DNA of 64,000 nucleotides from an uncultured Lachnospiraceae bacterium (GTDB lineage: Bacteria; Bacillota; Clostridia; Lachnospirales; Lachnospiraceae), in assembly GCA_947165025.1 (NCBI GenBank), contig CAMUYQ010000005.1, positions 1 through 64,000 on the forward strand, in the 5' to 3' direction. The position numbers were made by a program, and so were the translations under genes. Position 1 is the stretch's first letter. Each line of letters starts with the position of its first letter. The notes below the pieces were generated by a model. The model saw only the letters and a list, made by a program, of their open reading frames with translations. It did not search any database and was not told the DNA's origin. This document shows, one piece after another, positions 1 to 64,000 of the stretch.

Positions 1-60
1 ATAAAGGAATTATTTTCGGGTTTGGTTGGTTGTACTATTTCATTTTCAAGGTGCGGCAGA

Positions 61-142
61 AAGGAGGGGCCCACGTAGTGGGAAGATTCCTTACTGCACC
101 GCGAGGCCTCATCGCGAAGCGATTCTAATGGCCGAGCGTCCA
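61..142 (+). repeat. Dispersed structured repeat, family E, copy 1
   Basis: Two consecutive hairpins. The first has an outer stem AAGGA/TCCTT, an asymmetric internal loop (GGGG opposite AAGAT) and an inner stem CCCAC/GTGGG. The second has ATCGC/GCGAT enclosed by GGCC/GGCC. Closely related copies lie at 57017-57101 (both hairpins) and 36106-36144 (first hairpin, inverted). It sits downstream of the leftward YfhO-like gene. Function is unknown. Confidence 0.75.
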
Positions 143-154
143 TAATTATAGGCA

Positions 155-180
155 TAAAAATAGACGCGCTTTTTAAGCGG
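155..180 (-). terminator. Weak intrinsic terminator of the YfhO-like gene
   Basis: On the minus strand a short stem CGCTT/AAGCG with a three-base loop is followed after three bases by a T-rich stretch. It lies about 60 bases after the stop codon of the leftward gene. The stem is only five pairs, so efficiency is doubtful. Confidence 0.4.
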
Positions 181-241
181 CTTTATTAATATATCATTGA
201 GTTTATGCCTTGTCAACGGATTTTTTTAATGATTTTAAAGT

Positions 242-2830
242 TTATTTTGTGCCTTGTGTTTTTTTTCGAAATCTGGCCCAAACAACACAAAATATAGCAA
301 GGCTTATGATGGAAATTGGACCGCCGACGATTATTCCTCTCGGGAAATAGCGAAGATCTATCTCGTGTTCTCCCGGTGTGATCCTGACTGCCATGAGCGC
401 ATTCATTACCTTTACAGGCTTGATCTTCTTTCCGTCAACCTTAACTGTCCAGTCGTCTTCGTACGGGATCGTGAACACAACATATTCGGCCGTGTCTGCA
501 ACATTAACCTTTGCGTTAAGATGCGAACTTGATAGCTTGCTTATATTGCATGACGTTGAAACGGCATCCTTGTACCATGCTTTCAGAACCTGTTTGCTCT
601 CATAGTAGAAGTATGCGTTGTCTATCTCAAGCGTATCGGAGTCAAGCACGAATTTGATGCTTATCTCTTCTCCGGGTGTATAGTATCCTCCCTCACGTAC
701 AGACCAGCTGTAATCATCAAAATAACTTCCCTTGTCATCACCGTTGATATAAAGTGTCGCGTTCTGCATTTCAGGTGCGTCGAAATACATATATATGAAG
801 TTTTCGCTCGTGATGGACATGATATATTCAACGCTCGCTTCCTCATTGGGATCGATCGTCTTATATACATTATCTTCTTCAACAACGTTATTGAGCTTAA
901 CTTCAGATATCTTAACCGGCCTGTATATCTCGTAGTTTGTATGTGTGATGCTGCTCGCTATCTCATTCTGAAGCCTGAACGGATCCTTTTCGTTCATATT
1001 GATCCGTTTTACGTCTTCATCCATTCCGAATCCGATAGGAAGAGCATACGGGTTGATATACACGCTTTTATCATCGTCACTGTACAGCCATTTATAAGGC
1101 TTGCTCGTTTCATCATACTGGGACAGAAGATACTTAACGCCCATGAAACAGTCAGCAAATCCTGTACTGGCATCGCCGTAAAACGCCCATATCTTATTAT
1201 TTCTGTATCCCATTTTTCCAAGGAACTCCTTGGCCTGATCCGTTTCACATGAGCTGAAATGGGACAGTCCGTTGTATGCGAACATCATAGGATCGTTGTG
1301 GCTGCGCCTGTAAAGTTTGTCCATTCTGAAAAACGAAGAGTCCTGTCCGTTGATGTAATCAACCAGTGCCTGTGTTGAATCGATATATTCCGTATATGCC
1401 GCAAGACTGTTGTCTTCCGAATCCTTGTCGGTAAAATAACTCTCCACGGAAATCATTCCGTTATAAAAACTGTCGGCGAACTGCAGCACGATCAGTCCCG
1501 CAAGAGCCGGGATCACATACCTGTTCTTTTCATTCATCGCAACGATCAGGATAAGAGTCACGGCTACCGCGATACTTGTGATGAGCAATGATTTTATCCC
1601 CACATAACTGCTTCCGATGAAATAGAGATAAACGGAATAAAGAACGTATATAATTACAGCTATGTTTGCGTTCCGCTTTTTGAAACCGTTCCTGATACAC
1701 ACAAATCCCTTATATCCCGTAAAGAGCATCATGAACGAGAACAGGAAAGAATTCCTGTACGGGAAACCTATCGGATGAGCAAACCCATGCCACATTACAT
1801 TTAATGCATCGATCCAGTATCCGAGTATCAAAAATACAAATATAGCTGCACCAAAAAGCTTTTCCCTGAGCCTTATGGTTCTGTTGGCAAAATAGAAAAA
1901 AACGAAAATGACAGAAATAATTCCGCTGTAGATTATCGGAAGTCCGTCGGAAACATTTCCTCGGAACGATCCCGTATAAAGACCCGAGAAAAATTCCAGG
2001 ATGCTGAAGTTGCGTGTAAACAGAAGGCCTTTCAATATTGCTTTTTTCTGCCCCTGAAGTGAAAAGAGAACCGACAGAAGTGAAAATGCGGAAATACCGA
2101 TTCCAATGAGAGTACTTACAAGAACAGTCACCGAGTTTCTGATCCTGTCCCTCATGTCTTTATATTCAATGATATCCGATGCCATAAAGCACAGGAAGAA
2201 GAACGCCGTGAAGATGAGGATCATGTATCCGATGTAATAATTGGATATGACAGATGCCGCAACCGAAAAAACGTATATGGCACTTGGCCTGCGATTTTTC
2301 ATCATCCTGTAAAGTCCGAGTATGACTAGCGGAAGCATCATCACGCTGAAATAATAATGGATACAGTTGATATATGCCACGTTGAATCCCATGAGGGCAT
2401 ACGCCGTGGAAAATACGAGTGATGAATAGCGGCTGCCGTAGATCCCGCTGAGAAGAAGATAGAAGTTAAATCCCATGAACCCGGCCATGACAATGAGCAT
2501 GACGGCTATTCCGACAGGAAGTATATCATTGGGGAACAAAAGAAGGATCAGGTAAAACGGATTGAACAGATAATATGACGTAAAGCCCATCATGTCTCCG
2601 CCGAATGTCTTCGAGAATGTATAGAACATATCGTTTTTTCCGAAGAACACCGACTTCATGTATCCGATATAATCAACGAACTGGAACCTCATGTCCGCTA
2701 CGAGTACGGATACTTTACCGAAAGGCGCGAATCCGCCAACGACAAAAATGAGCATCATGATAACTGCCGGAACCGTAAAGGCCAGCAGTGATATCACTGT
2801 TTTTTTCTCGAATTTCCTGAATTCTTCCAT
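242..2830 (-). CDS. YfhO-family polytopic membrane protein
   Basis: An 862-residue integral membrane protein of the YfhO family, a GT-C-like group linked in Bacilli to glycosylation of lipoteichoic acid or other envelope polymers. The first ~460 residues hold about a dozen hydrophobic segments, starting at residue 12. Residues ~470-815 form a hydrophilic, probably extracytoplasmic domain, and a last membrane segment lies near 835-853 before a basic tail. Family length is usually 850-900 residues, so it looks complete. It is 15 bases downstream of the TSCPD gene on the same strand. The acceptor polymer cannot be told from sequence. Confidence 0.8.
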   Translation of the reverse strand: MEEFRKFEKKTVISLLAFTVPAVIMMLIFVVGGFAPFGKVSVLVADMRFQFVDYIGYMKSVFFGKNDMFYTFSKTFGGDMMGFTSYYLFNPFYLILLLFPNDILPVGIAVMLIVMAGFMGFNFYLLLSGIYGSRYSSLVFSTAYALMGFNVAYINCIHYYFSVMMLPLVILGLYRMMKNRRPSAIYVFSVAASVISNYYIGYMILIFTAFFFLCFMASDIIEYKDMRDRIRNSVTVLVSTLIGIGISAFSLLSVLFSLQGQKKAILKGLLFTRNFSILEFFSGLYTGSFRGNVSDGLPIIYSGIISVIFVFFYFANRTIRLREKLFGAAIFVFLILGYWIDALNVMWHGFAHPIGFPYRNSFLFSFMMLFTGYKGFVCIRNGFKKRNANIAVIIYVLYSVYLYFIGSSYVGIKSLLITSIAVAVTLILIVAMNEKNRYVIPALAGLIVLQFADSFYNGMISVESYFTDKDSEDNSLAAYTEYIDSTQALVDYINGQDSSFFRMDKLYRRSHNDPMMFAYNGLSHFSSCETDQAKEFLGKMGYRNNKIWAFYGDASTGFADCFMGVKYLLSQYDETSKPYKWLYSDDDKSVYINPYALPIGFGMDEDVKRINMNEKDPFRLQNEIASSITHTNYEIYRPVKISEVKLNNVVEEDNVYKTIDPNEEASVEYIMSITSENFIYMYFDAPEMQNATLYINGDDKGSYFDDYSWSVREGGYYTPGEEISIKFVLDSDTLEIDNAYFYYESKQVLKAWYKDAVSTSCNISKLSSSHLNAKVNVADTAEYVVFTIPYEDDWTVKVDGKKIKPVKVMNALMAVRITPGEHEIDLRYFPRGIIVGGPISIISLAIFCVVWARFRKKTQGTK

Positions 2831-2845
2831 TGAAAGTTATGACCG

Positions 2846-3100
2846 TTATCTGCTTGCGGTATATGCTTCCCTGACTGCTTTTGCGAACTGGTCCGCACAC
2901 GAAGTTCCCTTGCCGTTGCAGTCATTTCCGAGAAGCTTGCTTTCGATCTCAGACACACTCATTCCGTTGCAAAGCTTTGAAATGGCCTTGAGATTTCCGT
3001 TACAACCACCGGAAAAAGAAATGTTTGTAATGATATCACCGATGATATCAAAATCGATCTGTTTGGAACAAACCCCGTTCGGCTGATATGTGTAATGCAT
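2846..3100 (-). CDS. TSCPD domain protein (TIGR03905-like)
   Basis: An 84-residue protein made almost entirely of a TSCPD domain, the module also found at the C-terminus of adenosylcobalamin-dependent ribonucleotide reductases. Four cysteines are visible: near residue 11, in the GGCNGN motif, in the KLCNGM motif, and in the TSCADQ signature near the C-terminus. A near-perfect Shine-Dalgarno AAGGAGG precedes the ATG at 3100. Stand-alone TSCPD proteins are common in Clostridia and have no established role; metal or nucleotide binding is the usual guess. It follows tRNA-Ser and may form an operon with the YfhO-like gene. Confidence 0.8.
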   Translation of the reverse strand: MHYTYQPNGVCSKQIDFDIIGDIITNISFSGGCNGNLKAISKLCNGMSVSEIESKLLGNDCNGKGTSCADQFAKAVREAYTASR

Positions 3101-3116
3101 AACCTACCTCCTTATA

Positions 3117-3143
3117 ACAATAAAGATGGCATTTCCTGCCATC
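3117..3143 (-). terminator. Intrinsic terminator after tRNA-Ser
   Basis: On the minus strand GATGGCA/TGCCATC (seven pairs, five-base loop) is followed by TTTATTGTT. It begins 18 bases after the tRNA 3' end and overlaps the leader of the TSCPD gene. Confidence 0.65.
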
Positions 3144-3160
3144 CTCATTATACTATAGAG

Positions 3161-3248
3161 CGGAGAAAGAGGGATTTGAACCCTCGCGCCGGTTGCCCGA
3201 CCTACACCCTTAGCAGGGGCGCCTCTTCAGCCTCTTGAGTATTTCTCC
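3161..3248 (-). tRNA. tRNA-Ser (anticodon GCT)
   Basis: An 88-base cloverleaf with a long variable arm, typical of class II tRNA-Ser. The acceptor stem GGAGAAA pairs fully with TTTCTCC, the discriminator is G, and the anticodon loop CTGCTAA gives GCT, which reads AGC and AGU. The T arm contains TTCAAAT. CCA is not encoded. A consensus promoter lies 42 bases upstream and a terminator just downstream, so it is a single-gene transcription unit. Confidence 0.95.
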
Positions 3249-3289
3249 AGTTTGCTAAAGTGTTGCATACCAAGTATTCCAGCCAAGTC

Positions 3290-3318
3290 ATTATATTAAA
3301 TGGACAGGCTTTTGTCAA
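3290..3318 (-). promoter_or_regulatory. Consensus sigma-A promoter of tRNA-Ser
   Basis: On the minus strand TTGACA (3313-3318) and TATAAT (3290-3295) are separated by 17 bases. It sits between the fumarase stop codon and tRNA-Ser and points at the tRNA. Confidence 0.85.
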
Positions 3319-3326
3319 ACACACAG

Positions 3327-3848
3327 TCAATAGAGACTGTTTCCGTGACAGTCCATCACAACGATGACCGGAAAATCATGTACGGTTAGTTTTCTTACCG
3401 CCTCGGTTCCGAGATCGTCGTAGGCTATCACTTCCGATGCCGTTATGCACTTTGAAAGAAGAGCCCCGGCACCGCCCACTGCGGCAAAATAGGTGACACC
3501 GTTTCTGATCATGGCATCCTTTACGGCTTCTGTTCTCTTTCCTTTTCCGATCATCCCGGTCTGTCCGAGATCCATCAGACGTGGTGCATATTTATCCATG
3601 CGGCTTGCCGTCGTAGGTCCCGCTGAACCAATAACACGGCCTTCCCTTGCGGGAGACGGACCCATGTAATAAATGGTCTGGTCTTTAATATCAAACGGAA
3701 GGTCTTCGCCTTTCTCAAGCGCTTCCGTCATTCTCTTGTGTGCGGCATCTCTTGCCACATATACCGTTCCCGACAGATATATATAATCTCCTGCCTTCAG
3801 CGATTCGGAAACCGATCTGTCAAATGGTACCGTGATATGTTTATCCAT
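3327..3848 (-). CDS. Class I fumarase-type hydro-lyase, beta subunit
   Basis: A 173-residue homologue of the C-terminal half of class I iron-sulfur fumarases and L-tartrate dehydratases. It includes the GPSPA and GSAGPTTASRMD stretches that form the substrate-facing part. With the alpha subunit it would reversibly hydrate fumarate to malate in the cytoplasm. It begins one base after the alpha stop codon, so the two are translationally linked. Two-subunit class I fumarases are normal in anaerobic Clostridia. Tartrate dehydratase activity cannot be excluded from sequence alone. Confidence 0.9.
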   Translation of the reverse strand: MDKHITVPFDRSVSESLKAGDYIYLSGTVYVARDAAHKRMTEALEKGEDLPFDIKDQTIYYMGPSPAREGRVIGSAGPTTASRMDKYAPRLMDLGQTGMIGKGKRTEAVKDAMIRNGVTYFAAVGGAGALLSKCITASEVIAYDDLGTEAVRKLTVHDFPVIVVMDCHGNSLY

Positions 3849-3849
3849 T

Positions 3850-4692
3850 TTATATTTCCTTTGTGATGTGTCTGTTTACATGGCAGCAAATATTGACCGC
3901 AACCGGAAGTCCGGCAATATGGGTCGGATATGTATTGATGTTTACGGCAAATGCCGTTGTCACTCCGCCAAGTCCGGCAGGACCGATATCAAGCTCATTG
4001 ATCTTTGTAAGCATTTCTTCTTCAAGATCTTTGACATACTTAATATCCGAATGAACTCCGGCTGGTCTTGTCAGCGCCTCCTTAGCCATAAGTGCGCACT
4101 TTTCAAATGTTCCGCCGACTCCTACTCCGACTACCATAGGAGGACAGGCATTGGGTCCGGCATCCTTTACTGCCGTAAGTATCGCATTTTTAACTCCTTC
4201 TATACCGTCAGCCGGCTTGAGCATGAACACCCGGCTCATATTTTCCGATCCGAATCCTTTAGGAGCAAGCGTTACAGTGACTTTATCTCCGGGAACTATC
4301 TCATAATGGATAACGGCAGGTGTATTGTCTTTCGTATTTACGCGTTCGATAGGATCTGCAACGACTGATTTTCTAAGATATCCTTTTGTGTATCCGCGCC
4401 GTACTCCTTCATTGACCGCGTCTTTTATATCACCGCCCATCAGATGTACATCCTGGCCAACCTTCAGAAAGATCACCGCCATACCCGTATCCTGGCATAT
4501 GGGGATCATCTCCTCTTTGGCGATATCAAGATTTTCTTTCAACTGTCCGAGTATCTTCTTTCCGATATCGGATGTCTCAGTGTCATATGCTTTGTACAGA
4601 CACTGTTTCATGTCATCCGAAAGTTCGTGACAGACGCTGATGCACATCTCTTCGATCGCATCTCTTATTGTTTCAACCTGAACTTCTCTCAT
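3850..4692 (-). CDS. Class I fumarase-type hydro-lyase, alpha subunit
   Basis: A 280-residue homologue of the N-terminal, iron-sulfur-carrying half of class I fumarase. Three cysteines in the family's cluster-ligand positions are visible: ICQDTG (about residue 66), NACPP (about 182) and FEKCALMAKEAL (about 198). The GVGVGGTFEK stretch is also typical. The catalytic [4Fe-4S] cluster is oxygen-sensitive, which fits an anaerobe. The gene is upstream of the beta subunit and three bases downstream of the ABC permease gene, so all may be co-transcribed. Confidence 0.92.
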   Translation of the reverse strand: MREVQVETIRDAIEEMCISVCHELSDDMKQCLYKAYDTETSDIGKKILGQLKENLDIAKEEMIPICQDTGMAVIFLKVGQDVHLMGGDIKDAVNEGVRRGYTKGYLRKSVVADPIERVNTKDNTPAVIHYEIVPGDKVTVTLAPKGFGSENMSRVFMLKPADGIEGVKNAILTAVKDAGPNACPPMVVGVGVGGTFEKCALMAKEALTRPAGVHSDIKYVKDLEEEMLTKINELDIGPAGLGGVTTAFAVNINTYPTHIAGLPVAVNICCHVNRHITKEI

Positions 4693-4695
4693 ATA

Positions 4696-5655
4696 CTATC
4701 TCTGATCCTTATCTACAAATTCCAAAAACACTACCGTGATTATCGAAAACACGATTATGAACCATATCAGAAATCCCCAGCTCTGAAAAAGATTATCAAT
4801 CGTGGAGGCAAAATCGGCTCTCTGATTTGCTTCTCCGAGCTTATCAAGAATCTGGTCACGCATATTGTTTTCTTCGATGAGATTCATGATATCCTTTACC
4901 GATACGCCCCCACCCACGCTGATCTTATCTCCGGCATTTGTCATTTTGTTCCATATCATAACCGCGGGAAGATGGTTATAACCTGATATGGCGCACAGTC
5001 CCTGAACACCCCATTTAGACAGCATAAGCCTTGAAAGATCCGCAAGCTTTTCGGGAAGTTGAATGAACCCCGAAAACACAAGCTGTATGATGAGCATGAA
5101 CGGCATCACCGTCATTGCAGCCATCGGTGTTTTCACTATCGCGGATATCATCAGCGCCATCATGTCTGCTGCGTATGTTATGAGAAACAGTGTAATAAAA
5201 AATTCAAAAGCGAATGGTGCAAACACCCCTGTCACGGGATATTTCACTTTAAACAAACCAAGGACAACTATTGTAATGACCGACTGCAGAACACACAGGA
5301 ACAGCTGATACGTCATATGAGCAAGAACATATGAAGTGATATGAAGGCCGGCTCTGTGCTCTCTTTTTATTATCGCTCTTTCTTTACATATGGCCTGAAT
5401 GGAATTGAAAAATCCGTTCCAGATACATACGCATGTGAGTGCAAACGTTGCCTGGAATGTTCCCTCCATGCTGACAAACAGTCCTTTTCCGACCGCGATC
5501 GCTACCATTGCAGCAATTACGGCCGACATCGGAAGCACTTTCCAGTCATTCTGAAAAATAAACATCCTGAACTGCTTGCAGAGATATATGAAATACTGCC
5601 CGATGCGTCCAAGGTAATTAAGATCGATACTGTTTTCGGTTTCCATATATTCCAT
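4696..5655 (-). CDS. ABC-2 type exporter permease
   Basis: A 319-residue membrane protein with about six hydrophobic segments, the first near residue 45 and the last at ~295-312, in the ABC-2 (ABCG-like) permease pattern. The segment ending at residue ~195 is followed by FSGFIQLPE, a stretch common in this family. It is 21 bases downstream of a gene for a matching ATPase and is presumably its transmembrane partner. The substrate is unknown. About 70 residues between the last two membrane segments probably form an exposed loop. Confidence 0.8.
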   Translation of the reverse strand: MEYMETENSIDLNYLGRIGQYFIYLCKQFRMFIFQNDWKVLPMSAVIAAMVAIAVGKGLFVSMEGTFQATFALTCVCIWNGFFNSIQAICKERAIIKREHRAGLHITSYVLAHMTYQLFLCVLQSVITIVVLGLFKVKYPVTGVFAPFAFEFFITLFLITYAADMMALMISAIVKTPMAAMTVMPFMLIIQLVFSGFIQLPEKLADLSRLMLSKWGVQGLCAISGYNHLPAVMIWNKMTNAGDKISVGGGVSVKDIMNLIEENNMRDQILDKLGEANQRADFASTIDNLFQSWGFLIWFIIVFSIITVVFLEFVDKDQR

Positions 5656-5676
5656 CCTCCCGGAAAATCATCCGGT

Positions 5677-7014
5677 TTAACTGATCATCTCGCTGTACTT
5701 TTCAACAAATTCATCTGCTCTTCCTTCTCCGCCTTCATCTTTCTGGTTGATCGAAAGAAGAACTTCTTCCATTGATTTTTTCCCGAAGAAATCATATGAA
5801 TCATTTATCGGACCGTAGTAAGCCAGTCTTCCTGTACGTGCGGCATCCTTTGCAAGGACCATGACATCATCAAACAGATCGATGACCCTGTCGGGTGTAT
5901 GAGTTATGACGATAACTATCTTTCCTTCGTCGGCAATCTTTCGAAGGCTTTCAAAAAGGTTTCTCGCAACGACTCCATCCAGACCCGAATCAGGTTCATC
6001 AAGTATGAACAGCGTGGGATCGGAGATAAGTTCAAGTGCGATCGAAAGCCTTTTTCTCTGTCCGCCGGAAAGCTTCCCGACCTGGCTGTTTCTGACCGAA
6101 CCAAGACCGAACTTATCAAGTACTTCATTGATCCTCTTTGTTCTTTTCTCCGTTGATATTGTCTTCGGGAGTCTGAGCCTGGCGGCATCAGAAAGGGTAT
6201 AGTATACCGTATCATTTAAACGCATCAGATCCTGCTGGGGAACAAATCCGAGATCGTATTTCATGCTGTCATAATTGTTGTAGAGATCTTTTCCCCTCAG
6301 AATTATCTCGGCATCGGCTTTTTCATAACCTGTTACCGCATTGAGAAATGTTGTTTTTCCTGCACCGGAACCACCCAGAAGCAGAACCATATGTCCGGTC
6401 GGGATTGAGAGATGGATATCTTTCAAAAGATAATATTTCTTTCCGAAATTTGTAACCGTTCTTTCAGTCAGATTGACTGTTATCCCGCTCTGGATCGCCT
6501 CAACACTTGTCTTACTGATCTTTGCTGCTTTATCAAAATCCGCATCAACGATCGTCCTGTGATTTGGGACAAAGTTTTTGGAAACTCCCCAGATAAGAGA
6601 TGTCAGTGACGGAAAAAAAGCCCACAGAACTGTCCATTTTCGGCTCTTTTCAAATACATAACAAAGAGACTTGAATATCCTGATGCCGTATACGAACTCG
6701 GCAACACCGATCGACGCTGCTATTACCAGCCAGAATGTTTTCATAAGGGATCCGTTCTCAAACAGAAATGACATATATCTGGCCAGATAATAACACACTG
6801 TCAGGATAAAATAAGTCCTTCCCTCTTCTTCCTTTTCGGCCATGATCGCAACATGGTATTCCCGTACACCAGGAATAAAGGCATATATCCGTTTGATCCC
6901 GTCCTTTTTAAAAAGCATAAAACATCCGATGGAAGTCATTATCCATCCGATGTTTAATACTAGCGCCTGCACTCCCGATGCTATTACGGTTACAGTTTCT
7001 GAAGATTCCGGCAT
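5677..7014 (-). CDS. ABC transporter ATPase with N-terminal membrane segments
   Basis: A 445-residue protein. Residues 1-150 contain about four hydrophobic segments and a cytoplasmic loop. Residues ~190-400 are an ABCG-type nucleotide-binding domain with Walker A GGSGAGKTT, signature LSGGQRKR, Walker B LFILDEPDSGLD and switch His in ITHTPD. Having membrane segments before the ATPase, with a separate permease gene downstream, is unusual: ABCG half-transporters have the ATPase first and carry the permease on the same chain. The N-terminal part resembles small DUF-type membrane modules. Substrate is unknown. Confidence 0.85.
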   Translation of the reverse strand: MPESSETVTVIASGVQALVLNIGWIMTSIGCFMLFKKDGIKRIYAFIPGVREYHVAIMAEKEEEGRTYFILTVCYYLARYMSFLFENGSLMKTFWLVIAASIGVAEFVYGIRIFKSLCYVFEKSRKWTVLWAFFPSLTSLIWGVSKNFVPNHRTIVDADFDKAAKISKTSVEAIQSGITVNLTERTVTNFGKKYYLLKDIHLSIPTGHMVLLLGGSGAGKTTFLNAVTGYEKADAEIILRGKDLYNNYDSMKYDLGFVPQQDLMRLNDTVYYTLSDAARLRLPKTISTEKRTKRINEVLDKFGLGSVRNSQVGKLSGGQRKRLSIALELISDPTLFILDEPDSGLDGVVARNLFESLRKIADEGKIVIVITHTPDRVIDLFDDVMVLAKDAARTGRLAYYGPINDSYDFFGKKSMEEVLLSINQKDEGGEGRADEFVEKYSEMIS

Positions 7015-7026
7015 TCGTCTTTCCTT

Positions 7027-7980
7027 TTACTCGTTCTCATCAAACTCATCTATAATGAATCTCTGTCTTCCCTTTACGTCATCGTAGATCCTTGTTACAT
7101 ATTCTCCGAGAAGACCGCATACGAATATCACAAGACCGCCGATAAACCAGATAAGTGCGATCAGACCGTTGTCGGAATATCTCTCACGCTCATCATACAT
7201 TTTCTTTATCGCATGTATCATCGCAAGGAGCACACCAAATGCTGTTATAAATCCGCCAAGGAACGTAACATATTCAAGCGGTTTGCTCGAGAAACAGAAT
7301 ATCCCGTGGAATCCCATACGGAATTCACCCCATAATCTGTTGTACTTTGATACATCGGCTTCCCTTGCATCTCTGTGGTATCTGACTGCAGCCTGTTTGA
7401 ATCCGACATAACTTACCATGCCTCTGAAGAACATGTTAGTTTCAGGCATCTTACGGATCTCTTCTATCACACGACGGTTGATAAGTCTGAAATCTGCCGT
7501 ATCAACAGGTATCTCAACATTTGAAAGGAAGTTGATCACACGGTATGCGGTAAGATCGATGACTTTTCTGATCCTTGTCTCACCCTGACGGTCTATACGC
7601 TGTGCATATACAACGTCGTAACCCTCTTTCCACTTATCGACAAGATCAAGGATTACCTCCGGGGGATCCTGAAGATCCACATCAATGACAACGCATATGT
7701 CACCTTTACAGTTCAGTACACCGGCCATTGTCGCAGCTGCCTGACGGAATCTTCTGCTCATCGTGATAAGCTTGATGTTACGGTTTCTGTTCATGTTCTC
7801 TTTGATCACTTCATATGTTCTGTCCGTAGAAGGATCAAGAGAAAAGATGATCTCGTATTTGCAGCCGAGCTTTTCAACTACAGCTTCCGTCCTGTCAAGG
7901 AACGGCTTGATACCGTTTTCCTCGTTGTAAACGGGAACTACTATAGAGAGCATGTAGTTATCATAGTTTTCGTTTTTCAT
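7027..7980 (-). CDS. GT2 glycosyltransferase, GtrB/DPM1-like
   Basis: A 317-residue family 2 glycosyltransferase that probably moves a sugar from a nucleotide donor to undecaprenyl phosphate at the inner membrane face. The N-terminal catalytic domain shows SIVVPVYNEE, the metal-binding DVDLQDP and a QxxRxxW-like RLINRRV region. Two C-terminal membrane segments (about residues 237-260 and 275-297) and the motif GEYVTRIY are typical of GtrB, YkcC and YkoT. It starts two bases after the gyrA stop codon. Such lipid-linked sugars feed GT-C enzymes such as the YfhO-like protein nearby. Confidence 0.88.
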   Translation of the reverse strand: MKNENYDNYMLSIVVPVYNEENGIKPFLDRTEAVVEKLGCKYEIIFSLDPSTDRTYEVIKENMNRNRNIKLITMSRRFRQAAATMAGVLNCKGDICVVIDVDLQDPPEVILDLVDKWKEGYDVVYAQRIDRQGETRIRKVIDLTAYRVINFLSNVEIPVDTADFRLINRRVIEEIRKMPETNMFFRGMVSYVGFKQAAVRYHRDAREADVSKYNRLWGEFRMGFHGIFCFSSKPLEYVTFLGGFITAFGVLLAMIHAIKKMYDERERYSDNGLIALIWFIGGLVIFVCGLLGEYVTRIYDDVKGRQRFIIDEFDENE

Positions 7981-7982
7981 GT

Positions 7983-10583
7983 TTATTCATCCTCCCCCAT
8001 TCCGTCGAATCTTGTATCTTCTTCATCGTCATCATCTATATCAACTTCATCATGAACAATGACTACGGGCTCATCCGACTTTGCAACATTTATAACGACA
8101 TTGTCTATCTCTTCCATGTCTATATCCTTGTCTCCGTCGGATATCTTCTCACGTACTTTTGCGATCTTTGCAACCTTGACACCTTTATCGAGACTGATCA
8201 TCTTAACTCCTGATGTGATCCTCGAGATGACCTTGATATCTTCCATCCTGAGCTGGATGATGATACCCTGATCGGTGATCATCATGATCTCGTGTTCATC
8301 GGTAACCGCTTTAACACCTACAACATCACCTGTCTTTTCCATGATCTTGTAGCACTTAACTCCCTTACCGCCTCGCTTCTGAAGATGGAACTCAGAGAGG
8401 ACCGTTCTCTTTCCGAAGCCGAGTTCGGATACGATAAGGAGCGAATCACCCTGTGTATCTATCTGCATTCCGACTATCTCATCACCGTCCGACAGATTCA
8501 TTCCGATGACACCCATCGAACTTCTTCCCGTCGATCTGACATCCGTTTCCTTGAAGCGGATACACATACCCTGCTTCGTTACAAGGAATATCTCAGAATC
8601 CTTATCCGTTGTCTTGACTTCGATAAGTTCATCGTCATCGCGGAGTGTGATCGCGATCAGACCTTTCTTTCGAATGTTGTTGTATTCGAGAATATTTGTC
8701 TTCTTGACTGTTCCCTTCTTGGTTACCATCAGAAGATTCTTGTTCTCGTTGACTTCGGTAACCGGGATCATCGCCGATATCTTCTCTCCGCCCTGAAGCT
8801 GAAGAAGATTGACTATAGCAACACCTCTTGAATTACGACTTGCCTCAGGTATCTCATATGCTTTCTTGCGATAAACCCTTCCGAGATTCGTAAAGAACAT
8901 GATCGACTGATGGGTATTGCACATGAGAAGATCTTCTATGTAATCCTCTTCGATCGTCTTCATTCCCTTGATACCCTTACCGCCGCGGTTCTGGGCTTTG
9001 AAGTTATCAACCGTCATACGCTTTATATATCCGAGACTCGTCATCGCGATAACGGTATTTTCCTTCGGGATAAGATCTTCGTTGGTAAGATCGGAATCAT
9101 CAAGACCGATCTGGGTCCTTCTGTCATCTCCGAACTTATCCGAGATCTCCAGTATCTCCGATTTGATGACACCGAGAAGAAGCTTTTCATCCGCAAGTAT
9201 TGCCTTGTACTCGGCGATCTTCTTCTGAAGCTCTGCATACTCGGCTTCAAGCTTTTCACGCTCGAGTCCTGTCAGAGCACGGAGTCTCATCTCCACGATG
9301 GCAGCCGCCTGTGCTTCCGAAAGACCGAATCTTTCGATCAGCTTTTCTTTGGCTTCGGCTACATTCGCACTTCCTCTGATGATCGCGATGACTTCATCAA
9401 TATTATCAAGAGCGATGAGCAGACCCTGTAAAATATGGGCTCGCTTCTCTGCTTCATCAAGATCGTATTTAGTTCTTCTTGTTACGACATCTTCCTGGTG
9501 CTTTAAGTAATGAGTGAGCATCTCAAGAAGGTTCATTACTTTCGGCTCGTTATTAACAAGTGCGAGATTGATCACACCGAAAGTATCCTGAAGCTGTGTA
9601 TGCTTATAAAGCTGGTTAAGAACGATGCTCGCATTAACATCACGTCTTAACTCAACGACGACTCTCATACCGTCTCTGTCGGATTCATCTCGAAGATCCG
9701 TAATACCGTCGATCTTCTTGTCCCTGACAAGTTCGGCTATCTTTTCCAGAAGTCTTGCTTTGTTTACAAGGAACGGAAGTTCCGTGATTATGATCTGGCT
9801 CTTTCCGTTCTCCATGAGAACTATGTCGCTGACACCACGGACCTTGATCTTACCTCGTCCGGTCCTGTATGCGCTCTCTATACCACGGCGTCCGAGTATA
9901 ATGCCACCTGTCGGAAAATCGGGGCCTTTGACACACTCGAGAAGTTCATCGATCTCGGTATCCCTGTCCTCTTCGACCTTATTATCTATGATCTTTACTA
10001 CGGCATTGATGACCTCGGTAAGATTGTGAGGCGGGATGTTTGTCGCCATACCTACCGCGATACCTGTCGTACCGTTTACAAGAAGGTTCGGGAATCTGGA
10101 AGGAAGGACGACCGGTTCCTTTTCAGTTTCATCAAAGTTTGGAACAAAATCAACCGTATCCTTTTTGATATCCGACAGCATCTCCATCGATATCTTGGAC
10201 AGTCTTGCTTCCGTATACCTCATTGCAGCGGCGGAATCGCCGTCGACCGAACCGAAGTTTCCGTGACCGTCAACAAGCGGTGCGCGAAATGACCAGTCCT
10301 GAGCCATATTAACAAGTGCGCCGTATATGGAGCTGTCGCCGTGAGGATGGTATTTACCCATAGTATCACCGACGATACGTGCACACTTTCTGTGAGGCTT
10401 GTCGGGTCCGTTGTTCAGCTCGATCATCGAATACAGAACACGTCTCTGAACAGGTTTGAGACCGTCTCTTACATCGGGAAGCGCACGCGCCGCAATAACG
10501 CTCATGGCATAATCGATGTACGAGGTTTCCATTGTCTTGATCAGGTCAACATCGTTTATTCGGTCAAATATCTTGTCGTCCAT
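7983..10583 (-). CDS. gyrA: DNA gyrase subunit A
   Basis: An 866-residue gyrase A subunit, the DNA cleavage-rejoining half of the enzyme that introduces negative supercoils. The catalytic tyrosine is in AMRYTEARL at residue 123. The GyrA-box-type sequence QNRGGKG (near residue 539) starts the C-terminal wrapping domain, which has six beta-pinwheel blades, and the tail is very acidic. The quinolone-determining region reads GDSSIYG, with Gly88 where E. coli has Asp87. It is 180 bases downstream of gyrB, and a long hairpin repeat fills the gap. Confidence 0.97.
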
Positions 10584-10605
10584 TATTTACTCCTCTATTC
10601 TTTAA

Positions 10606-10743
10606 GCGGATTACCTTGAAATGTAGTTTTCCAGGGACGCTCCCGCTCATTGTCCTCGGTGCTCACGTTACTAAGCTCGAAAAAACCTCGCTAAGTAACG
10701 AGCCTGCGGAATGCCCCGGAAAATTACATTTCAGGCAATCCGC
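10606..10743. repeat. Long intergenic hairpin, family H, copy C
   Basis: A 138-base imperfect inverted repeat filling the gyrB-gyrA gap. The outer arms begin GCGGATT and stay paired for about 27 bases. The inner stem CGTTACTAAGC/GCTAAGTAACG has one A-A mismatch, and the loop reads TCGAAAAAACCTC. The loop and mismatch are shared with copies at 33544, 41182 and 41331, but the outer arms are not. In the gyr mRNA it would form a very stable hairpin. Confidence 0.85.
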
Positions 10744-10763
10744 TCTGCCGGGTTTATGTAAAA

Positions 10764-13807
<3,044 letters not shown>

Positions 13808-13830
13808 TTGACCATCCTCAATAATAAAAA

Positions 13831-14043
13831 CTACATTTTGCAGATGATGTATTCCTTACCATCAAAAGAAACCGTGTCATTCTCAATAAGCTTTTTGCCG
13901 CGCTGCGTACATACTTCATTATTCACTTTTACCTCTCCGTCATTGATCACCATCTTTGCATCAACTCCGGATCCGACAGCACCGGCAAGCTTTAGAGCCT
14001 GTCCAAGTTTTATAAAATCATCTCTGATATATATCTTTTCCAT
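13831..14043 (-). CDS. yaaA: S4-domain RNA-binding protein YaaA
   Basis: A 70-residue protein consisting of one S4 RNA-binding fold, with the motif FIKLGQALKLAGAVGSG followed by GEVKVNNEVCTQRGKKL. The family lies between dnaN and recF in most Firmicutes and in Bacillus is linked to ribosome assembly. Its position here is the same, six bases downstream of dnaN and 23 bases before recF. The exact target RNA is not established. Confidence 0.92.
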   Translation of the reverse strand: MEKIYIRDDFIKLGQALKLAGAVGSGVDAKMVINDGEVKVNNEVCTQRGKKLIENDTVSFDGKEYIICKM

Positions 14044-14049
14044 TTATCA

Positions 14050-15150
14050 TCACGTGAAATTAACAGGCAGTATAAGATACAGATATGAATCGTCATCATT
14101 TTTGATAATACACGGAGCCTTTGGATTGACCATATAAAGAGTGACGTTTTCATCATCTATGACACGAAGTGCATCTATCAGGAACTTTGGATTAAAACCT
14201 ATCATTATGTCTTTTCCTGACTTTTCTATATCAATATCATCATTCATGCTTCCTATCGTGGATTTGATCGACAATGTTGCCGTATTATCATTAACATTAA
14301 ATACGATAGGCTTTTTATCTCCTTCTTTAACAAGAAGAGTTGCACGGCTGATAACTTCAAGAAGTTCCTTTTTGCTGACATCGATCTTTGTTTCATAATC
14401 ATTTGATATCATCTGGTCTATCTTGAAATAATTACCTTCTATGATCCTCGAAACAACTTTGACGGAATCATATTCGAATATCACATGATTTTCGCAAAGG
14501 TAGATAGATACATCCTTATCAACATCACCGGGGATGATCTTGTAAAGCTCGGAAAGTGTTTTTCCGGGAACTATGACAGAGTTGTCATCATAGCTTTCCT
14601 TTAAAGTAATGATCCTTAATGATATTCTGTGACCGTCAAGAGATACTACTTTAAACTTATCTCCCTTTATCTCAAACAGTTCACCTGTCATTATCTTGTT
14701 AGTATCATTATCAGATATGGAGAAAATCGTCTGCCTGATTATATCTTTAAGAGAAAACTGTGAGATGTTTATTGGATTAGACTTATCAAGCTCCGGAAGA
14801 AGTACAAATTCTTCAGCCGATCTTCCGCTTATATCAAGCTTTGATTTTCCGCATTCAATATGAACATTGTTATCTTCATCAGAATCTATCATAAATTGTT
14901 CATCACCATAGCTCCTGATAAGGTTTGATATTATTTTTGCTTCTATTGCAACCGATCCGGCAACTTCAACTTCACCTTCTATATAAGTTTCAATGCCAAG
15001 CTCCATATCATTTGCGGTAAGCTTGATACCATTCTCATCAGCATTAAAAAGAATACATTCAAGAATGGTCATCGATGATTTTGAAGGAACTGCTTTTAAA
15101 ACAGTGTTGATTCCTGAAATCAATTGTGACTGGGAACATCTGATCCTCAT
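14050..15150 (-). CDS. dnaN: DNA polymerase III beta sliding clamp
   Basis: A 366-residue beta clamp, the ring that tethers DNA polymerase III and other DNA enzymes to the template. The N-terminus MRIRCSQSQL, the central GRSAEEFVLLPEL and the C-terminal YLILPVNF match the family, and length is normal. It lies downstream of dnaA across an AT-rich gap with DnaA-box-like sites. Each of the three clamp folds can be followed as a ~120-residue block. Confidence 0.96.
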   Translation of the reverse strand: MRIRCSQSQLISGINTVLKAVPSKSSMTILECILFNADENGIKLTANDMELGIETYIEGEVEVAGSVAIEAKIISNLIRSYGDEQFMIDSDEDNNVHIECGKSKLDISGRSAEEFVLLPELDKSNPINISQFSLKDIIRQTIFSISDNDTNKIMTGELFEIKGDKFKVVSLDGHRISLRIITLKESYDDNSVIVPGKTLSELYKIIPGDVDKDVSIYLCENHVIFEYDSVKVVSRIIEGNYFKIDQMISNDYETKIDVSKKELLEVISRATLLVKEGDKKPIVFNVNDNTATLSIKSTIGSMNDDIDIEKSGKDIMIGFNPKFLIDALRVIDDENVTLYMVNPKAPCIIKNDDDSYLYLILPVNFT

Positions 15151-15177
15151 TTTTATTCTCCCTTCTTCTGCCTGAAA

Positions 15178-15335
15178 GGCTGTATAAATAAATATATATT
15201 AATTAGTATTATTTAATATTATAGGCTGTGAATATGTTGATAACCCTAATATGTGTTGATTTTACTCATTAAATAAAGCCTGTTTTTGTGTTGATAATAA
15301 TAAATAACATGTTTGTATCTTATAATTTATCAACA
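15178..15335. other. Origin, dnaA-dnaN part: DnaA boxes and AT-rich stretch
   Basis: The gap between dnaN and dnaA holds three TTATCAACA-type DnaA boxes, one base from consensus: 15235-15243 and 15289-15297 in reverse, 15327-15335 forward. A weaker TGTTGATTT is at 15253-15261. A very AT-rich run at 15183-15223 is a candidate unwinding element. Firmicute origins are often split around dnaA in this way. Confidence 0.7.
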
Positions 15336-16703
15336 TCAGTCTGATTTAAGTTTGTTGATGATAGTTTCTATTGTTCTTTTTGTACTCTCATCTTTTTCAA
15401 GAAGATCCGTTATGGATCTTTCACCGTAAATAATGGTCGTATGATCTCTTCCGCCAAGTATTGATGCTATTTCTTTATATGTTGCATTTGTCATGCTGCG
15501 GCACAGGTACATTATCATCTGTCTCGGATGGACAAGTTCTTTGTTACGTTTGCTTGATTTGATGTCTTCTATTGAAATACCGTAATGATCACATACAACG
15601 TTTATGATGTTTTCCGGAGTGATCCTTGAAGGAGAGTTAGGAGAAACTATATCCTTTAATGCTTCCTTTGCCAGATCTATGTTTATTGTCTTCTTTTCAA
15701 GGTTTGCAAGAGCAACGACCTTTTTAACGGATCCTTCAAGTTCACGGATGTTTGATTTTACGTTATTTGCAATATATGAAAGGACATCATCATCAATGTT
15801 GAAATTAAAAGCTTCAACTTTTTTCTGAAGAATAGCCATTCTTGTTTCAAAATCAGGAAACTGAATATCTGCTATAAGTCCCCATGCAAACCTGGATCTG
15901 AATCTTTCCTCAAGAACGTCCATATCCTTCGGAGGTTTATCAGATGTGATGATTATCTGTTTCTTCTGTTCATAAAGATGATTGAAGGTGTGGAAAAACT
16001 CTTCCTGTGTTGAAGGCTTTCCTATTATAAACTGTATGTCATCTATAAGAAGAACATCTATATTTCTGTATTTATCCCTGAACTGGTTGATACGGTCGGG
16101 AGTATTACCGGTCCTTACTGCTTCGATGACTTCGTTTGTGAACTGTTCACTTGTTACGTATAAAACGTTAGCATTAGGGTTCTGGTCGATGATGTAATGT
16201 CCGATCGCATGCATGAGGTGAGTCTTACCGAGACCTACACCTCCGTAAATGAACAGCGGATTATACATTTCACCGGGATTTTCAGAAACAGCAACGGCAC
16301 TTGCCTGGGCAAGCCTGTTATTACTTCCTACAACGAAAGTATCAAATGTATAGTTGCGGTTGAGATTTGCTTTTTCATATTTTTCTTCTTTATTATATGA
16401 AGTTTCTGTATCGGTCTTTTTTGTATTTCTGTCACTCTCAGAAATGATGGATATCTCATACTGGTCTTCAAAGCTTTTTCCCAGAGCCTCATTGATATAC
16501 ATCTTAAGAGGAGTGTAATACTTCTTATTTATAATAAAGATGGATTGAGCAAGTTCCTTCGGAGTCTCTATATAGACTGTGTTATTCTTTATCTCTCCGA
16601 GCTTGAGAGGTACGATCCATGTATTATACGCGATATCACTCAGTTCATATTCAATTCTTATGGATTCCTTGATCTCATCCCATTTTGAACTTAATTCGTT
16701 CAT
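15336..16703 (-). CDS. dnaA: Chromosomal replication initiator DnaA
   Basis: A 455-residue AAA+ initiator that binds DnaA boxes and melts the origin. Domain I is residues 1-85, a short polar linker spans 86-115, and the ATPase has Walker A GGVGLGKTH near 155 and Walker B LLIDDIQF. The C-terminal helix-turn-helix carries the DnaA signature GRDHTTIIYG. The ATG at 16703 is preferred over a TTG one codon upstream because a GGGAGA site is correctly spaced from it. Length is normal. Confidence 0.97.
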   Translation of the reverse strand: MNELSSKWDEIKESIRIEYELSDIAYNTWIVPLKLGEIKNNTVYIETPKELAQSIFIINKKYYTPLKMYINEALGKSFEDQYEISIISESDRNTKKTDTETSYNKEEKYEKANLNRNYTFDTFVVGSNNRLAQASAVAVSENPGEMYNPLFIYGGVGLGKTHLMHAIGHYIIDQNPNANVLYVTSEQFTNEVIEAVRTGNTPDRINQFRDKYRNIDVLLIDDIQFIIGKPSTQEEFFHTFNHLYEQKKQIIITSDKPPKDMDVLEERFRSRFAWGLIADIQFPDFETRMAILQKKVEAFNFNIDDDVLSYIANNVKSNIRELEGSVKKVVALANLEKKTINIDLAKEALKDIVSPNSPSRITPENIINVVCDHYGISIEDIKSSKRNKELVHPRQMIMYLCRSMTNATYKEIASILGGRDHTTIIYGERSITDLLEKDESTKRTIETIINKLKSD

Positions 16704-16755
16704 CAATCTCTCCCTGTCGGATATTGTGCATGATCATATAAAGCCACACTATGAT

Positions 16756-16784
16756 AGTTTACTACAAAATAGGCTATATTTCAA
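16756..16784 (-). promoter_or_regulatory. Candidate dnaA promoter
   Basis: On the minus strand TTGAAA (16779-16784) and TAAACT (16756-16761) are 17 bases apart and about 50 bases before the dnaA start. A DnaA box lies 15 bases upstream, which would allow autoregulation. Confidence 0.45.
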
Positions 16785-17060
16785 ACATATTTAGCCTGTT
16801 TATCCACTAAATTTAGTATAGGCCGCATTTTTAGCCTTTACAGGACTTTTTTACAAATTTGGGCAAAATATGAGCTTTTTTTATCAACAATAATGTTTCA
16901 CGATTTTCAACAAAATCATATGCGTCATTTCAATATTTCCGGTAATATATCTTGTGGTTATCCACATTGATTTTTTAAATTATCCACTAATTATTCACAT
17001 TATGTGGAAAAATTATGTTTACCGCCTGACCAAAACGCCTTGATTTATCGGTATTTTTGC

Positions 17061-17089
17061 TTGACAATAAATGTCCGTTTTAATAGAAT
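17061..17089 (+). promoter_or_regulatory. Promoter of the rpmH operon
   Basis: TTGACA (17061-17066), a 17-base spacer and TAGAAT (17084-17089), about 60 bases before rpmH. Confidence 0.75.
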
Positions 17090-17149
17090 ATGGATTGACG
17101 TTTTCCAGAGACATACGTTTAATTTGTATGAAAAGGAGGTGTTTCTGAT

Positions 17150-17284
17150 ATGAAAATGACATTCCAGCCTAAAAAGAGACAGAGATCCAAAGTTCATGGC
17201 TTCAGAAGCAGAATGAGTACTCCCGGCGGACGTAAGGTTCTTAAGAGCAGACGCGCTAAGGGAAGAAAAGTTTTATCAGCATAA
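17150..17284 (+). CDS. rpmH: Ribosomal protein bL34
   Basis: A 44-residue, very basic large-subunit ribosomal protein. The sequence [20 protein letters not shown] and the later [15 protein letters not shown] are the family hallmark, and 44 residues is the standard length. A strong AAAGGAGGT ribosome site precedes the ATG. It is the first rightward gene after the origin and starts the conserved rpmH-rnpA-yidD-yidC series. Confidence 0.98.
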
Positions 17285-17292
17285 ACAGTAAG

Positions 17293-17316
17293 GGCCACAA
17301 AGATGTGGCCTTTTTT
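17293..17316 (+). terminator. Intrinsic terminator between rpmH and rnpA
   Basis: GGCCAC/GTGGCC (six pairs, six-base loop) is followed by TTTTTT. Its place just before rnpA suggests partial termination, giving much more bL34 mRNA than rnpA mRNA. Confidence 0.8.
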
Positions 17317-17331
17317 CTGTAGGCCGGGCAA

Positions 17332-17670
17332 ATGATTTTTACCGAAGGTTTAAAAAGTAATTCGGATTTTTCAAAAGTATATAAAGAAGGTCGTTCAAAG
17401 GCCAATCGTTATCTTGTCATGTATGTCAGGGAAAACGGAACAGATAAGAACAGATTGGGAGTGTCGATCAGCAAAAAGGTCGGAAACTCCGTTTACAGAC
17501 ATTATTTTAAAAGATGTGTCAAAGAAAGTTACAGACTGCACGAAAAGGTGTTCAATAGTGGTTTGGACATTGTAGTCTTGGCGCGAACGGGCGCAAAGGG
17601 TATTAAATACAGAGATATTGAAAGTGCGATCATGCACTTGATGAGAATACATAAGGTTTGCTCAAAGTAA
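17332..17670 (+). CDS. rnpA: Ribonuclease P protein component
   Basis: A 112-residue protein subunit of RNase P, which trims tRNA 5' leaders together with the catalytic RNA. The N-terminal [16 protein letters not shown] and the central [14 protein letters not shown] are clear. The family's RNR motif, normally RNRxKR, reads RHYFKR here: the first Arg and the final KR are kept, but Asn and the second Arg are replaced. It sits between rpmH and yidD as usual, behind a terminator. Confidence 0.93.
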
Positions 17671-17680
17671 ATTCCATATA

Positions 17681-17890
17681 ATGAAACGATTTTTACTTGC
17701 AGGTATAAGATTTTACCAGAAATACATTTCAGGTTTAAAAAGTACAAAGTGTCCTTATTTCCCATCCTGTTCGGAGTATGGCTATGAGGCGATAGAAAAG
17801 TGGGGTCCCGTCAAAGGGAGTCTTCTTGCCTTGTGGAGAATACTTCGCTGTAATCCCTTTTCAAAAGGCGGTTACGATCCTGTCCCTTAA
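17681..17890 (+). CDS. yidD: Membrane protein insertion efficiency factor YidD
   Basis: A 69-residue YidD protein. The family helps YidC insert membrane proteins by an unknown mechanism. Signature parts seen are [27 protein letters not shown] with its two cysteines, and [17 protein letters not shown] at the end. Ten bases separate it from rnpA and 32 from yidC, in the normal order. Confidence 0.96.
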
Positions 17891-17922
17891 TTCCCTGTAG
17901 TTTATATTAGGAGGAATACGTT

Positions 17923-19245
17923 TTGTACAGTGTGCTTTTAACACAGTATGAAGGCAGCGGGTTATTCACTAATCTTTTTGAATACATAGTCAAGGTTCTC
18001 GGAACTATCCTTGAAGTGATATTTAATCTTCTTGATATGATCCATGTGCCGAATATTGCCCTTGCCATAATACTGTTTACTATTGTTATCTATCTTCTTC
18101 TCATGCCTCTGACGATCAAACAGCAGAAATTTTCAAAGCTTTCTGCCAAGATGAATCCGGAGATCCAGGCAATCCAGGCAAAATACAAAGGAAAAAAAGA
18201 CCAGGCATCTATGGCTGCGATGAACCAGGAGACACAGGCCGTATACAAGAAGTACGGTGTTTCTCCTTCAGGAAGCTGCGTACAGCTTTTGATCCAGATG
18301 CCTATCCTCTTTGCACTTTACCGTGTTATCTATAATGTTCCGGCTTATGTTAAAACGATCGGTGATCAGTTCAGGATACTTGCTGATACGATCACAAAGT
18401 CAGCGGATAAGGGAAGCTTTATCATTGATGCGGCTGACAATTTTGCAAAAGGAAACGGACCGGAACTGAACAGTGTTGTTTCCGCGGTTTCCCAGTACAG
18501 TGATAATATTGCCAAAAATCTTACAAACGGTATCATTGATGTATTAAATAAAGTATCTTCTGCCGATATGGACATAATTTCAAATCATTACGGTCTTGAT
18601 CAGACTGTAAGAAACTATATCGACAGTGCCAATAATCTCTTTGGACTGAGTATTTCCAATTCTCCCAAATTCTATGTAACTGAATGGTGGAGTAACGGCG
18701 GATCGATATTGCTGGCGATCGGAGCGATCCTGATTCCTCTTCTGTCGGCACTTACACAGTGGCTTAATACAAAGCTGATGCCTCAGGCAGCAAATTCGGA
18801 CGATGACAAAGCGAATGCGATGGCTGCATCGATGAAGTCAATGAACATCATGATGCCTCTGATGTCACTCGTATTTGTATTCTCTCTTCCTATCGGTATG
18901 GGTGTTTACTGGATCGCCGGTGCTGTTGTCAGAAGTGTTCAGCAGGTATTCATCAACAAGCATATTGATAAGATGGATTTTGATGCGATCATTGCAAAGA
19001 ATACGGAAAAGTATGAAAAGCAGATCGAGAAAAAGAGCGGAGTTACCGGTGCAGCACTTAATTCCGCAGCAAGAATGTCAACAAAGACCATTTCGGAAAA
19101 GAGTCGTACTTCTGCAATGACTGATGAAGAAAGGGAAGAAGCTCTCAAGAAGTCAAATGAGTATTACAACAAGGGAGTTAAGCCGGGAAGCCTTGCAGCA
19201 AAGGCAAATATGGTCAGGATGTATAACGAGAAGAACAATAAATGA
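17923..19245 (+). CDS. yidC: Membrane protein insertase YidC/OxaA
   Basis: A 440-residue YidC insertase that folds and inserts membrane proteins with or without SecYEG. The start is TTG at 17923 behind a strong TTAGGAGG site. Membrane segments lie near residues 14-34, 45-65, 115-140, 245-270 and 300-335. The hydrophilic-groove arginine is seen in KYGVSPSGSCVQLL's surroundings only weakly. The loop at ~140-240 is longer than in Bacillus SpoIIIJ, accounting for the extra length. The C-terminal ~90 residues are basic and cytoplasmic. Confidence 0.94.
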   Translation: MYSVLLTQYEGSGLFTNLFEYIVKVLGTILEVIFNLLDMIHVPNIALAIILFTIVIYLLLMPLTIKQQKFSKLSAKMNPEIQAIQAKYKGKKDQASMAAMNQETQAVYKKYGVSPSGSCVQLLIQMPILFALYRVIYNVPAYVKTIGDQFRILADTITKSADKGSFIIDAADNFAKGNGPELNSVVSAVSQYSDNIAKNLTNGIIDVLNKVSSADMDIISNHYGLDQTVRNYIDSANNLFGLSISNSPKFYVTEWWSNGGSILLAIGAILIPLLSALTQWLNTKLMPQAANSDDDKANAMAASMKSMNIMMPLMSLVFVFSLPIGMGVYWIAGAVVRSVQQVFINKHIDKMDFDAIIAKNTEKYEKQIEKKSGVTGAALNSAARMSTKTISEKSRTSAMTDEEREEALKKSNEYYNKGVKPGSLAAKANMVRMYNEKNNK

Positions 19246-19257
19246 TCGGAGGATATT

Positions 19258-19977
19258 ATGGAATACATTGAATTTACAGGTAAAACAGTAGATGATGCCA
19301 TTACTGAAGCATGTCAGAAGTTTACGATCACAAGTGACCGTCTTGAATATGAAGTTGTTGAAAAGGGAACAGCCGGAATTTTCGGATTTGCAGCAAAGCC
19401 CGCTATCATAAAGGCAAGAGTGTTCGATCCCAATGCTCCGAAGGAAGAAGCACCCAAGAAGGCTGAAGAGACTGAGGTAAAGGCAGAAGCAAAGGCAGAG
19501 TCAAAGAAAAATGATTCCGCAGAAGAAGCCGGTCCTGCAGCAGATCCCAAGGAATTCCTCGGCAAAGTGTTTGAAGCGATGAACATGAAAGTCGATATTT
19601 CGGTTGAGACAGCTGAGAACGAGATGAACATCGATCTTTCCGGTGAAGATATGGGAGTTCTTATCGGAAAGCGCGGACAGACACTTGACAGTCTTCAGTA
19701 TCTTACGAGCATTGTTGTTAACAAAGGCCGTAAGGAATATATAAGAGTCAAGGTTGATACTGAAAACTACCGTTCAAGAAGAAAAGAAACTCTGGAGAAT
19801 CTTGCAAAGAATCTTGCATATAAGGCAAAGAGGACCAAGAACGCGGTATCTCTTGAACCGATGAATCCTTATGAGAGAAGGATCATTCATTCAGCTTTAC
19901 AGAATGACAAGTATGTTACCACTCATTCTGAAGGAGAGGATCCTTACCGTAAGGTTATCATCACACCGGTAAAATAA
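19258..19977 (+). CDS. jag: RNA-binding protein Jag/KhpB
   Basis: A 239-residue KhpB (Jag) protein. The N-terminal Jag_N domain (residues 1-55) shows EFTGKTVDDAITEA and GTAGIFGF. A charged Ala/Lys/Glu-rich linker spans ~60-100. The KH domain contains IGKRGQTLDSLQYL near 136, and the R3H domain near the end contains NPYERRIIHSAL. The family binds mRNAs and influences cell division and elongation with KhpA. It lies 12 bases after yidC in the conserved order. Confidence 0.95.
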   Translation: MEYIEFTGKTVDDAITEACQKFTITSDRLEYEVVEKGTAGIFGFAAKPAIIKARVFDPNAPKEEAPKKAEETEVKAEAKAESKKNDSAEEAGPAADPKEFLGKVFEAMNMKVDISVETAENEMNIDLSGEDMGVLIGKRGQTLDSLQYLTSIVVNKGRKEYIRVKVDTENYRSRRKETLENLAKNLAYKAKRTKNAVSLEPMNPYERRIIHSALQNDKYVTTHSEGEDPYRKVIITPVK

Positions 19978-19978
19978 T

Positions 19979-21358
19979 ATGAATACAGATACTATAGCAG
20001 CAATTGCTACGGGGATGACACCATCCGGTATCGGAATAATCAGAGTTAGCGGAGAGGATGCATTTAAAGTTGCATCCTCTGTTTTTCTCAAAAAAAACGG
20101 AAAGATACCGGAAGCATATGAAAACCGAAAAGCATATTTCGGTTATGTTCATGATAACGGAACGGTTCTTGATGAAGTTATCCTGTTGACATTTGTTGCA
20201 CCTTCTTCATTTACGGGTGAAAATACTGCCGAGATACAGTGCCACGGCGGTATCCTTATGATGCAGAAGATACTTGAGCTCTGTTTAAATAACGGTGCCA
20301 GAGCTGCGATGCCCGGAGAGTTTACAAAGCGGGCATTTCTTAACGGTAAGATGGATCTGTCGGAATCTGAAGCCGTCATGGATGTGATCGCATCTAAGAA
20401 TGATCTTGCACTTAAGAATTCCGTTAAGCAGCTTCGCGGTTCGTTGTATGAAAAGATCACGGATATAAGGGAGAAGATTCTTTATGAGACTGCTTTTATC
20501 GAATCCGCTCTTGATGATCCGGAACATTTTGATCTTGAGGGGTATCCCGATAAGCTGTCTGTAAAGCTTCTTTCCATACTTCATGATCTTGAAAAGCTTT
20601 CGGACAGTTTTGATGACGGAAGGATCCTGTCGGAAGGTGTGAGGACAGTTATACTCGGCAAACCGAATGTCGGAAAATCATCCCTTCTTAACATTCTGGC
20701 CGGAAGTGAACGTGCGATAGTTACTGAGATCGCGGGAACTACGAGAGATACGATCGAGGAAAAGATCAACATCGGTGGTGTTCTTCTTCATGTGATCGAT
20801 ACTGCGGGGATACGTGAATCGGATGATATCGTTGAGCAGATCGGTGTCAGAAAAGCGATGGAAATGGCTGAGGATGCGGATCTTGTCATTATGGTCGTTG
20901 ATTCTTCCACACCTTTGACACCTGAAGATGAGGAGATCCTCGGATTTATCAGGACTCATGAAAAGAAATGTGTGATACTGTTAAATAAAAGTGATCTTGA
21001 AAGTGTTATCGGGCCGGAAGAGATAGCATGCTATACGAATAATCCCGTGATCATGATATCCGCTAAGGATGAAACCGGTATTGATGAATTAAAAGAATTT
21101 ATTGTCAGGGAATATTCAAAAGGACTTCTTAAATATAATGATGAGATATTCATCACGAATATCCGACAGAAGGAAGCATTAAACAGTGCTATCGCATCAC
21201 TGCTTTGTGTTGCAAAGAGCATTACGGAAAAAATGCCTGAAGATTTCTATTCCATAGATCTGACTGCTGCCTATGAATCACTTGGTCTCATTATCGGAGA
21301 ACAGGTGGATGATGATGTTATCGAAGAGATATTCGGAAAATTCTGCATGGGCAAATAA
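19979..21358 (+). CDS. mnmE: tRNA uridine-34 modification GTPase MnmE
   Basis: A 459-residue GTPase that, with MnmG, makes the aminomethyl-type modification at wobble uridine 34 of certain tRNAs. The N-terminal folate-binding domain includes [16 protein letters not shown]. The G domain shows Walker [10 protein letters not shown] near residue 230, DTAGIRES and NKSD. The C-terminal catalytic motif is CMGK. It starts one base after jag, and mnmG follows, so the two partners are made together. Confidence 0.97.
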
Positions 21359-21379
21359 TATTTGACCAATGGAGTCAAT

Positions 21380-23257
21380 ATGATACAAACTACCTTTACA
21401 GAAGAATATGATGTAGTCGTTGTAGGTGCGGGACATGCCGGATGTGAGGCTGCTCTTGCTTCTGCGCGTCTTGGTCTTAAGACTATAGTTTTCACGGTCA
21501 GTGTCAATTCGATCGCACTCATGCCATGTAATCCCAATATCGGTGGCAGTTCCAAGGGACATCTTGTCAGAGAGATAGATGCACTTGGCGGAGAAATGGG
21601 AAAGAATATCGACAAGACTTTCATCCAGTCAAAAATGCTTAATGTTTCAAAAGGTCCTGCTGTTCATTCTCTTCGTGCACAGGCAGATAAGGCTGATTAT
21701 TCAATGACAATGAGGCAGGTTCTTGAAAATCAGGAAAACCTGACTGTAAAGCAGGCCGAGGTCTGTGAGCTTATCATAGAAGACGGAGCCATAAAGGGTG
21801 TAAAGATATTTACGGGCGGAACTTATTTTGCAAAAGCTGTTGTACTTTGTACCGGAACATATCTCAGGGCCAGATGTCTGTGTGGTGAGGCCATAACTTA
21901 TACAGGACCGAATGGACTGATGGCTGCCAATCATCTGACCGAGAGTCTTATCGAAAACGGTATTGAACTTTTCAGATTCAAGACAGGGACTCCGGCGAGG
22001 ATAGACAGAAGATCGATCGATTTTTCTAAAATGGAAGAACAAAAGGGTGATGAAAAGGTCGTTCCGTTTTCATTTTCAACCGACCCGAAATCTGTTGAGA
22101 AGGAACAGATCAGCTGCTACCTTACATACACAAATGAAGAGACGCATAAGATCATCCGTGCCAATCTTGACCGTTCTCCCATTTACGCCGGAGTGATCGA
22201 AGGGACCGGACCGAGGTACTGCCCTTCTATCGAAGACAAGGTTGTAAGATTTGCCGATAAGAAAAGACATCAGCTCTTTGTCGAACCCGAAGGTCTTCAT
22301 ACAAATGAAATGTATATCTCCGGCATGTCATCTTCTCTTCCTGAGGATGTTCAGATCGCTATGTACAGAACAGTACCCGGACTTGAGAACTGTAAGATAG
22401 TCCGTAACGCATATGCTATCGAGTATGACTGCATAAATCCGGTTCAGTTGAAACACTCTTTGGAATTTAAAAAGATAAAGGGACTGTTTGCCGGTGGACA
22501 GTTTAACGGAAGTTCCGGATATGAGGAAGCCGGGGCCCAGGGTCTTGTGGCAGGAATAAATGCCGCCATGTATTGTCTTAAAAAAGATCCTCTTATTATC
22601 GACAGATCGGAAGGATACATAGGTGTCCTCATTGATGATCTTGTTACAAAGGAAACCCATGAACCTTACAGGATGATGACATCCCGTTCGGAATACAGAC
22701 TCCTGCTCAGACAGGATAATGCCGATCTCCGTCTGAGAAAAAAGGGATATAAAGTCGGGCTTATAAATGCCGATCAGTATAATGCTTTGCTTCTCAAAGA
22801 GAAACAGATTAAAGATGAGATCGAAAGACTGAAGACAACTTATGTCGGAAGTAATGCAAGGATACAGGATTTTATGGCTTCAAAAGATTCAGCTCTTTTG
22901 AAGTCGGGCATTCCTCTTGCGGAACTCATCTGCAGACCGGAACTGGATTATGAATCGATCGCACCGATAGATGATAACAGACCTGAACTTCCGGATGATG
23001 TTCGTGAACAGGTCAATATCAATATAAAGTATGAGGGATATATCGAAAGACAGAAAAAGCAGGTAGCTGCTTTTAAGAAGCTTGAAGAAAAGAAGCTTTC
23101 AGAAGATATTGATTATTCGAAGATCAAGGGACTGAGACTCGAAGCTTCATCCAAGCTAAATACTTTTAAACCTGTATCGATCGGTCAGGCTTCAAGAATA
23201 TCCGGAGTCAGTCCTGCTGACATTTCAGTCCTTCTGGTATACCTTACTGATAAATGA
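21380..23257 (+). CDS. mnmG: tRNA uridine-34 modification FAD enzyme MnmG
   Basis: A 625-residue FAD-dependent partner of MnmE. The dinucleotide-binding motif is [11 protein letters not shown] near the N-terminus, and other family blocks are [22 protein letters not shown] and [21 protein letters not shown] in parts. The ATG at 21380 is chosen because GGAG stands five bases before it; a TTG at 21362 would add six residues that do not belong to the family. Length is normal. Confidence 0.96.
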
Positions 23258-23267
23258 TCCTATTATC

Positions 23268-23972
23268 ATGAAAAAATTTCTAAAAGTTTTATCGGAATGG
23301 AATATTGATATAACCGACAGACAGCTTGAGATGTTTGAAAAGTATTATGAGATGCTGCTTGTGTGGAATGCAAAGTTTAATCTTACATCGATAACCGAAA
23401 AGGAAGATGTTTATATCAAACATTTTGCAGACAGTATTGCTGTTCTAAAGTATATCGATCTTAACGGAAGTTCGATAATTGATGTCGGGACCGGAGCCGG
23501 TTTTCCCGGTATCCCCGTCAGTATCATGTGCCCGGATTGTCATATTGTTCTTGCCGATTCGCTTAACAAGAGAGTCGGTTTTCTGAATGAAGTTATAAAT
23601 GAACTTGGATTGTCTGATGTTTCAGCTGTTCATGGCAGGGCCGAGGATCTTGCTTTTGATGTAGATCTTAGAGAAAGTTTTGATGTTGCTTTTTCCAGAG
23701 CTGTTTCGAATCTGTCGACTCTTTCCGAATACTGTTTACCTTTTGTAAAAATCAACGGTAGATTTATTTCATATAAAAGTGGTAATGTTGATGATGAACT
23801 CTCATCTGCCGATAAAGCGATCGGAATTCTTGGTGGGCGTTTGGATCGTATTGAGAAATTTGAGATCCCCGGTTTCGGGTATGACAGATCTTTTGTTTTT
23901 ATAGATAAGTGTGATCATACCCCGAAAAAGTATCCGAGGAAAGCAGGAACTCCTTTGAAGAATCCTTTATAG
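23268..23972 (+). CDS. rsmG: 16S rRNA guanine-527 N7-methyltransferase RsmG
   Basis: A 234-residue SAM-dependent methyltransferase that methylates G527 of 16S rRNA; loss gives low-level streptomycin resistance in other bacteria. The SAM-binding motif is DVGTGAGFPGIP near residue 72, the N-terminal LLVWNAKFNLTSI block is characteristic, and SRAVSNLSTLSEY matches the family. It lies in the conserved mnmE-mnmG-rsmG order, with 10 bases after mnmG. Confidence 0.95.
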   Translation: MKKFLKVLSEWNIDITDRQLEMFEKYYEMLLVWNAKFNLTSITEKEDVYIKHFADSIAVLKYIDLNGSSIIDVGTGAGFPGIPVSIMCPDCHIVLADSLNKRVGFLNEVINELGLSDVSAVHGRAEDLAFDVDLRESFDVAFSRAVSNLSTLSEYCLPFVKINGRFISYKSGNVDDELSSADKAIGILGGRLDRIEKFEIPGFGYDRSFVFIDKCDHTPKKYPRKAGTPLKNPL

Positions 23973-23990
23973 AGTTATGGAGAAAATGAT

Positions 23991-24722
23991 ATGACCAGTA
24001 AAGATTTGATCGAAGCTTGCGATATTCTTGTTAAACTGGAACAGGAATTTTCTGTTGAGGAAGCAAGACTGTCCGGTATTTCCAATGAACATGCAATGAG
24101 GATCGATGAACTCGATCAGCAGATCACCGTGTTCCGAAGAAATGAAGATGTTGATTTCCGTGTTTTCTCTCCGAGGAATGTTTCCACCGGTACATCCGAT
24201 AAGATCAAAACTCTTGAAAGTGAAAAGAAACAGCTCGAGCGCGAGAAGAAAGATGCGGACAAACAGCTTCATTATTATTCCGGGAAAACCGAAATGATCG
24301 GAAAGGTTTTATCCCTCCTTCGCGGAGATCTTATGGAAGAGTCCGAGGAGGACAGCCCGACGGTTATCAAGAGCAGAAACCCTTTTGCGTTTCTTGATGA
24401 AGAGGAAGAAGTTCAGGATCAGGAAGAAGATACAGAAGCAACGGCTGACAAGGTTGCTTCTCTTTTCAAAGAAGCGAATGCCAAGATCAAAGAAGATCTT
24501 CTTGATCAATCCGATGTTGAACCTGATTATGATGTTCCGGTTAAATCAAAAGCGACTCCTTCTTTTTCCGGATCGGGGGTTCCTGTTGAAGAAGTCGAAA
24601 GAGTCTGTCATAAGGTTGAGTTCTGTGAGAAGATAATCAGCAATGATGGGATCAGGGCAAAGCTTGAGATCAAAAATATCGCTACCGATCTTCGGGATCT
24701 TATCAGAGCATATAATAAATAA
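23991..24722 (+). CDS. Uncharacterised acidic coiled-coil protein
   Basis: A 243-residue protein I do not recognise. Residues 1-45 look helical. A heptad-rich Lys/Glu stretch at ~65-100 (around LESEKKQLEREKKDADKQL) predicts a coiled coil. Residues ~105-170 are strongly acidic (DEEEEVQDQEEDTEA region), and a C-terminal helical part (~200-243) contains CHKVEFCEKI. It has no signal peptide or membrane segment. It is 18 bases after rsmG and ends eight bases before the first parS site, so it sits at the chromosome-segregation locus. Confidence 0.75.
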   Translation: MTSKDLIEACDILVKLEQEFSVEEARLSGISNEHAMRIDELDQQITVFRRNEDVDFRVFSPRNVSTGTSDKIKTLESEKKQLEREKKDADKQLHYYSGKTEMIGKVLSLLRGDLMEESEEDSPTVIKSRNPFAFLDEEEEVQDQEEDTEATADKVASLFKEANAKIKEDLLDQSDVEPDYDVPVKSKATPSFSGSGVPVEEVERVCHKVEFCEKIISNDGIRAKLEIKNIATDLRDLIRAYNK

Positions 24723-24730
24723 TGTTTTTA

Positions 24731-24746
24731 TGTTTCACGTGAAACA
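24731..24746. promoter_or_regulatory. parS site 1
   Basis: A perfect 16-base palindrome TGTTTCACGTGAAACA, the consensus centromere site bound by ParB. It lies eight bases after the coiled-coil gene. Confidence 0.97.
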
Positions 24747-24777
24747 TTTGTCACATTATTTCCTGACCACTATATAA

Positions 24778-24793
24778 TGTTTCACGTGAAACA
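24778..24793. promoter_or_regulatory. parS site 2
   Basis: A second perfect TGTTTCACGTGAAACA, 31 bases after the first. Confidence 0.97.
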
Positions 24794-24813
24794 TTTTTGA
24801 CCAATATCTAGTC

Positions 24814-24829
24814 GGTTTCACGTGAAACA
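24814..24829. promoter_or_regulatory. parS site 3
   Basis: GGTTTCACGTGAAACA differs from consensus only at the first base. It lies 20 bases after the second site and about 45 bases before the parA promoter, so ParB spreading could repress parAB. Confidence 0.93.
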
Positions 24830-24874
24830 TAAATATTTCACAAAAATAAATCCCAAAAATAAATAATGTCTTAA

Positions 24875-24903
24875 TTGAAAAAGAAAATTGACTGTGAGAT
24901 AAT
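24875..24903 (+). promoter_or_regulatory. Candidate parAB promoter
   Basis: TTGAAA (24875-24880), a 17-base spacer and GATAAT (24898-24903), 45 bases before parA and just after the parS cluster. Confidence 0.65.
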
Positions 24904-24948
24904 CGAAGCAATTCGAATCACAGAAAGTAAAATTATCAGGAGTATCAT

Positions 24949-25719
24949 ATGGGCAAGATCATATCCATAGCAAATCAAAAGGGCGGAGTCGGAAAAACAA
25001 CGACAGCCATCAATCTTTCAGCCGCATTGGCAAAGCAGGGAAAGAAAGTTCTTCTTATCGATTGCGATCCGCAGGGAAATGCAACAAGCGGATTTGGTAT
25101 AGAAAAGAACACCGTTGAAAATACGGTCTATGAACTGATGCTAGGAGACTGTTCGGTGAAAGACTGTATCATAAAAGATGTCAGGAAAAATCTCTCGGTC
25201 ATCCCGTCCAATGTCAATCTGGCCGGAGCGGATATTGAACTGATCGGAACTGAGAAGAAAGAGTTCATTCTGAAAGAGGAAGTTGACTGGGTGATAAACG
25301 ACTATGATTATATAATGATCGATTGCCCCCCTTCACTTAATACACTTACGGTCAATGCGATGGTCGCATCATCAACCGTACTTGTTCCGATCCAGTGCGA
25401 GTATTATGCTCTCGAAGGAATCAGTCAGTTGATCTATACGATCAATCTGGTAAGGGAAAGACTGAACCCCACTCTTAATATCGAAGGTGTTGTATTTACG
25501 ATGTATGACTCAAGGACAAATCTGTCCCAGCAGGTAGTCAACAATGTTAAAGAGAATCTGACCCAGTATGTATTCGAAACGGTGATCCCGAGAAATATCC
25601 GACTGGCCGAAGCCCCCAGTTTCGGAGAACCAATCACGGATTACGATCCGAGATCTATCGGTGCCAAGAGCTATATGGATCTTGCAAAAGAACTGATCAA
25701 AAAGAACAGTAAGAATTGA
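24949..25719 (+). CDS. parA: Chromosome partitioning ATPase ParA/Soj
   Basis: A 256-residue ParA-type ATPase that segregates origins with ParB and, as Soj in Bacillus, also controls DnaA. The deviant Walker [10 protein letters not shown] is near residue 11, with signature [12 protein letters not shown] near 38 and Walker B MIDCPPSL near 120. It has no N-terminal DNA-binding extension, as expected for chromosomal forms. It follows three parS sites and precedes parB by 19 bases. Confidence 0.96.
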
Positions 25720-25738
25720 TATATAAAGGAGAAGGAAC

Positions 25739-26617
25739 ATGGCAGCAAGAAAGGGACTTGGAAAAGGACTCGACACACTGATACCGAAGGGAGTTGTTGT
25801 TAACGACAAAGCATCTGCATCTGATAACGTTAAAGCAGCAAGCCCGGATCAGGTTGTTAAGATAACAAAGGTTGAACCCAACCGTAATCAGCCGCGTAAG
25901 AAATTTGATGAGGATGAACTTCAGGAACTGTCCGATTCCATCAAGATCCACGGAGTACTCTTCCCTATACTTGTAGTCAACCGCGGAGATTATTATGAGA
26001 TAGTAGCCGGGGAAAGAAGATGGAGAGCCGCCAAAATGGCAGGGCTCAAAGAAGTACCTGTTATAATTAGGGATTATACAGAAAAGCAGATCGCAGAGAT
26101 ATCGCTAATCGAGAACATCCAGAGAACTGACCTCAATCCGATCGAGGAAGCAAAAGCATACAAGGATCTTATAGACAAGTATAATTATAAGCAGGATGAA
26201 CTTGCCGAAAGAGTATCAAAGAGCAGAACGGCTATAACAAATATCATGAGACTTCTCAAGCTTGCCGGTAATGTTCAGGATATGGTCATGGAGGATCTTA
26301 TCTCGGCCGGACATGCAAGAGCACTTCTTGCCATCGATAATCCCGATGAACAGTATGAACTTGCACAGCGTGTTCTGGATGAAAAGCTTTCCGTAAGGGA
26401 TATCGAGAAGATAGTCAAGGATAAGAACAAGCCGAAGATCCAGAAGAAAAAGAATGAGAAACAGGAAGCCCTGTATAAAGATATAGAAGAAAAGCTCAAA
26501 GCAAGTATAGGAACAAAAGTCACAATCACCTCAAAAGGTGACAGCATGGGCAAGATAGAAATCGACTTTTATAATCAGGACGACCTTCAGAAGATAATGG
26601 ATCTTCTTCTGGCATGA
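25739..26617 (+). CDS. parB: Chromosome partitioning protein ParB/Spo0J
   Basis: A 292-residue CTP-dependent DNA clamp that loads at parS and spreads. The N-terminus GKGLGKGLDTLIP interacts with ParA in the family. The CTPase motifs are GERRWRAA and the ENIQR-containing box (SLIENIQRTDLNP). A helix-turn-helix follows at ~150-175, and a dimerisation domain ends the protein. Three parS sites lie 0.9 kb upstream. Confidence 0.96.
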   Translation: MAARKGLGKGLDTLIPKGVVVNDKASASDNVKAASPDQVVKITKVEPNRNQPRKKFDEDELQELSDSIKIHGVLFPILVVNRGDYYEIVAGERRWRAAKMAGLKEVPVIIRDYTEKQIAEISLIENIQRTDLNPIEEAKAYKDLIDKYNYKQDELAERVSKSRTAITNIMRLLKLAGNVQDMVMEDLISAGHARALLAIDNPDEQYELAQRVLDEKLSVRDIEKIVKDKNKPKIQKKKNEKQEALYKDIEEKLKASIGTKVTITSKGDSMGKIEIDFYNQDDLQKIMDLLLA

Positions 26618-26645
26618 TCAAAATCATTACGGAAAGGGAAGCTAA

Positions 26646-27167
26646 ATGAATTACGGAATACTGGACAGCATAGGAATATCGGATCCCGGAGTCCCCATTT
26701 TGATAATGTTCTTTATGATCATTATCCTGCTCGTACTTCTGGTCTTTCTACTCATCAGATATAACCAGCTGAATGTCAGTTATCAGATGTTCATGAAAGG
26801 AAGAAAAGCAGAGAGTCTCGAGGAAGAGATAGGAGCACTGTTTGATGATATCTCCACTCTTAAGGCAACGACCGAAAAGAGTAAAAAAGATATAAAGAAG
26901 ATAATAGAGAATCTTCGCGAGACATATCAGAGAGTAGGTATCGTCAAGTACGATGCATTTAAAGAAATGGGAGGAAAGCTTTCGTTTTCCATTGCTCTTC
27001 TGAATGATAATGAGACCGGATTTATCATTAATTCCATTCACTCAAGTGAAGGATGCTATGTCTATACTAAAGAGATAGTAAACGGTGAGTGTGCGATATC
27101 ACTCGGCGATGAAGAAAAGAAAGCGCTTACACTTGCACTTTCCGCAGAACCTTATGAATTTGACTGA
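26646..27167 (+). CDS. DUF4446 family membrane-anchored protein
   Basis: A 173-residue protein with one N-terminal membrane segment (about residues 17-38), a short coiled coil (~55-85) and a C-terminal globular DUF4446 domain containing GIVKYDAFKEMGGKLSFSIA in family form. DUF4446 genes usually follow parB in Clostridia, as here (28 bases downstream). No function is established. The topology suggests a cytoplasmic domain tethered to the membrane. Confidence 0.85.
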   Translation: MNYGILDSIGISDPGVPILIMFFMIIILLVLLVFLLIRYNQLNVSYQMFMKGRKAESLEEEIGALFDDISTLKATTEKSKKDIKKIIENLRETYQRVGIVKYDAFKEMGGKLSFSIALLNDNETGFIINSIHSSEGCYVYTKEIVNGECAISLGDEEKKALTLALSAEPYEFD

Positions 27168-27169
27168 AC

Positions 27170-28228
27170 ATGAAAACAATATCCGTTAGTGAGCTTACGG
27201 GTGGTGAGTATCTTGCAAGGCCCGTAAAGCTTGATGACAATCAGACACTGTTTTACGAAGGAACGTGCCTTTATATGAAACATATAGAGGCTTTGGTTTC
27301 TGCGGACATAAAAGAAGTTGTGATCTTTGAACCGACGACCCTGTCTCCGAGAGAGAAGAAGGTCATCAGGGAACAGCTGAAGGCCGACTGCTCCAAAAAG
27401 ATGCAGAGCGTCATGGAACAGTTTGTCACATACGATAATGGGATTAAGGAGATATCGGAAACCGCAAACGAGATAGTTGAAGACATGTTCTCCAGAGAAG
27501 AAGTTGTCGACAGGGTATACGACATCCGTGAGAGAAATGCCGATCTGTATGACCACAGCGTTATGGTCGCATCTTTATCGATCCTTACCGCACTCAAGAT
27601 GAATCTGTCCCAGTGGGAAGTGTATGATATCGGTGTCGGAAGCCTTCTTCACGACATGGGACTCAGATATCTGTCGACACCTTATCAGGATGTGGATGTC
27701 GATAATGAATTTGATCCGGAGTCTCTGTTTGAATACAGAAAACACACGCTTTACGGATTTTCATCAGTGGAAAAAGAAACCTGGATGAGTAATGAATCCA
27801 AGAAGATCATCCTGTTCCACCATGAAAGACTGGACAGGAGCGGATATCCGTTCAAGCAGATCGTAATGCCGATAGGTGTCCGGATCGTTGCGATCGCGGA
27901 TGCGTTTGATGATATCCTTTGCGGGATCGGAAAGAAGCGCGGCAATGTCCGTCAGGCGCTTGAGTATATCAGAAACGGAAAAGATAAACTTTTTGAGGGA
28001 AGGATCGTAGATTATTTCCTTGAATTCATAGCTGCTTATCCTGTCGGAACAACAGTCGTCACAAACAGAGGAGATGAGGCTGTTGTCATCGAACAGAACG
28101 AGCACTTTACCGACCGTCCTAAGATCAAACTTATCAAGGACCGTTTCGGAAAATTATATGATGAAGACAAATTGATCGATCTTCTTGAAAATGATGATAT
28201 ATCGATCGAAAATGTTAAGGAGAGCTGA
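27170..28228 (+). CDS. HD-GYP-like cyclic-di-GMP phosphodiesterase
   Basis: A 352-residue cytoplasmic protein. Residues 1-105 are an uncharacterised N-terminal domain. Residues ~125-270 form an HD-GYP domain with the metal-binding H in LYDHSV, the HD pair in LLHDMGLRY, and HHERLDRSGYP. The last motif keeps GYP but has Arg where the usual HHExxDGxGYP has Gly. Its likely reaction is hydrolysis of cyclic di-GMP. It begins two bases after the DUF4446 stop codon. Two GGDEF proteins in the window could make the substrate. Confidence 0.82.
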   Translation: MKTISVSELTGGEYLARPVKLDDNQTLFYEGTCLYMKHIEALVSADIKEVVIFEPTTLSPREKKVIREQLKADCSKKMQSVMEQFVTYDNGIKEISETANEIVEDMFSREEVVDRVYDIRERNADLYDHSVMVASLSILTALKMNLSQWEVYDIGVGSLLHDMGLRYLSTPYQDVDVDNEFDPESLFEYRKHTLYGFSSVEKETWMSNESKKIILFHHERLDRSGYPFKQIVMPIGVRIVAIADAFDDILCGIGKKRGNVRQALEYIRNGKDKLFEGRIVDYFLEFIAAYPVGTTVVTNRGDEAVVIEQNEHFTDRPKIKLIKDRFGKLYDEDKLIDLLENDDISIENVKES

Positions 28229-29103
28229 TGCACAGATATCTTCGTGCTGTTGGATTTTCCAATATTGAAACAAAAAAACAGGTCCGTGATCTGATGAATG
28301 ATGTGATAATCAATCCGAACAGGAAAGAGTTCATCGAGACGGGAAGAGACAGTATACTTGTTGAGTATTCCAAGAACTACTGTCCGACATGTGGGATCAC
28401 GCTTCGCGGAGAGTATGATGATACGAACAATCTTACTCTTGATTTTTATTACCCATTTGCGCAGGGTGATGAAGTATCGACAACCGAGGAAGTCAGTGTG
28501 GAAAGACATGCTGACAAGGAATCATTTGCGGGCATGTGTGAAGACTACCGTATGGGCGCCACCCTTATCTACTATGTTCAGAACGGCATGACCGTGATGA
28601 AGAACATGAAGAACGGAGAGCTTGAAAAGGCAAAGGTCCCCACTTATCTGTCGGCACTCTCCTGTGGCGGGACGATAATGCTCCCGATCCAGAAAGATCC
28701 GAAGCAGAAGGAACTGTTAAGGAAAGCTTCCGCTGACCGGAACAAAAGGATTATGGCCGCAAAGAACGGTGATGAGGAGGCGATCGAGCAGCTCACACTC
28801 GAGGATATAGATACATACAGCGCCGTAAGCAAGAGGATCCTCAAGGACGATGTGTTCTCGCTTGTTGATTCGTACTTCATGCCAAACGGTGTTGAGTGCG
28901 ATCACTATTCGATCCTTGCCGAGATCATGGATTTCAGGCTGGAGACCAATTCACTGTCTTCGGAAAGAGTATATGCATTCAACTTAAGTTGCAACGGGAT
29001 CGCGATCACTCTTTGCATCAATGAAAAAGACCTTCTCGGCGAGCCCGAGATCGGAAGAAGATTCAGAGGTAACATCTGGCTTCAGGGCGAGATAAGAGTT
29101 TGA
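28228..29103 (+). CDS. DUF3881 family protein
   Basis: A 291-residue cytoplasmic protein of a family found mainly in Lachnospiraceae. The N-terminal MHRYLRAVGFSNI is characteristic. There is a CPTCG motif near residue 52, but no second cysteine pair, so a zinc ribbon is not certain. Its start codon overlaps the HD-GYP stop codon (TGATG), so the two are translationally coupled. Function is unknown. Confidence 0.82.
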   Translation: MHRYLRAVGFSNIETKKQVRDLMNDVIINPNRKEFIETGRDSILVEYSKNYCPTCGITLRGEYDDTNNLTLDFYYPFAQGDEVSTTEEVSVERHADKESFAGMCEDYRMGATLIYYVQNGMTVMKNMKNGELEKAKVPTYLSALSCGGTIMLPIQKDPKQKELLRKASADRNKRIMAAKNGDEEAIEQLTLEDIDTYSAVSKRILKDDVFSLVDSYFMPNGVECDHYSILAEIMDFRLETNSLSSERVYAFNLSCNGIAITLCINEKDLLGEPEIGRRFRGNIWLQGEIRV

Positions 29104-29127
29104 CCAAAAGACGATTTATGATATAAT
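29100..29127 (+). promoter_or_regulatory. Promoter of the tRNA-Arg locus
   Basis: TTGACC (29100-29105), a 16-base spacer and TATAAT (29122-29127). Transcription would begin near 29134, just before the truncated tRNA. The -35 element overlaps the last codon of the DUF3881 gene. Confidence 0.8.
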
Positions 29128-29138
29128 ATCCCACGTGC

Positions 29139-29179
29139 GTTCCCTTAGTTAAATGGATATAACAGGAGCCTCCTAAGCG
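29139..29179 (+). pseudogene. tRNA-Arg(CCT) 5' half
   Basis: This has every part of the 5' half of a tRNA: acceptor GTTCCCT, U8-A9, D arm GTTA/TAAC, stem GGAGC and loop CTCCTAA with anticodon CCT. After GC the expected 3' anticodon stem (GCTCC) is missing and the sequence is unrelated. A T arm followed by AGGGAAC, fully complementary to this acceptor, lies 2.5 kb downstream at 31686-31710. The gene is therefore broken in the anticodon arm, with its promoter intact. Confidence 0.8.
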
Positions 29180-29290
29180 GTACGTTAAATGCTCATAATC
29201 CGCTTGGTTATTGGGTTTTGACAATTTTATAAGTGAGTGACAATGAGTGACACCATTTTTCTTTGGTCGTCAACTCGTTGATAACACTAA

Positions 29291-29364
29291 GTCCACGTAG
29301 CTCAGCAGGATAGAGCGTTCGCCTCCTAAGCGAAAGGCCGGAGGTTCGAATCCTCTCGTGGACG
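29291..29364 (+). tRNA. tRNA-Arg (anticodon CCT)
   Basis: A 74-base complete cloverleaf. The acceptor GTCCACG/CGTGGAC pairs fully, the discriminator is G, the anticodon loop CTCCTAA gives CCT (reads AGG), and the T arm contains TTCGAAT. CCA is not encoded. It shares a 12-base identity, GCCTCCTAAGCG, with the broken tRNA 153 bases upstream but otherwise differs. It has no convincing promoter of its own and may depend on the one at 29100. Confidence 0.96.
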
Positions 29365-29366
29365 CT

Positions 29367-29397
29367 GAGAAGCCCTATTTATAGGGCTTCTCTTTTT
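29367..29397 (+). terminator. Terminator of tRNA-Arg
   Basis: GAGAAGCCCTA/TAGGGCTTCTC (eleven perfect pairs, four-base loop) followed by TTTTT, starting two bases after the tRNA. Confidence 0.93.
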
Positions 29398-29513
29398 GTC
29401 AATTTACTCTTAATATCTTCGAGTGTTCGGTTGTCAACGAGACTATAAAGGGCTTCTTTCGAAGCTCGATAAAGAAATGGCGGGATAAAATGACCCCATG
29501 ACCCAAAATCACG

Positions 29514-29542
29514 GTGACATGCTCTGTTATATGTGTTATGAT
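29514..29542 (+). promoter_or_regulatory. Candidate promoter of the GGDEF-EAL gene
   Basis: GTGACA (29514-29519), a 17-base spacer and TATGAT (29537-29542), in the gap after the tRNA terminator. Confidence 0.5.
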
Positions 29543-29577
29543 AAAAGTTACCCCCATGTATGCAAACGGTGATCTGT

Positions 29578-31656
29578 ATGGATAATTTTCCGGATTACGG
29601 TCTTGATCAAAAAGGATCGTTTATGAACAGAATGGAAGGCGGTGCCTTTGTTTTTCGTGCTGACGAAGAACAACGTCTGTTAAGCGTGAATGACAATCTT
29701 GTCAGTCTGTTTGAATGCGATGATGCAGATGATCTCATGGAGTATACGCATGGAACGTTTAGCGGAATGATCCATGATCCCGATGCGGGTCTTGTACGTA
29801 AGGAGATCGAAGAACAGCTGAAGCATTCTATAAACGGATCAGGGTATGTGTTCTACAATATAATGACGAAGAAAAAGAATGTCCTCCGGGTTGTCAATCA
29901 CTGGACGCTTGTCCATGATGAAGAGACGGGGGATGTTTTTTATGCGACGATATACATACACAGGCTTGATAATGCTGCAAACGATTACGATGTTGTGACC
30001 GGACTTCTCGGCAAGAGAAAGTTTGAAAAGTATGCGACGGGCTTGAGTAAACAGTGCCTTTCCGAAAACGATACGACGGCCTATGCGATAGTCTATGTCA
30101 ATCTTGTCAACTTCAAACTGCTGAATCTGAAGCGCGGCGTGAATGAGGGAAATGAATGCCTTAAGATAGTCGCCAAGATCCTTGGTAAGACATATAACAA
30201 CGGTTTCGTTTCGAGACTTCATGATGATCATTTTGCGGTGTTCACCGAATATGAGGACGTTACAGCAAAGACCGAAGAGTTCATCAGATCGTTCGGGGAG
30301 TCTTTCGGCAACAAATACGATATCACCTGCAAGTTCGGCATATACAGGTTTATCCCCAATGTGGATTTCTACATCGAGACGGCGTTGTCGCGTGCAAAGG
30401 TGGCATGTGACTCCGTCAGACGGGATGACAAGCATGATATTGCCGAGTATTCGGAGAATCTTGAAGAGACAGTCAAGACCGTCGAGTATGTTGTCGGAAG
30501 GATAGACGAAGCCATTGAAAAAGGCTGGATACAGGTGTATTTTCAGCCTGTGGTCAGATCGCTTACCGAAGGGGTCTGCAGCATGGAATCCCTTGTCCGC
30601 TGGATAGATCCGCAGATAGGGTTCCTGCCTCCCGACAGGTTCATCGGAGTACTTGAAGAAGAGCGCTGTATACACAAGCTTGACTGCTTCGTCATCGACA
30701 AAGTGTGTGAACTGATCGGCCAGCGCCTTGCCGCAGATCTTCCTACGGTTCCCGTCTCGGTGAACCTTTCGAGACTTGATTTTGTCATGTGCGACATGCT
30801 CGCCGTTGTGGAGGAAGCCGTCAGCAAACACGGGATCCCGAAGGAATTCATCCATATAGAGATCACTGAGAGCATGATCGCTTCCGACGAGGAACTGATG
30901 CGAAAGACCATAAGAGCGTTCAGGGATGCCGGATACGAGATCTGGATGGATGATTTCGGAAGCGGTTATTCATCCCTGACCATGCTGAAGGATTACGATT
31001 TTAACACTCTCAAGCTTGACATGAAGTTTCTGACTCCCCTTACGGAAAAGAGCCGCAGTATCATCAAATCCGTTGTCACAATGGCCAAAGACATAGGTAT
31101 CAAAACTCTTGCGGAGGGCGTCGAGACAAAGGAGCAGCTTGATTTTCTCAAAGAGATCGGGTGCGGGCTCATTCAGGGATACTATTACGGCAAGCCCGAA
31201 CCTATAAATGATGTTTTTGAGCATCTGAAGGAAAACGGGATCAAGGACGAGGATATCAACTGGAGCAATTATTATCAGAAAGCAAGTTTAAATGCCCGGG
31301 CGACCGATATCCCTCTTGAGATCGTGGAGGACGACGGGAAGACTTTTAAGACGCTGTTCATGAACAGGGCATACCGGGATCAGATCGGAGCGGGGATGCT
31401 GGCTGATCATGAGATCGACGAGGGACTCTACGGTATCGAATCCAAAATGATGAAAAAATACCGGGAATTTGCCGATATCGCGGAAAGATCAGGCAAGGAG
31501 GAAACGTTTTACTATTCCGTCGGATCGAGCAAGCTGTGCCTGACGTTATGTGAGATAGCGCATCAGGGTGACCGCCATATCCTCATCGGGACGATCACAA
31601 ACTTCTCAAAGGATAACAAAAGACCCGTGTTCAATGCTGATTTCCCCAAACTGTAA
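29578..31656 (+). CDS. GGDEF-EAL protein, probable cyclic-di-GMP phosphodiesterase
   Basis: A 692-residue cytoplasmic protein with a PAS-like N-terminus (~15-120), a GGDEF domain (~135-290), an EAL domain (~305-550) and a C-terminal PAS-like region (~570-690). The GGDEF signature has become HDDHF, so synthesis is unlikely. The EAL domain keeps its metal and catalytic positions: ESLVRW, EITES, DDFGSGYSS, LKLDMKF and EGVET. The protein most likely degrades cyclic di-GMP. The ATG at 29578 has GGTGA upstream; an ATG at 29560 would be almost at the transcript start. It lies between two halves of a broken tRNA. Confidence 0.88.
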   Translation: MDNFPDYGLDQKGSFMNRMEGGAFVFRADEEQRLLSVNDNLVSLFECDDADDLMEYTHGTFSGMIHDPDAGLVRKEIEEQLKHSINGSGYVFYNIMTKKKNVLRVVNHWTLVHDEETGDVFYATIYIHRLDNAANDYDVVTGLLGKRKFEKYATGLSKQCLSENDTTAYAIVYVNLVNFKLLNLKRGVNEGNECLKIVAKILGKTYNNGFVSRLHDDHFAVFTEYEDVTAKTEEFIRSFGESFGNKYDITCKFGIYRFIPNVDFYIETALSRAKVACDSVRRDDKHDIAEYSENLEETVKTVEYVVGRIDEAIEKGWIQVYFQPVVRSLTEGVCSMESLVRWIDPQIGFLPPDRFIGVLEEERCIHKLDCFVIDKVCELIGQRLAADLPTVPVSVNLSRLDFVMCDMLAVVEEAVSKHGIPKEFIHIEITESMIASDEELMRKTIRAFRDAGYEIWMDDFGSGYSSLTMLKDYDFNTLKLDMKFLTPLTEKSRSIIKSVVTMAKDIGIKTLAEGVETKEQLDFLKEIGCGLIQGYYYGKPEPINDVFEHLKENGIKDEDINWSNYYQKASLNARATDIPLEIVEDDGKTFKTLFMNRAYRDQIGAGMLADHEIDEGLYGIESKMMKKYREFADIAERSGKEETFYYSVGSSKLCLTLCEIAHQGDRHILIGTITNFSKDNKRPVFNADFPKL

Positions 31657-31663
31657 TTATTGC

Positions 31664-31710
31664 GAAGGTGGAACTGCCGCCTCGGGTGAGTTCGATTCTC
31701 GCAGGGAACA
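31664..31710 (+). pseudogene. tRNA 3' half matching the broken tRNA-Arg
   Basis: The T arm GTGAG-TTCGATT-CTCGC is followed directly by AGGGAAC and discriminator A. AGGGAAC pairs seven of seven with the acceptor of the 5' half at 29139. Upstream, where the 3' anticodon stem should be, the sequence (GCCGCCTCGG) does not pair with the 5' half. It starts just after the GGDEF-EAL stop codon and is followed by a strong terminator. Confidence 0.75.
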
Positions 31711-31716
31711 TGTAGA

Positions 31717-31743
31717 AGAAGTCCGTTTCGGACTTCTTTTTTT
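31717..31743 (+). terminator. Terminator after the tRNA 3' half
   Basis: AGAAGTCCG/CGGACTTCT (nine pairs, three-base loop) runs into seven T. It was presumably the original terminator of the broken tRNA and now also ends the GGDEF-EAL transcript. Confidence 0.9.
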
Positions 31744-31773
31744 AGCCTTTCGGATATGTTAAAATAACTCTGT

Positions 31774-33507
31774 ATGCGCAGATTCAGGCTGATCAAAAAA
31801 ACAGCGGCTTTTCTGGCCGTTTCCATATTTGTGACCATGCTTCCGGCATCAGATGTTCATGCAGTTGACACCCTTCCAACCGAGGAATACCAGTCACTTT
31901 GGGAGGGGAGAAAATCACTGCCCGTGGATTCAAATGCGATCCCGACGTGGCCCAAGGGTCCGACAAACGGATGTGAATCGGCGATCCTTATGGAGGCTGA
32001 TACGGGAACGATCCTGTATGCCAAGAACATCAACGAACCACTTTATCCCGCGAGTACTACAAAACTTATGACAGCTCTTCTTGTTGTTGAGAACTGTCAG
32101 ATGGATGAGGTGGTGACCTTTTCAGATGCGGCAATAGACAATACCGAATGGGGATCATCACGTATAGGTATCATGAAGGGTGAACAGCTGACGGTAGGTG
32201 ACTGCCTGTACGGCCTTCTGCTCGGGTCCGCAAATGAAGTTGCTTACGGTCTTGCGGAACATGTTGCGGGATCACTCGATGAGTTTGTCAAAATGATGAA
32301 TGATAAGGCGGCCGAGCTCGGATGCACGAACACTCATTTTGTCAATGCCAGCGGTCTTCCGGACAGTGACCATTATGTGAGTGCACTCGACCTTGCCACT
32401 ATCGCAAGGGCATTCTTTTCGAACGAGACACTCTGTATGATATCCGGAACTGCCAAGTATGTCATACCTTCAACCAACAAGACCGATGAAGAGCGTCCCC
32501 AGGAAAACCATCATAAGATGATCCAGGGAAAAAAGTATGCATATGACGGGATCATCGGAGGCAAGACCGGATTTACCACGGATGCCAGGCAGACGCTTGT
32601 TACATGCGCCCAGCGTGATGGAATGAAACTGATATGCGTTGTCATGAAGGATGAAAGCCCTTATCAGTTTACAGATACAAAGGATCTTCTCGACTACGGC
32701 TTTGCCGGTTTTCAGAAGTACAATGTTGCCGATAACGAGACAAGATACAATATCCGTTCGTCAACTTTCTTTCATACAAAGATCGATATCATGGGAAGTT
32801 CAAGGGACATACTTGCGCTTAACAAGAACGGCTGCATAGTACTACCGAAAGGAATGAGCTTTGAGGATGCGACCGTTAAGGTTGATTATGATACTGCAGG
32901 CGACGGTGCGGTTGCAAGGCTTGAGTATTATGTCGGAGATAACAGGGTCGGTGGGACGACTCTTGATTATGCAACGAATGACAGACAGCTGTTTGAGTTT
33001 GCTAACATCATCACAAACGGATCCGACGAACAGCCGCAGCAATATAAGCCCAATCACAAGACTGTATTTGTCACGGTTTCGGATGTTGTCAAAAAGCTCT
33101 TTATCATAGTCGGTGTGCTGTTCTTCATAATTCTTATGATCGCACTGGTCATGCGGTTTATCAAGAGTGCCAGAAGAGCCGGAATGAAAAAGCGCAAACG
33201 TTACAAGAAGCGTAGCGAGAACAAAAGATACAACTACAGGAAACGAAGCGAGAACAAAAAGAGAAAACATCCCGGTGAGCAGCTTACTCCGCGTGATATG
33301 TATACCCAGCCCATCTACAAGGAACTTCAGAAGAGAAGCGCCAGTGCTTCGGGTCAGATCATCGAAGAGGATTATGATGCGGACTACGATGAAGATTATG
33401 ATGACGAGCCGTACGATGAGGAACAGATGAAACGTGACTTCCCGGGCATGGACGGTTACGGGATCGAACTGCTCCCGCTCGACCACCCGAACCGCTGGGA
33501 TATGTAA
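31774..33507 (+). CDS. D-alanyl-D-alanine carboxypeptidase (PBP5/DacF-like)
   Basis: A 577-residue low-molecular-weight penicillin-binding protein that trims the terminal D-Ala from peptidoglycan stem peptides. A signal peptide ends near HAVD (about residue 31). The catalytic motifs are STTK (SxxK) in PASTTKLM, SAN (SxN) in GSANEVAYG, and KTG in GGKTGFT. A membrane segment at ~433-455 is followed by a ~120-residue basic then acidic tail, longer than usual, containing the repeat KRSENK twice. So the enzyme is held by a transmembrane anchor with a long cytoplasmic tail. Confidence 0.92.
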   Translation: MRRFRLIKKTAAFLAVSIFVTMLPASDVHAVDTLPTEEYQSLWEGRKSLPVDSNAIPTWPKGPTNGCESAILMEADTGTILYAKNINEPLYPASTTKLMTALLVVENCQMDEVVTFSDAAIDNTEWGSSRIGIMKGEQLTVGDCLYGLLLGSANEVAYGLAEHVAGSLDEFVKMMNDKAAELGCTNTHFVNASGLPDSDHYVSALDLATIARAFFSNETLCMISGTAKYVIPSTNKTDEERPQENHHKMIQGKKYAYDGIIGGKTGFTTDARQTLVTCAQRDGMKLICVVMKDESPYQFTDTKDLLDYGFAGFQKYNVADNETRYNIRSSTFFHTKIDIMGSSRDILALNKNGCIVLPKGMSFEDATVKVDYDTAGDGAVARLEYYVGDNRVGGTTLDYATNDRQLFEFANIITNGSDEQPQQYKPNHKTVFVTVSDVVKKLFIIVGVLFFIILMIALVMRFIKSARRAGMKKRKRYKKRSENKRYNYRKRSENKKRKHPGEQLTPRDMYTQPIYKELQKRSASASGQIIEEDYDADYDEDYDDEPYDEEQMKRDFPGMDGYGIELLPLDHPNRWDM

Positions 33508-33535
33508 TGTAACACAGAACCGTCCCCTTGTTACA
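33508..33535. repeat. Short hairpin with AGAACCGTCCCC motif
   Basis: TGTAACA/TGTTACA flanks AGAACCGTCCCC. From memory, the complement GGGGACGGTTCT recurs in dispersed repeats of many bacterial genomes, sometimes with REP-associated transposases. No transposase is visible here. It begins right after the carboxypeptidase stop codon. Confidence 0.55.
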
Positions 33536-33543
33536 AAGACTAA

Positions 33544-33678
33544 GTGAGTGATGTTTATATGTTTCGAGAAAACCTTGTGAAAGGGCCTGCGCTTGGCGAG
33601 GTTTTTTCGAGCCTAGCGTCAGTTGCGCTTGAACAGGAGCGAAAGCGTGTTTTCGAGAAATATATACACATCACTCAC
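33544..33678. repeat. Long intergenic hairpin, family H, copy A
   Basis: A 135-base imperfect inverted repeat. Outer arms start GTGAGTGATG and pair for about 30 bases. On the minus strand the inner stem CGCTAGGC/GCCAAGCG carries the shared A-A mismatch, with loop TCGAAAAAACCTC. Its + strand also has a 44-codon open frame beginning MFRENLVKGPALGEVF. It lies between the carboxypeptidase and peptidase T genes. Confidence 0.85.
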
Positions 33679-33695
33679 GAAAAGGGAAAAATTTA

Positions 33696-34913
33696 ATGAA
33701 ACCATACGAACGATTTCTCAACTACATCTCGATCAACACCCAGTCCGACGAGCACACCGGCACCCATCCAAGTTTTAAAGGCGAGTTTGTTCTCGCAAAA
33801 AAACTCAAAGCAGAACTCGAAGAGCTGGGACTTACCGCAGAGCTTGACGACAAATGCTATGTCATGGCGCATCTTGATGCGACGAAGGGATATGAGGACA
33901 AGCCGGTTCTCGGCCTGATCGCACATATGGACACTGCGCCCGCATACAGCGGATCGGATATCAAACCCGTCATTCATGATAATTATGACGGAGGCGATGT
34001 TTACTATCCGTGCGGCAAGGTAATGAAGGTGTCTGATTTTCCGCATCTTGCAAGGCTTAAGGGAGAGACTCTCATCACAAGCGACGGGACCACTCTTCTC
34101 GGGGCTGATGACAAAGCGGGTGTATCCGAGATAATGACCGCGCTTGAGATACTGACCGGCGATCCGAGACCTCACGGTCCGATAGCTGTTGCTTTTACGC
34201 CCGATGAAGAGATCGGTGAGGGCGCCGATAACTTTGATGTAAAAAAGTTTTCAGCGGATTTTGCCTACACGGTCGACGGCGGTGATGTCGGAGATTTTGA
34301 ATACGAGAACTTTAATGCAGCCGATGCCACGATTGAGATACAGGGTGTGTCCTCTCATCCCGGAACGGCCAAAGGTGTAATGGTCAATGCGTTAAATGTA
34401 GCACATGATTTTCACTCGATGCTTCCTAAAAGGTCCCGTCCCGAGAATACAGAAGGGTATGAGGGATTCTATCATCTGACCGATGCATCAGGGGACTGCA
34501 ACAGTGCAAGGCTACGTTATATAGTAAGGGATCACGACAGAAAAAAGTTTGAAGAGATGAAAAAGCATCTTGAAAACTGCACTGAAGCGATCAACGAAAA
34601 ATACGGGAAGGATACGGCAAAACTGATCCTGAAGGACAGCTACTATAACATGATCGAAAAGATCAGACCGCACATGCATCTGATCGAGTCGGCAAAAGCA
34701 GCGATAATCGCCGAAGGTCTTGAATACAAAGAAGTTCCGATAAGAGGGGGAACCGACGGGGCAAGACTGTCATACATGGGACTACCGTGTCCGAACCTTG
34801 GGACCGGAGGCTTCAACTTCCACGGACCATTCGAGTGCATAACGGTCGAGCGAATGGATAAGGCGACCCGCGTGATTCTGAACATAATATATGATATAAT
34901 GGAAAGACTATGA
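33696..34913 (+). CDS. pepT: Peptidase T (aminotripeptidase)
   Basis: A 405-residue M20-family dinuclear zinc tripeptidase that releases the N-terminal residue from tripeptides in the cytoplasm. Metal and catalytic positions are in LIAHMDTAPA (His, Asp), GADDKAG (Asp), PDEEIGEG (Glu-Glu) and TVDGG (Asp), with the final His in NFHGPFE. The dimerisation domain is ~205-315. Length matches the family. Its stop codon overlaps the next start (ATGA). Confidence 0.96.
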   Translation: MKPYERFLNYISINTQSDEHTGTHPSFKGEFVLAKKLKAELEELGLTAELDDKCYVMAHLDATKGYEDKPVLGLIAHMDTAPAYSGSDIKPVIHDNYDGGDVYYPCGKVMKVSDFPHLARLKGETLITSDGTTLLGADDKAGVSEIMTALEILTGDPRPHGPIAVAFTPDEEIGEGADNFDVKKFSADFAYTVDGGDVGDFEYENFNAADATIEIQGVSSHPGTAKGVMVNALNVAHDFHSMLPKRSRPENTEGYEGFYHLTDASGDCNSARLRYIVRDHDRKKFEEMKKHLENCTEAINEKYGKDTAKLILKDSYYNMIEKIRPHMHLIESAKAAIIAEGLEYKEVPIRGGTDGARLSYMGLPCPNLGTGGFNFHGPFECITVERMDKATRVILNIIYDIMERL

Positions 34914-36106
34914 AATATCTGATCCTTGGGGCCGGACCGTCCGGTCTGACGTTTGCAAACAAACTGCTTGAACGCGGTGAAAAAGATTTTCTCGTTCTGG
35001 AGGCTGACAGCAAGGCAGGCGGATTGTGCCAAAGCGCCGATGTTGACGGATCTGCGTTTGATATCGGTGGAGGTCACTTCCTTGATGTGAAGAACCCGGC
35101 GGTAACTGATTTTGTGTTCCGCTTTCTTCCCGAAGATGAATGGGATATGTACGAAAGGGACTCGAGGATAGACCTGTACGGGGACATCATAGGCAGTCCG
35201 ATAGAGGCAAACATATGGCAGCTTCCCGAAGAGAAGCAGAAGAGATATCTTGATGCGATCGAAGTGGCCGGATGCAACAAAGGTGTTGCAAAGCCCGAGA
35301 AGTTCACGGACTGGATCGTATGGAAGCTCGGAACCGCTATTTGCGAGGATTACATGCTTCCGTACAATAAGAAGATGTTCGGAGATGATCTTGACAGTCT
35401 CGGGACATACTGGCTGGAAAAACTTCCGAATGTTTCGTATGAGGAGACAAAGCTTTCCTGTCAAAATCATAAGCCATACGGTACACAGCCGGGACATGCA
35501 AAGTTCTATTATCCGAAGAAGTACGGATATGGTGAGGCATTTCTTCGGATGGCCGATGCACTCGGTGACAGGATCAGGTACAATGAGCCGGCCGTGAGTA
35601 TCGATTATGAAAACAGGATCGTAAACGATACATACAAAGCGGACAAAATAATCGTGACCGTTCCGTGGAAGAGTATCAAAGAGCATAAGGGACTTCCGGA
35701 AGAACTTAAAGCGGATATAGATAAGCTTAAATACAGCTCGGTCGTAACGCAGTATGTTGCAGAGAATATGGATACGCCGGCACATTGGATCTATTATCCG
35801 GATCCGGCAAAAGCTTATCACAGGATACTTGTCAGGCATAATTTCTGCCCGGGATCAAAGGGTTACTGGACCGAAACCAATCTGACAAGATATGACAGGA
35901 CAGCTGCCGACAGAGCGGGTGAAACGTATTTTGTCATCGACTATGCTTACCCTCTTAATACGATCGGAAAGCAGGAGCTGATGAAGAGATTTCTTGATCA
36001 TACCGCATCAAAAGGGATCATCGGACTCGGCCGGTGGGGTGAGTGGCAGCATTTCAATTCGGATGTGGTTATTCAGCGCGCGATGGAGCTCGCTGAAATA
36101 ATATAG
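34910..36106 (+). CDS. FAD-dependent oxidoreductase, protoporphyrinogen oxidase-like fold
   Basis: A 398-residue flavoprotein of the NAD(P)-binding Rossmann, amine-oxidase or UDP-galactopyranose-mutase-like group. The FAD-binding motif is ILGAGPSGLTFANKL at residues 4-18, followed by LEADSKAGGLC and FDIGGGHFLD. A C-terminal GLGRWGEWQHFNSDVVI block closes the FAD site. Related proteins in Clostridia often sit in envelope-sugar clusters, and a GT-C glycosyltransferase gene follows here. Substrate is unknown. It overlaps pepT by four bases. Confidence 0.8.
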   Translation: MKYLILGAGPSGLTFANKLLERGEKDFLVLEADSKAGGLCQSADVDGSAFDIGGGHFLDVKNPAVTDFVFRFLPEDEWDMYERDSRIDLYGDIIGSPIEANIWQLPEEKQKRYLDAIEVAGCNKGVAKPEKFTDWIVWKLGTAICEDYMLPYNKKMFGDDLDSLGTYWLEKLPNVSYEETKLSCQNHKPYGTQPGHAKFYYPKKYGYGEAFLRMADALGDRIRYNEPAVSIDYENRIVNDTYKADKIIVTVPWKSIKEHKGLPEELKADIDKLKYSSVVTQYVAENMDTPAHWIYYPDPAKAYHRILVRHNFCPGSKGYWTETNLTRYDRTAADRAGETYFVIDYAYPLNTIGKQELMKRFLDHTASKGIIGLGRWGEWQHFNSDVVIQRAMELAEII

Positions 36107-36144
36107 CAATAAGGAATCTTCCCGCAAGCGGGCCCCTCCTTTTT
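36106..36144 (-). repeat. Dispersed structured repeat, family E, copy 3
   Basis: Only the first hairpin of the family, in reverse orientation to copies 1 and 2. Its inner stem is CCCGC/GCGGG where the others have CCCAC/GTGGG, a compensatory change, and the GGGG/AAGAT internal loop is unchanged. On the + strand it ends in TCCTTTTT and could act as a terminator for the oxidoreductase gene. Confidence 0.8.
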
Positions 36145-36162
36145 GCAGATTGTGGTGGATAG

Positions 36163-37833
36163 ATGAATCGAATAAGTGATCATTTCAGTGAAGAATCAAA
36201 CAGATATAAATTCTTTGCAATTCTGATTTTTATCGGAGTAATCACACTGCTCGCATGGCAGAGTGATGACAGTTATCATGCCTATATCATGGCAAAGAAT
36301 CTCGTAGACGGAAACGGATTTGTGTATAACATCGGACAAAGATCGACGGCGTCGACCTGTCCTCTGTTCACGCTTGTTGTTGCGGCCGGATATTTCGTGA
36401 TCCGTGATATGTTTTTTGTGTCACTTCTTATCAATATCGTATTTTCCGCACTTGCATTTAACATTCTGATCCGTGATTTTTGCAGAACAAAAAGACAGAT
36501 CTTATTCAGCCTGATCGTTCTCATCGGTTCCGTCAGCTTTGTCAGTTACACGACGTCGGGACTGGAAAACAGCATGCTGTTCGTGCTTGGCGCATGCTTT
36601 ATGAAACTGTATTTAAAGTATGAAAGATACAGCGCAAAGACGATGCTGCAGATGGCATTTCTCATCTCACTCATCGCCATGACGAGGATGGATGCTGTAC
36701 TGATATTTGCACCGATGGCGGTATTTGTATATCTGACAAAAAGAGATGCGGTTCCGTTTGCAAAGGCAGTCGGTACAGGTATTCTGGGACTTCTGCCGTT
36801 TGTGCTGTGGGAGATCTTCGCAACATTTTATTACGGATTTCCTTTTCCGAACACGGCGTACGTAAAGCTTGGTACGGATATCGCACTTCGCGAATATCTG
36901 ATAAGAGGAGTCAGATATTATCTGAACGCTCTTGTATGCGATCCGGTAATACTGATCGTTCCGCTGTTTGTCCTTCTGGCTGCACTGTCAGTCAAAAAGG
37001 CTCAGTACATAGTATGTATGGCAGGACCTGTTCTGTATGGTCTGTACCTTCTGTATATCGGCGGTGATTTCATGATGGGAAGACATTTTACCCTTATGTT
37101 CTTCATATCGCTCATATGCTACATGGATATTAAAAATCGAGAGTTTTCGGAACTTGGCCGTGGAGCATCGTTTAACAGGACATTTGTCGGATTTGTTGTT
37201 GCCGCTGTTGTATTTACCGCAACAAGCCATGTCATAACGGACCAGTTCCTGTTTGGCAGAACGTTCGGATCTCCGATATCGGATGAGAGAGCCGGATACT
37301 TTACAACGTCGAGTCTTTTCAACAATGTGTATTCGCTTATCACGACAGGAGATCTGTGTATCCAGAACACCTGGAACGAGGACGGTGTTAAGGAGCTTCG
37401 CGACAACGGGATGAAGGGTGGCATACTCGAAAGTGTTCCGGGCATCACGAAGTATTACAACAACGATCTGTACCTTAACGATCTGTATGCGCTGGGTGAT
37501 CCTTTTCTTGCTCATCTTCCGGCCGTAAAGGAAAACGGATGGAGGATAGGTCATATGTGGAGGATGGCGCCGACCGGTTACGCAAACCTTGTCAGATATG
37601 AATGGGGAACCGGTGCGATCAAGAACGAGGCGGCAAAAGAATACTATGAGATCATAGATGAGATAACGAGGGGAGATCTGTTCGACAAAGACAGGATAAT
37701 GAAAGTCATTAATATCAATCTCGGAAAGTATGATCATCTGATCGAGGAGTACAAGTCATCTCTTGACGAAAACGGGAGGGTTACTGTTGTTGACGGGATG
37801 ACGGATGATTCGATAGCCGGGGTTGACGAGTGA
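36163..37833 (+). CDS. GT-C fold glycosyltransferase, AftB-like
   Basis: A 556-residue membrane glycosyltransferase. About ten hydrophobic segments fill residues 15-400. The first loop has DDSYHAYIMAKNLVDGNGFV followed by N-x-G-Q, with the acidic pair expected of polyprenyl-phosphate-sugar-dependent GT-C enzymes. RMDAVL and PFPNTAYVKLG match the arabinofuranosyltransferase AftB-like subgroup. The C-terminal ~170 residues are hydrophilic and probably outside. It likely decorates a surface polymer; sugar and acceptor are unknown. Confidence 0.75.
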   Translation: MNRISDHFSEESNRYKFFAILIFIGVITLLAWQSDDSYHAYIMAKNLVDGNGFVYNIGQRSTASTCPLFTLVVAAGYFVIRDMFFVSLLINIVFSALAFNILIRDFCRTKRQILFSLIVLIGSVSFVSYTTSGLENSMLFVLGACFMKLYLKYERYSAKTMLQMAFLISLIAMTRMDAVLIFAPMAVFVYLTKRDAVPFAKAVGTGILGLLPFVLWEIFATFYYGFPFPNTAYVKLGTDIALREYLIRGVRYYLNALVCDPVILIVPLFVLLAALSVKKAQYIVCMAGPVLYGLYLLYIGGDFMMGRHFTLMFFISLICYMDIKNREFSELGRGASFNRTFVGFVVAAVVFTATSHVITDQFLFGRTFGSPISDERAGYFTTSSLFNNVYSLITTGDLCIQNTWNEDGVKELRDNGMKGGILESVPGITKYYNNDLYLNDLYALGDPFLAHLPAVKENGWRIGHMWRMAPTGYANLVRYEWGTGAIKNEAAKEYYEIIDEITRGDLFDKDRIMKVININLGKYDHLIEEYKSSLDENGRVTVVDGMTDDSIAGVDE

Positions 37834-37869
37834 TCGTAACGATCGGATATTTGAAAAGGAGGAGGCAAT

Positions 37870-38694
37870 ATGAACAGTCCTGAAACAAACGGAAGCGTAC
37901 AGAAACAGAATCTGCTGAAGTGGCATCATTATCTGATAGCGGTGCTGTTTGTTCTTGTGGGGGCAGCCTTTATCGCGATCAAGGAGATCAATATTTCCGT
38001 TGTCTGCACGATATTTGCATGCGTATTTGCGGCAGCGGGTATCGTCTCGATAATTTTATACTGTGTCAGGGATGTGACTGCAGGGTATTACAGGCTTGAT
38101 CTTGTATATGGTGTAATGTCTCTGTTTGCTGCACTTATCTTCTACACGAAACAGGATGCGGTTGGTACGTATTTTCAGATAATCGCAGGAGTTATCCTGT
38201 TTGGAAACGGTATGATCAAGCTTCAGCATTCGATCGATATGAAGAGGATCGACAGAAAGATGAAGAAGGTCACGGAAGTATGGCTTGTTGTAATGATCTT
38301 TGCTCTTGTGGGGATCGCAGCCGGAGGGATTGTGGTATTTCTGACACCTTCCGATACAAGAGTGTTGTTCATCGTTGTCGGTTTGTCTCTTATTGTTGCG
38401 GGTCTGTCGGATGTATTTACTCATATCGTGTTCAACAAAAAACTGAAGGCATTCAGAACGACGGAAGAGTCGTTGGAAGAGCCGACGGAAGAAACAGCAG
38501 AGACTGCAGTTTCGATTGAACAGTCTGAGCAGGTTCAGACACAGCCGGATGAAGAAACCGAAACAGAAAAAGAAGAGACCGTAACAGAGGAAAACGATCA
38601 GACAAAGGACCAGGTTCTGTTTGAAGTTGAGACCCCGACGTTTGACGGCAATTATTCCGAAGACGAAAAAGATGCTTCTGATAAACAGTCTTAA
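37870..38694 (+). CDS. DUF308 (HdeD-like) membrane protein with acidic tail
   Basis: A 274-residue protein with six hydrophobic segments between residues ~20 and 190 in the DUF308/HdeD pattern, where short helical pairs repeat. The C-terminal ~75 residues are rich in Glu and Thr, highly acidic and probably disordered. A GGAGG ribosome site precedes the start. The function of DUF308 proteins in Firmicutes is unknown. It overlaps the decarboxylase gene by 23 bases. Confidence 0.8.
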   Translation: MNSPETNGSVQKQNLLKWHHYLIAVLFVLVGAAFIAIKEINISVVCTIFACVFAAAGIVSIILYCVRDVTAGYYRLDLVYGVMSLFAALIFYTKQDAVGTYFQIIAGVILFGNGMIKLQHSIDMKRIDRKMKKVTEVWLVVMIFALVGIAAGGIVVFLTPSDTRVLFIVVGLSLIVAGLSDVFTHIVFNKKLKAFRTTEESLEEPTEETAETAVSIEQSEQVQTQPDEETETEKEETVTEENDQTKDQVLFEVETPTFDGNYSEDEKDASDKQS

Positions 38695-40183
38695 GGAAAA
38701 CAGGGACAGTGATAATTATCCCTTTCATATGCCGGGTCATAAGAGAAGGCTTGCGGATGATGAGCTTCTCGAAAAGATATATGGTATCGACATTACGGAG
38801 ATCCCCTGCTTTGATGATCTTCATGATCCGGACGGTATCATAAAGGAAGCCGAGCAAAGGGCGGCAAAATGCTACGGTGCCGATGAGACATATTTTCTCG
38901 TTAACGGATCGACAGGAGGTATACTTGCTGCGATATGCGGATCGGCCACAAAAGGTGACACGGTAATTTACGCATCAAACTGTCACCGGTCGGTCACTAA
39001 TGCGGTAATGCTCAGCGGTGCGGATGTGATCACGGTCGATCCGGACCGGGAGAGTCTGTTTGACATATTCGGAGGAGTAAGTGCGGCAGCGGTGTCCCGG
39101 GCGCTTGATAAGGCAACAGGTAAGCGAACCGCTGTAGTCATAACGAGCCCGACGTATGAGGGCATTACGAGTGATGTTGAAAAGATAGCCGGCATCTGTC
39201 GTGAAAGAGGAGCGGTACTTATTGTTGATGCCGCACATGGAGCTCATTTGGGCTTCTCGGACAGATTCCCGAAAAGCGCTGTAGGATCGGCGGATGTTGT
39301 TATCACAAGTGTACACAAGACACTACCGGCAATGACGCAGACGGCCCTCATACATATCAGCGAAAGTTGTCCGTCAAAGCAGCGGATCAGAAAAATGCTT
39401 TCAGTTTTTATGACGTCAAGTCCGTCGTATGTTCTGATGTCATCGATCGACAGTCTGAGTGAACTTCTTGAAACAAGGGGAAGAAAGCTTTTCGAAGAAT
39501 ACGAAAAAAGACTTGATGATCTTTACAAAACGGCCGAAGGGTTTTCATGCCTGAGCGTACTTAATAAAGACAAACTTACGGCAGAAGGATCGGCAGATCA
39601 TGACATGGGAAAGATCGTTGTCAGCGACATGACATCCACATTTACGGGAAAACAGCTGGCGGACATGCTTCTGAATGAGTACGGCCTGTGTCCTGAAATG
39701 GCATCGGGATCATACGTTCTTCTGATGACGGGGATCGCGGATACGAACGAAGGGTTTGAGCGTCTGAAGAATTCGCTTCTTGCGATCGACAAAGCGATCG
39801 CATCGGAGCAAATATTTCCGAAAACCCGGGGAGTGATCCGAAAACTGTGGGACGCTGCAGTAGGAAGACGGATCGCAAGATCTTTGAGCAGAATTCCGAT
39901 GGAAGAAGCGGATGAAGGATCCGGAATAAGTTGTTTTGAAAATAATATTTTGGAAACACTTTTTACGGATGATATCGAGTATATCCCGGTTGAGCTGTCC
40001 GAAGGAAGGATCGCGGCAAACACGGTACTCATTTATCCGCCGGGAATACCTGTGACGGTTCCCGGAAGAGTGATCGACGGATCCTCAGTGGACAGCCTGT
40101 TGAATGCCTTAAAATACGACCTGAAAGTATCGGGTCTTTGTGAAGGAAAGATTGCGGTTATATGGGAAAGATCTTCTATCTGA
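38672..40183 (+). CDS. Orn/Lys/Arg decarboxylase family protein (YaaO-like)
   Basis: A 503-residue PLP enzyme of the aminotransferase-fold Orn/Lys/Arg decarboxylase family. The N-terminus contains FHMPGHKR, followed by DLHDPDG and NGSTGG. The PLP lysine is in SVHKTLPAMTQ near residue 228, and VDAAHGAHLG supplies the cofactor Asp and His. The ATG at 38672 is chosen because residues before it are not family-like. In Bacillus the homologue yaaO begins the same tmk-yaaR-holB cluster. Which amino acid it decarboxylates cannot be read from sequence. Confidence 0.87.
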   Translation: MLLINSLKENRDSDNYPFHMPGHKRRLADDELLEKIYGIDITEIPCFDDLHDPDGIIKEAEQRAAKCYGADETYFLVNGSTGGILAAICGSATKGDTVIYASNCHRSVTNAVMLSGADVITVDPDRESLFDIFGGVSAAAVSRALDKATGKRTAVVITSPTYEGITSDVEKIAGICRERGAVLIVDAAHGAHLGFSDRFPKSAVGSADVVITSVHKTLPAMTQTALIHISESCPSKQRIRKMLSVFMTSSPSYVLMSSIDSLSELLETRGRKLFEEYEKRLDDLYKTAEGFSCLSVLNKDKLTAEGSADHDMGKIVVSDMTSTFTGKQLADMLLNEYGLCPEMASGSYVLLMTGIADTNEGFERLKNSLLAIDKAIASEQIFPKTRGVIRKLWDAAVGRRIARSLSRIPMEEADEGSGISCFENNILETLFTDDIEYIPVELSEGRIAANTVLIYPPGIPVTVPGRVIDGSSVDSLLNALKYDLKVSGLCEGKIAVIWERSSI

Positions 40184-40758
40184 TAGGAAAAAGCTGTGCG
40201 GGTAAGGACAGCCTGTACAACATAATAAAGAATGACAAAGAGCTCGGGCTCATCCCGGTTATACGTTATACGACGAGACCGATAAGGGACGGAGAGACCG
40301 ACGGGGTCAGTTATCATTTCGTTGATGTTGACGGATACGGATCATACAGGGATTCGGGAAAGATCATCGAGGAGCAGGTATATCATACTGTTCACGGTGA
40401 CTGGATATACTTTACCGCCGATGACGGAGCGATAGATATCGAGAATAATAATTATCTTGCGATAGGTGTGCTGGAGTCGTTTTCCGGAACGAGAGATTAT
40501 TACGGAAAAGACAGGGTGCTGCCTCTTTACATCGAACTTGACGATGGGGAGAGACTGCAGCGGGCTCTTAATCGTGAGCGGCTTCCCGAGAACGGAAAAT
40601 ATGCCGAGATGTGCCGCAGGTTTCTTGCCGACGCAAATGATTTTCGCGAAGAGCGGATAAAGGAACTGGGCATCCGGGATGAAGAACGGTTTGAAAATGA
40701 CAATCTCGAGGACTGCGCCAAGAGGATCAGGGAATGGATATTAAAGTCAATCAGGTAA
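40162..40758 (+). CDS. Guanylate-kinase-like P-loop nucleotide kinase
   Basis: A 198-residue protein of the guanylate kinase fold. The P-loop is GKSCAGKDS, with Asp in place of the usual Ser/Thr after GK. The GMP-binding region contains [19 protein letters not shown], the strong family mark, and the lid region has [11 protein letters not shown]. It takes the position that thymidylate kinase (tmk) has in Bacillus. It overlaps the decarboxylase by 22 bases and yaaR by 25. Substrate may be GMP or another nucleotide. Confidence 0.78.
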
Positions 40759-41177
40759 CGCCTGCGACACAACTGACGGATACTAATCAGGTGAATGCAC
40801 CGACCGATGACGCATTCCGCTTTACCCTCATGAGCGCCATTGAGGAGGAGGGGCTGCAGGAGCGGCTCAGCCTGATGTACGAAGACATCACGATGCAGGG
40901 GAACAAAATCACCAAGCACATGGATGTCAAAGACATGAAGAGATACCGTGCGCTCATCAAGGAATTCATGAATGAGATCGTTAACCGCTCGCATAAGTTT
41001 TCGCGTGAGAATTTCCTGGACCGTAAAGGAAGGCACAGGGTGTACGGGATCATACGTCGCGTGGATGAGACTTTGGATGAACTTGCGCAGGAGCTCATGA
41101 AAGATGAGAAGGATCATCTTGCGATACTTGCCAAGGTCGGCGAGATCCGCGGGCTGTTGCTTGATATACTCACGTGA
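40734..41177 (+). CDS. yaaR: YaaR family protein (DUF327)
   Basis: A 147-residue small helical protein. The core [20 protein letters not shown] followed by [13 protein letters not shown] is the family hallmark, and the C-terminal ~40 residues form an amphipathic helix pair. YaaR genes precede holB in most Firmicutes, as here. Function is unknown. An AGAGGAT site lies before its start, inside the kinase gene. Confidence 0.9.
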
Positions 41178-41181
41178 CACC

Positions 41182-41317
41182 GACGACTGCCATGAGCAAT
41201 TCCTTCCAAAACGCGTTTGCACTCTTTTCCGCACGTCACGTTACTAGACTCGTGAAATACCTCGTCAAGTAACAACGTGCTCCAGAGGTTTTGGAAGGAA
41301 CAGCTCATACAGTCGTC
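41182..41317. repeat. Long intergenic hairpin, family H, copy D
   Basis: A 136-base imperfect inverted repeat. Outer arms start GACGACTG and include TTCCTTCCAAAAC paired with its complement. The inner stem GTTACTAGAC/GTCAAGTAAC again has an A-A mismatch; the loop is TCGTGAAATACCTC. It is the most divergent copy and opposite in orientation, relative to transcription, to copies A, B and C. It directly precedes copy B. Confidence 0.82.
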
Positions 41318-41330
41318 TTTGACAGGATAT

Positions 41331-41465
41331 GTTCGCGCTGTATATATGTTCCGAAAAAACCTTGTGAGGTCGCCTGCGCTTGGCGAGGTTTTTTCGAGCC
41401 TAGCGTCAGCTGCGGCCGAACAGGAGCGAGAGCGCGTTTTTGAGGAATGTATATACAGCGCGAAC
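41331..41465. repeat. Long intergenic hairpin, family H, copy B
   Basis: A 135-base imperfect inverted repeat. The outer arms GTTCGCGCTGTATATA are perfectly complementary and unlike those of copy A. The central ~70 bases closely match copy A, with the same stem CGCTAGGC/GCCAAGCG and loop on the minus strand. A 40-codon frame starts MFRKNLVRSPALGEVF. Together with copy D it fills the yaaR-holB gap. Confidence 0.85.
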
Positions 41466-41495
41466 ACATAAATATATAGCCATAGAGAGTATGAC

Positions 41496-42494
41496 ATGAC
41501 ATACACATTCGATGACATCATCGGACAAGAGCATATTAAGGAACACCTCAGGGTCTCCCTGACGTCGGGCAAGATCAGCCAGGCTTATCTCATCACGGGA
41601 GAGAGCATGCAGGGCAAGGAGTTCATCGCAAGGATATTTGCGAACGCACTCGTGTGCGAAGATCCCGTCGGCGGTGTTGATCCGTGCGGTAAATGCAAGG
41701 CATGCATTCAGGCCGCATCGCGCAATCATCCCGACATCATCACGGTCACTCACGACAAGCCAAACACGGTCTCGGTAGATGATGTCAGAACGCAGATCGT
41801 TTCCGATGCACAGATCAAACCTTATCAGAGCAGGTGGAAGATCTACATCATGAACGAGGCGGAGAAGATGACACCCCAGGCGCAGAACGCTCTTCTGAAA
41901 ACTCTTGAAGAGCCGCCGGAATATGTCGTGATACTTCTCCTGTCGACTTCTAAGTCCGCGATGCTCTCAACGGTCATATCAAGATGTGTGCAGCTTGACA
42001 TGAGACCGGTCGAAGACAGAGTGGTCAAAAAGTATCTGATGACAGAGGTCAAGGTACCCGATTACAGGGCCGATATCTGTACCGCTTTTGCAAGAGGCAA
42101 TATCGGTAAGGCGAGAAGCCTTGCTGTAAGTGAGGATTTTGAAAGCATCAAGGAAGATGCGATCAGGGTCGTTAAGCATATAAGGAGCATGGATACGTCG
42201 GACCTGATAAATACGTTGAAGAAACTTACGGATTATAAAGTCACGTTCAACGATCTTCTCGACATAATGATGATATGGTACAGGGACGTGCTGCTCTACA
42301 AGGCGACGATGGATGAAGAGGCGATCGTGTTCAGGGAAGAGAAAGAGAGCATCATAAAGGAAGCCGGAAGCGATTCCTACGAAGGGATCGAAAAGATACT
42401 TAAGATCATCGAAAAGACAAAACAGCGGATCAAAGCAAATGTGAATTTTGAGCTGGCAATGGAATTAATGCTGCTTACCATAAAGGAGAACTAA
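41496..42494 (+). CDS. holB: DNA polymerase III delta' subunit
   Basis: A 332-residue clamp-loader subunit. The N-terminal AAA+ domain has GESMQGKEF in the Walker A position and a zinc-type cluster CGKCKACIQAASRNHPD. The SRC motif is in VISRCVQLD near residue 168, and KTLEEPPEY matches the family. The C-terminal collar domain ends the protein. It lies in the yaaR-holB-ricT order typical of Firmicutes, behind two long hairpins. Confidence 0.93.
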   Translation: MTYTFDDIIGQEHIKEHLRVSLTSGKISQAYLITGESMQGKEFIARIFANALVCEDPVGGVDPCGKCKACIQAASRNHPDIITVTHDKPNTVSVDDVRTQIVSDAQIKPYQSRWKIYIMNEAEKMTPQAQNALLKTLEEPPEYVVILLLSTSKSAMLSTVISRCVQLDMRPVEDRVVKKYLMTEVKVPDYRADICTAFARGNIGKARSLAVSEDFESIKEDAIRVVKHIRSMDTSDLINTLKKLTDYKVTFNDLLDIMMIWYRDVLLYKATMDEEAIVFREEKESIIKEAGSDSYEGIEKILKIIEKTKQRIKANVNFELAMELMLLTIKEN

Positions 42495-42497
42495 AAA

Positions 42498-43493
42498 ATG
42501 ACAAAAGTAATAGGTGTCAGATTCAGAACGGCCGGAAAGATTTATTATTTCGGACCGAAAGATATCGAGTTCAAACGCGCCGATCACGTGATCGTGGAAA
42601 CGGCAAGAGGTGTTGAATACGGGACTGTAGTACTTCCAAACATGGAAGTTGACGACAAAAAGATCACCCAGCCTCTTAAGAACGTTATCCGCAAAGCAAC
42701 GGCCGATGATGACGAACGAGAGAAGAGGAACCGCGAAAAAGAGAAGGATGCATACAAGGTCTGTCAGGAGAAGATATTAAAGCACGGCCTTGAGATGAAG
42801 CTCATCAACGCGGAATATACTTTTGACAATAACAAGGTACTGTTCTATTTCACAGCCGACGGGAGGGTTGATTTTCGAGAACTCGTTAAGGACCTGGCCG
42901 GAGTGTTCAGGACACGTATCGAATTACGACAGGTCGGAGTGCGTGATGAGACGAAGATACTCGGCGGAATGGGGATATGCGGCCGCCCGCTTTGCTGTCA
43001 CACATATCTTGCGGACTTTGCTCCTGTTTCGATCAAGATGGCAAAGGAACAGAGCCTGTCCCTCAATCCGACCAAGATCTCGGGAATATGCGGCCGACTG
43101 ATGTGCTGTCTTCAGAACGAAGCCGAGGTATATGAGGAGCTCAACAGAAAGCTTCCGAGAGTCGGCGATACGGTAACGACACCCGACGGACTGAAGGGCG
43201 AGGTCAGGGAAACGAACGTGCTCAAACAGCTCGTTAAAGTTGTCGTTGAGATCGATGACGAAAAAGAACTTCGCGAGTACGCCGTCGGAGACATCAAGTT
43301 CAAGCCACGTCACAAGAAAGAACAGAATGACGAAGGCAAGGGAAAACAGGGCAAAAAAGGAAAGAACAAAGATAAGGATAAAGACGGCAACAGTAACCAG
43401 AAGTCTCATGAAGAGATAGAAGAGGAACTTGAGCTCGAAGAGCTTGAGCGACTGGAAAAGAAAGATGGTAAATCCAAACTGGACGACGATTGA
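42498..43493 (+). CDS. ricT: PSP1-domain protein RicT (YaaT)
   Basis: A 331-residue PSP1-family protein. In Bacillus RicT joins RicA and RicF in an iron-sulfur complex that stimulates RNase Y and affects development. The cysteine motifs CGRPLCC and CGRLMCC (near residues 160 and 198) are the cluster-binding signature. The last ~70 residues are a Lys/Glu-rich, probably disordered tail. It starts three bases after holB and overlaps the next gene. Confidence 0.92.
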   Translation: MTKVIGVRFRTAGKIYYFGPKDIEFKRADHVIVETARGVEYGTVVLPNMEVDDKKITQPLKNVIRKATADDDEREKRNREKEKDAYKVCQEKILKHGLEMKLINAEYTFDNNKVLFYFTADGRVDFRELVKDLAGVFRTRIELRQVGVRDETKILGGMGICGRPLCCHTYLADFAPVSIKMAKEQSLSLNPTKISGICGRLMCCLQNEAEVYEELNRKLPRVGDTVTTPDGLKGEVRETNVLKQLVKVVVEIDDEKELREYAVGDIKFKPRHKKEQNDEGKGKQGKKGKNKDKDKDGNSNQKSHEEIEEELELEELERLEKKDGKSKLDDD

Positions 43494-44220
43494 ACTGAAT
43501 GAAGGAGAGCGTGTGGATGATCTGGAGCGGTGCGGATTTAAGATCATCCAGAACACGGAAAAGTTCTGCTTCGGAATGGATGCCGTGCTCCTGTCCGGAT
43601 ATGCATATGCAAAGAGAGGGGATAAGATACTCGATCTTTGCAGCGGAAACGGGATCATACCGATACTTCTGGCTGCCAAGACACAGGCTGAGCGAATAGT
43701 CGGAATAGAGATACAGAAGGATATTGCAGATCTTGCCAAACGGAGTGTTGCGGCAAACGATATCGGCGACCGGGTCCAGATAATATGCGGCGATATCAGG
43801 GAAGCGGAGGATGTGCTCCAGCCCGGGAAGTTTGATGTCGTGACATGCAATCCTCCTTATATGATCGAAAATCATGGGATAAAGAATCCGGATTCCCCGA
43901 AAGCGATTGCAAGGCACGAGATACTGTGCAAATTCGACGATGTCGCGAGGATAACAGCAAAGATGTTAAAGCCGGGCGGAAGGATGTTTCTGATACACAG
44001 GCCGTTCAGGCTGACGGAGATATTTGAAACACTAACAAAATACAAACTTGAGCCGAAAAGGATGAAGATGGTCCATCCGTATATCGACAGGGAACCGAAC
44101 ATGGTCCTTATCGAAGCGGGGCTCGGAGGGAGACGCCGTCTTACGGTGGAGAGGCCGCTCATAGTTTATGAATCACCGAACTGTTACACAAAAGAGATAT
44201 ACGATATTTACGGTTACTGA
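43465..44220 (+). CDS. tRNA1(Val) adenine-37 N6-methyltransferase-like (TrmN6/YabB)
   Basis: A 251-residue SAM-dependent N6-adenine methyltransferase. Motif I is DLCSGNGIIPILLA near residue 50 and the catalytic motif is NPPYM near 130. The start region LNEGERVDDL is typical of YabB. The ATG at 43465 lies inside ricT, so the genes overlap by 29 bases. Its place between ricT and rsmI matches Bacillus yabB. The exact tRNA substrate in Firmicutes is inferred from E. coli. Confidence 0.88.
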   Translation: MVNPNWTTIELNEGERVDDLERCGFKIIQNTEKFCFGMDAVLLSGYAYAKRGDKILDLCSGNGIIPILLAAKTQAERIVGIEIQKDIADLAKRSVAANDIGDRVQIICGDIREAEDVLQPGKFDVVTCNPPYMIENHGIKNPDSPKAIARHEILCKFDDVARITAKMLKPGGRMFLIHRPFRLTEIFETLTKYKLEPKRMKMVHPYIDREPNMVLIEAGLGGRRRLTVERPLIVYESPNCYTKEIYDIYGY

Positions 44221-44222
44221 AC

Positions 44223-45092
44223 ATGAATAATACGACCGGACCGGGTACGCTTTACCTGTGTGCGACGCCGATAGGAAACCTTTCGGATATAACCGAAAGA
44301 GTCATTGAAACACTCGGAAGTGTTGATATCATCGCGGCGGAGGATACAAGAAACAGCATAAAGCTTCTGAACCATTTTGAAATAAAGGTACCCTTAACCA
44401 GTTATCACGAATATAATAAGTACGATAAAGCGAACGAGCTTATCGAAAAGATGCAGAACGGTAAAAGCGTTGCGCTCATTACCGATGCAGGTACACCCGC
44501 GATCTCGGATCCGGGAGAGGTGCTTGTTGATATGTGTCATGAGGCCGGCATAAGAGTGACATCGCTTCCGGGACCGTGTGCGCTTATAACAGCGCTTACA
44601 ATGTCGGGACTGAGCACAAGAAGGTTTATCTTTGAAGGATTTCTTCCTTCCGACAAAAGAGAGAGACGCCGCCTTCTTGAAGAGCTGAAAGATGAAACGC
44701 GTACAGTGATCATCTACGAGGCACCGCATCATTTAAAGAGCACGCTCTCAGAGCTGTACGATCATATCGGAGACAGAAAGATCGCTCTGTGCCGTGAGCT
44801 TACCAAGAAGTTTGAAGAGACGATCCGAATGTGCCTTTCGGAGGCAGAAGAGTATTACAGCGAGCGTGAGCCGAAAGGTGAATATGTTGTTGTCATCGAA
44901 GGAAAGCCGCAAAGTCTCATAGATGAAGAGAAGGCAAACGACTGGAAAAACACTGACATCAACGAACACATGGCAATATACGAATCCCGCGGGATGGACC
45001 GTAAGGAAGCAATGAAAATGGTCGCATCCGACAGGGGGGTATCGAAGAGAGACATATACAGACAGCTGCTTGATGATGCAGCGCAACAATAA
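44223..45092 (+). CDS. rsmI: 16S rRNA cytidine-1402 2'-O-methyltransferase RsmI
   Basis: A 289-residue tetrapyrrole-methylase-fold enzyme that 2'-O-methylates C1402 in 16S rRNA. The motifs LYLCATPIGNLSDIT, AAEDTRN, ITDAGTPAISDPGE and LPGPCALITAL are all seen in order. Length is normal. It sits two bases after the trmN6-like gene and before metG, as in Bacillus yabC. Confidence 0.96.
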   Translation: MNNTTGPGTLYLCATPIGNLSDITERVIETLGSVDIIAAEDTRNSIKLLNHFEIKVPLTSYHEYNKYDKANELIEKMQNGKSVALITDAGTPAISDPGEVLVDMCHEAGIRVTSLPGPCALITALTMSGLSTRRFIFEGFLPSDKRERRRLLEELKDETRTVIIYEAPHHLKSTLSELYDHIGDRKIALCRELTKKFEETIRMCLSEAEEYYSEREPKGEYVVVIEGKPQSLIDEEKANDWKNTDINEHMAIYESRGMDRKEAMKMVASDRGVSKRDIYRQLLDDAAQQ

Positions 45093-45108
45093 AAAGGAGC
45101 AATACAAA

Positions 45109-47088
45109 ATGGACAAAGGAAAATACTACATAACCACCGCGATAGCGTACACATCGGGTAAGCCGCATATCGGCAACAGTTATGAGATAGTCATGGCCGA
45201 TGCCATCGCAAGGTTCAAAAAGCTGGAAGGTTATGATGTGTGGTTTCAGACGGGAACCGATGAACACGGACAGAAGATCGAGGCAAAAGCACAGGCAAAG
45301 GATATGTCGCCGAAGGAATTTGTTGACGGTGTTGCGGGCCAGATAAAGGATATATGCAAAGGCCTTAACATCAAATATGACCGTTTCATCAGGACGACCG
45401 ACAAAGATCACGAGGCATGCGTTCAGAAGATATTCCGCAAGATGTACGACAAAGGGGATATCTACAAAGGTTCCTATGAGGGAATGTACTGTACACCGTG
45501 TGAATCGTTCTGGACGGAGAGCCAGCTCGTGGACGGAAAATGCCCGGACTGCGGACGTGAAGTTGCACCTGCAAAGGAAGAGGCATACTTTTTCAAGATG
45601 AGCAAGTACGCTGACAGACTGATAGAGTATATCAATACACATCCGGAATTCATCCAGCCGGTATCCCGTAAGAATGAGATGATGAACAACTTCCTTCTCC
45701 CGGGACTTCAGGATCTGTGTGTGTCACGTACGTCATTCAAGTGGGGTATCCCGGTTGATTTTGATGACAAGCATGTCGTGTATGTATGGCTTGACGCGCT
45801 GACAAACTATATCACGGGAATAGGATACGATGCGGACGGAAAATCATCGGATCAGTTCAATAAACTCTGGCCGGCCGATCTTCATCTTATAGGTAAGGAC
45901 ATAATCAGGTTCCATACCATATACTGGCCCATATTCCTGATGAGCCTGGATATTCCGATCCCCAAGCAGGTATTCGGACACCCTTGGCTTCTGCAGGGCG
46001 GCGAGAAGATGAGTAAATCCCGCGGAAACGTTATATATGCCGACGACCTTATCAGACTGTTCGGTGTTGATGCGGTCAGATATTATGTGCTTCATGAGAT
46101 GCCGTATGATAATGACGGAACGATAACATGGGAGCTGATGACGGAGAGGTTCAATTCCGATCTTGCAAACGTTCTCGGAAACCTCGTCAACAGAACGATC
46201 GCTATGAGCAACAAATACTTTGACGGATTCGTTTCAAGCACCGGAAAGACGGAAGCTGTCGATGATGATCTTAAGAGTGTATGCACATCAGCGGCTTCAA
46301 AGGTTAAGGAAAAAATGGACAGCATGCATATGTCCGATGCATTGACGGAAGTGTTCAATGTGTTCAGACGATGCAACAAATACATTGATGAAACTGAGCC
46401 GTGGGTGCTTGCCAAAAATGAAGCGGACCGCGACAGACTTTCGGAGGTTATGTACAATCTTGTCGAAGGTATCTGTATCGGTGCGAACCTGTTAAAGCCG
46501 TTCATGCCGGATACGGCAGACCGCATCCTCATGATGCTGTACGGAACCGAAAGGGATTTTGAATTCCTGTCTGAATTCGGAATTTACAGGAGCGGCACAA
46601 AGGTGACCGACAAGCCGGAAGTCCTGTTTGCAAGGCTCAATCTTGACGACATTCTTGCTGAGGTTGAGAAGATCAGACAGCAGCAGGTTGAAGAATACGA
46701 AAAGGAGAACGGGCCGGCTGAGGATAAGGGCGAAACGGAAGGGATCCATGTTGAGCCGAAGGAAGAGATCGAATACGATGATTTTGCAAAGATGCAGTTT
46801 GTCGTCGGAGAGATAATCGCATGTGAGGAAGTGCCCAAATCCAAAAAGCTTCTGTGCTCCAAAGTAAAGGTCGGAGACACGGTAAAGCAGATAGTATCGG
46901 GGATCAAGGCATACTATACACCGGAGGAAATGGTCGGAAAGAAGGTCATGGTGCTGCTCAACTTAAAGACAGCAAAGCTTGCGGGAGTGGAATCGGAAGG
47001 AATGCTCCTGTGTGCGGAAGATCCGGAAGGCAATCTGGCACTGATGACACCCGAGAAAGACATGGAATCCGGTTCGGAGATCTGTTAA
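45109..47088 (+). CDS. metG: Methionyl-tRNA synthetase
   Basis: A 659-residue class I synthetase charging tRNA-Met. The HIGH motif is PHIGNSYE near residue 18 and KMSKS is in KMSKSRGN near 300. The knuckle has CTPCE and CPDCG, a full four-cysteine zinc site. A C-terminal tRNA-binding OB-fold (~555-659) follows a charged linker. The ATG at 45109 has AAGGAG nine bases upstream; the open frame before it is not family-like. No T-box leader is visible, fitting its internal operon position. Confidence 0.97.
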   Translation: MDKGKYYITTAIAYTSGKPHIGNSYEIVMADAIARFKKLEGYDVWFQTGTDEHGQKIEAKAQAKDMSPKEFVDGVAGQIKDICKGLNIKYDRFIRTTDKDHEACVQKIFRKMYDKGDIYKGSYEGMYCTPCESFWTESQLVDGKCPDCGREVAPAKEEAYFFKMSKYADRLIEYINTHPEFIQPVSRKNEMMNNFLLPGLQDLCVSRTSFKWGIPVDFDDKHVVYVWLDALTNYITGIGYDADGKSSDQFNKLWPADLHLIGKDIIRFHTIYWPIFLMSLDIPIPKQVFGHPWLLQGGEKMSKSRGNVIYADDLIRLFGVDAVRYYVLHEMPYDNDGTITWELMTERFNSDLANVLGNLVNRTIAMSNKYFDGFVSSTGKTEAVDDDLKSVCTSAASKVKEKMDSMHMSDALTEVFNVFRRCNKYIDETEPWVLAKNEADRDRLSEVMYNLVEGICIGANLLKPFMPDTADRILMMLYGTERDFEFLSEFGIYRSGTKVTDKPEVLFARLNLDDILAEVEKIRQQQVEEYEKENGPAEDKGETEGIHVEPKEEIEYDDFAKMQFVVGEIIACEEVPKSKKLLCSKVKVGDTVKQIVSGIKAYYTPEEMVGKKVMVLLNLKTAKLAGVESEGMLLCAEDPEGNLALMTPEKDMESGSEIC

Positions 47089-47111
47089 CTGCAGTAAGGA
47101 GGGAAATATAA

Positions 47112-48215
47112 ATGAAAAAGACAGTAAGTATTATCACGGCATTGACACTGATGTTTTCAATGACTGTAAATGCGTGGGCAACGCAGGTCATTACATTTGA
47201 TGATTCGGGAAACGGAACTGTTGTTACGGCAACACCGACTCCCACACCGACGGCAACACCTACACCAACGGAAAAACCGAAGGACGAGGGAGGATTTTCA
47301 TCGATCCTTGATTCGATATTCGGAAGCGATGATTCGGAGAAAAAAACGGAGAACGCTTCGAACAAAAAAGGATTCCTGGCACTTGGGGCAGACCTTACGC
47401 CGGAACAGAAGGCAACGGTTCTTGCCACAATGGGGATATCGGCAGACCAGCTCGGCGATTACGAGATCGTAACAACAACGAACAAGGAAGAGCATGATGC
47501 GCTTGACAAGTATATCGAGCCTTCGCTTATCGGAACAAAATCGCTTTCCTCAGTCCTTGTTAAACCGGCTGAAGCCGGACACGGGGTCGTTGTAACGACG
47601 AACAACATCAACTACTGTACGACGAACATGTACAGAAATGCGCTTATCACAGCAGGGGTTACCGATGCCGATATCATGGTCGCAGCTCCCACACCGATAT
47701 CCGGAACGGCTGCTCTTATCGGAGCGCTGAAGGCATATGAGAAGATGAGCGGGGAAGAGGTCAGCAGCAAGGCTCTTGATACTTCGCTTAATGAGCTCGT
47801 TACAACAGGACAGCTTAAAGAGGCAGTCGGAGATGATAAGGAAGCAGAAGAGCTTATAGCTTATATCAAGACGGTCATCGCTACAAATGACCTTAATACA
47901 AAAGAAGAGATCGAAGCTGCCATCCGAAAGGGAATGAAGGATCTTAACGTAACTCTCTCCGAGCAGGAGATCAGCCAGATCGTTGACCTTATGCTCAAGG
48001 TAAAAGCAATGGGTATCGATTATTCGGTACTTGCCGAGCAGGCCGATGACATATATGCAAAGTACAAGGATGATATCAAAGCGGGTACTTTTGACATCAA
48101 CAAGGTTGATATAAAGGATCTCGGACTTACCGAGATCGTCGGAAACGCGATCAAAAATACGGCCAAGAGCATAGGAAAAGGGATCGCCGATTTCTTCACC
48201 GGACTGTTCAAGTAA
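47112..48215 (+). CDS. Secreted DUF1002 protein
   Basis: A 367-residue exported protein. A signal peptide ends near NAWA (residue ~23). A Thr-Pro linker at ~40-57 (TPTPTPTATPTPTEKP) links to a DUF1002 domain covering most of ~85-340, which includes the APTPISGTAALIGALKAYEK block and alternating helices. DUF1002 proteins are frequent in Lachnospiraceae, with no known role. A GGAGG site and metG lie just upstream, so it may be in the metG operon. Confidence 0.85.
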   Translation: MKKTVSIITALTLMFSMTVNAWATQVITFDDSGNGTVVTATPTPTPTATPTPTEKPKDEGGFSSILDSIFGSDDSEKKTENASNKKGFLALGADLTPEQKATVLATMGISADQLGDYEIVTTTNKEEHDALDKYIEPSLIGTKSLSSVLVKPAEAGHGVVVTTNNINYCTTNMYRNALITAGVTDADIMVAAPTPISGTAALIGALKAYEKMSGEEVSSKALDTSLNELVTTGQLKEAVGDDKEAEELIAYIKTVIATNDLNTKEEIEAAIRKGMKDLNVTLSEQEISQIVDLMLKVKAMGIDYSVLAEQADDIYAKYKDDIKAGTFDINKVDIKDLGLTEIVGNAIKNTAKSIGKGIADFFTGLFK

Positions 48216-48682
48216 TGAGATATACCATCAGGCATCTTGAAAAGAAAGACTGGGAGCTTGCAATGCAGCTGGCATGGGACACCTTCCTCGTGTATGAGGC
48301 TCCCGAATATGATCCTGAAGGAGTTAAGCACTTTCATGAATTCGTAAAGGGCGATGAGCTTCGGAATATGTTCATGCTGGGGGAATACTATGCCTGGGGA
48401 GCATATGATGAAGACGATGTGATCGTGGGCATACTCGGTATTCGCAAGCACTGGCATATCTCGCTTCTGTTTGTAGAACCGAAACTGCATCATCAGAGGA
48501 TCGCCACAAACCTGTTAAAACAGGCATTTGCCGAGGCATCACTTCAGGGGGTGACGGAGATGACCGTATTCTCCTCTCCCTATGCCACCGGCTTTTATCA
48601 CAGGATAGGATTTACCGATCTTGACCATGAAAAAACAAACGACGGTATCAGATATACACCTATGAGGATAGAACTGTTTTGA
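48215..48682 (+). CDS. GNAT family N-acetyltransferase
   Basis: A 155-residue acetyltransferase. The acetyl-CoA-binding motif A is seen as LFVEPKLHHQRIATNLLKQA near residue 88-107, and the C-terminal GFYHRIGFTDL is motif B-like. Its start codon overlaps the DUF1002 stop codon (TAATG). The substrate, whether small molecule or protein N-terminus, is unknown. Confidence 0.87.
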   Translation: MRYTIRHLEKKDWELAMQLAWDTFLVYEAPEYDPEGVKHFHEFVKGDELRNMFMLGEYYAWGAYDEDDVIVGILGIRKHWHISLLFVEPKLHHQRIATNLLKQAFAEASLQGVTEMTVFSSPYATGFYHRIGFTDLDHEKTNDGIRYTPMRIELF

Positions 48683-48683
48683 T

Positions 48684-48712
48684 TTGCTTTTTTGGTGTCG
48701 TTAAATTATAAT
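48684..48712 (+). promoter_or_regulatory. Promoter of the DUF624-diguanylate cyclase pair
   Basis: TTGCTT (48684-48689), a 17-base spacer and TATAAT (48707-48712). The start point would fall at the palindrome 48719-48735. Confidence 0.65.
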
Positions 48713-48718
48713 TAACAT

Positions 48719-48735
48719 CGGTGTGATATACACCG
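48719..48735. promoter_or_regulatory. Operator-like palindrome at the start point
   Basis: CGGTGT-GATAT-ACACCG, a perfect six-base inverted repeat with a five-base spacer, lies at the predicted +1 and 14 bases before the DUF624 start. It could be a repressor site or a 5' mRNA hairpin. Confidence 0.45.
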
Positions 48736-48748
48736 TAAGGACTGTTCA

Positions 48749-49420
48749 ATGAATAAAATTTTCAACTTTGAAGGACCGGTTTTTACGTTTTTATCGCGTC
48801 TGGCCGATCTGTTCTGGCTGAATCTGTTATATATACTGTGCTGTATCCCGGTAATTACCGCAGGTGCGGCAACCACGGCTCTGTATTACGTAACGCTTAA
48901 GATGGCAAAGGATGAGGAAGGGTATATTACCAGGTCCTACTTCAAATCTTTTAAGGATAATTTTATCCAGGCAACAATAATCTGGGCAGCATTTCTCGCG
49001 GTCCTTATCGTGATGTTTCTGGACTTTCGGATCGCAAACGGCGGCAGTATGGCTGAAGTGTTCAACAGTTCCACTGTCAGCAACGTGGTGATCACGGCGG
49101 TCGGAGTCATGGTCATACTGATCATGATGACCCTGACGTATGTATTTCCGCTGTTGGCCAGGTTTGACAACACGGTTTTCAATACGGTCAAAAATGCTTT
49201 TCTTATAAGTATCAGACATTTGCCTTATACTGTTTTGATGATCGTAATAACAGCGATCCCCGTGGTGCTGATCTGGTTTTCACCGGCGATGTTATTACTG
49301 GTGCTGATCATGTTTTCGGCAACGGCTTATATCAATTCGAAGTTTCTGAATAAGATATTTATTCTTTATATGCCAAAAGAAGAGGGTATTGATGGGGAAG
49401 GCGGAGAAGAACAAGAGTAA
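48749..49420 (+). CDS. DUF624 (YesL-like) membrane protein
   Basis: A 223-residue membrane protein of the YesL/DUF624 family, with about five hydrophobic segments. The N-terminal FLSRLADLFWLNLLYILCC and the PVITAGAATTALYYV block are characteristic. YesL-like genes often accompany sugar ABC transporters in Firmicutes, and an MsmK-type ATPase gene lies 1.7 kb downstream. It overlaps the diguanylate cyclase gene by 29 bases. Molecular function is unknown. Confidence 0.88.
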   Translation: MNKIFNFEGPVFTFLSRLADLFWLNLLYILCCIPVITAGAATTALYYVTLKMAKDEEGYITRSYFKSFKDNFIQATIIWAAFLAVLIVMFLDFRIANGGSMAEVFNSSTVSNVVITAVGVMVILIMMTLTYVFPLLARFDNTVFNTVKNAFLISIRHLPYTVLMIVITAIPVVLIWFSPAMLLLVLIMFSATAYINSKFLNKIFILYMPKEEGIDGEGGEEQE

Positions 49421-50939
49421 TTCCATGACGGTTCAGTGGGCGATACCGACGATCGTCCTGATGATCTTTCTTGTATTCACTCTTATCAATTACAACCGCA
49501 TAATGCAGCAGAATTCCAAGGACAAGGCACTGGAACGCGTGAGCAGACAGGCCGTATCCGTTGCGGGCTACTACAAAGGTCTTTATGAAGGAATGGTCGG
49601 TGTGGCAGACGGTATAGCGGACTGGCTCATGGGTCAGGATGATCTCTTCTCGGAAGACTGTGTTGAAATGATCAAGCAGATCGACAATCATTCGGGCCTT
49701 GTTGACGCATACATTGTAAAGAGCGACGGAAGTGCTGTCGATTCTTACGGAAACACTTATGTCGAGGTGAACAATTCCGCCGAATTCAGATCTCTTCTCG
49801 GAACAAAGGACAATACGGTCTCTTACCTTGATGAAAAAAACAGACCGATCCTTTTGATCTCGGCACCGATCAGATCGGAAAGTGAGTGGCGCGGAAACTT
49901 CATCATGGTCTATAAAGGAGACCGCATCGCAAAACAGATGGATACAACGGCGTACAGCTATGCGCTTGTTTACGTTAACGGTCTTATCGGTGAGGTATAC
50001 GGAGCCGATTCGGGAGTGTTCCAACTCGGGGACAATCTCAAGGAGGTTGCCGATACTCTTACATTTGACGAAGGCAGCGCAACGACATTCTTCCAGAGTA
50101 TACAGTCCGGAAGATCCGGAACCGTTCATGTAAGTAACAACAAAGGCGTCAGCTGTTATATCTGCCATCAGCCGATAGGCAAGATCGGCGCCAGCATTAT
50201 AGTGACGATACAGGACAGCCAGATCAACAGAAGCATCCTCGAAGAAAATCAGGATACGCGAAGCATGATCATAAAGGTCCTTGTTTCGATCGGAATATTC
50301 GTGGCCCTGATCATAATCATCTATATCATCAACAGGGTAAGCTTTACAAAGGAGAGCATCGAGCTTCAGAACAAAGCTGAAACGGATCTGCTCACCGAAC
50401 TTCTCAATAAGGTCTCCACGGAGAACAAGATCAAGGAATACCTTGAAGGGGAAGGCCGGGACAAGACGAGCATGATGTGTGTCCTTGATATTGATAACTT
50501 CAAGAAGATCAACGATACGATGGGACATGCGTTCGGAGACGAAGTTCTTGCAACTCTCGGTAAGAGGATAAGAGCGGAATTTAGAGTTACCGATATCATA
50601 GGACGTACCGGAGGAGACGAGTTCATCATATTCCTCAAGGATCTTAAGGATGATAATGTTATCGAGCGTGAAGCCGGCAGGGTAGCCGGATTCTTCAAGG
50701 ACTTCACGGTCGGAACATACACAAAGTATTCACCGACCGCAAGTATCGGTGCGGCGATATTCCCTCGTGACGGAAGCGATTACGAGAGCATGTACAAGGC
50801 AGCTGATACGGCACTCTATAAAGCAAAGAGAAGAGGTAAGAACCAGCTGGCATTTTTCTCCGAGACAACGGAAGAGGACAAGCTTGAGGCCGAGGAAGCA
50901 AGCAAGCCCAAGCCCATCGACTCTGACGGGGAGAGATGA
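49392..50939 (+). CDS. Membrane-bound diguanylate cyclase with extracellular sensor
   Basis: A 515-residue protein. Membrane segments lie at ~15-35 and ~295-318, and the ~260 residues between them resemble a double Cache sensor facing outside. The GGDEF domain (~340-490) has an intact GGDEF motif and an inhibitory-site RVTD five residues before it, so it should make cyclic di-GMP with product feedback. The ATG at 49392 is preferred over the preceding TTG. Co-transcription with the DUF624 gene is likely. Confidence 0.93.
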   Translation: MGKAEKNKSNSMTVQWAIPTIVLMIFLVFTLINYNRIMQQNSKDKALERVSRQAVSVAGYYKGLYEGMVGVADGIADWLMGQDDLFSEDCVEMIKQIDNHSGLVDAYIVKSDGSAVDSYGNTYVEVNNSAEFRSLLGTKDNTVSYLDEKNRPILLISAPIRSESEWRGNFIMVYKGDRIAKQMDTTAYSYALVYVNGLIGEVYGADSGVFQLGDNLKEVADTLTFDEGSATTFFQSIQSGRSGTVHVSNNKGVSCYICHQPIGKIGASIIVTIQDSQINRSILEENQDTRSMIIKVLVSIGIFVALIIIIYIINRVSFTKESIELQNKAETDLLTELLNKVSTENKIKEYLEGEGRDKTSMMCVLDIDNFKKINDTMGHAFGDEVLATLGKRIRAEFRVTDIIGRTGGDEFIIFLKDLKDDNVIEREAGRVAGFFKDFTVGTYTKYSPTASIGAAIFPRDGSDYESMYKAADTALYKAKRRGKNQLAFFSETTEEDKLEAEEASKPKPIDSDGER

Positions 50940-51015
50940 TATACCGTTTGGACAGATTGTACACCGAACGAAAAAATCTTTGGGCAACCTTGGCATTTTA
51001 AATATCGTACAGTAT

Positions 51016-51024
51016 TGATATAAT
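51016..51024 (+). promoter_or_regulatory. Extended -10 promoter before the msmK/ugpC-type gene
   Basis: TGATATAAT is a full extended -10 element (TGnTATAAT). No good -35 is present at 17 bases. Initiation would be near 51031, at the foot of a terminator-like hairpin. Confidence 0.55.
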
Positions 51025-51025
51025 T

Positions 51026-51067
51026 TGTAATGGTCGGGTCGAAGGATCCGCACCATTACATTTTTTT
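51026..51067 (+). terminator. Terminator-like hairpin in the leader
   Basis: TGTAATGGT/ACCATTACA (nine pairs) with an inner GGGTC/GGATCC pairing, followed by seven T. It ends 27 bases before the ATPase start codon. It may terminate the upstream diguanylate cyclase transcript, or attenuate transcripts starting at the promoter just before it. Confidence 0.75.
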
Positions 51068-51094
51068 ATTATAATAATCGGAGGTTACAGAATA

Positions 51095-52207
51095 ATGGCA
51101 GGTTTATCACTCAAGAACATTTGCAAAGTTTATCCTAACGGATTCCAGGCTGTTAAGGATTTCAACCTTGAGATCGCCGATCAGGAGTTCATCATCTTCG
51201 TCGGCCCTTCGGGATGCGGAAAGTCAACGACTCTTCGTATGATCGCAGGACTGGAAGAGATCTCTTCCGGTGAGCTCAAGATCGGTGACCGCGTGGTCAA
51301 CGACGTAGAGCCCAAGGACAGGGATATCGCGATGGTATTCCAGAACTACGCTCTTTATCCTCATATGTCTGTATATGACAATATGGCATTCGGTCTTAAG
51401 CTCAGAAAAGTGCCCAAGGATGAGATAGACAAGATGGTTAAGGAAGCAGCAAAGATCCTCGACCTTACAGCTCTTCTCGATCGTAAGCCCAAGGCTCTTT
51501 CGGGTGGACAGAGACAGCGTGTTGCCATGGGTCGTGCCATTGTCCGTAACCCTAAAGTATTCCTTATGGACGAGCCTCTTTCAAACCTTGATGCAAAGCT
51601 TCGTGTTCAGATGAGAATAGAGATCGCAAAGCTTCACCAGAGACTCGGAACCACCATCATCTACGTTACACATGACCAGACAGAGGCTATGACTCTCGGT
51701 ACCAGGATCGTAGTTATGAAGGACGGTGTTATCCAGCAGGTTGATACACCTCAGAATCTTTATGATAAGCCCTGCAATCTCTTTGTTGCCGGATTCATGG
51801 GAAGCCCTCAGATGAACTTCATCAACGCTACCGTTGATGTTGAAGGCGATGTTGCAAGCCTCAAGTTCGCAGGAAAGAGCGTTCCGCTTCCTCCCGCAAA
51901 GAGCAAGAAGCTCATCGACGGCGGTTATGCAGGAAAGGTTGTTACATTCGGTATCCGTCCCGAGGATGTATATGATTCTGAAATGTACATCGAGACTTCT
52001 CCTCAGAGCGTATTCGAGTCAACAGTAAAGGTTTACGAGCTTCTCGGAGCAGAAGTTTACCTGTACTTTGATCTTGAAGAGTTCCCGATCACTGCAAGGG
52101 TTGATCCCAGAACTACAGCAAGACCGGGCGATACGGTTAAGTTCGCATTTGACGTTGAGAAGATCCATGTATTCGACAAGGATACTGAGATGATCATCAC
52201 AAACTAG
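51095..52207 (+). CDS. Sugar ABC transporter ATPase, MsmK/UgpC type
   Basis: A 370-residue ATPase of the CUT1 carbohydrate importer class. Walker A is GPSGCGKSTT near residue 37, the signature is LSGGQRQR near 134, Walker B is FLMDEPLSNLD, and the switch His is in VTHDQTEA. A C-terminal TOBE/regulatory domain starts near 235. No permease or binding-protein genes are adjacent, which fits MsmK-type ATPases that serve several sugar importers. Codon use is more biased to frequent codons than in its neighbours, suggesting high expression. Confidence 0.94.
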   Translation: MAGLSLKNICKVYPNGFQAVKDFNLEIADQEFIIFVGPSGCGKSTTLRMIAGLEEISSGELKIGDRVVNDVEPKDRDIAMVFQNYALYPHMSVYDNMAFGLKLRKVPKDEIDKMVKEAAKILDLTALLDRKPKALSGGQRQRVAMGRAIVRNPKVFLMDEPLSNLDAKLRVQMRIEIAKLHQRLGTTIIYVTHDQTEAMTLGTRIVVMKDGVIQQVDTPQNLYDKPCNLFVAGFMGSPQMNFINATVDVEGDVASLKFAGKSVPLPPAKSKKLIDGGYAGKVVTFGIRPEDVYDSEMYIETSPQSVFESTVKVYELLGAEVYLYFDLEEFPITARVDPRTTARPGDTVKFAFDVEKIHVFDKDTEMIITN

Positions 52208-52232
52208 GACATCATTATCGAAGATGTTGTAA

Positions 52233-52267
52233 ACAGCGGGTCCGAAAGGGCCCGCTGTCTTGTTTTT
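52233..52267 (+). terminator. Strong intrinsic terminator
   Basis: ACAGCGGG/CCCGCTGT with an inner CC/GG and a GAAA loop, then CTTGTTTTT. It lies 26 bases after the ATPase stop codon. Confidence 0.93.
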
Positions 52268-52294
52268 GCCCCCAAATAATGATAAATTATATCT

Positions 52295-52801
52295 ATGGCG
52301 TGTTCGGAAGATGAAAAATACATGAAAAAGGCGCTCGCCGAGGCGCGAAAAGCATATAAGCTCGGAGAGGTACCGATAGGCTGTGTGATAGTATACGAGG
52401 GAAAGATAATCGGCCGCGGGTACAATCGCAGGAACACGGATAAAAATACGCTCTGTCATGCGGAGATAACCGCGATCAGAAAAGCAAGCAGGTTCATGAA
52501 TGACTGGCGACTTGAGGGATGCACGATGTATGTCACGCTCGAGCCGTGCCAGATGTGTGCCGGAGCATGTGTCCAGGCCAGGATCGACAGGGTTGTCATA
52601 GGCTGTATGAGCCCGAAGTCAGGCTGTGCCGGATCGGTCATCAATCTGCTCAGGATGGATGAGTTCAATCATAAAGCAGATATAACAACAGATGTGCTCA
52701 AAGATGAGTGCAGCGGTATCCTGACAAAGTTTTTTGAAGAACTCAGGATCAGAAACCGTATAGAAAAAGCGGGGGACGAGAAGGAAGATCAAGATGAGTG
52801 A
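52295..52801 (+). CDS. tadA: tRNA adenosine-34 deaminase TadA
   Basis: A 168-residue zinc deaminase converting wobble A34 to inosine in tRNA-Arg(ACG). The zinc and catalytic motifs are HAE in CHAEITAI near residue 53 and PCQMC in EPCQMCAGACVQAR near 83. A family helix MKKALAEARKAYKLGE starts the fold. There is little Shine-Dalgarno sequence before the ATG. It overlaps the sensor gene by eight bases. Confidence 0.95.
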   Translation: MACSEDEKYMKKALAEARKAYKLGEVPIGCVIVYEGKIIGRGYNRRNTDKNTLCHAEITAIRKASRFMNDWRLEGCTMYVTLEPCQMCAGACVQARIDRVVIGCMSPKSGCAGSVINLLRMDEFNHKADITTDVLKDECSGILTKFFEELRIRNRIEKAGDEKEDQDE

Positions 52802-54278
52802 GAACGAGAGATTAACTCCTGAAGAAACGATCGAAGTCGGCAGGGAAGTAAAAAGCATGAGAAAAGTATTTCTCAAGATAATCGCCGTGTCGATCATACC
52901 TCTTTTTGTCATGGGTGTTGCCATATTTCTGATCACTAACATCAGTTTTCAGAATATAGTCGAAGAAGTCATCAAAGAAGAACTGCGTACTGCCGCATAC
53001 GGACTGTCGGAGAATTACGGCCTTACGGATATGGGCGACTATTCGATAAGTGATGAAGGGATCGTTTATAAGGGAGACGAGAAGGTGTCCGGACGTCTCG
53101 GCCGTATCGGAGAGGAACTGCTTAAGAGCGGACTTGTATGTACTTTCTTTTATGAGAACACGAGAATAGATACAACTGTTGAGGATCGGTCGGGAACAAA
53201 CCTCGCCGGAACGAAGCTTGATGAGAATCTGTACAGTCAGCTCAGGGAGTCGGGAGAAGAGCTGTTCTGCGAACAGGTTATCCTGGGCGGAAAATCATAT
53301 TACGGATACTACATTCCTTACAGGAACAGTGACGGAAAGCTCGCAACAGTGTTCTTTGCCGGACGTCTGAGAGAAGATGTTCTTAAGGATATGAGAAGTG
53401 CGACGATCCGCATCATGTGGGTGGGTCTGATCGTATTTGTCATAGGAATAATCGTATCACTTCTGTGTTCGATATATATGGTCGGGTTCATATTTAAACA
53501 TTTTAGAAATGAACAGGCGGATAATATCAGGAAGATCGCGGCACAGGATCAGATGGAATTCATGACACTTGTCAGCCGCGAGCTGAGAGATCCCGTTGAT
53601 TCGATAGCGGTTCTTTCCGACAAGATACTTGAGCAGGAGTCTTCACCCGAGATAAGGGAAAAGGTTCTGGGGATCAGAGAGGCCGGAAACTCAATGCTCA
53701 TATCGTTCAACTCCATATACGACTACTCAAGACTCCAGGCCGGAGATATAGAGGTAAATAAAGATGAATACGAGCTTACCAAGCTTGTAAGCGGATGCTG
53801 CGAAAAGGTGAGTCCGGGTATAGAACGTAAGAAACTTGATTTTCGCGTTAAGTACGATGAGAGCATGCCGGATTTCCTCAAGGGAGATTACGCCAAGATC
53901 AGGCAGATCCTGGATAACCTTCTGGAAAACGCAGTCAAGTATACGTACGAGGGAAGTGTCAGTCTTGATATAGGATACAGGACTATCACACCTGACAAGA
54001 TAGACGTGACGTTCACGATCACGGATACCGGTGTCGGCATAAGACGTGAGGATGCGGAGAAACTGTTCCTGTCCATAGGAAAGGTCGGCCAGTCCAAGAA
54101 TATCAGTATCAAGGGAACAGGACTCGGGCTTCTAATTTGTAAGCGTCTTGTCAACATGATGGACGGAAGGATTTCCGTGGACAGTGAGATAGGAAAAGGA
54201 TCCACATTCAGGTTCACAATACCGCAGGATGTCCTTACGAGAAAAACCGTAGGAGAGAGCATACGTAATGATAACTGA
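52794..54278 (+). CDS. Histidine-kinase-like membrane sensor lacking the phosphoacceptor His
   Basis: A 494-residue protein with membrane segments at ~24-46 and ~203-226, and between them a single-Cache-like extracellular sensor. The helical region where a DHp domain should be reads SRELRDP instead of SHELRTP, so the phosphoacceptor His is Arg (codon CGC). The ATPase domain is intact: N-box DNLLENAVKYT, G1 DTGVGI and G2 GTGLGL. It probably signals without His autophosphorylation. No response regulator is adjacent; a PucR/CdaR-type regulator overlaps its end. Confidence 0.87.
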   Translation: MSENERLTPEETIEVGREVKSMRKVFLKIIAVSIIPLFVMGVAIFLITNISFQNIVEEVIKEELRTAAYGLSENYGLTDMGDYSISDEGIVYKGDEKVSGRLGRIGEELLKSGLVCTFFYENTRIDTTVEDRSGTNLAGTKLDENLYSQLRESGEELFCEQVILGGKSYYGYYIPYRNSDGKLATVFFAGRLREDVLKDMRSATIRIMWVGLIVFVIGIIVSLLCSIYMVGFIFKHFRNEQADNIRKIAAQDQMEFMTLVSRELRDPVDSIAVLSDKILEQESSPEIREKVLGIREAGNSMLISFNSIYDYSRLQAGDIEVNKDEYELTKLVSGCCEKVSPGIERKKLDFRVKYDESMPDFLKGDYAKIRQILDNLLENAVKYTYEGSVSLDIGYRTITPDKIDVTFTITDTGVGIRREDAEKLFLSIGKVGQSKNISIKGTGLGLLICKRLVNMMDGRISVDSEIGKGSTFRFTIPQDVLTRKTVGESIRNDN

Positions 54279-55350
54279 AAGTGTTATCTCAAACTGCATA
54301 GATGAAGTGAACGCCATCTCGAAAGCAAGGCTGATGGTCGTTGATGTAAACGGTACGACGATCGCAAATGCCGGACAGGTAAGAGGACCCGGAAACGATT
54401 CGCTAAACGCGTTTATTAACGGGGATAAGGACTCGGAAGAATGTAACGGACAGCTGTTCATAAAGGTTCGTGATGATGACAGGACGGCATATGTGCTCAT
54501 CTCGGAAGACGCAGGGGAAGGAGCTGTATGTGCTTACCTGGCAGCATCACAGCTTAAAAACCTGATCATAGCATACAGGGACAGGATCGATACGGATTCA
54601 TTCTTTCAGAATCTGCTGCTCGATAACATGCTGCCGGTTGATATTTATAACAGGGCAGCAAAACTGAATATCGAGGTGAAGCAGAGGAGATGCGTTTTTG
54701 TAGTTGAGCCGGAAGGGAAAAAGGAGAGCGGCCTTATCGATATGATCAGGGAACTGTTCTCGACAGAGGGAAATGATCATGTTACAGCAGTTGATGAGAA
54801 ACATGTTGTGGTCATAAGGTCGATGACTGATGAAGAGGGAGCGGACGATCTGTCGGAAACGGCGGATATGCTCGTTGATATGGCGCGTTCCGAAGCGCTA
54901 AGCGACGTTAGGGTCGCATACGGAACGATAACCGATGACATTAAAGGAGTCTCGAGATCCTACAGGGAAGCCAGGATGGCTTTGGATGTGGGCAAGATAT
55001 TCTATCCGATGAGAAGTACGATGGAGTATGACAATCTCGGAGTGGGAAGGCTCATATACCAGCTTCCGGTCAATCTGTGCAAACTTTTCGTAAGGGAGAT
55101 CTTCGGAGATGACATACCGGAGGAGATAGATGAAGAAGTGCTGACGACCGTTAACAGGTTCTTTGACAACAGCCTTAACGTGTCCGAGACATCAAGGCAG
55201 CTGTTCATTCATCGGAATACTCTCATATACAGGATAGAAAAGCTGCAGAAAGCAACGGGACTTGACGTGAGGGTGTTTGATGATGCACTCACTCTCAAGA
55301 TAGCACTGATGGTCGTGAATTATCTGAAGTACGTTAAAGAGAACGAATGA
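54268..55350 (+). CDS. PucR/CdaR-family transcription regulator
   Basis: A 360-residue cytoplasmic regulator. The N-terminal ~120 residues are a sugar-diacid-recognition or PAS-like sensing region, a GGDEF-like or CdaR middle domain spans ~140-270, and a C-terminal helix-turn-helix contains NVSETSRQLFIHRNTLIYRI near residue 315, the PucR signature. Its start lies inside the sensor gene (11-base overlap) behind AGGAGAG, so the two are coupled. The pairing suggests that the sensor acts on this regulator or with it. Confidence 0.85.
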   Translation: MITESVISNCIDEVNAISKARLMVVDVNGTTIANAGQVRGPGNDSLNAFINGDKDSEECNGQLFIKVRDDDRTAYVLISEDAGEGAVCAYLAASQLKNLIIAYRDRIDTDSFFQNLLLDNMLPVDIYNRAAKLNIEVKQRRCVFVVEPEGKKESGLIDMIRELFSTEGNDHVTAVDEKHVVVIRSMTDEEGADDLSETADMLVDMARSEALSDVRVAYGTITDDIKGVSRSYREARMALDVGKIFYPMRSTMEYDNLGVGRLIYQLPVNLCKLFVREIFGDDIPEEIDEEVLTTVNRFFDNSLNVSETSRQLFIHRNTLIYRIEKLQKATGLDVRVFDDALTLKIALMVVNYLKYVKENE

Positions 55351-55355
55351 TATGA

Positions 55356-56051
55356 TCAGTCGATACCGCGAAGTTCGACATGCCTGATAGTTTTGGAAAG
55401 CTCCTTCACATACTGAAGGAGTTTTTCTTTTGGAACTGCATGAAGGGTCTTGTCGGGAACAAACTCGGATTCCACATAACCCTGGAGGAAATATCGGTCC
55501 GCACCCTCAAGAAGATGAGATATATCTTTGATGATATCTTCGTTTAACAGTTCGTTAACGGCCGTTGTCCTGAACTCGTGGTCTAAAGAGCTTCCGATGA
55601 GAAAATCAATGCTCTCCTTTATCGGCGTAAGCCTGATGTTATCGATACCGCAGGCTCTGCCGTATTCCGGCAGGGATGATTTTATGTCCATAGCCACGTA
55701 ATCAAGAAGCTTTTTGCCGGCAAGCTCCTTAAGCATATCCGGGTTCGTTCCGTTCGTATCAAGCTTTACCTTGTATCCAAGGCCTTTGATAAGACGTATG
55801 AACGAAGGCAGTTCTTTATACAGTGTTGGCTCACCGCCCGTTATGCACACTCCGTCAAGGACAGAGCGCCGCTTGGACAGAAAGCTCAATATGTCCTCAT
55901 CCGTATATGCGCCCCTGTCCGTTGAGGTAACTATGTTCATATTGTGGCAAAAAGGACAGCGCATGTTACAGCCGCCCAGAAAAACGGTGGCCGCAACATT
56001 TCCCGGATAATCGAGCAGTGTTGTTTTTTGAAATCCCTGAATGTTAAGCAT
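55356..56051 (-). CDS. nrdG: Anaerobic ribonucleotide reductase activating protein
   Basis: A 231-residue radical-SAM activase. The cluster motif is CNMRCPFC (CxxxCxxC) near residues 28-35, followed by TGGEPTL. The N-terminal FQKTTLLDYPGNVAATVFLGG is typical of the NrdG2 subgroup, longer than E. coli NrdG. It makes the glycyl radical on NrdD. No nrdD gene is in the window. It runs against its neighbours and ends five bases from the convergent PucR-type gene. Confidence 0.88.
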   Translation of the reverse strand: MLNIQGFQKTTLLDYPGNVAATVFLGGCNMRCPFCHNMNIVTSTDRGAYTDEDILSFLSKRRSVLDGVCITGGEPTLYKELPSFIRLIKGLGYKVKLDTNGTNPDMLKELAGKKLLDYVAMDIKSSLPEYGRACGIDNIRLTPIKESIDFLIGSSLDHEFRTTAVNELLNEDIIKDISHLLEGADRYFLQGYVESEFVPDKTLHAVPKEKLLQYVKELSKTIRHVELRGID

Positions 56052-56069
56052 GAAGAGTTAACCGAAACG

Positions 56070-56264
56070 TCATGAGTCGCAGAAATTTCCGACACTTCCG
56101 TCGGCAAACGGGCTGCCGATATCGCACCGCCCGTGATGATGCACTTCCCGGACAAAGTCTTCGCGTTCGGTCTCGACCCTGTGGATACCTATTCTGCTGA
56201 CGCCTTCTTCGGTCTTTCCGTCGAGCATGCGGATTACTTCTTCAATCTCTGCTTCCGTTGCCAT
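56070..56264 (-). CDS. Small conserved protein upstream of nrdG
   Basis: A 64-residue protein with no signal or membrane segment. An N-terminal acidic helix is followed by SRIGIHRVETEREDFVREV and then HHHGRCDIGSPF, which is rich in potential metal ligands. A GGGAG site stands seven bases before the ATG at 56264. It lies 18 bases upstream of nrdG on the same strand. Similar short proteins occur beside nrdD/nrdG in Clostridia as far as I recall; no function is known. Confidence 0.72.
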   Translation of the reverse strand: MATEAEIEEVIRMLDGKTEEGVSRIGIHRVETEREDFVREVHHHGRCDIGSPFADGSVGNFCDS

Positions 56265-56374
56265 GATCAATCTCCCAAAAAAGTGAATTTGCGTGAAAGT
56301 TGTGTTTTACGTTGATATTATAACATGTTAAGATTATATACAAAAGAACAGTCTCCGGCCAAAAAGGACAGAAC

Positions 56375-56710
56375 ATGGAAACAGAAAAAAACGAGATAAC
56401 ACAGGTAAGTGAAACCGAAGTAACGGAAACCGTTACAGAGGAAACTCAGATCACGGAAACAGAAGAAGATGTGACAAATGAACAGAAAGGTCCGGTATAT
56501 CCGACGCAGCTCTCACTGACGATCAGAACGATAGTCGGAGCTTATGTCATATATCTGGCTTACCAGATAATCACATCTGACGACGAACTCACGCCTTTTT
56601 TGTGGGCAGGGGTCATATTGTTCATAGTTGCGGGGTCTGCGCTGGTGATCATGTCCGTCAAACGCTTCATTTTCGGCGAATATGAAGGTGGGAGACGCGA
56701 CAAGCATTGA
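56375..56710 (+). CDS. Small two-segment membrane protein
   Basis: A 111-residue protein I do not recognise. Residues 1-45 are Thr/Glu-rich (repeats of TETE and TEE type) and probably disordered. Two membrane segments lie at ~50-66 and ~73-95, and the tail is basic. There is no good ribosome site before the ATG. It ends one base before the SRP RNA promoter. Confidence 0.68.
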   Translation: METEKNEITQVSETEVTETVTEETQITETEEDVTNEQKGPVYPTQLSLTIRTIVGAYVIYLAYQIITSDDELTPFLWAGVILFIVAGSALVIMSVKRFIFGEYEGGRRDKH

Positions 56711-56711
56711 A

Positions 56712-56740
56712 TTGACAACATTTACGGCATTTTGTATACT
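56712..56740 (+). promoter_or_regulatory. Strong promoter of the SRP RNA
   Basis: TTGACA (56712-56717), a 17-base spacer and TATACT (56735-56740). Transcription would begin near 56747, at the predicted RNA 5' end. Confidence 0.9.
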
Positions 56741-56746
56741 ACAAAT

Positions 56747-57010
56747 TGCGCAGCCGGGGAAGCAGCGGTTCCTTGAACCTGAAATCCGCTATAGCAGGGG
56801 TGATATCCGGCAGAGGGTGATATCGTGTGGCAGCAGCCCGTCAGGGTATGTGTTGATATCCGGGTCTTGCGCAACAAAGCGCCGTAAACCGTGTCAGGTC
56901 AGGAATGAAGCAGCACTAAGCGGATGTCTTTGTGTGCCGCAAGGGTGCCTGGGTTGAGCATGTCCGGACGACAGCGTACCACACGTGTCATTCGAAGCCG
57001 GATCGCGCAT
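56747..57010 (+). ncRNA. ffs: Signal recognition particle RNA, large bacterial type
   Basis: About 264 bases with an Alu domain, as in Bacillus scRNA. The 5' part has GGGGAAGCAGCGG and CCTGAAATCCGCTATAGCAG; the domain IV hairpin has GTCAGGTCAGGAATGAAGCA, with its GGAA tetraloop and the conserved AGCAGCA. The 3' part has TGCCGCAAGGGTGCCTGGG. Ends are approximate. It scaffolds Ffh for co-translational membrane targeting. In many Firmicutes it lies between tadA and dnaX; here tadA is 4 kb upstream and dnaX does not follow. Confidence 0.93.
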
Positions 57011-57016
57011 TGTAAT

Positions 57017-57101
57017 AAGGAGGGGCCCACGTAGTGGGAGGATGCCTTATTGCACGGCGAGCCCCATCGCCGTCAGGCGATTTGAAACGGGCGAGCCTCC
57101 C
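57017..57101 (+). repeat. Dispersed structured repeat, family E, copy 2
   Basis: Both hairpins of the family. The first has outer stem AAGG/CCTT, extended here to AATAAGG/CCTTATT, and inner stem CCCAC/GTGGG. The second has ATCGCC/GGCGAT enclosed by GCCC/GGGC, where copy 1 has ATCGC/GCGAT and GGCC/GGCC. It lies between the SRP RNA and the Mrr-like gene. Confidence 0.8.
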
Positions 57102-57138
57102 GTTGATACTGAAAACATTGAAAGGTAACCAATAGAAA

Positions 57139-57762
57139 TTGGGAACTACTGCAACAATAATTACAGTCATAGTCGGAATCGTCGTCCTTGTCCTTCTGGC
57201 AGTATGGATCTGGTACATGAAACAGAACAGCGGTGACGATGCGATATTTGACGATATGGAAGGTGCCGAATTCGAAAGGTACTGCGCAGAACTTCTGGAA
57301 GCAAAGGGGTTCGAGAATGTGGAGAACACTCCCGCAAGTCACGATTTCGGTGTCGACATCATTGCGGACAAAGACGGCATAAGTTATGCGATACAGTGCA
57401 AATGCTATTCCGATAACGTTGGCATACGTGCCATTCAGGAGGCATATGCAGGAAAAGATTATTACGACAGCATGGTCGCTGTTGTCATGACAAATCAGGC
57501 TTTCACAAAAACGGCACAGGAGTTTGCCTCAAAGCTTAACGTCATCCTCTGGGACGGAGACTATGTCATGAATCTCATTCATGAAGTAGCACTTCCAGAA
57601 AAGAGGAACATGATGGAGTTTCTCGGAGATATCATCAAGAGATCTCCCGAAAAGACTTCCGAAAAGTCATCTGAAAGATCTTCCGAAAAGAGAAGAGAAA
57701 AAAGGATCAAAAAAGCCGATCTTGATTTTATCGAAGATCCCGATTCGGATTTTTTTGAGTAA
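57139..57762 (+). CDS. Membrane-anchored Mrr-like restriction endonuclease
   Basis: A 207-residue protein. The TTG start is chosen because it gives an N-terminal membrane segment at ~6-27. Residues ~40-150 form an Mrr_cat nuclease domain: FERYCAELLEAKGFENV, then the catalytic Asp in HDFGVDII and QCK in YAIQCKCY, with VGIRAIQEAYAGK after it. The PD-(D/E)xK residues are complete. The C-terminal ~50 residues are Ser/Glu/Lys-rich and low in complexity. It heads a tightly spaced run of six co-directional genes. Confidence 0.84.
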   Translation: MGTTATIITVIVGIVVLVLLAVWIWYMKQNSGDDAIFDDMEGAEFERYCAELLEAKGFENVENTPASHDFGVDIIADKDGISYAIQCKCYSDNVGIRAIQEAYAGKDYYDSMVAVVMTNQAFTKTAQEFASKLNVILWDGDYVMNLIHEVALPEKRNMMEFLGDIIKRSPEKTSEKSSERSSEKRREKRIKKADLDFIEDPDSDFFE

Positions 57763-57776
57763 AACAAAGGATCGAT

Positions 57777-59117
57777 ATGGCAAAAAAGATCTTGATGTTA
57801 ACAAGCACATGGGATGGCGATTACAGCAGGACGATCATCGACGGGGTCCTTGAGAGGATCGGCGATGAGGATATTGAGCTGCACATTTTTAATGCCTATG
57901 ATACTGCAATGGAAGCAGACTATTTTCTCAAGGGCCGTGAGATATACAGGCTCCCTAACCCTGAGAATTACGACGGGATGCTCATTGCTCTTTCGACACT
58001 TCAGTCCGTCAAGTTCGTTGACGAGCTCAATTCCGAATTTCACAGCCATAACAAACCGGTCGTAAGTATTGATACACATGCCGAGAATGTCATATTCTGC
58101 GGCCTTGATAATTATCGCTCCATGTATCAGCTTGTGGAGCATATGGTCACCATTCACGACTGCAGGATATTCAACTATCTCGGAGGACCCGAGGACAATG
58201 CCGAAGCCGCCGACAGGTTCAGGGCGTTTTGCGACTGCCTGAAGGAGCACGGGATGAGAGTCGAAAAGAAAAGGGTTTTGCATAAACATTTCTGGAAATC
58301 CGACGGAATGGAAGCCTACAGGGAATGGAAGGATCTCGGCGTCGGAATGGCAGATGCCGTGATCTGTGCAAACGATTACATGGCTCTTGGATATGTAGAA
58401 GAAGCAAAGAACGACGGGATATCGATCCCCGATTATATAAAGGTTGTCGGTTTTGACAATATCGAAGAGGCACAGAGATATTTCCCTTCCATAACAAGTG
58501 TGAACAGAAACAGAAAAGCACTCGGTTACGAATCAATGGATGCGCTTTTTGAAGCCATGGAAGGCAATACGGAATTCGACACTCGTTTTGTTGAGGGCTA
58601 CATCAATTACAACGAAAGCTGCGGCTGTGAACTGACGAGAGACCTTCGGATCGATTACAACGAAGTGATAGAGATAACAAAAAGAGAGCTGGAGATCGGA
58701 CTTCGTCACAGCTATACGAGACAGTTACTGTTTAAATGCAATTCGGTGGAGGATTATGCCGAGGCATTGAAAAAAAGCAAGGAATATCTGGATATAGAAG
58801 ATGTTGCGTTCAGCCTTAATTCATCATTCTTTGACAAAGACCCGGATTCGGAGAAATGCGGATTTGATGATGAGATGTATCTGTATCACGGAGAAGATAA
58901 AAAGAAGATAAACAGAAAAGAAGAGATGTACCCTGCCGAATGGAGAAAGGATCACAGAGTGTTCCTGTTCGCGTCCCTTCGAAGCAGCGTACAGACATAC
59001 GGATATGCAGTCATGCCCTACAGACGGGACTACTTCGCAAGGTTAAAACACAGGACTTTCATAGAGAGTCTTGCGCTTTCACTGCATAATATGAGTCTCA
59101 GACTCGCTATGAAATAA
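57777..59117 (+). CDS. LacI-type periplasmic-binding-fold sensor without DNA-binding domain
   Basis: A 446-residue cytoplasmic protein. Residues ~3-285 are a LacI/GalR-type sugar-binding fold, with ILMLTSTWDGDYSRTIIDGV at the start and DAVICANDYMALGY and VVGFDNIEEAQ later. The helix-turn-helix normally before this fold is absent. Residues ~290-446 are a helical and mixed region that I cannot assign. In Lachnospiraceae this fold is often followed by GGDEF; here there is none. It is 14 bases after the Mrr-like gene and 15 before nhaC. Confidence 0.8.
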   Translation: MAKKILMLTSTWDGDYSRTIIDGVLERIGDEDIELHIFNAYDTAMEADYFLKGREIYRLPNPENYDGMLIALSTLQSVKFVDELNSEFHSHNKPVVSIDTHAENVIFCGLDNYRSMYQLVEHMVTIHDCRIFNYLGGPEDNAEAADRFRAFCDCLKEHGMRVEKKRVLHKHFWKSDGMEAYREWKDLGVGMADAVICANDYMALGYVEEAKNDGISIPDYIKVVGFDNIEEAQRYFPSITSVNRNRKALGYESMDALFEAMEGNTEFDTRFVEGYINYNESCGCELTRDLRIDYNEVIEITKRELEIGLRHSYTRQLLFKCNSVEDYAEALKKSKEYLDIEDVAFSLNSSFFDKDPDSEKCGFDDEMYLYHGEDKKKINRKEEMYPAEWRKDHRVFLFASLRSSVQTYGYAVMPYRRDYFARLKHRTFIESLALSLHNMSLRLAMK

Positions 59118-59132
59118 AGGGAGGAATGTGTT

Positions 59133-60755
59133 ATGGAAAAGAAGAATTCGGCGATAGTTGCCGGTATCATCTTCGTATTGATGGTTGTTGTCATCAGTGT
59201 TGTCAATTCGGCAGGAGGAGGTTCTTATGAATTTGCCGGATCATTCTGGGCGCTTGTTCCGCCGCTTGTGGCGATCATCCTTGCGCTTGTGACAAAGGAG
59301 GCTTATTCGTCGCTCTTTGTCGGAGTGGTACTTGGAGCTCTTATGGCTTCACAGGTATCTTTTACCGGAACTCTCAACATGGTGACCGTTGAGGGACTTT
59401 CGGATGCTGTTGCGGGAAATGCCGGAATACTGATCTTCCTTGTGATCCTCGGAACGATAGTTGCACTTATTAACAAATCCGGCGGATCGAGAGCATTCGG
59501 TGACTGGGCATCAAAGAACATCAAGACAAAAGTCGGTGCTTCACTTGCGACATTTGCTCTCGGCGTTCTGATATTCATAGACGATTACTTTAACTGCCTC
59601 ACGGTCGGATCCGTAATGTCTCCGATCACTGATTCAAAAAAGATCTCAAGAGCAAAGCTTGCTTACCTGATCGATGCGACAGCGGCACCGGTCTGCATGA
59701 TAGCACCGATCTCATCATGGGCGGCTGCAGTAAGCGGATGCGTAACAAGTGAGAAGTATTCGGGTATCGAGCTGTTTGTAAGAGCGATCCCTTACAATTT
59801 CTATTCGATACTTACATTTGTGTTCATCATCACGATCACGATCCTGGGATTTGATTACGGAAAGATGAAGAAATTTGAAGATAAGGCAGAACTTACCGGA
59901 GATCTCGGTATCTTGGGACTGTCCGATGATGAAGAATTCGAACTTAAAAAAGGCGGACCTTCGGAATCTGTATCAAAGGGAAAGCTTATCGATCTTATCA
60001 TCCCTGTTGTTGTTCTGATAGCGTGCTGTGTATGGGGACTTCTGTTCAACGGTTTTTCTGCCATTGAAGAAGGCGGGATCATCGAAGCATTCTCATCAAC
60101 TGATGCTTATGTCGGACTTCCCTGGGGAAGTATACTGGCACTTGTAGTGATAGTGATATACATGCTCATACGCAGAGTCATGACTTTCCATGAGGCGATG
60201 GAATGTATCCCCAAGGGATTCATGGCAATGGTTCCCGCTATCACGATCCTTACTCTTGCAACTGCACTCAAGAACATGACAAATACTCTCGGAGCAAAGG
60301 AATTTGTCGGTGCAGCGATGGCAAACGCACAGGGACTTCAGTGGGCTCTTCCGGCGATCGTATTTGTTGTTGCATGTCTTGTATCGTTTGCGACAGGTAC
60401 GAGCTGGGGAACTTTCGGTATACTGATCCCGATCGTTTCGGCGATCTTCCCCGAGACAAGTTCACTGTTCTTTGTCGGAATATCTGCCTGTCTTGCAGGA
60501 GCTGTCTGCGGTGACCACTGTTCACCGATCTCTGATACAACGATCATGTCATCGGCAGGAGCGCACTGTAATCACATCAACCATGTGGAGACCCAGCTTC
60601 CGTATGCAGTTTCGGTTGCAGCCATTTCATTTGTCACCTATATATTTGCGGGACTGTTTGACGGTGCCGGCATAACATGGCTGTCCCTGCCGATCGGTAT
60701 CGCACTTGTAATAGCATTCCTTGTATTCATGAAGAAGAGGAGCGCCAAAGCCTGA
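59133..60755 (+). CDS. NhaC-family Na+/H+ antiporter
   Basis: A 540-residue transporter with about 12 membrane segments. Family marks are FIDDYFNCLTVGSVM near residue 150, the GTSWGTFGILIPI block near 425 and CGDHCSPISDTTIMSSAGA near 458. It exchanges Na+ or an organic ion for protons; some relatives move amino acids or lactate/malate. A GGGAGG site precedes the ATG. It sits 19 bases before the motor-protein genes and so could set the ion gradient they use. Confidence 0.9.
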   Translation: MEKKNSAIVAGIIFVLMVVVISVVNSAGGGSYEFAGSFWALVPPLVAIILALVTKEAYSSLFVGVVLGALMASQVSFTGTLNMVTVEGLSDAVAGNAGILIFLVILGTIVALINKSGGSRAFGDWASKNIKTKVGASLATFALGVLIFIDDYFNCLTVGSVMSPITDSKKISRAKLAYLIDATAAPVCMIAPISSWAAAVSGCVTSEKYSGIELFVRAIPYNFYSILTFVFIITITILGFDYGKMKKFEDKAELTGDLGILGLSDDEEFELKKGGPSESVSKGKLIDLIIPVVVLIACCVWGLLFNGFSAIEEGGIIEAFSSTDAYVGLPWGSILALVVIVIYMLIRRVMTFHEAMECIPKGFMAMVPAITILTLATALKNMTNTLGAKEFVGAAMANAQGLQWALPAIVFVVACLVSFATGTSWGTFGILIPIVSAIFPETSSLFFVGISACLAGAVCGDHCSPISDTTIMSSAGAHCNHINHVETQLPYAVSVAAISFVTYIFAGLFDGAGITWLSLPIGIALVIAFLVFMKKRSAKA

Positions 60756-60774
60756 TCCCGTAAGGAGATAAGAT

Positions 60775-62169
60775 ATGTTTAGAAGAAAGTGGTATGAATG
60801 GATACTGACCATAGTTTTTTTCCTCATGGTCGCACTGTGCGTGTATCTTAATCTGTCACCCGATCATAAAGAAAGCATTACGACCATCACGGTAAACGCC
60901 GTGATGTTCGTAATAGTTGCGATAGTTTTTCTGATGGCGGATTTCGGAAGCTTTGCACCAATGAATGCGATCATCAAAGATCTGAAAAACGCCACGGAAA
61001 AGATCCGTTCGGATGCCATGAACGCCCATTCATATCTGTGGGAGCCTTATCAGTCAAGTGATGTCAAGCTGTTCAAGTATGATAAGCTCAATCAGCTTTT
61101 CACGGATTTTATATTCGAACTCAACCGCGAGGATGATGCGGAGAATGCATACTATCGTCCGAGCATCGATGATTTTATCAACGAGGATCTTGTTGATACT
61201 GTCATGCACCGCAATGAGCTCAACCAGGTTCCGGGACTTCTGACCGGACTCGGAATACTCGGAACGTTTATCGGACTGTCGATCGGACTGGAGCACTTTA
61301 ATACAGGAACGACGGCCCAGATGACGGACAGTATCGAACCTCTCATGAACGGTATCAAGGTGGCATTTCACACGTCCATTTTCGGAATGGTGTTCTCACT
61401 TACATTTAATGCGATATACAAGAGAAAACTGTACGAAGGAGAAAGTGCCGTACAGGAATTCTCACGTGCCTTCAAAAGATATGTTCTTCCGGATACGGAA
61501 AACAACGGAATGAACCAGCTCATCTCGCTCCAGTCTGAGCAGCTTGAGGCTATGGACAAAATGTATGTCCGCATGGCCGATGAGCTTGGCAGGATAATAG
61601 AGCCTCAGTTTGACAGACTCGGAAAGATCGTTGCGGAATACGAAACAATCATGGTCAGGAACGAGACCGAGGCGATAAGGCAGATCGTGGAAACGTTCAT
61701 CAACGAGATGAATACTTCTCTCGGAAACAGCTTCTACCAGCTCAGTGAATCTGTAAATGAGCAGTACAGGTCACAGAAGGAAACAGCCGATCTGATGACG
61801 GATCTGCTCAAGACAACAGGAAGCAGTACGGCAACGCTTCATACCATCAACCACGAAACAGAGAAGCTTGTCACAACACTTAACAGTTATACAGCAAGCA
61901 TACAGACGATCCAGAACGAACTTCAGAGAACGCTAGCCGGTCTTTCATCCGAAGATAAATCGGCACGTGATCTTATTGTTCAGGAGAAGAACATGCTCAT
62001 AGAGCAGGGCAACATGATCTCGGAATTCCGCAAGACGATCGCGGATATCGGAAAGCATTCCGCCGAGACAAATGAACATGTAAATGAAGCACTTGAAGAG
62101 ATAACAAACGGAATCGACTACATGAAGAAGCTTACGGATAAAAGGAATCAGGCAGGCGGCAAGATCTGA
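60775..62169 (+). CDS. ZorA-like MotA/TolQ/ExbB-family ion channel with long tail
   Basis: A 464-residue stator-type protein. Membrane segments are at ~9-27, ~38-56, ~148-170 and ~198-220. The third contains PGLLTGLGILGTFIGLSIGL, the hallmark of ZorA-like proteins, and the fourth has VAFHTSIFGMVFSL. Residues ~240-464 form a long, mostly coiled-coil cytoplasmic tail, as in ZorA and unlike ExbB or TolQ. It would form a pentameric ion channel around the ZorB-like partner, whose gene overlaps its stop codon. Confidence 0.85.
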   Translation: MFRRKWYEWILTIVFFLMVALCVYLNLSPDHKESITTITVNAVMFVIVAIVFLMADFGSFAPMNAIIKDLKNATEKIRSDAMNAHSYLWEPYQSSDVKLFKYDKLNQLFTDFIFELNREDDAENAYYRPSIDDFINEDLVDTVMHRNELNQVPGLLTGLGILGTFIGLSIGLEHFNTGTTAQMTDSIEPLMNGIKVAFHTSIFGMVFSLTFNAIYKRKLYEGESAVQEFSRAFKRYVLPDTENNGMNQLISLQSEQLEAMDKMYVRMADELGRIIEPQFDRLGKIVAEYETIMVRNETEAIRQIVETFINEMNTSLGNSFYQLSESVNEQYRSQKETADLMTDLLKTTGSSTATLHTINHETEKLVTTLNSYTASIQTIQNELQRTLAGLSSEDKSARDLIVQEKNMLIEQGNMISEFRKTIADIGKHSAETNEHVNEALEEITNGIDYMKKLTDKRNQAGGKI

Positions 62170-63080
62170 TGAGAAGAGCATACAGCCGAAAGAGGGATGA
62201 GGAAACTTCATACTGGCTGTCGTACTCGGACATGATGGCGGGACTGCTTCTTTGCTTTGTCCTGATAATCTCGCTTACCGTTTTAAGATCCAAGGTCCAA
62301 TACGATCAGAAACAGAACGAACTGCTCGGTAAGGAGCAGGAACTGATCATACAGTCGGAGGAACTTGAGAACGAGAGACTTACGATAGAAGAGCAGGGTG
62401 CAAAGCTCAACGCACAGGAGCTGAAGCTTTCCGAGCAGGAAGGAAGACTTCTGGCACAGCAGAAAAAACTCGAAGAACAGTCACAGCTCCTCAAGGACCT
62501 TGAGAAACTCATGGGTGAGCAGCAGGCCAAGCTCGACAATATTATCGGTATCAGGAGTGAGCTTATCGAAGCATTAAAAGACGAGTTCAAGAATTCTTCT
62601 CTGAGCATAGCGGTTGACGAGAAGACCGGTGCCATCACGATGGATTCAAACATACTTTTTGAGTACAACAAATCGATGCTCAAATCAGGCGGTAAGGATT
62701 TTCTCGGAGAGTTCATGCCCAGGTATTTAAAGATCCTGCTCAGCCCCAAGTATAGGAGTTATATATCCGAGATAGTGATCGAAGGACACACGGATACGGA
62801 CGGAGATTATCTGTCAAACCTTAATCTGTCACAGCAGCGCGCTTATTCCGTGGCGGATTACTGTACACGAAAGAACAGCGATTTTCTGACGGACAGGGAG
62901 AAAGAGGAACTTGAAAAGGTACTGTCAACTGTCGGAAAATCATTCAGCGAACCTATCCTTACACCTGACGGAGAGGTTGATGCGGATGCTTCAAGAAGAG
63001 TGGAGATCCTTTTCAGATTGAGGGATGAGGAGATGATCCGCGAAATGATGGAAATACTCAACGACACATCAGCAAGATAG
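62169..63080 (+). CDS. ZorB-like protein: membrane segment plus OmpA-like domain
   Basis: A 303-residue partner of the channel. The N-terminal segment WLSYSDMMAGLLLCFVLI carries the Asp expected to bind the driving ion, as in MotB and ZorB. A heptad-rich Gln/Glu/Leu coiled coil spans ~45-130. The OmpA-like peptidoglycan-binding domain (~150-295) shows EGHTDTDGDYLSNLNLSQQR. In a Gram-positive this would anchor to the thick wall. The start codon overlaps the upstream stop (TGATG). Confidence 0.87.
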   Translation: MRRAYSRKRDEETSYWLSYSDMMAGLLLCFVLIISLTVLRSKVQYDQKQNELLGKEQELIIQSEELENERLTIEEQGAKLNAQELKLSEQEGRLLAQQKKLEEQSQLLKDLEKLMGEQQAKLDNIIGIRSELIEALKDEFKNSSLSIAVDEKTGAITMDSNILFEYNKSMLKSGGKDFLGEFMPRYLKILLSPKYRSYISEIVIEGHTDTDGDYLSNLNLSQQRAYSVADYCTRKNSDFLTDREKEELEKVLSTVGKSFSEPILTPDGEVDADASRRVEILFRLRDEEMIREMMEILNDTSAR

Positions 63081-63089
63081 GAGAAGAAA

Positions 63090-64000
63090 ATGCAGAGAGC
63101 TTTGTTTATCGGCGGGACCGGAACGATTTCGATGGCGATCACACGCGCACTTGCAAAAAGCGAAGACTGGGATCTGTATCTTATCAACAGGGGAAACAGA
63201 GAGGATGAGATACCCGAAAATGTTCATCTTATCAGTGCGGATATAAACGACGAGGAGATGATAGACGAGATCCTTGACGGAAGGCATTTTGACTGTGTCT
63301 GTGATTTTATCGGGTTTACCCCGGATCAGGTCGAGAGAGACTACAGGCTCTTTCGCGGCAGATGCTCCCAGTTCATATACATCAGCTCGGCATCGGCTTA
63401 CAACAAGCCCTGCAGGAGCCATATCATTACAGAGGGAACGGCTCTTGCCAATCCGTTCTGGGAATATTCAAGAAACAAGATATACTGCGAAAGCTTTCTG
63501 ATGGATAAATACGAAAAAGAAGGTTTTCCGGTTACGATAGTGCGTCCGAGTCATACTTACGACGAGAGGAGTATTCCGCTCGGAGTGCATGGCGACAGGG
63601 GAAGCTGGCAGGTGATCAGGCGTATGCTTGAAGGAAAGCCTGTTATAGTCCAGGGGGACGGAACAAGTCTTTGGACGATGACTTTCAATGAGGATTTTGC
63701 CAAGGGATTCATCGGACTTATGGGCAACTGCCACGCTATCGGTGAGAGCTTCCAGATCACAAGCGATGAGACGCTTACGTGGAATCAGATATACGAAGCC
63801 ATCGCGGATGCGCTGAATGTTGATTTTATTCCTTATTATGTTGCGTCGGAGTTTCTTGCGTCCGTGAGTGATTACGATTATTTCGGATCTCTTCTCGGAG
63901 ACAAGTCCAACTCGGTTGTGTTCGACAACAGCAAGATCAAGCGTATCGTTCCCGGATTTGAGTGCACCGTAAGGTTCGACCAGGGTGTCAGAAGGGCTAT
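63090..64000 (+). CDS. NAD-dependent epimerase/dehydratase (cut by window end)
   Basis: The first ~303 residues of a short-chain dehydrogenase/epimerase-type protein; no stop occurs before the window ends. The NAD motif is LFIGGTGTISMAITR at the N-terminus. The catalytic region has SSASAYN and, further on, YSRNKIYCE in the YxxxK position. RPSHTYDER and the later NEDFAKGFIG match NAD-sugar epimerases. A TAGGAG site stands before the ATG. It is nine bases after the ZorB-like gene, so it is probably in the same operon. Confidence 0.85.
   Translation, partial: MQRALFIGGTGTISMAITRALAKSEDWDLYLINRGNREDEIPENVHLISADINDEEMIDEILDGRHFDCVCDFIGFTPDQVERDYRLFRGRCSQFIYISSASAYNKPCRSHIITEGTALANPFWEYSRNKIYCESFLMDKYEKEGFPVTIVRPSHTYDERSIPLGVHGDRGSWQVIRRMLEGKPVIVQGDGTSLWTMTFNEDFAKGFIGLMGNCHAIGESFQITSDETLTWNQIYEAIADALNVDFIPYYVASEFLASVSDYDYFGSLLGDKSNSVVFDNSKIKRIVPGFECTVRFDQGVRRA

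Follow-up and report, generated by a model that had tools for sequence, protein, structure and literature searches.

Six genes on the + strand of a gut bacterium of the family Lachnospiraceae (57139-64000 of the window, the whole stretch of 64,000 nucleotides that was analysed) include two resembling ZorA and ZorB, the motor subunits of Zorya anti-phage systems. The locus raises the question of whether this pair works with its neighbours, an adjacent nuclease acting as effector and an antiporter supplying the ion gradient, as the initial annotation had proposed, or stands on its own. Reading frames, Pfam and PADLOC confirmed the six rightward genes and their gaps (14, 15, 19, -1 and 9 bases), and the operon-like layout was supported. 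The first gene (57139..57762) encodes a membrane-anchored Mrr-type nuclease-fold protein of 207 residues (Pfam Mrr_cat, 1.1e-29). It is followed by genes for a 446-residue protein with a LacI/periplasmic-binding-protein fold and no DNA-binding domain (57777..59117; Peripla_BP_3, 1.1e-21) and a 540-residue NhaC-family Na+/H+ antiporter (59133..60755; Na_H_antiporter PF03553, 7.1e-46). The fourth and fifth genes encode a ZorA-like MotA/TolQ/ExbB-type channel subunit of 464 residues (60775..62169; MotA_ExbB, 4.4e-6; PADLOC ZorA1, 1e-23) and a ZorB-like subunit of 303 residues (62169..63080; OmpA, 1.3e-9; PADLOC ZorB1, 4.3e-73). The last is a housekeeping-type neighbour, an NAD-dependent epimerase/dehydratase (63090..64000; Epimerase, 5.4e-19), which continues past the window and whose full length is 339 residues, as seen in locus L003.

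The primary structures of the motor subunits were compared with known proteins. In addition to the PADLOC matches, the ZorA-like protein was related to the ZorA sequences in PDB (9.6e-16) and the ZorB-like protein to 8vvi_A (6.3e-18). A fold search with the structure model of ZorA, which is of modest confidence (mean pLDDT 64.1), returned ZorA at 2.2e-8, a clearly stronger match than those to MotA, ExbB or TolQ (TolQ, 2.0e-3). According to an excerpt of PMC12505986, and as is generally known, flagellar MotAB and ExbBD/TolQR belong to the same superfamily of ion-driven membrane motors. A figure legend of that paper describes a cytoplasmic beta-sheet as unique to Zorya-type A subunits; our ZorA model, at its mean pLDDT of 64.1, contained no strands. 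The C-terminal tail of ~225 residues was modelled as all-helical, with low confidence in the tail, in line with the channel described initially. The ion-binding Asp and OmpA-like domain attributed to ZorB were also recovered: the pore residue D21 is invariant in 28/28 aligned proteins, and a Gln/Glu-rich linker leads to an OmpA-like domain for wall binding, which carries the motifs GHTD and LSQQRA. The GHTD, LSQQR and SRR stretches are kept in the alignment, where D209, R224, R276 and R277 are invariant over the 28 sequences and H207 nearly so; these peptidoglycan-binding residues were compared by eye with those named in an excerpt of PMC11890865. In ZorA, T164 and S201 are kept in 7/7 proteins, including Klebsiella ZorA1 and E. 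coli ZorA2. The features by which we recognize a ZorAB-type motor, namely adjacent ZorA and ZorB homologues, the Asp with its Thr/Ser counterparts and the peptidoglycan-binding residues, are all present. The pair shares with the ZorAB of Zorya I and II (PDB 8QYD, 8VVN, 8VVI) its homology, the pore Asp, the ZorA Thr/Ser, the wall-binding domain and, as modelled here, the long helical ZorA tail. On the other hand, ZorA is shorter (464 residues against 729 and 550 in two yardsticks), the ZorB linker is longer than that of Klebsiella ZorB1, and both proteins fall below the curated NCBIfam cut-offs (ZorA best 74.4 of 100 bits, ZorB1 85.6 of 400).

The other components of Zorya were then sought. ZorC (EH_Signature) was found in 0/37 genomes of the genus. 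As 14 control genomes also gave no match, the search was repeated on a plasmid carrying an annotated ZorC as positive control, and there it succeeded (1/1). In this genome, ZorD was matched solely by the Mrr domain of the first gene (57247-57588), which aligned with the C-terminal part of a PADLOC ZorD model (945-1063 of 1071; 1.5e-17), and no helicase part was found; the Mrr-like protein is matched by other Mrr-containing PADLOC models as well. The ZorD model matched 30/37 genomes of the genus and also 11/14 controls. SNF2-type parts were met in further members of the genus, at different positions. A full ZorE was not found, short matches occurring in 4/37 genomes of the genus (best 3.1e-6) and a 60-residue match in this one (4.3e-4), and neither ZorF nor ZorG was among the PADLOC matches of 16 local proteins. 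The locus is a relative of ZorAB but belongs to neither Zorya I nor Zorya II, in agreement with the initial annotation that it is not a standard one. The same ZorC, ZorD and ZorE searches argue against a Zorya system displaced elsewhere in the genome.

We also tested the idea of a defence island: 6/10 flanking proteins matched PADLOC, always through segments of big, widespread families (ABC ATPase, deaminase, histidine kinase, radical SAM, HflX-LeoA and TatD-QatD), and we do not accept these matches as defence genes. According to an excerpt of PMC10924106, one survey of metagenome-assembled genomes found Zorya underrepresented in defence islands, so that absence from such an island counts little against defence. 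Past the epimerase, where effectors had been thought worth seeking, translations identified phosphoglycerate mutase, GNAT, HflX, TatD and KsgA (the first four proteins were also searched with PADLOC), and no further effector was recognized from translations over the next 16 kb beyond the window, as far as contig position 80000. Nor did an effector recur beside ZorAB elsewhere: 40 adjacent proteins, a hand-picked part of the listed neighbours that includes one (at L021) outside the 38 loci described below, proved a miscellany in Pfam, with 5/40 giving no match. Three were defence-like, AAA_15 at L017, SLFN_AlbA_2 at L026 and a superfamily-1 helicase at L131. PADLOC matched 3/10 of those submitted to it. 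No two of the three share a family, each family being met at a single locus, and all three had been selected on account of suspicious Pfam matches.

The Mrr-like protein has an N-terminal hydrophobic stretch, recognized by eye, and Mrr_cat at residues 38-146. D73 and Q86-x-K88, which we take to form the catalytic D...QxK motif of Mrr_cat nucleases, are intact and invariant in 16/16 aligned proteins. It shares this motif and the Mrr_cat match with Mrr-type restriction endonucleases (PF04471), but differs in its N-terminal membrane helix and in having no recognized target-recognition domain; a phmmer search of the PDB sequences at 0.001 retrieved no relative. In the close clade, the Mrr gene lies upstream in 9/9 distinct loci that reach far enough, and the gene order of the block is tightly kept. 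Flanking genes such as PucR and a radical-SAM gene are syntenic there too. Only G027 among the close-clade genomes gave no Mrr match; it has the usual order (LacI-fold, NhaC, ZorA, start of ZorB) on contigs that end inside the LacI-fold gene, and so neither supports nor breaks the linkage. Outside the close clade, the Mrr, LacI-fold and epimerase genes were near ZorAB in 0/38 distinct loci (tblastn, 1e-10, in the flanks examined), 29 of which have at least 5 kb of flank on both sides. This count was made after dropping L037 (no ZorB at the cut-off), five duplicates with 99 percent ZorB identity (L009, L012, L068, L072, L074) and seven loci with no ZorA match (L021, L031, L032, L034, L035, L036, L140), among which L031, L032 and L021 are truncated by, or lie close to, the end of a contig. 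Over the 37 genomes of the genus, presence of Mrr was uncoupled from that of ZorB (20/10/4/3; Fisher p 0.68), and in the 8 other-clade genomes with both, Mrr was on a different contig from ZorB in what are fragmented assemblies. Motor pairs without the nuclease, which had been named as evidence against the nuclease as effector, exist outside the close clade. As a result, the claim that Mrr is the motor's effector was not sustained, and the enzyme is probably a local neighbour rather than a fixed partner; the tightly kept gene order leaves room for a local functional link. Most likely, the Mrr-like and LacI-fold proteins, the latter with a C-terminal alpha/beta domain (fold search with a model of modest confidence, mean pLDDT 61.0), are independent neighbours of the motor.

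NhaC was the only operon neighbour met again elsewhere, adjoining ZorAB in 2/38 other loci. It lies directly 3' of ZorB in two related genomes of another lineage (L058 and L061; gaps 21 and 43), which weakly bears out the proposed NhaC-motor link. In a relative of these, G017 (L059), ZorAB is followed by a YicC gene, and NhaC is absent there. Adjacency to NhaC gives a weak hint that the motor is coupled to sodium.

Concerning descent, ZorB and KsgA distances were correlated among 24 genomes of the genus (Mantel r 0.82; reached by 0/2000 permutations), which points to largely vertical descent, though the correlation owes most to the division of the genus into two clades. Within the close clade ZorB was the more conserved (mean distance 0.115 against 0.265 for KsgA), with a rank correlation between the two of only 0.16. 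The between-clade distance of ZorB (0.388 against 0.376 for KsgA) is disproportionately large beside the within-clade ratios of 0.43 and 0.68, and together with the low rank correlation it makes an ancient exchange possible. At the family level this ZorB type is patchy, occurring in 11/160 genomes with ZorA beside it in 10/11, a distribution that resembles that of defence genes.

Taking these results together, the locus probably harbours a free-standing two-gene rotary motor of the ZorAB type with intact pore and wall-binding residues. That the motor serves against phage with effectors whose genes lie elsewhere in the genome seems rather unlikely to us: ZorAB works with nucleases in Zorya (excerpt of PMC11890865) and the 11/160 distribution would fit, but the pair is described as insufficient for defence in an excerpt of PMC8565338, ZorC, the ZorD helicase part and anything beyond short ZorE matches were missing from the searches above, the surrounding genes are ordinary, and ZorB is strongly conserved within the clade. 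It is improbable that the locus is a clade-specific Zorya variant, in which ZorAB would sense phage damage to the wall and recruit or activate the membrane-anchored Mrr nuclease in place of the Mrr-like end of ZorD. The 9/9 linkage, the match to that end and the intact D73 and QxK speak for it; the 0/38 count, the uncoupled presence, the separate contigs, the matches to other Mrr-containing models and the synteny also of PucR and radical-SAM flanks speak against it. Very improbable, finally, is a single envelope sugar or ion homeostasis pathway employing epimerase, NhaC and motor jointly. Within the clade, NhaC, ZorB and epimerase do show the highest conservation among the six (80-90 percent) and no + strand terminator-like site separates the genes, yet at other ZorAB loci the epimerase recurs in 0/38 and NhaC in 2/38, and 3 genomes that lack a ZorB match carry close relatives of NhaC (71-72 percent).

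For the free-standing motor, homology, intact residues, gene order and distribution were observed, from which we infer stoichiometry, ion, trigger, output and transcription. Five ZorA subunits would surround two ZorB helices, with an ion path between ZorB D21 and the conserved ZorA Thr/Ser, and NhaC may supply or balance sodium. The OmpA-like domains would grip peptidoglycan, the long linker suiting a thick wall; a change in the wall might then open the channel, so that ZorA turns with its ~225-residue helical cytoplasmic tail and transmits force or a signal to a partner whose gene does not adjoin those of the motor. More broadly, it is possible, if doubtful, that lone ZorAB in Lachnospiraceae and other Clostridia form a separate wall-sensing, perhaps sodium-driven machine outside phage defence, with Zorya as a nuclease-acquiring branch. 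Zorya motors have been studied jointly with their nucleases in the literature cited here; pairs without a fixed neighbouring effector, strongly constrained in this clade, would allow the motor's own function to be tested and could reveal the material from which Zorya arose. They would also caution against reading anti-phage defence into a ZorA/ZorB annotation by itself.

The best reading of the gene order is that the pair is embedded in a housekeeping-like unit behind an SRP RNA gene, where it would have come to be transcribed in this clade. A consensus scan of 56000-64000 listed a single + strand terminator-like site, at 56217, upstream of the genes, consistent with the earlier statement that the operon contains no terminator. 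A sigma-70-type promoter-like site on the + strand (56712..56740; TTGACA-17-TATACT, 11/12 near-consensus), a consensus match from a scan that found 22 such sites in the region against 11.3 expected, is a possible source of read-through into the six-gene block. Directly 3' of it, and just 5' of the block, lies a bacterial large SRP RNA gene (56746..57010, +; Rfam RF01854, 155.1 bits, E 1.3e-25) that the initial annotation had overlooked.

The six rightward genes, their order and their spacing proved to be as the initial annotation had described them, and family searches named the products, in gene order, as Mrr_cat, LacI-type binding protein, NhaC antiporter, MotA/ExbB-like, OmpA-like and epimerase. 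ZorA and ZorB matched the PADLOC Zorya models (1e-23 and 4.3e-73, respectively), Zorya proteins were the top relatives of each in a PDB sequence search, and a fold search with the predicted ZorA model ranked ZorA structures first. Both proteins fall short of the curated NCBIfam cut-offs. Residue D21 of ZorB was unchanged in 28 of 28 aligned proteins, Klebsiella ZorB1 among them, as were D209, R224, R276 and R277 in the wall-binding domain, with H207 nearly so; residues important in Zorya are listed in PMC11890865. T164 and S201 of ZorA were unchanged in an alignment of seven diverse ZorA proteins (7/7). Klebsiella ZorB1 is shorter, whereas ZorB of the window's group carries an extra Gln/Glu-rich linker leading from the membrane helix to the wall-binding domain. 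In the Mrr-like protein, D73 and Q86-x-K88, which correspond to the catalytic residues of the Mrr family, were present in all 16 aligned sequences.

A bacterial large SRP RNA gene (56746-57010) lies directly upstream of the mrr-like gene. A consensus scan placed a near-consensus promoter before this RNA gene (56712-56740) and a weaker promoter-like match between it and the mrr-like gene (57082-57110), and listed no terminator-like site on the + strand from the RNA gene to the window end. The six-gene block may thus be transcribed either by read-through from the upstream promoter or from a start of its own.

A scan of genome contigs yielded 34 loci, 13 of which (ZorB 86-90 percent; 11 without duplicates) form the close clade, the nearest relatives of the window within the genus. 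Among the loci whose flanks were long enough to show each gene, Mrr was found in 9/9, the LacI-fold gene in 8/9, and NhaC and the epimerase each in 10/10. The sole exception (L015, 6530-8573) is otherwise syntenic and lacks the LacI-fold gene between mrr and nhaC. More distant genes (PucR, and a radical-SAM gene on the other strand) were likewise kept in the loci reaching that far, so local gene order alone is a poor guide to function. Gene order downstream of the epimerase was looser.

Combining the contig scan with 18 same-genus and 10 family-wide stretches gave 38 distinct loci outside the close clade with both zorA and zorB, 29 of which have at least 5 kb on either side of the pair. Within the available flanks, Mrr, the LacI-fold gene and the epimerase were found in none of the 38 (tblastn, 1e-10). 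The association of Mrr with the pair, on which the initial annotation had built, was seen only in the close clade. ZorAB is the stable unit of the locus, and we favour viewing its neighbours in the window as a housekeeping-like unit peculiar to the clade. That the Mrr-like protein acts as effector of the motor is possible in the window's clade, but this proposal found no support outside it. NhaC was adjacent to the pair in two of the 38 loci and about 9 kb away in one. The adjacent cases come from two genomes of another lineage (L058, 6834-9338, and L061, 6824-9338, minus strand), in which the NhaC-family gene directly follows zorB (gaps of 21 and 43), the reverse of the window order; in the related stretch L059, a YicC gene takes its place. 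NhaC is hence the only neighbour for which there is some hint of a link to ZorAB, as it recurs directly after ZorB in L058 and L061, though not in L059.

The initial annotation had seen no ZorC, ZorD or ZorE. ZorC was found in 0/37 genus genomes in a search whose positive control worked, the sole ZorD match in the window's genome was the Mrr domain itself, and ZorE gave only short matches in 4/37 genus genomes (best 3.1e-6). Forty hand-picked ZorAB neighbours from outside the clade were assigned by Pfam to phosphotriesterase, ABC transporters, kinases, YicC, fructose bisphosphatase, glycosidase, UvrB, ClpB-like, MgtE, ion channel and other types, with five lacking a Pfam match. Three were defence-like, each a single case from a different family: an AAA_15 ATPase gene with a partial LmuB match, overlapping the zorA start by 4 bases (L017, 6859-8721); an AlbA_2 (Schlafen-type) protein gene beginning 8 bases past zorB (L026, 10900-12399); and a superfamily-1 helicase with a partial Mokosh MkoA match, 149 bases upstream of zorA (L131, 11436-14258).

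We consider it probable that ZorAB is a free-standing rotary motor whose partners are not encoded beside it. Such a motor would be anchored to the wall, and the ZorA tail would be the route by which it reports or acts. Two points detract very slightly from this reading: G017, the genome of L059, is without the NhaC link, and the argument from a location outside defence islands is weak. That location carries little weight since Zorya is generally underrepresented in defence islands, according to one MAG survey (PMC10924106). Past the window, the translations read as the remainder of the epimerase, then phosphoglycerate mutase, GNAT, HflX, TatD, KsgA, a TPR protein, GlgB and flagellin. Six of ten flanking proteins had PADLOC matches, every one through part of a large common family, and a defence-island reading of the surroundings was set aside on this ground. 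The Zorya and ZorAB literature consulted yielded no description of lone ZorAB pairs, and an earlier one may exist.

ZorB was present in 30/37 genus genomes, Mrr in 24/37 (at 0.001, several matches being weak or partial) and NhaC in 35/37 (at 1e-30). ZorB and Mrr occurred together in 20 genomes, ZorB alone in 10, Mrr alone in four and neither in three (Fisher p 0.68), many of these genomes being incomplete drafts. The contigs of G027, the lone close-clade genome scored Mrr-negative, stop inside the LacI-fold gene. In the other clade of the genus, Mrr and ZorB lay on separate contigs in all eight genomes having both. The window's ZorB type was found in 11/160 family genomes, each from its own genus (cut-off 1e-25), and 10 of the 11, the window's included, have ZorA adjoining. 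Across the genus the pair is thus common; its occurrence in the family is patchy. ZorB and KsgA distances correlated across the 24 genus genomes for which both sequences were available (Mantel r 0.82, reached by 0/2000 permutations), largely reflecting the two-clade split (rank correlation 0.16 inside the close clade, 0.73 inside the other). ZorB changes slowly within the close clade (mean distance 0.115 vs 0.265 for KsgA), yet between the clades the means were 0.388 and 0.376, so that an old replacement is possible, as is a spell of rapid change when the clades separated.

Long OmpA-domain proteins (542-587 aa) resembling the ZorB wall-binding domain are encoded on L034, L035, L036 and L140, with no ZorA match within the stretch examined; by eye, those of L034 and L036 have a lipoprotein-like start. 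A 38 percent match to the same domain was found at 1757-2209 of MT837639.1, a 6.5 kb record named Bacteriophage sp.
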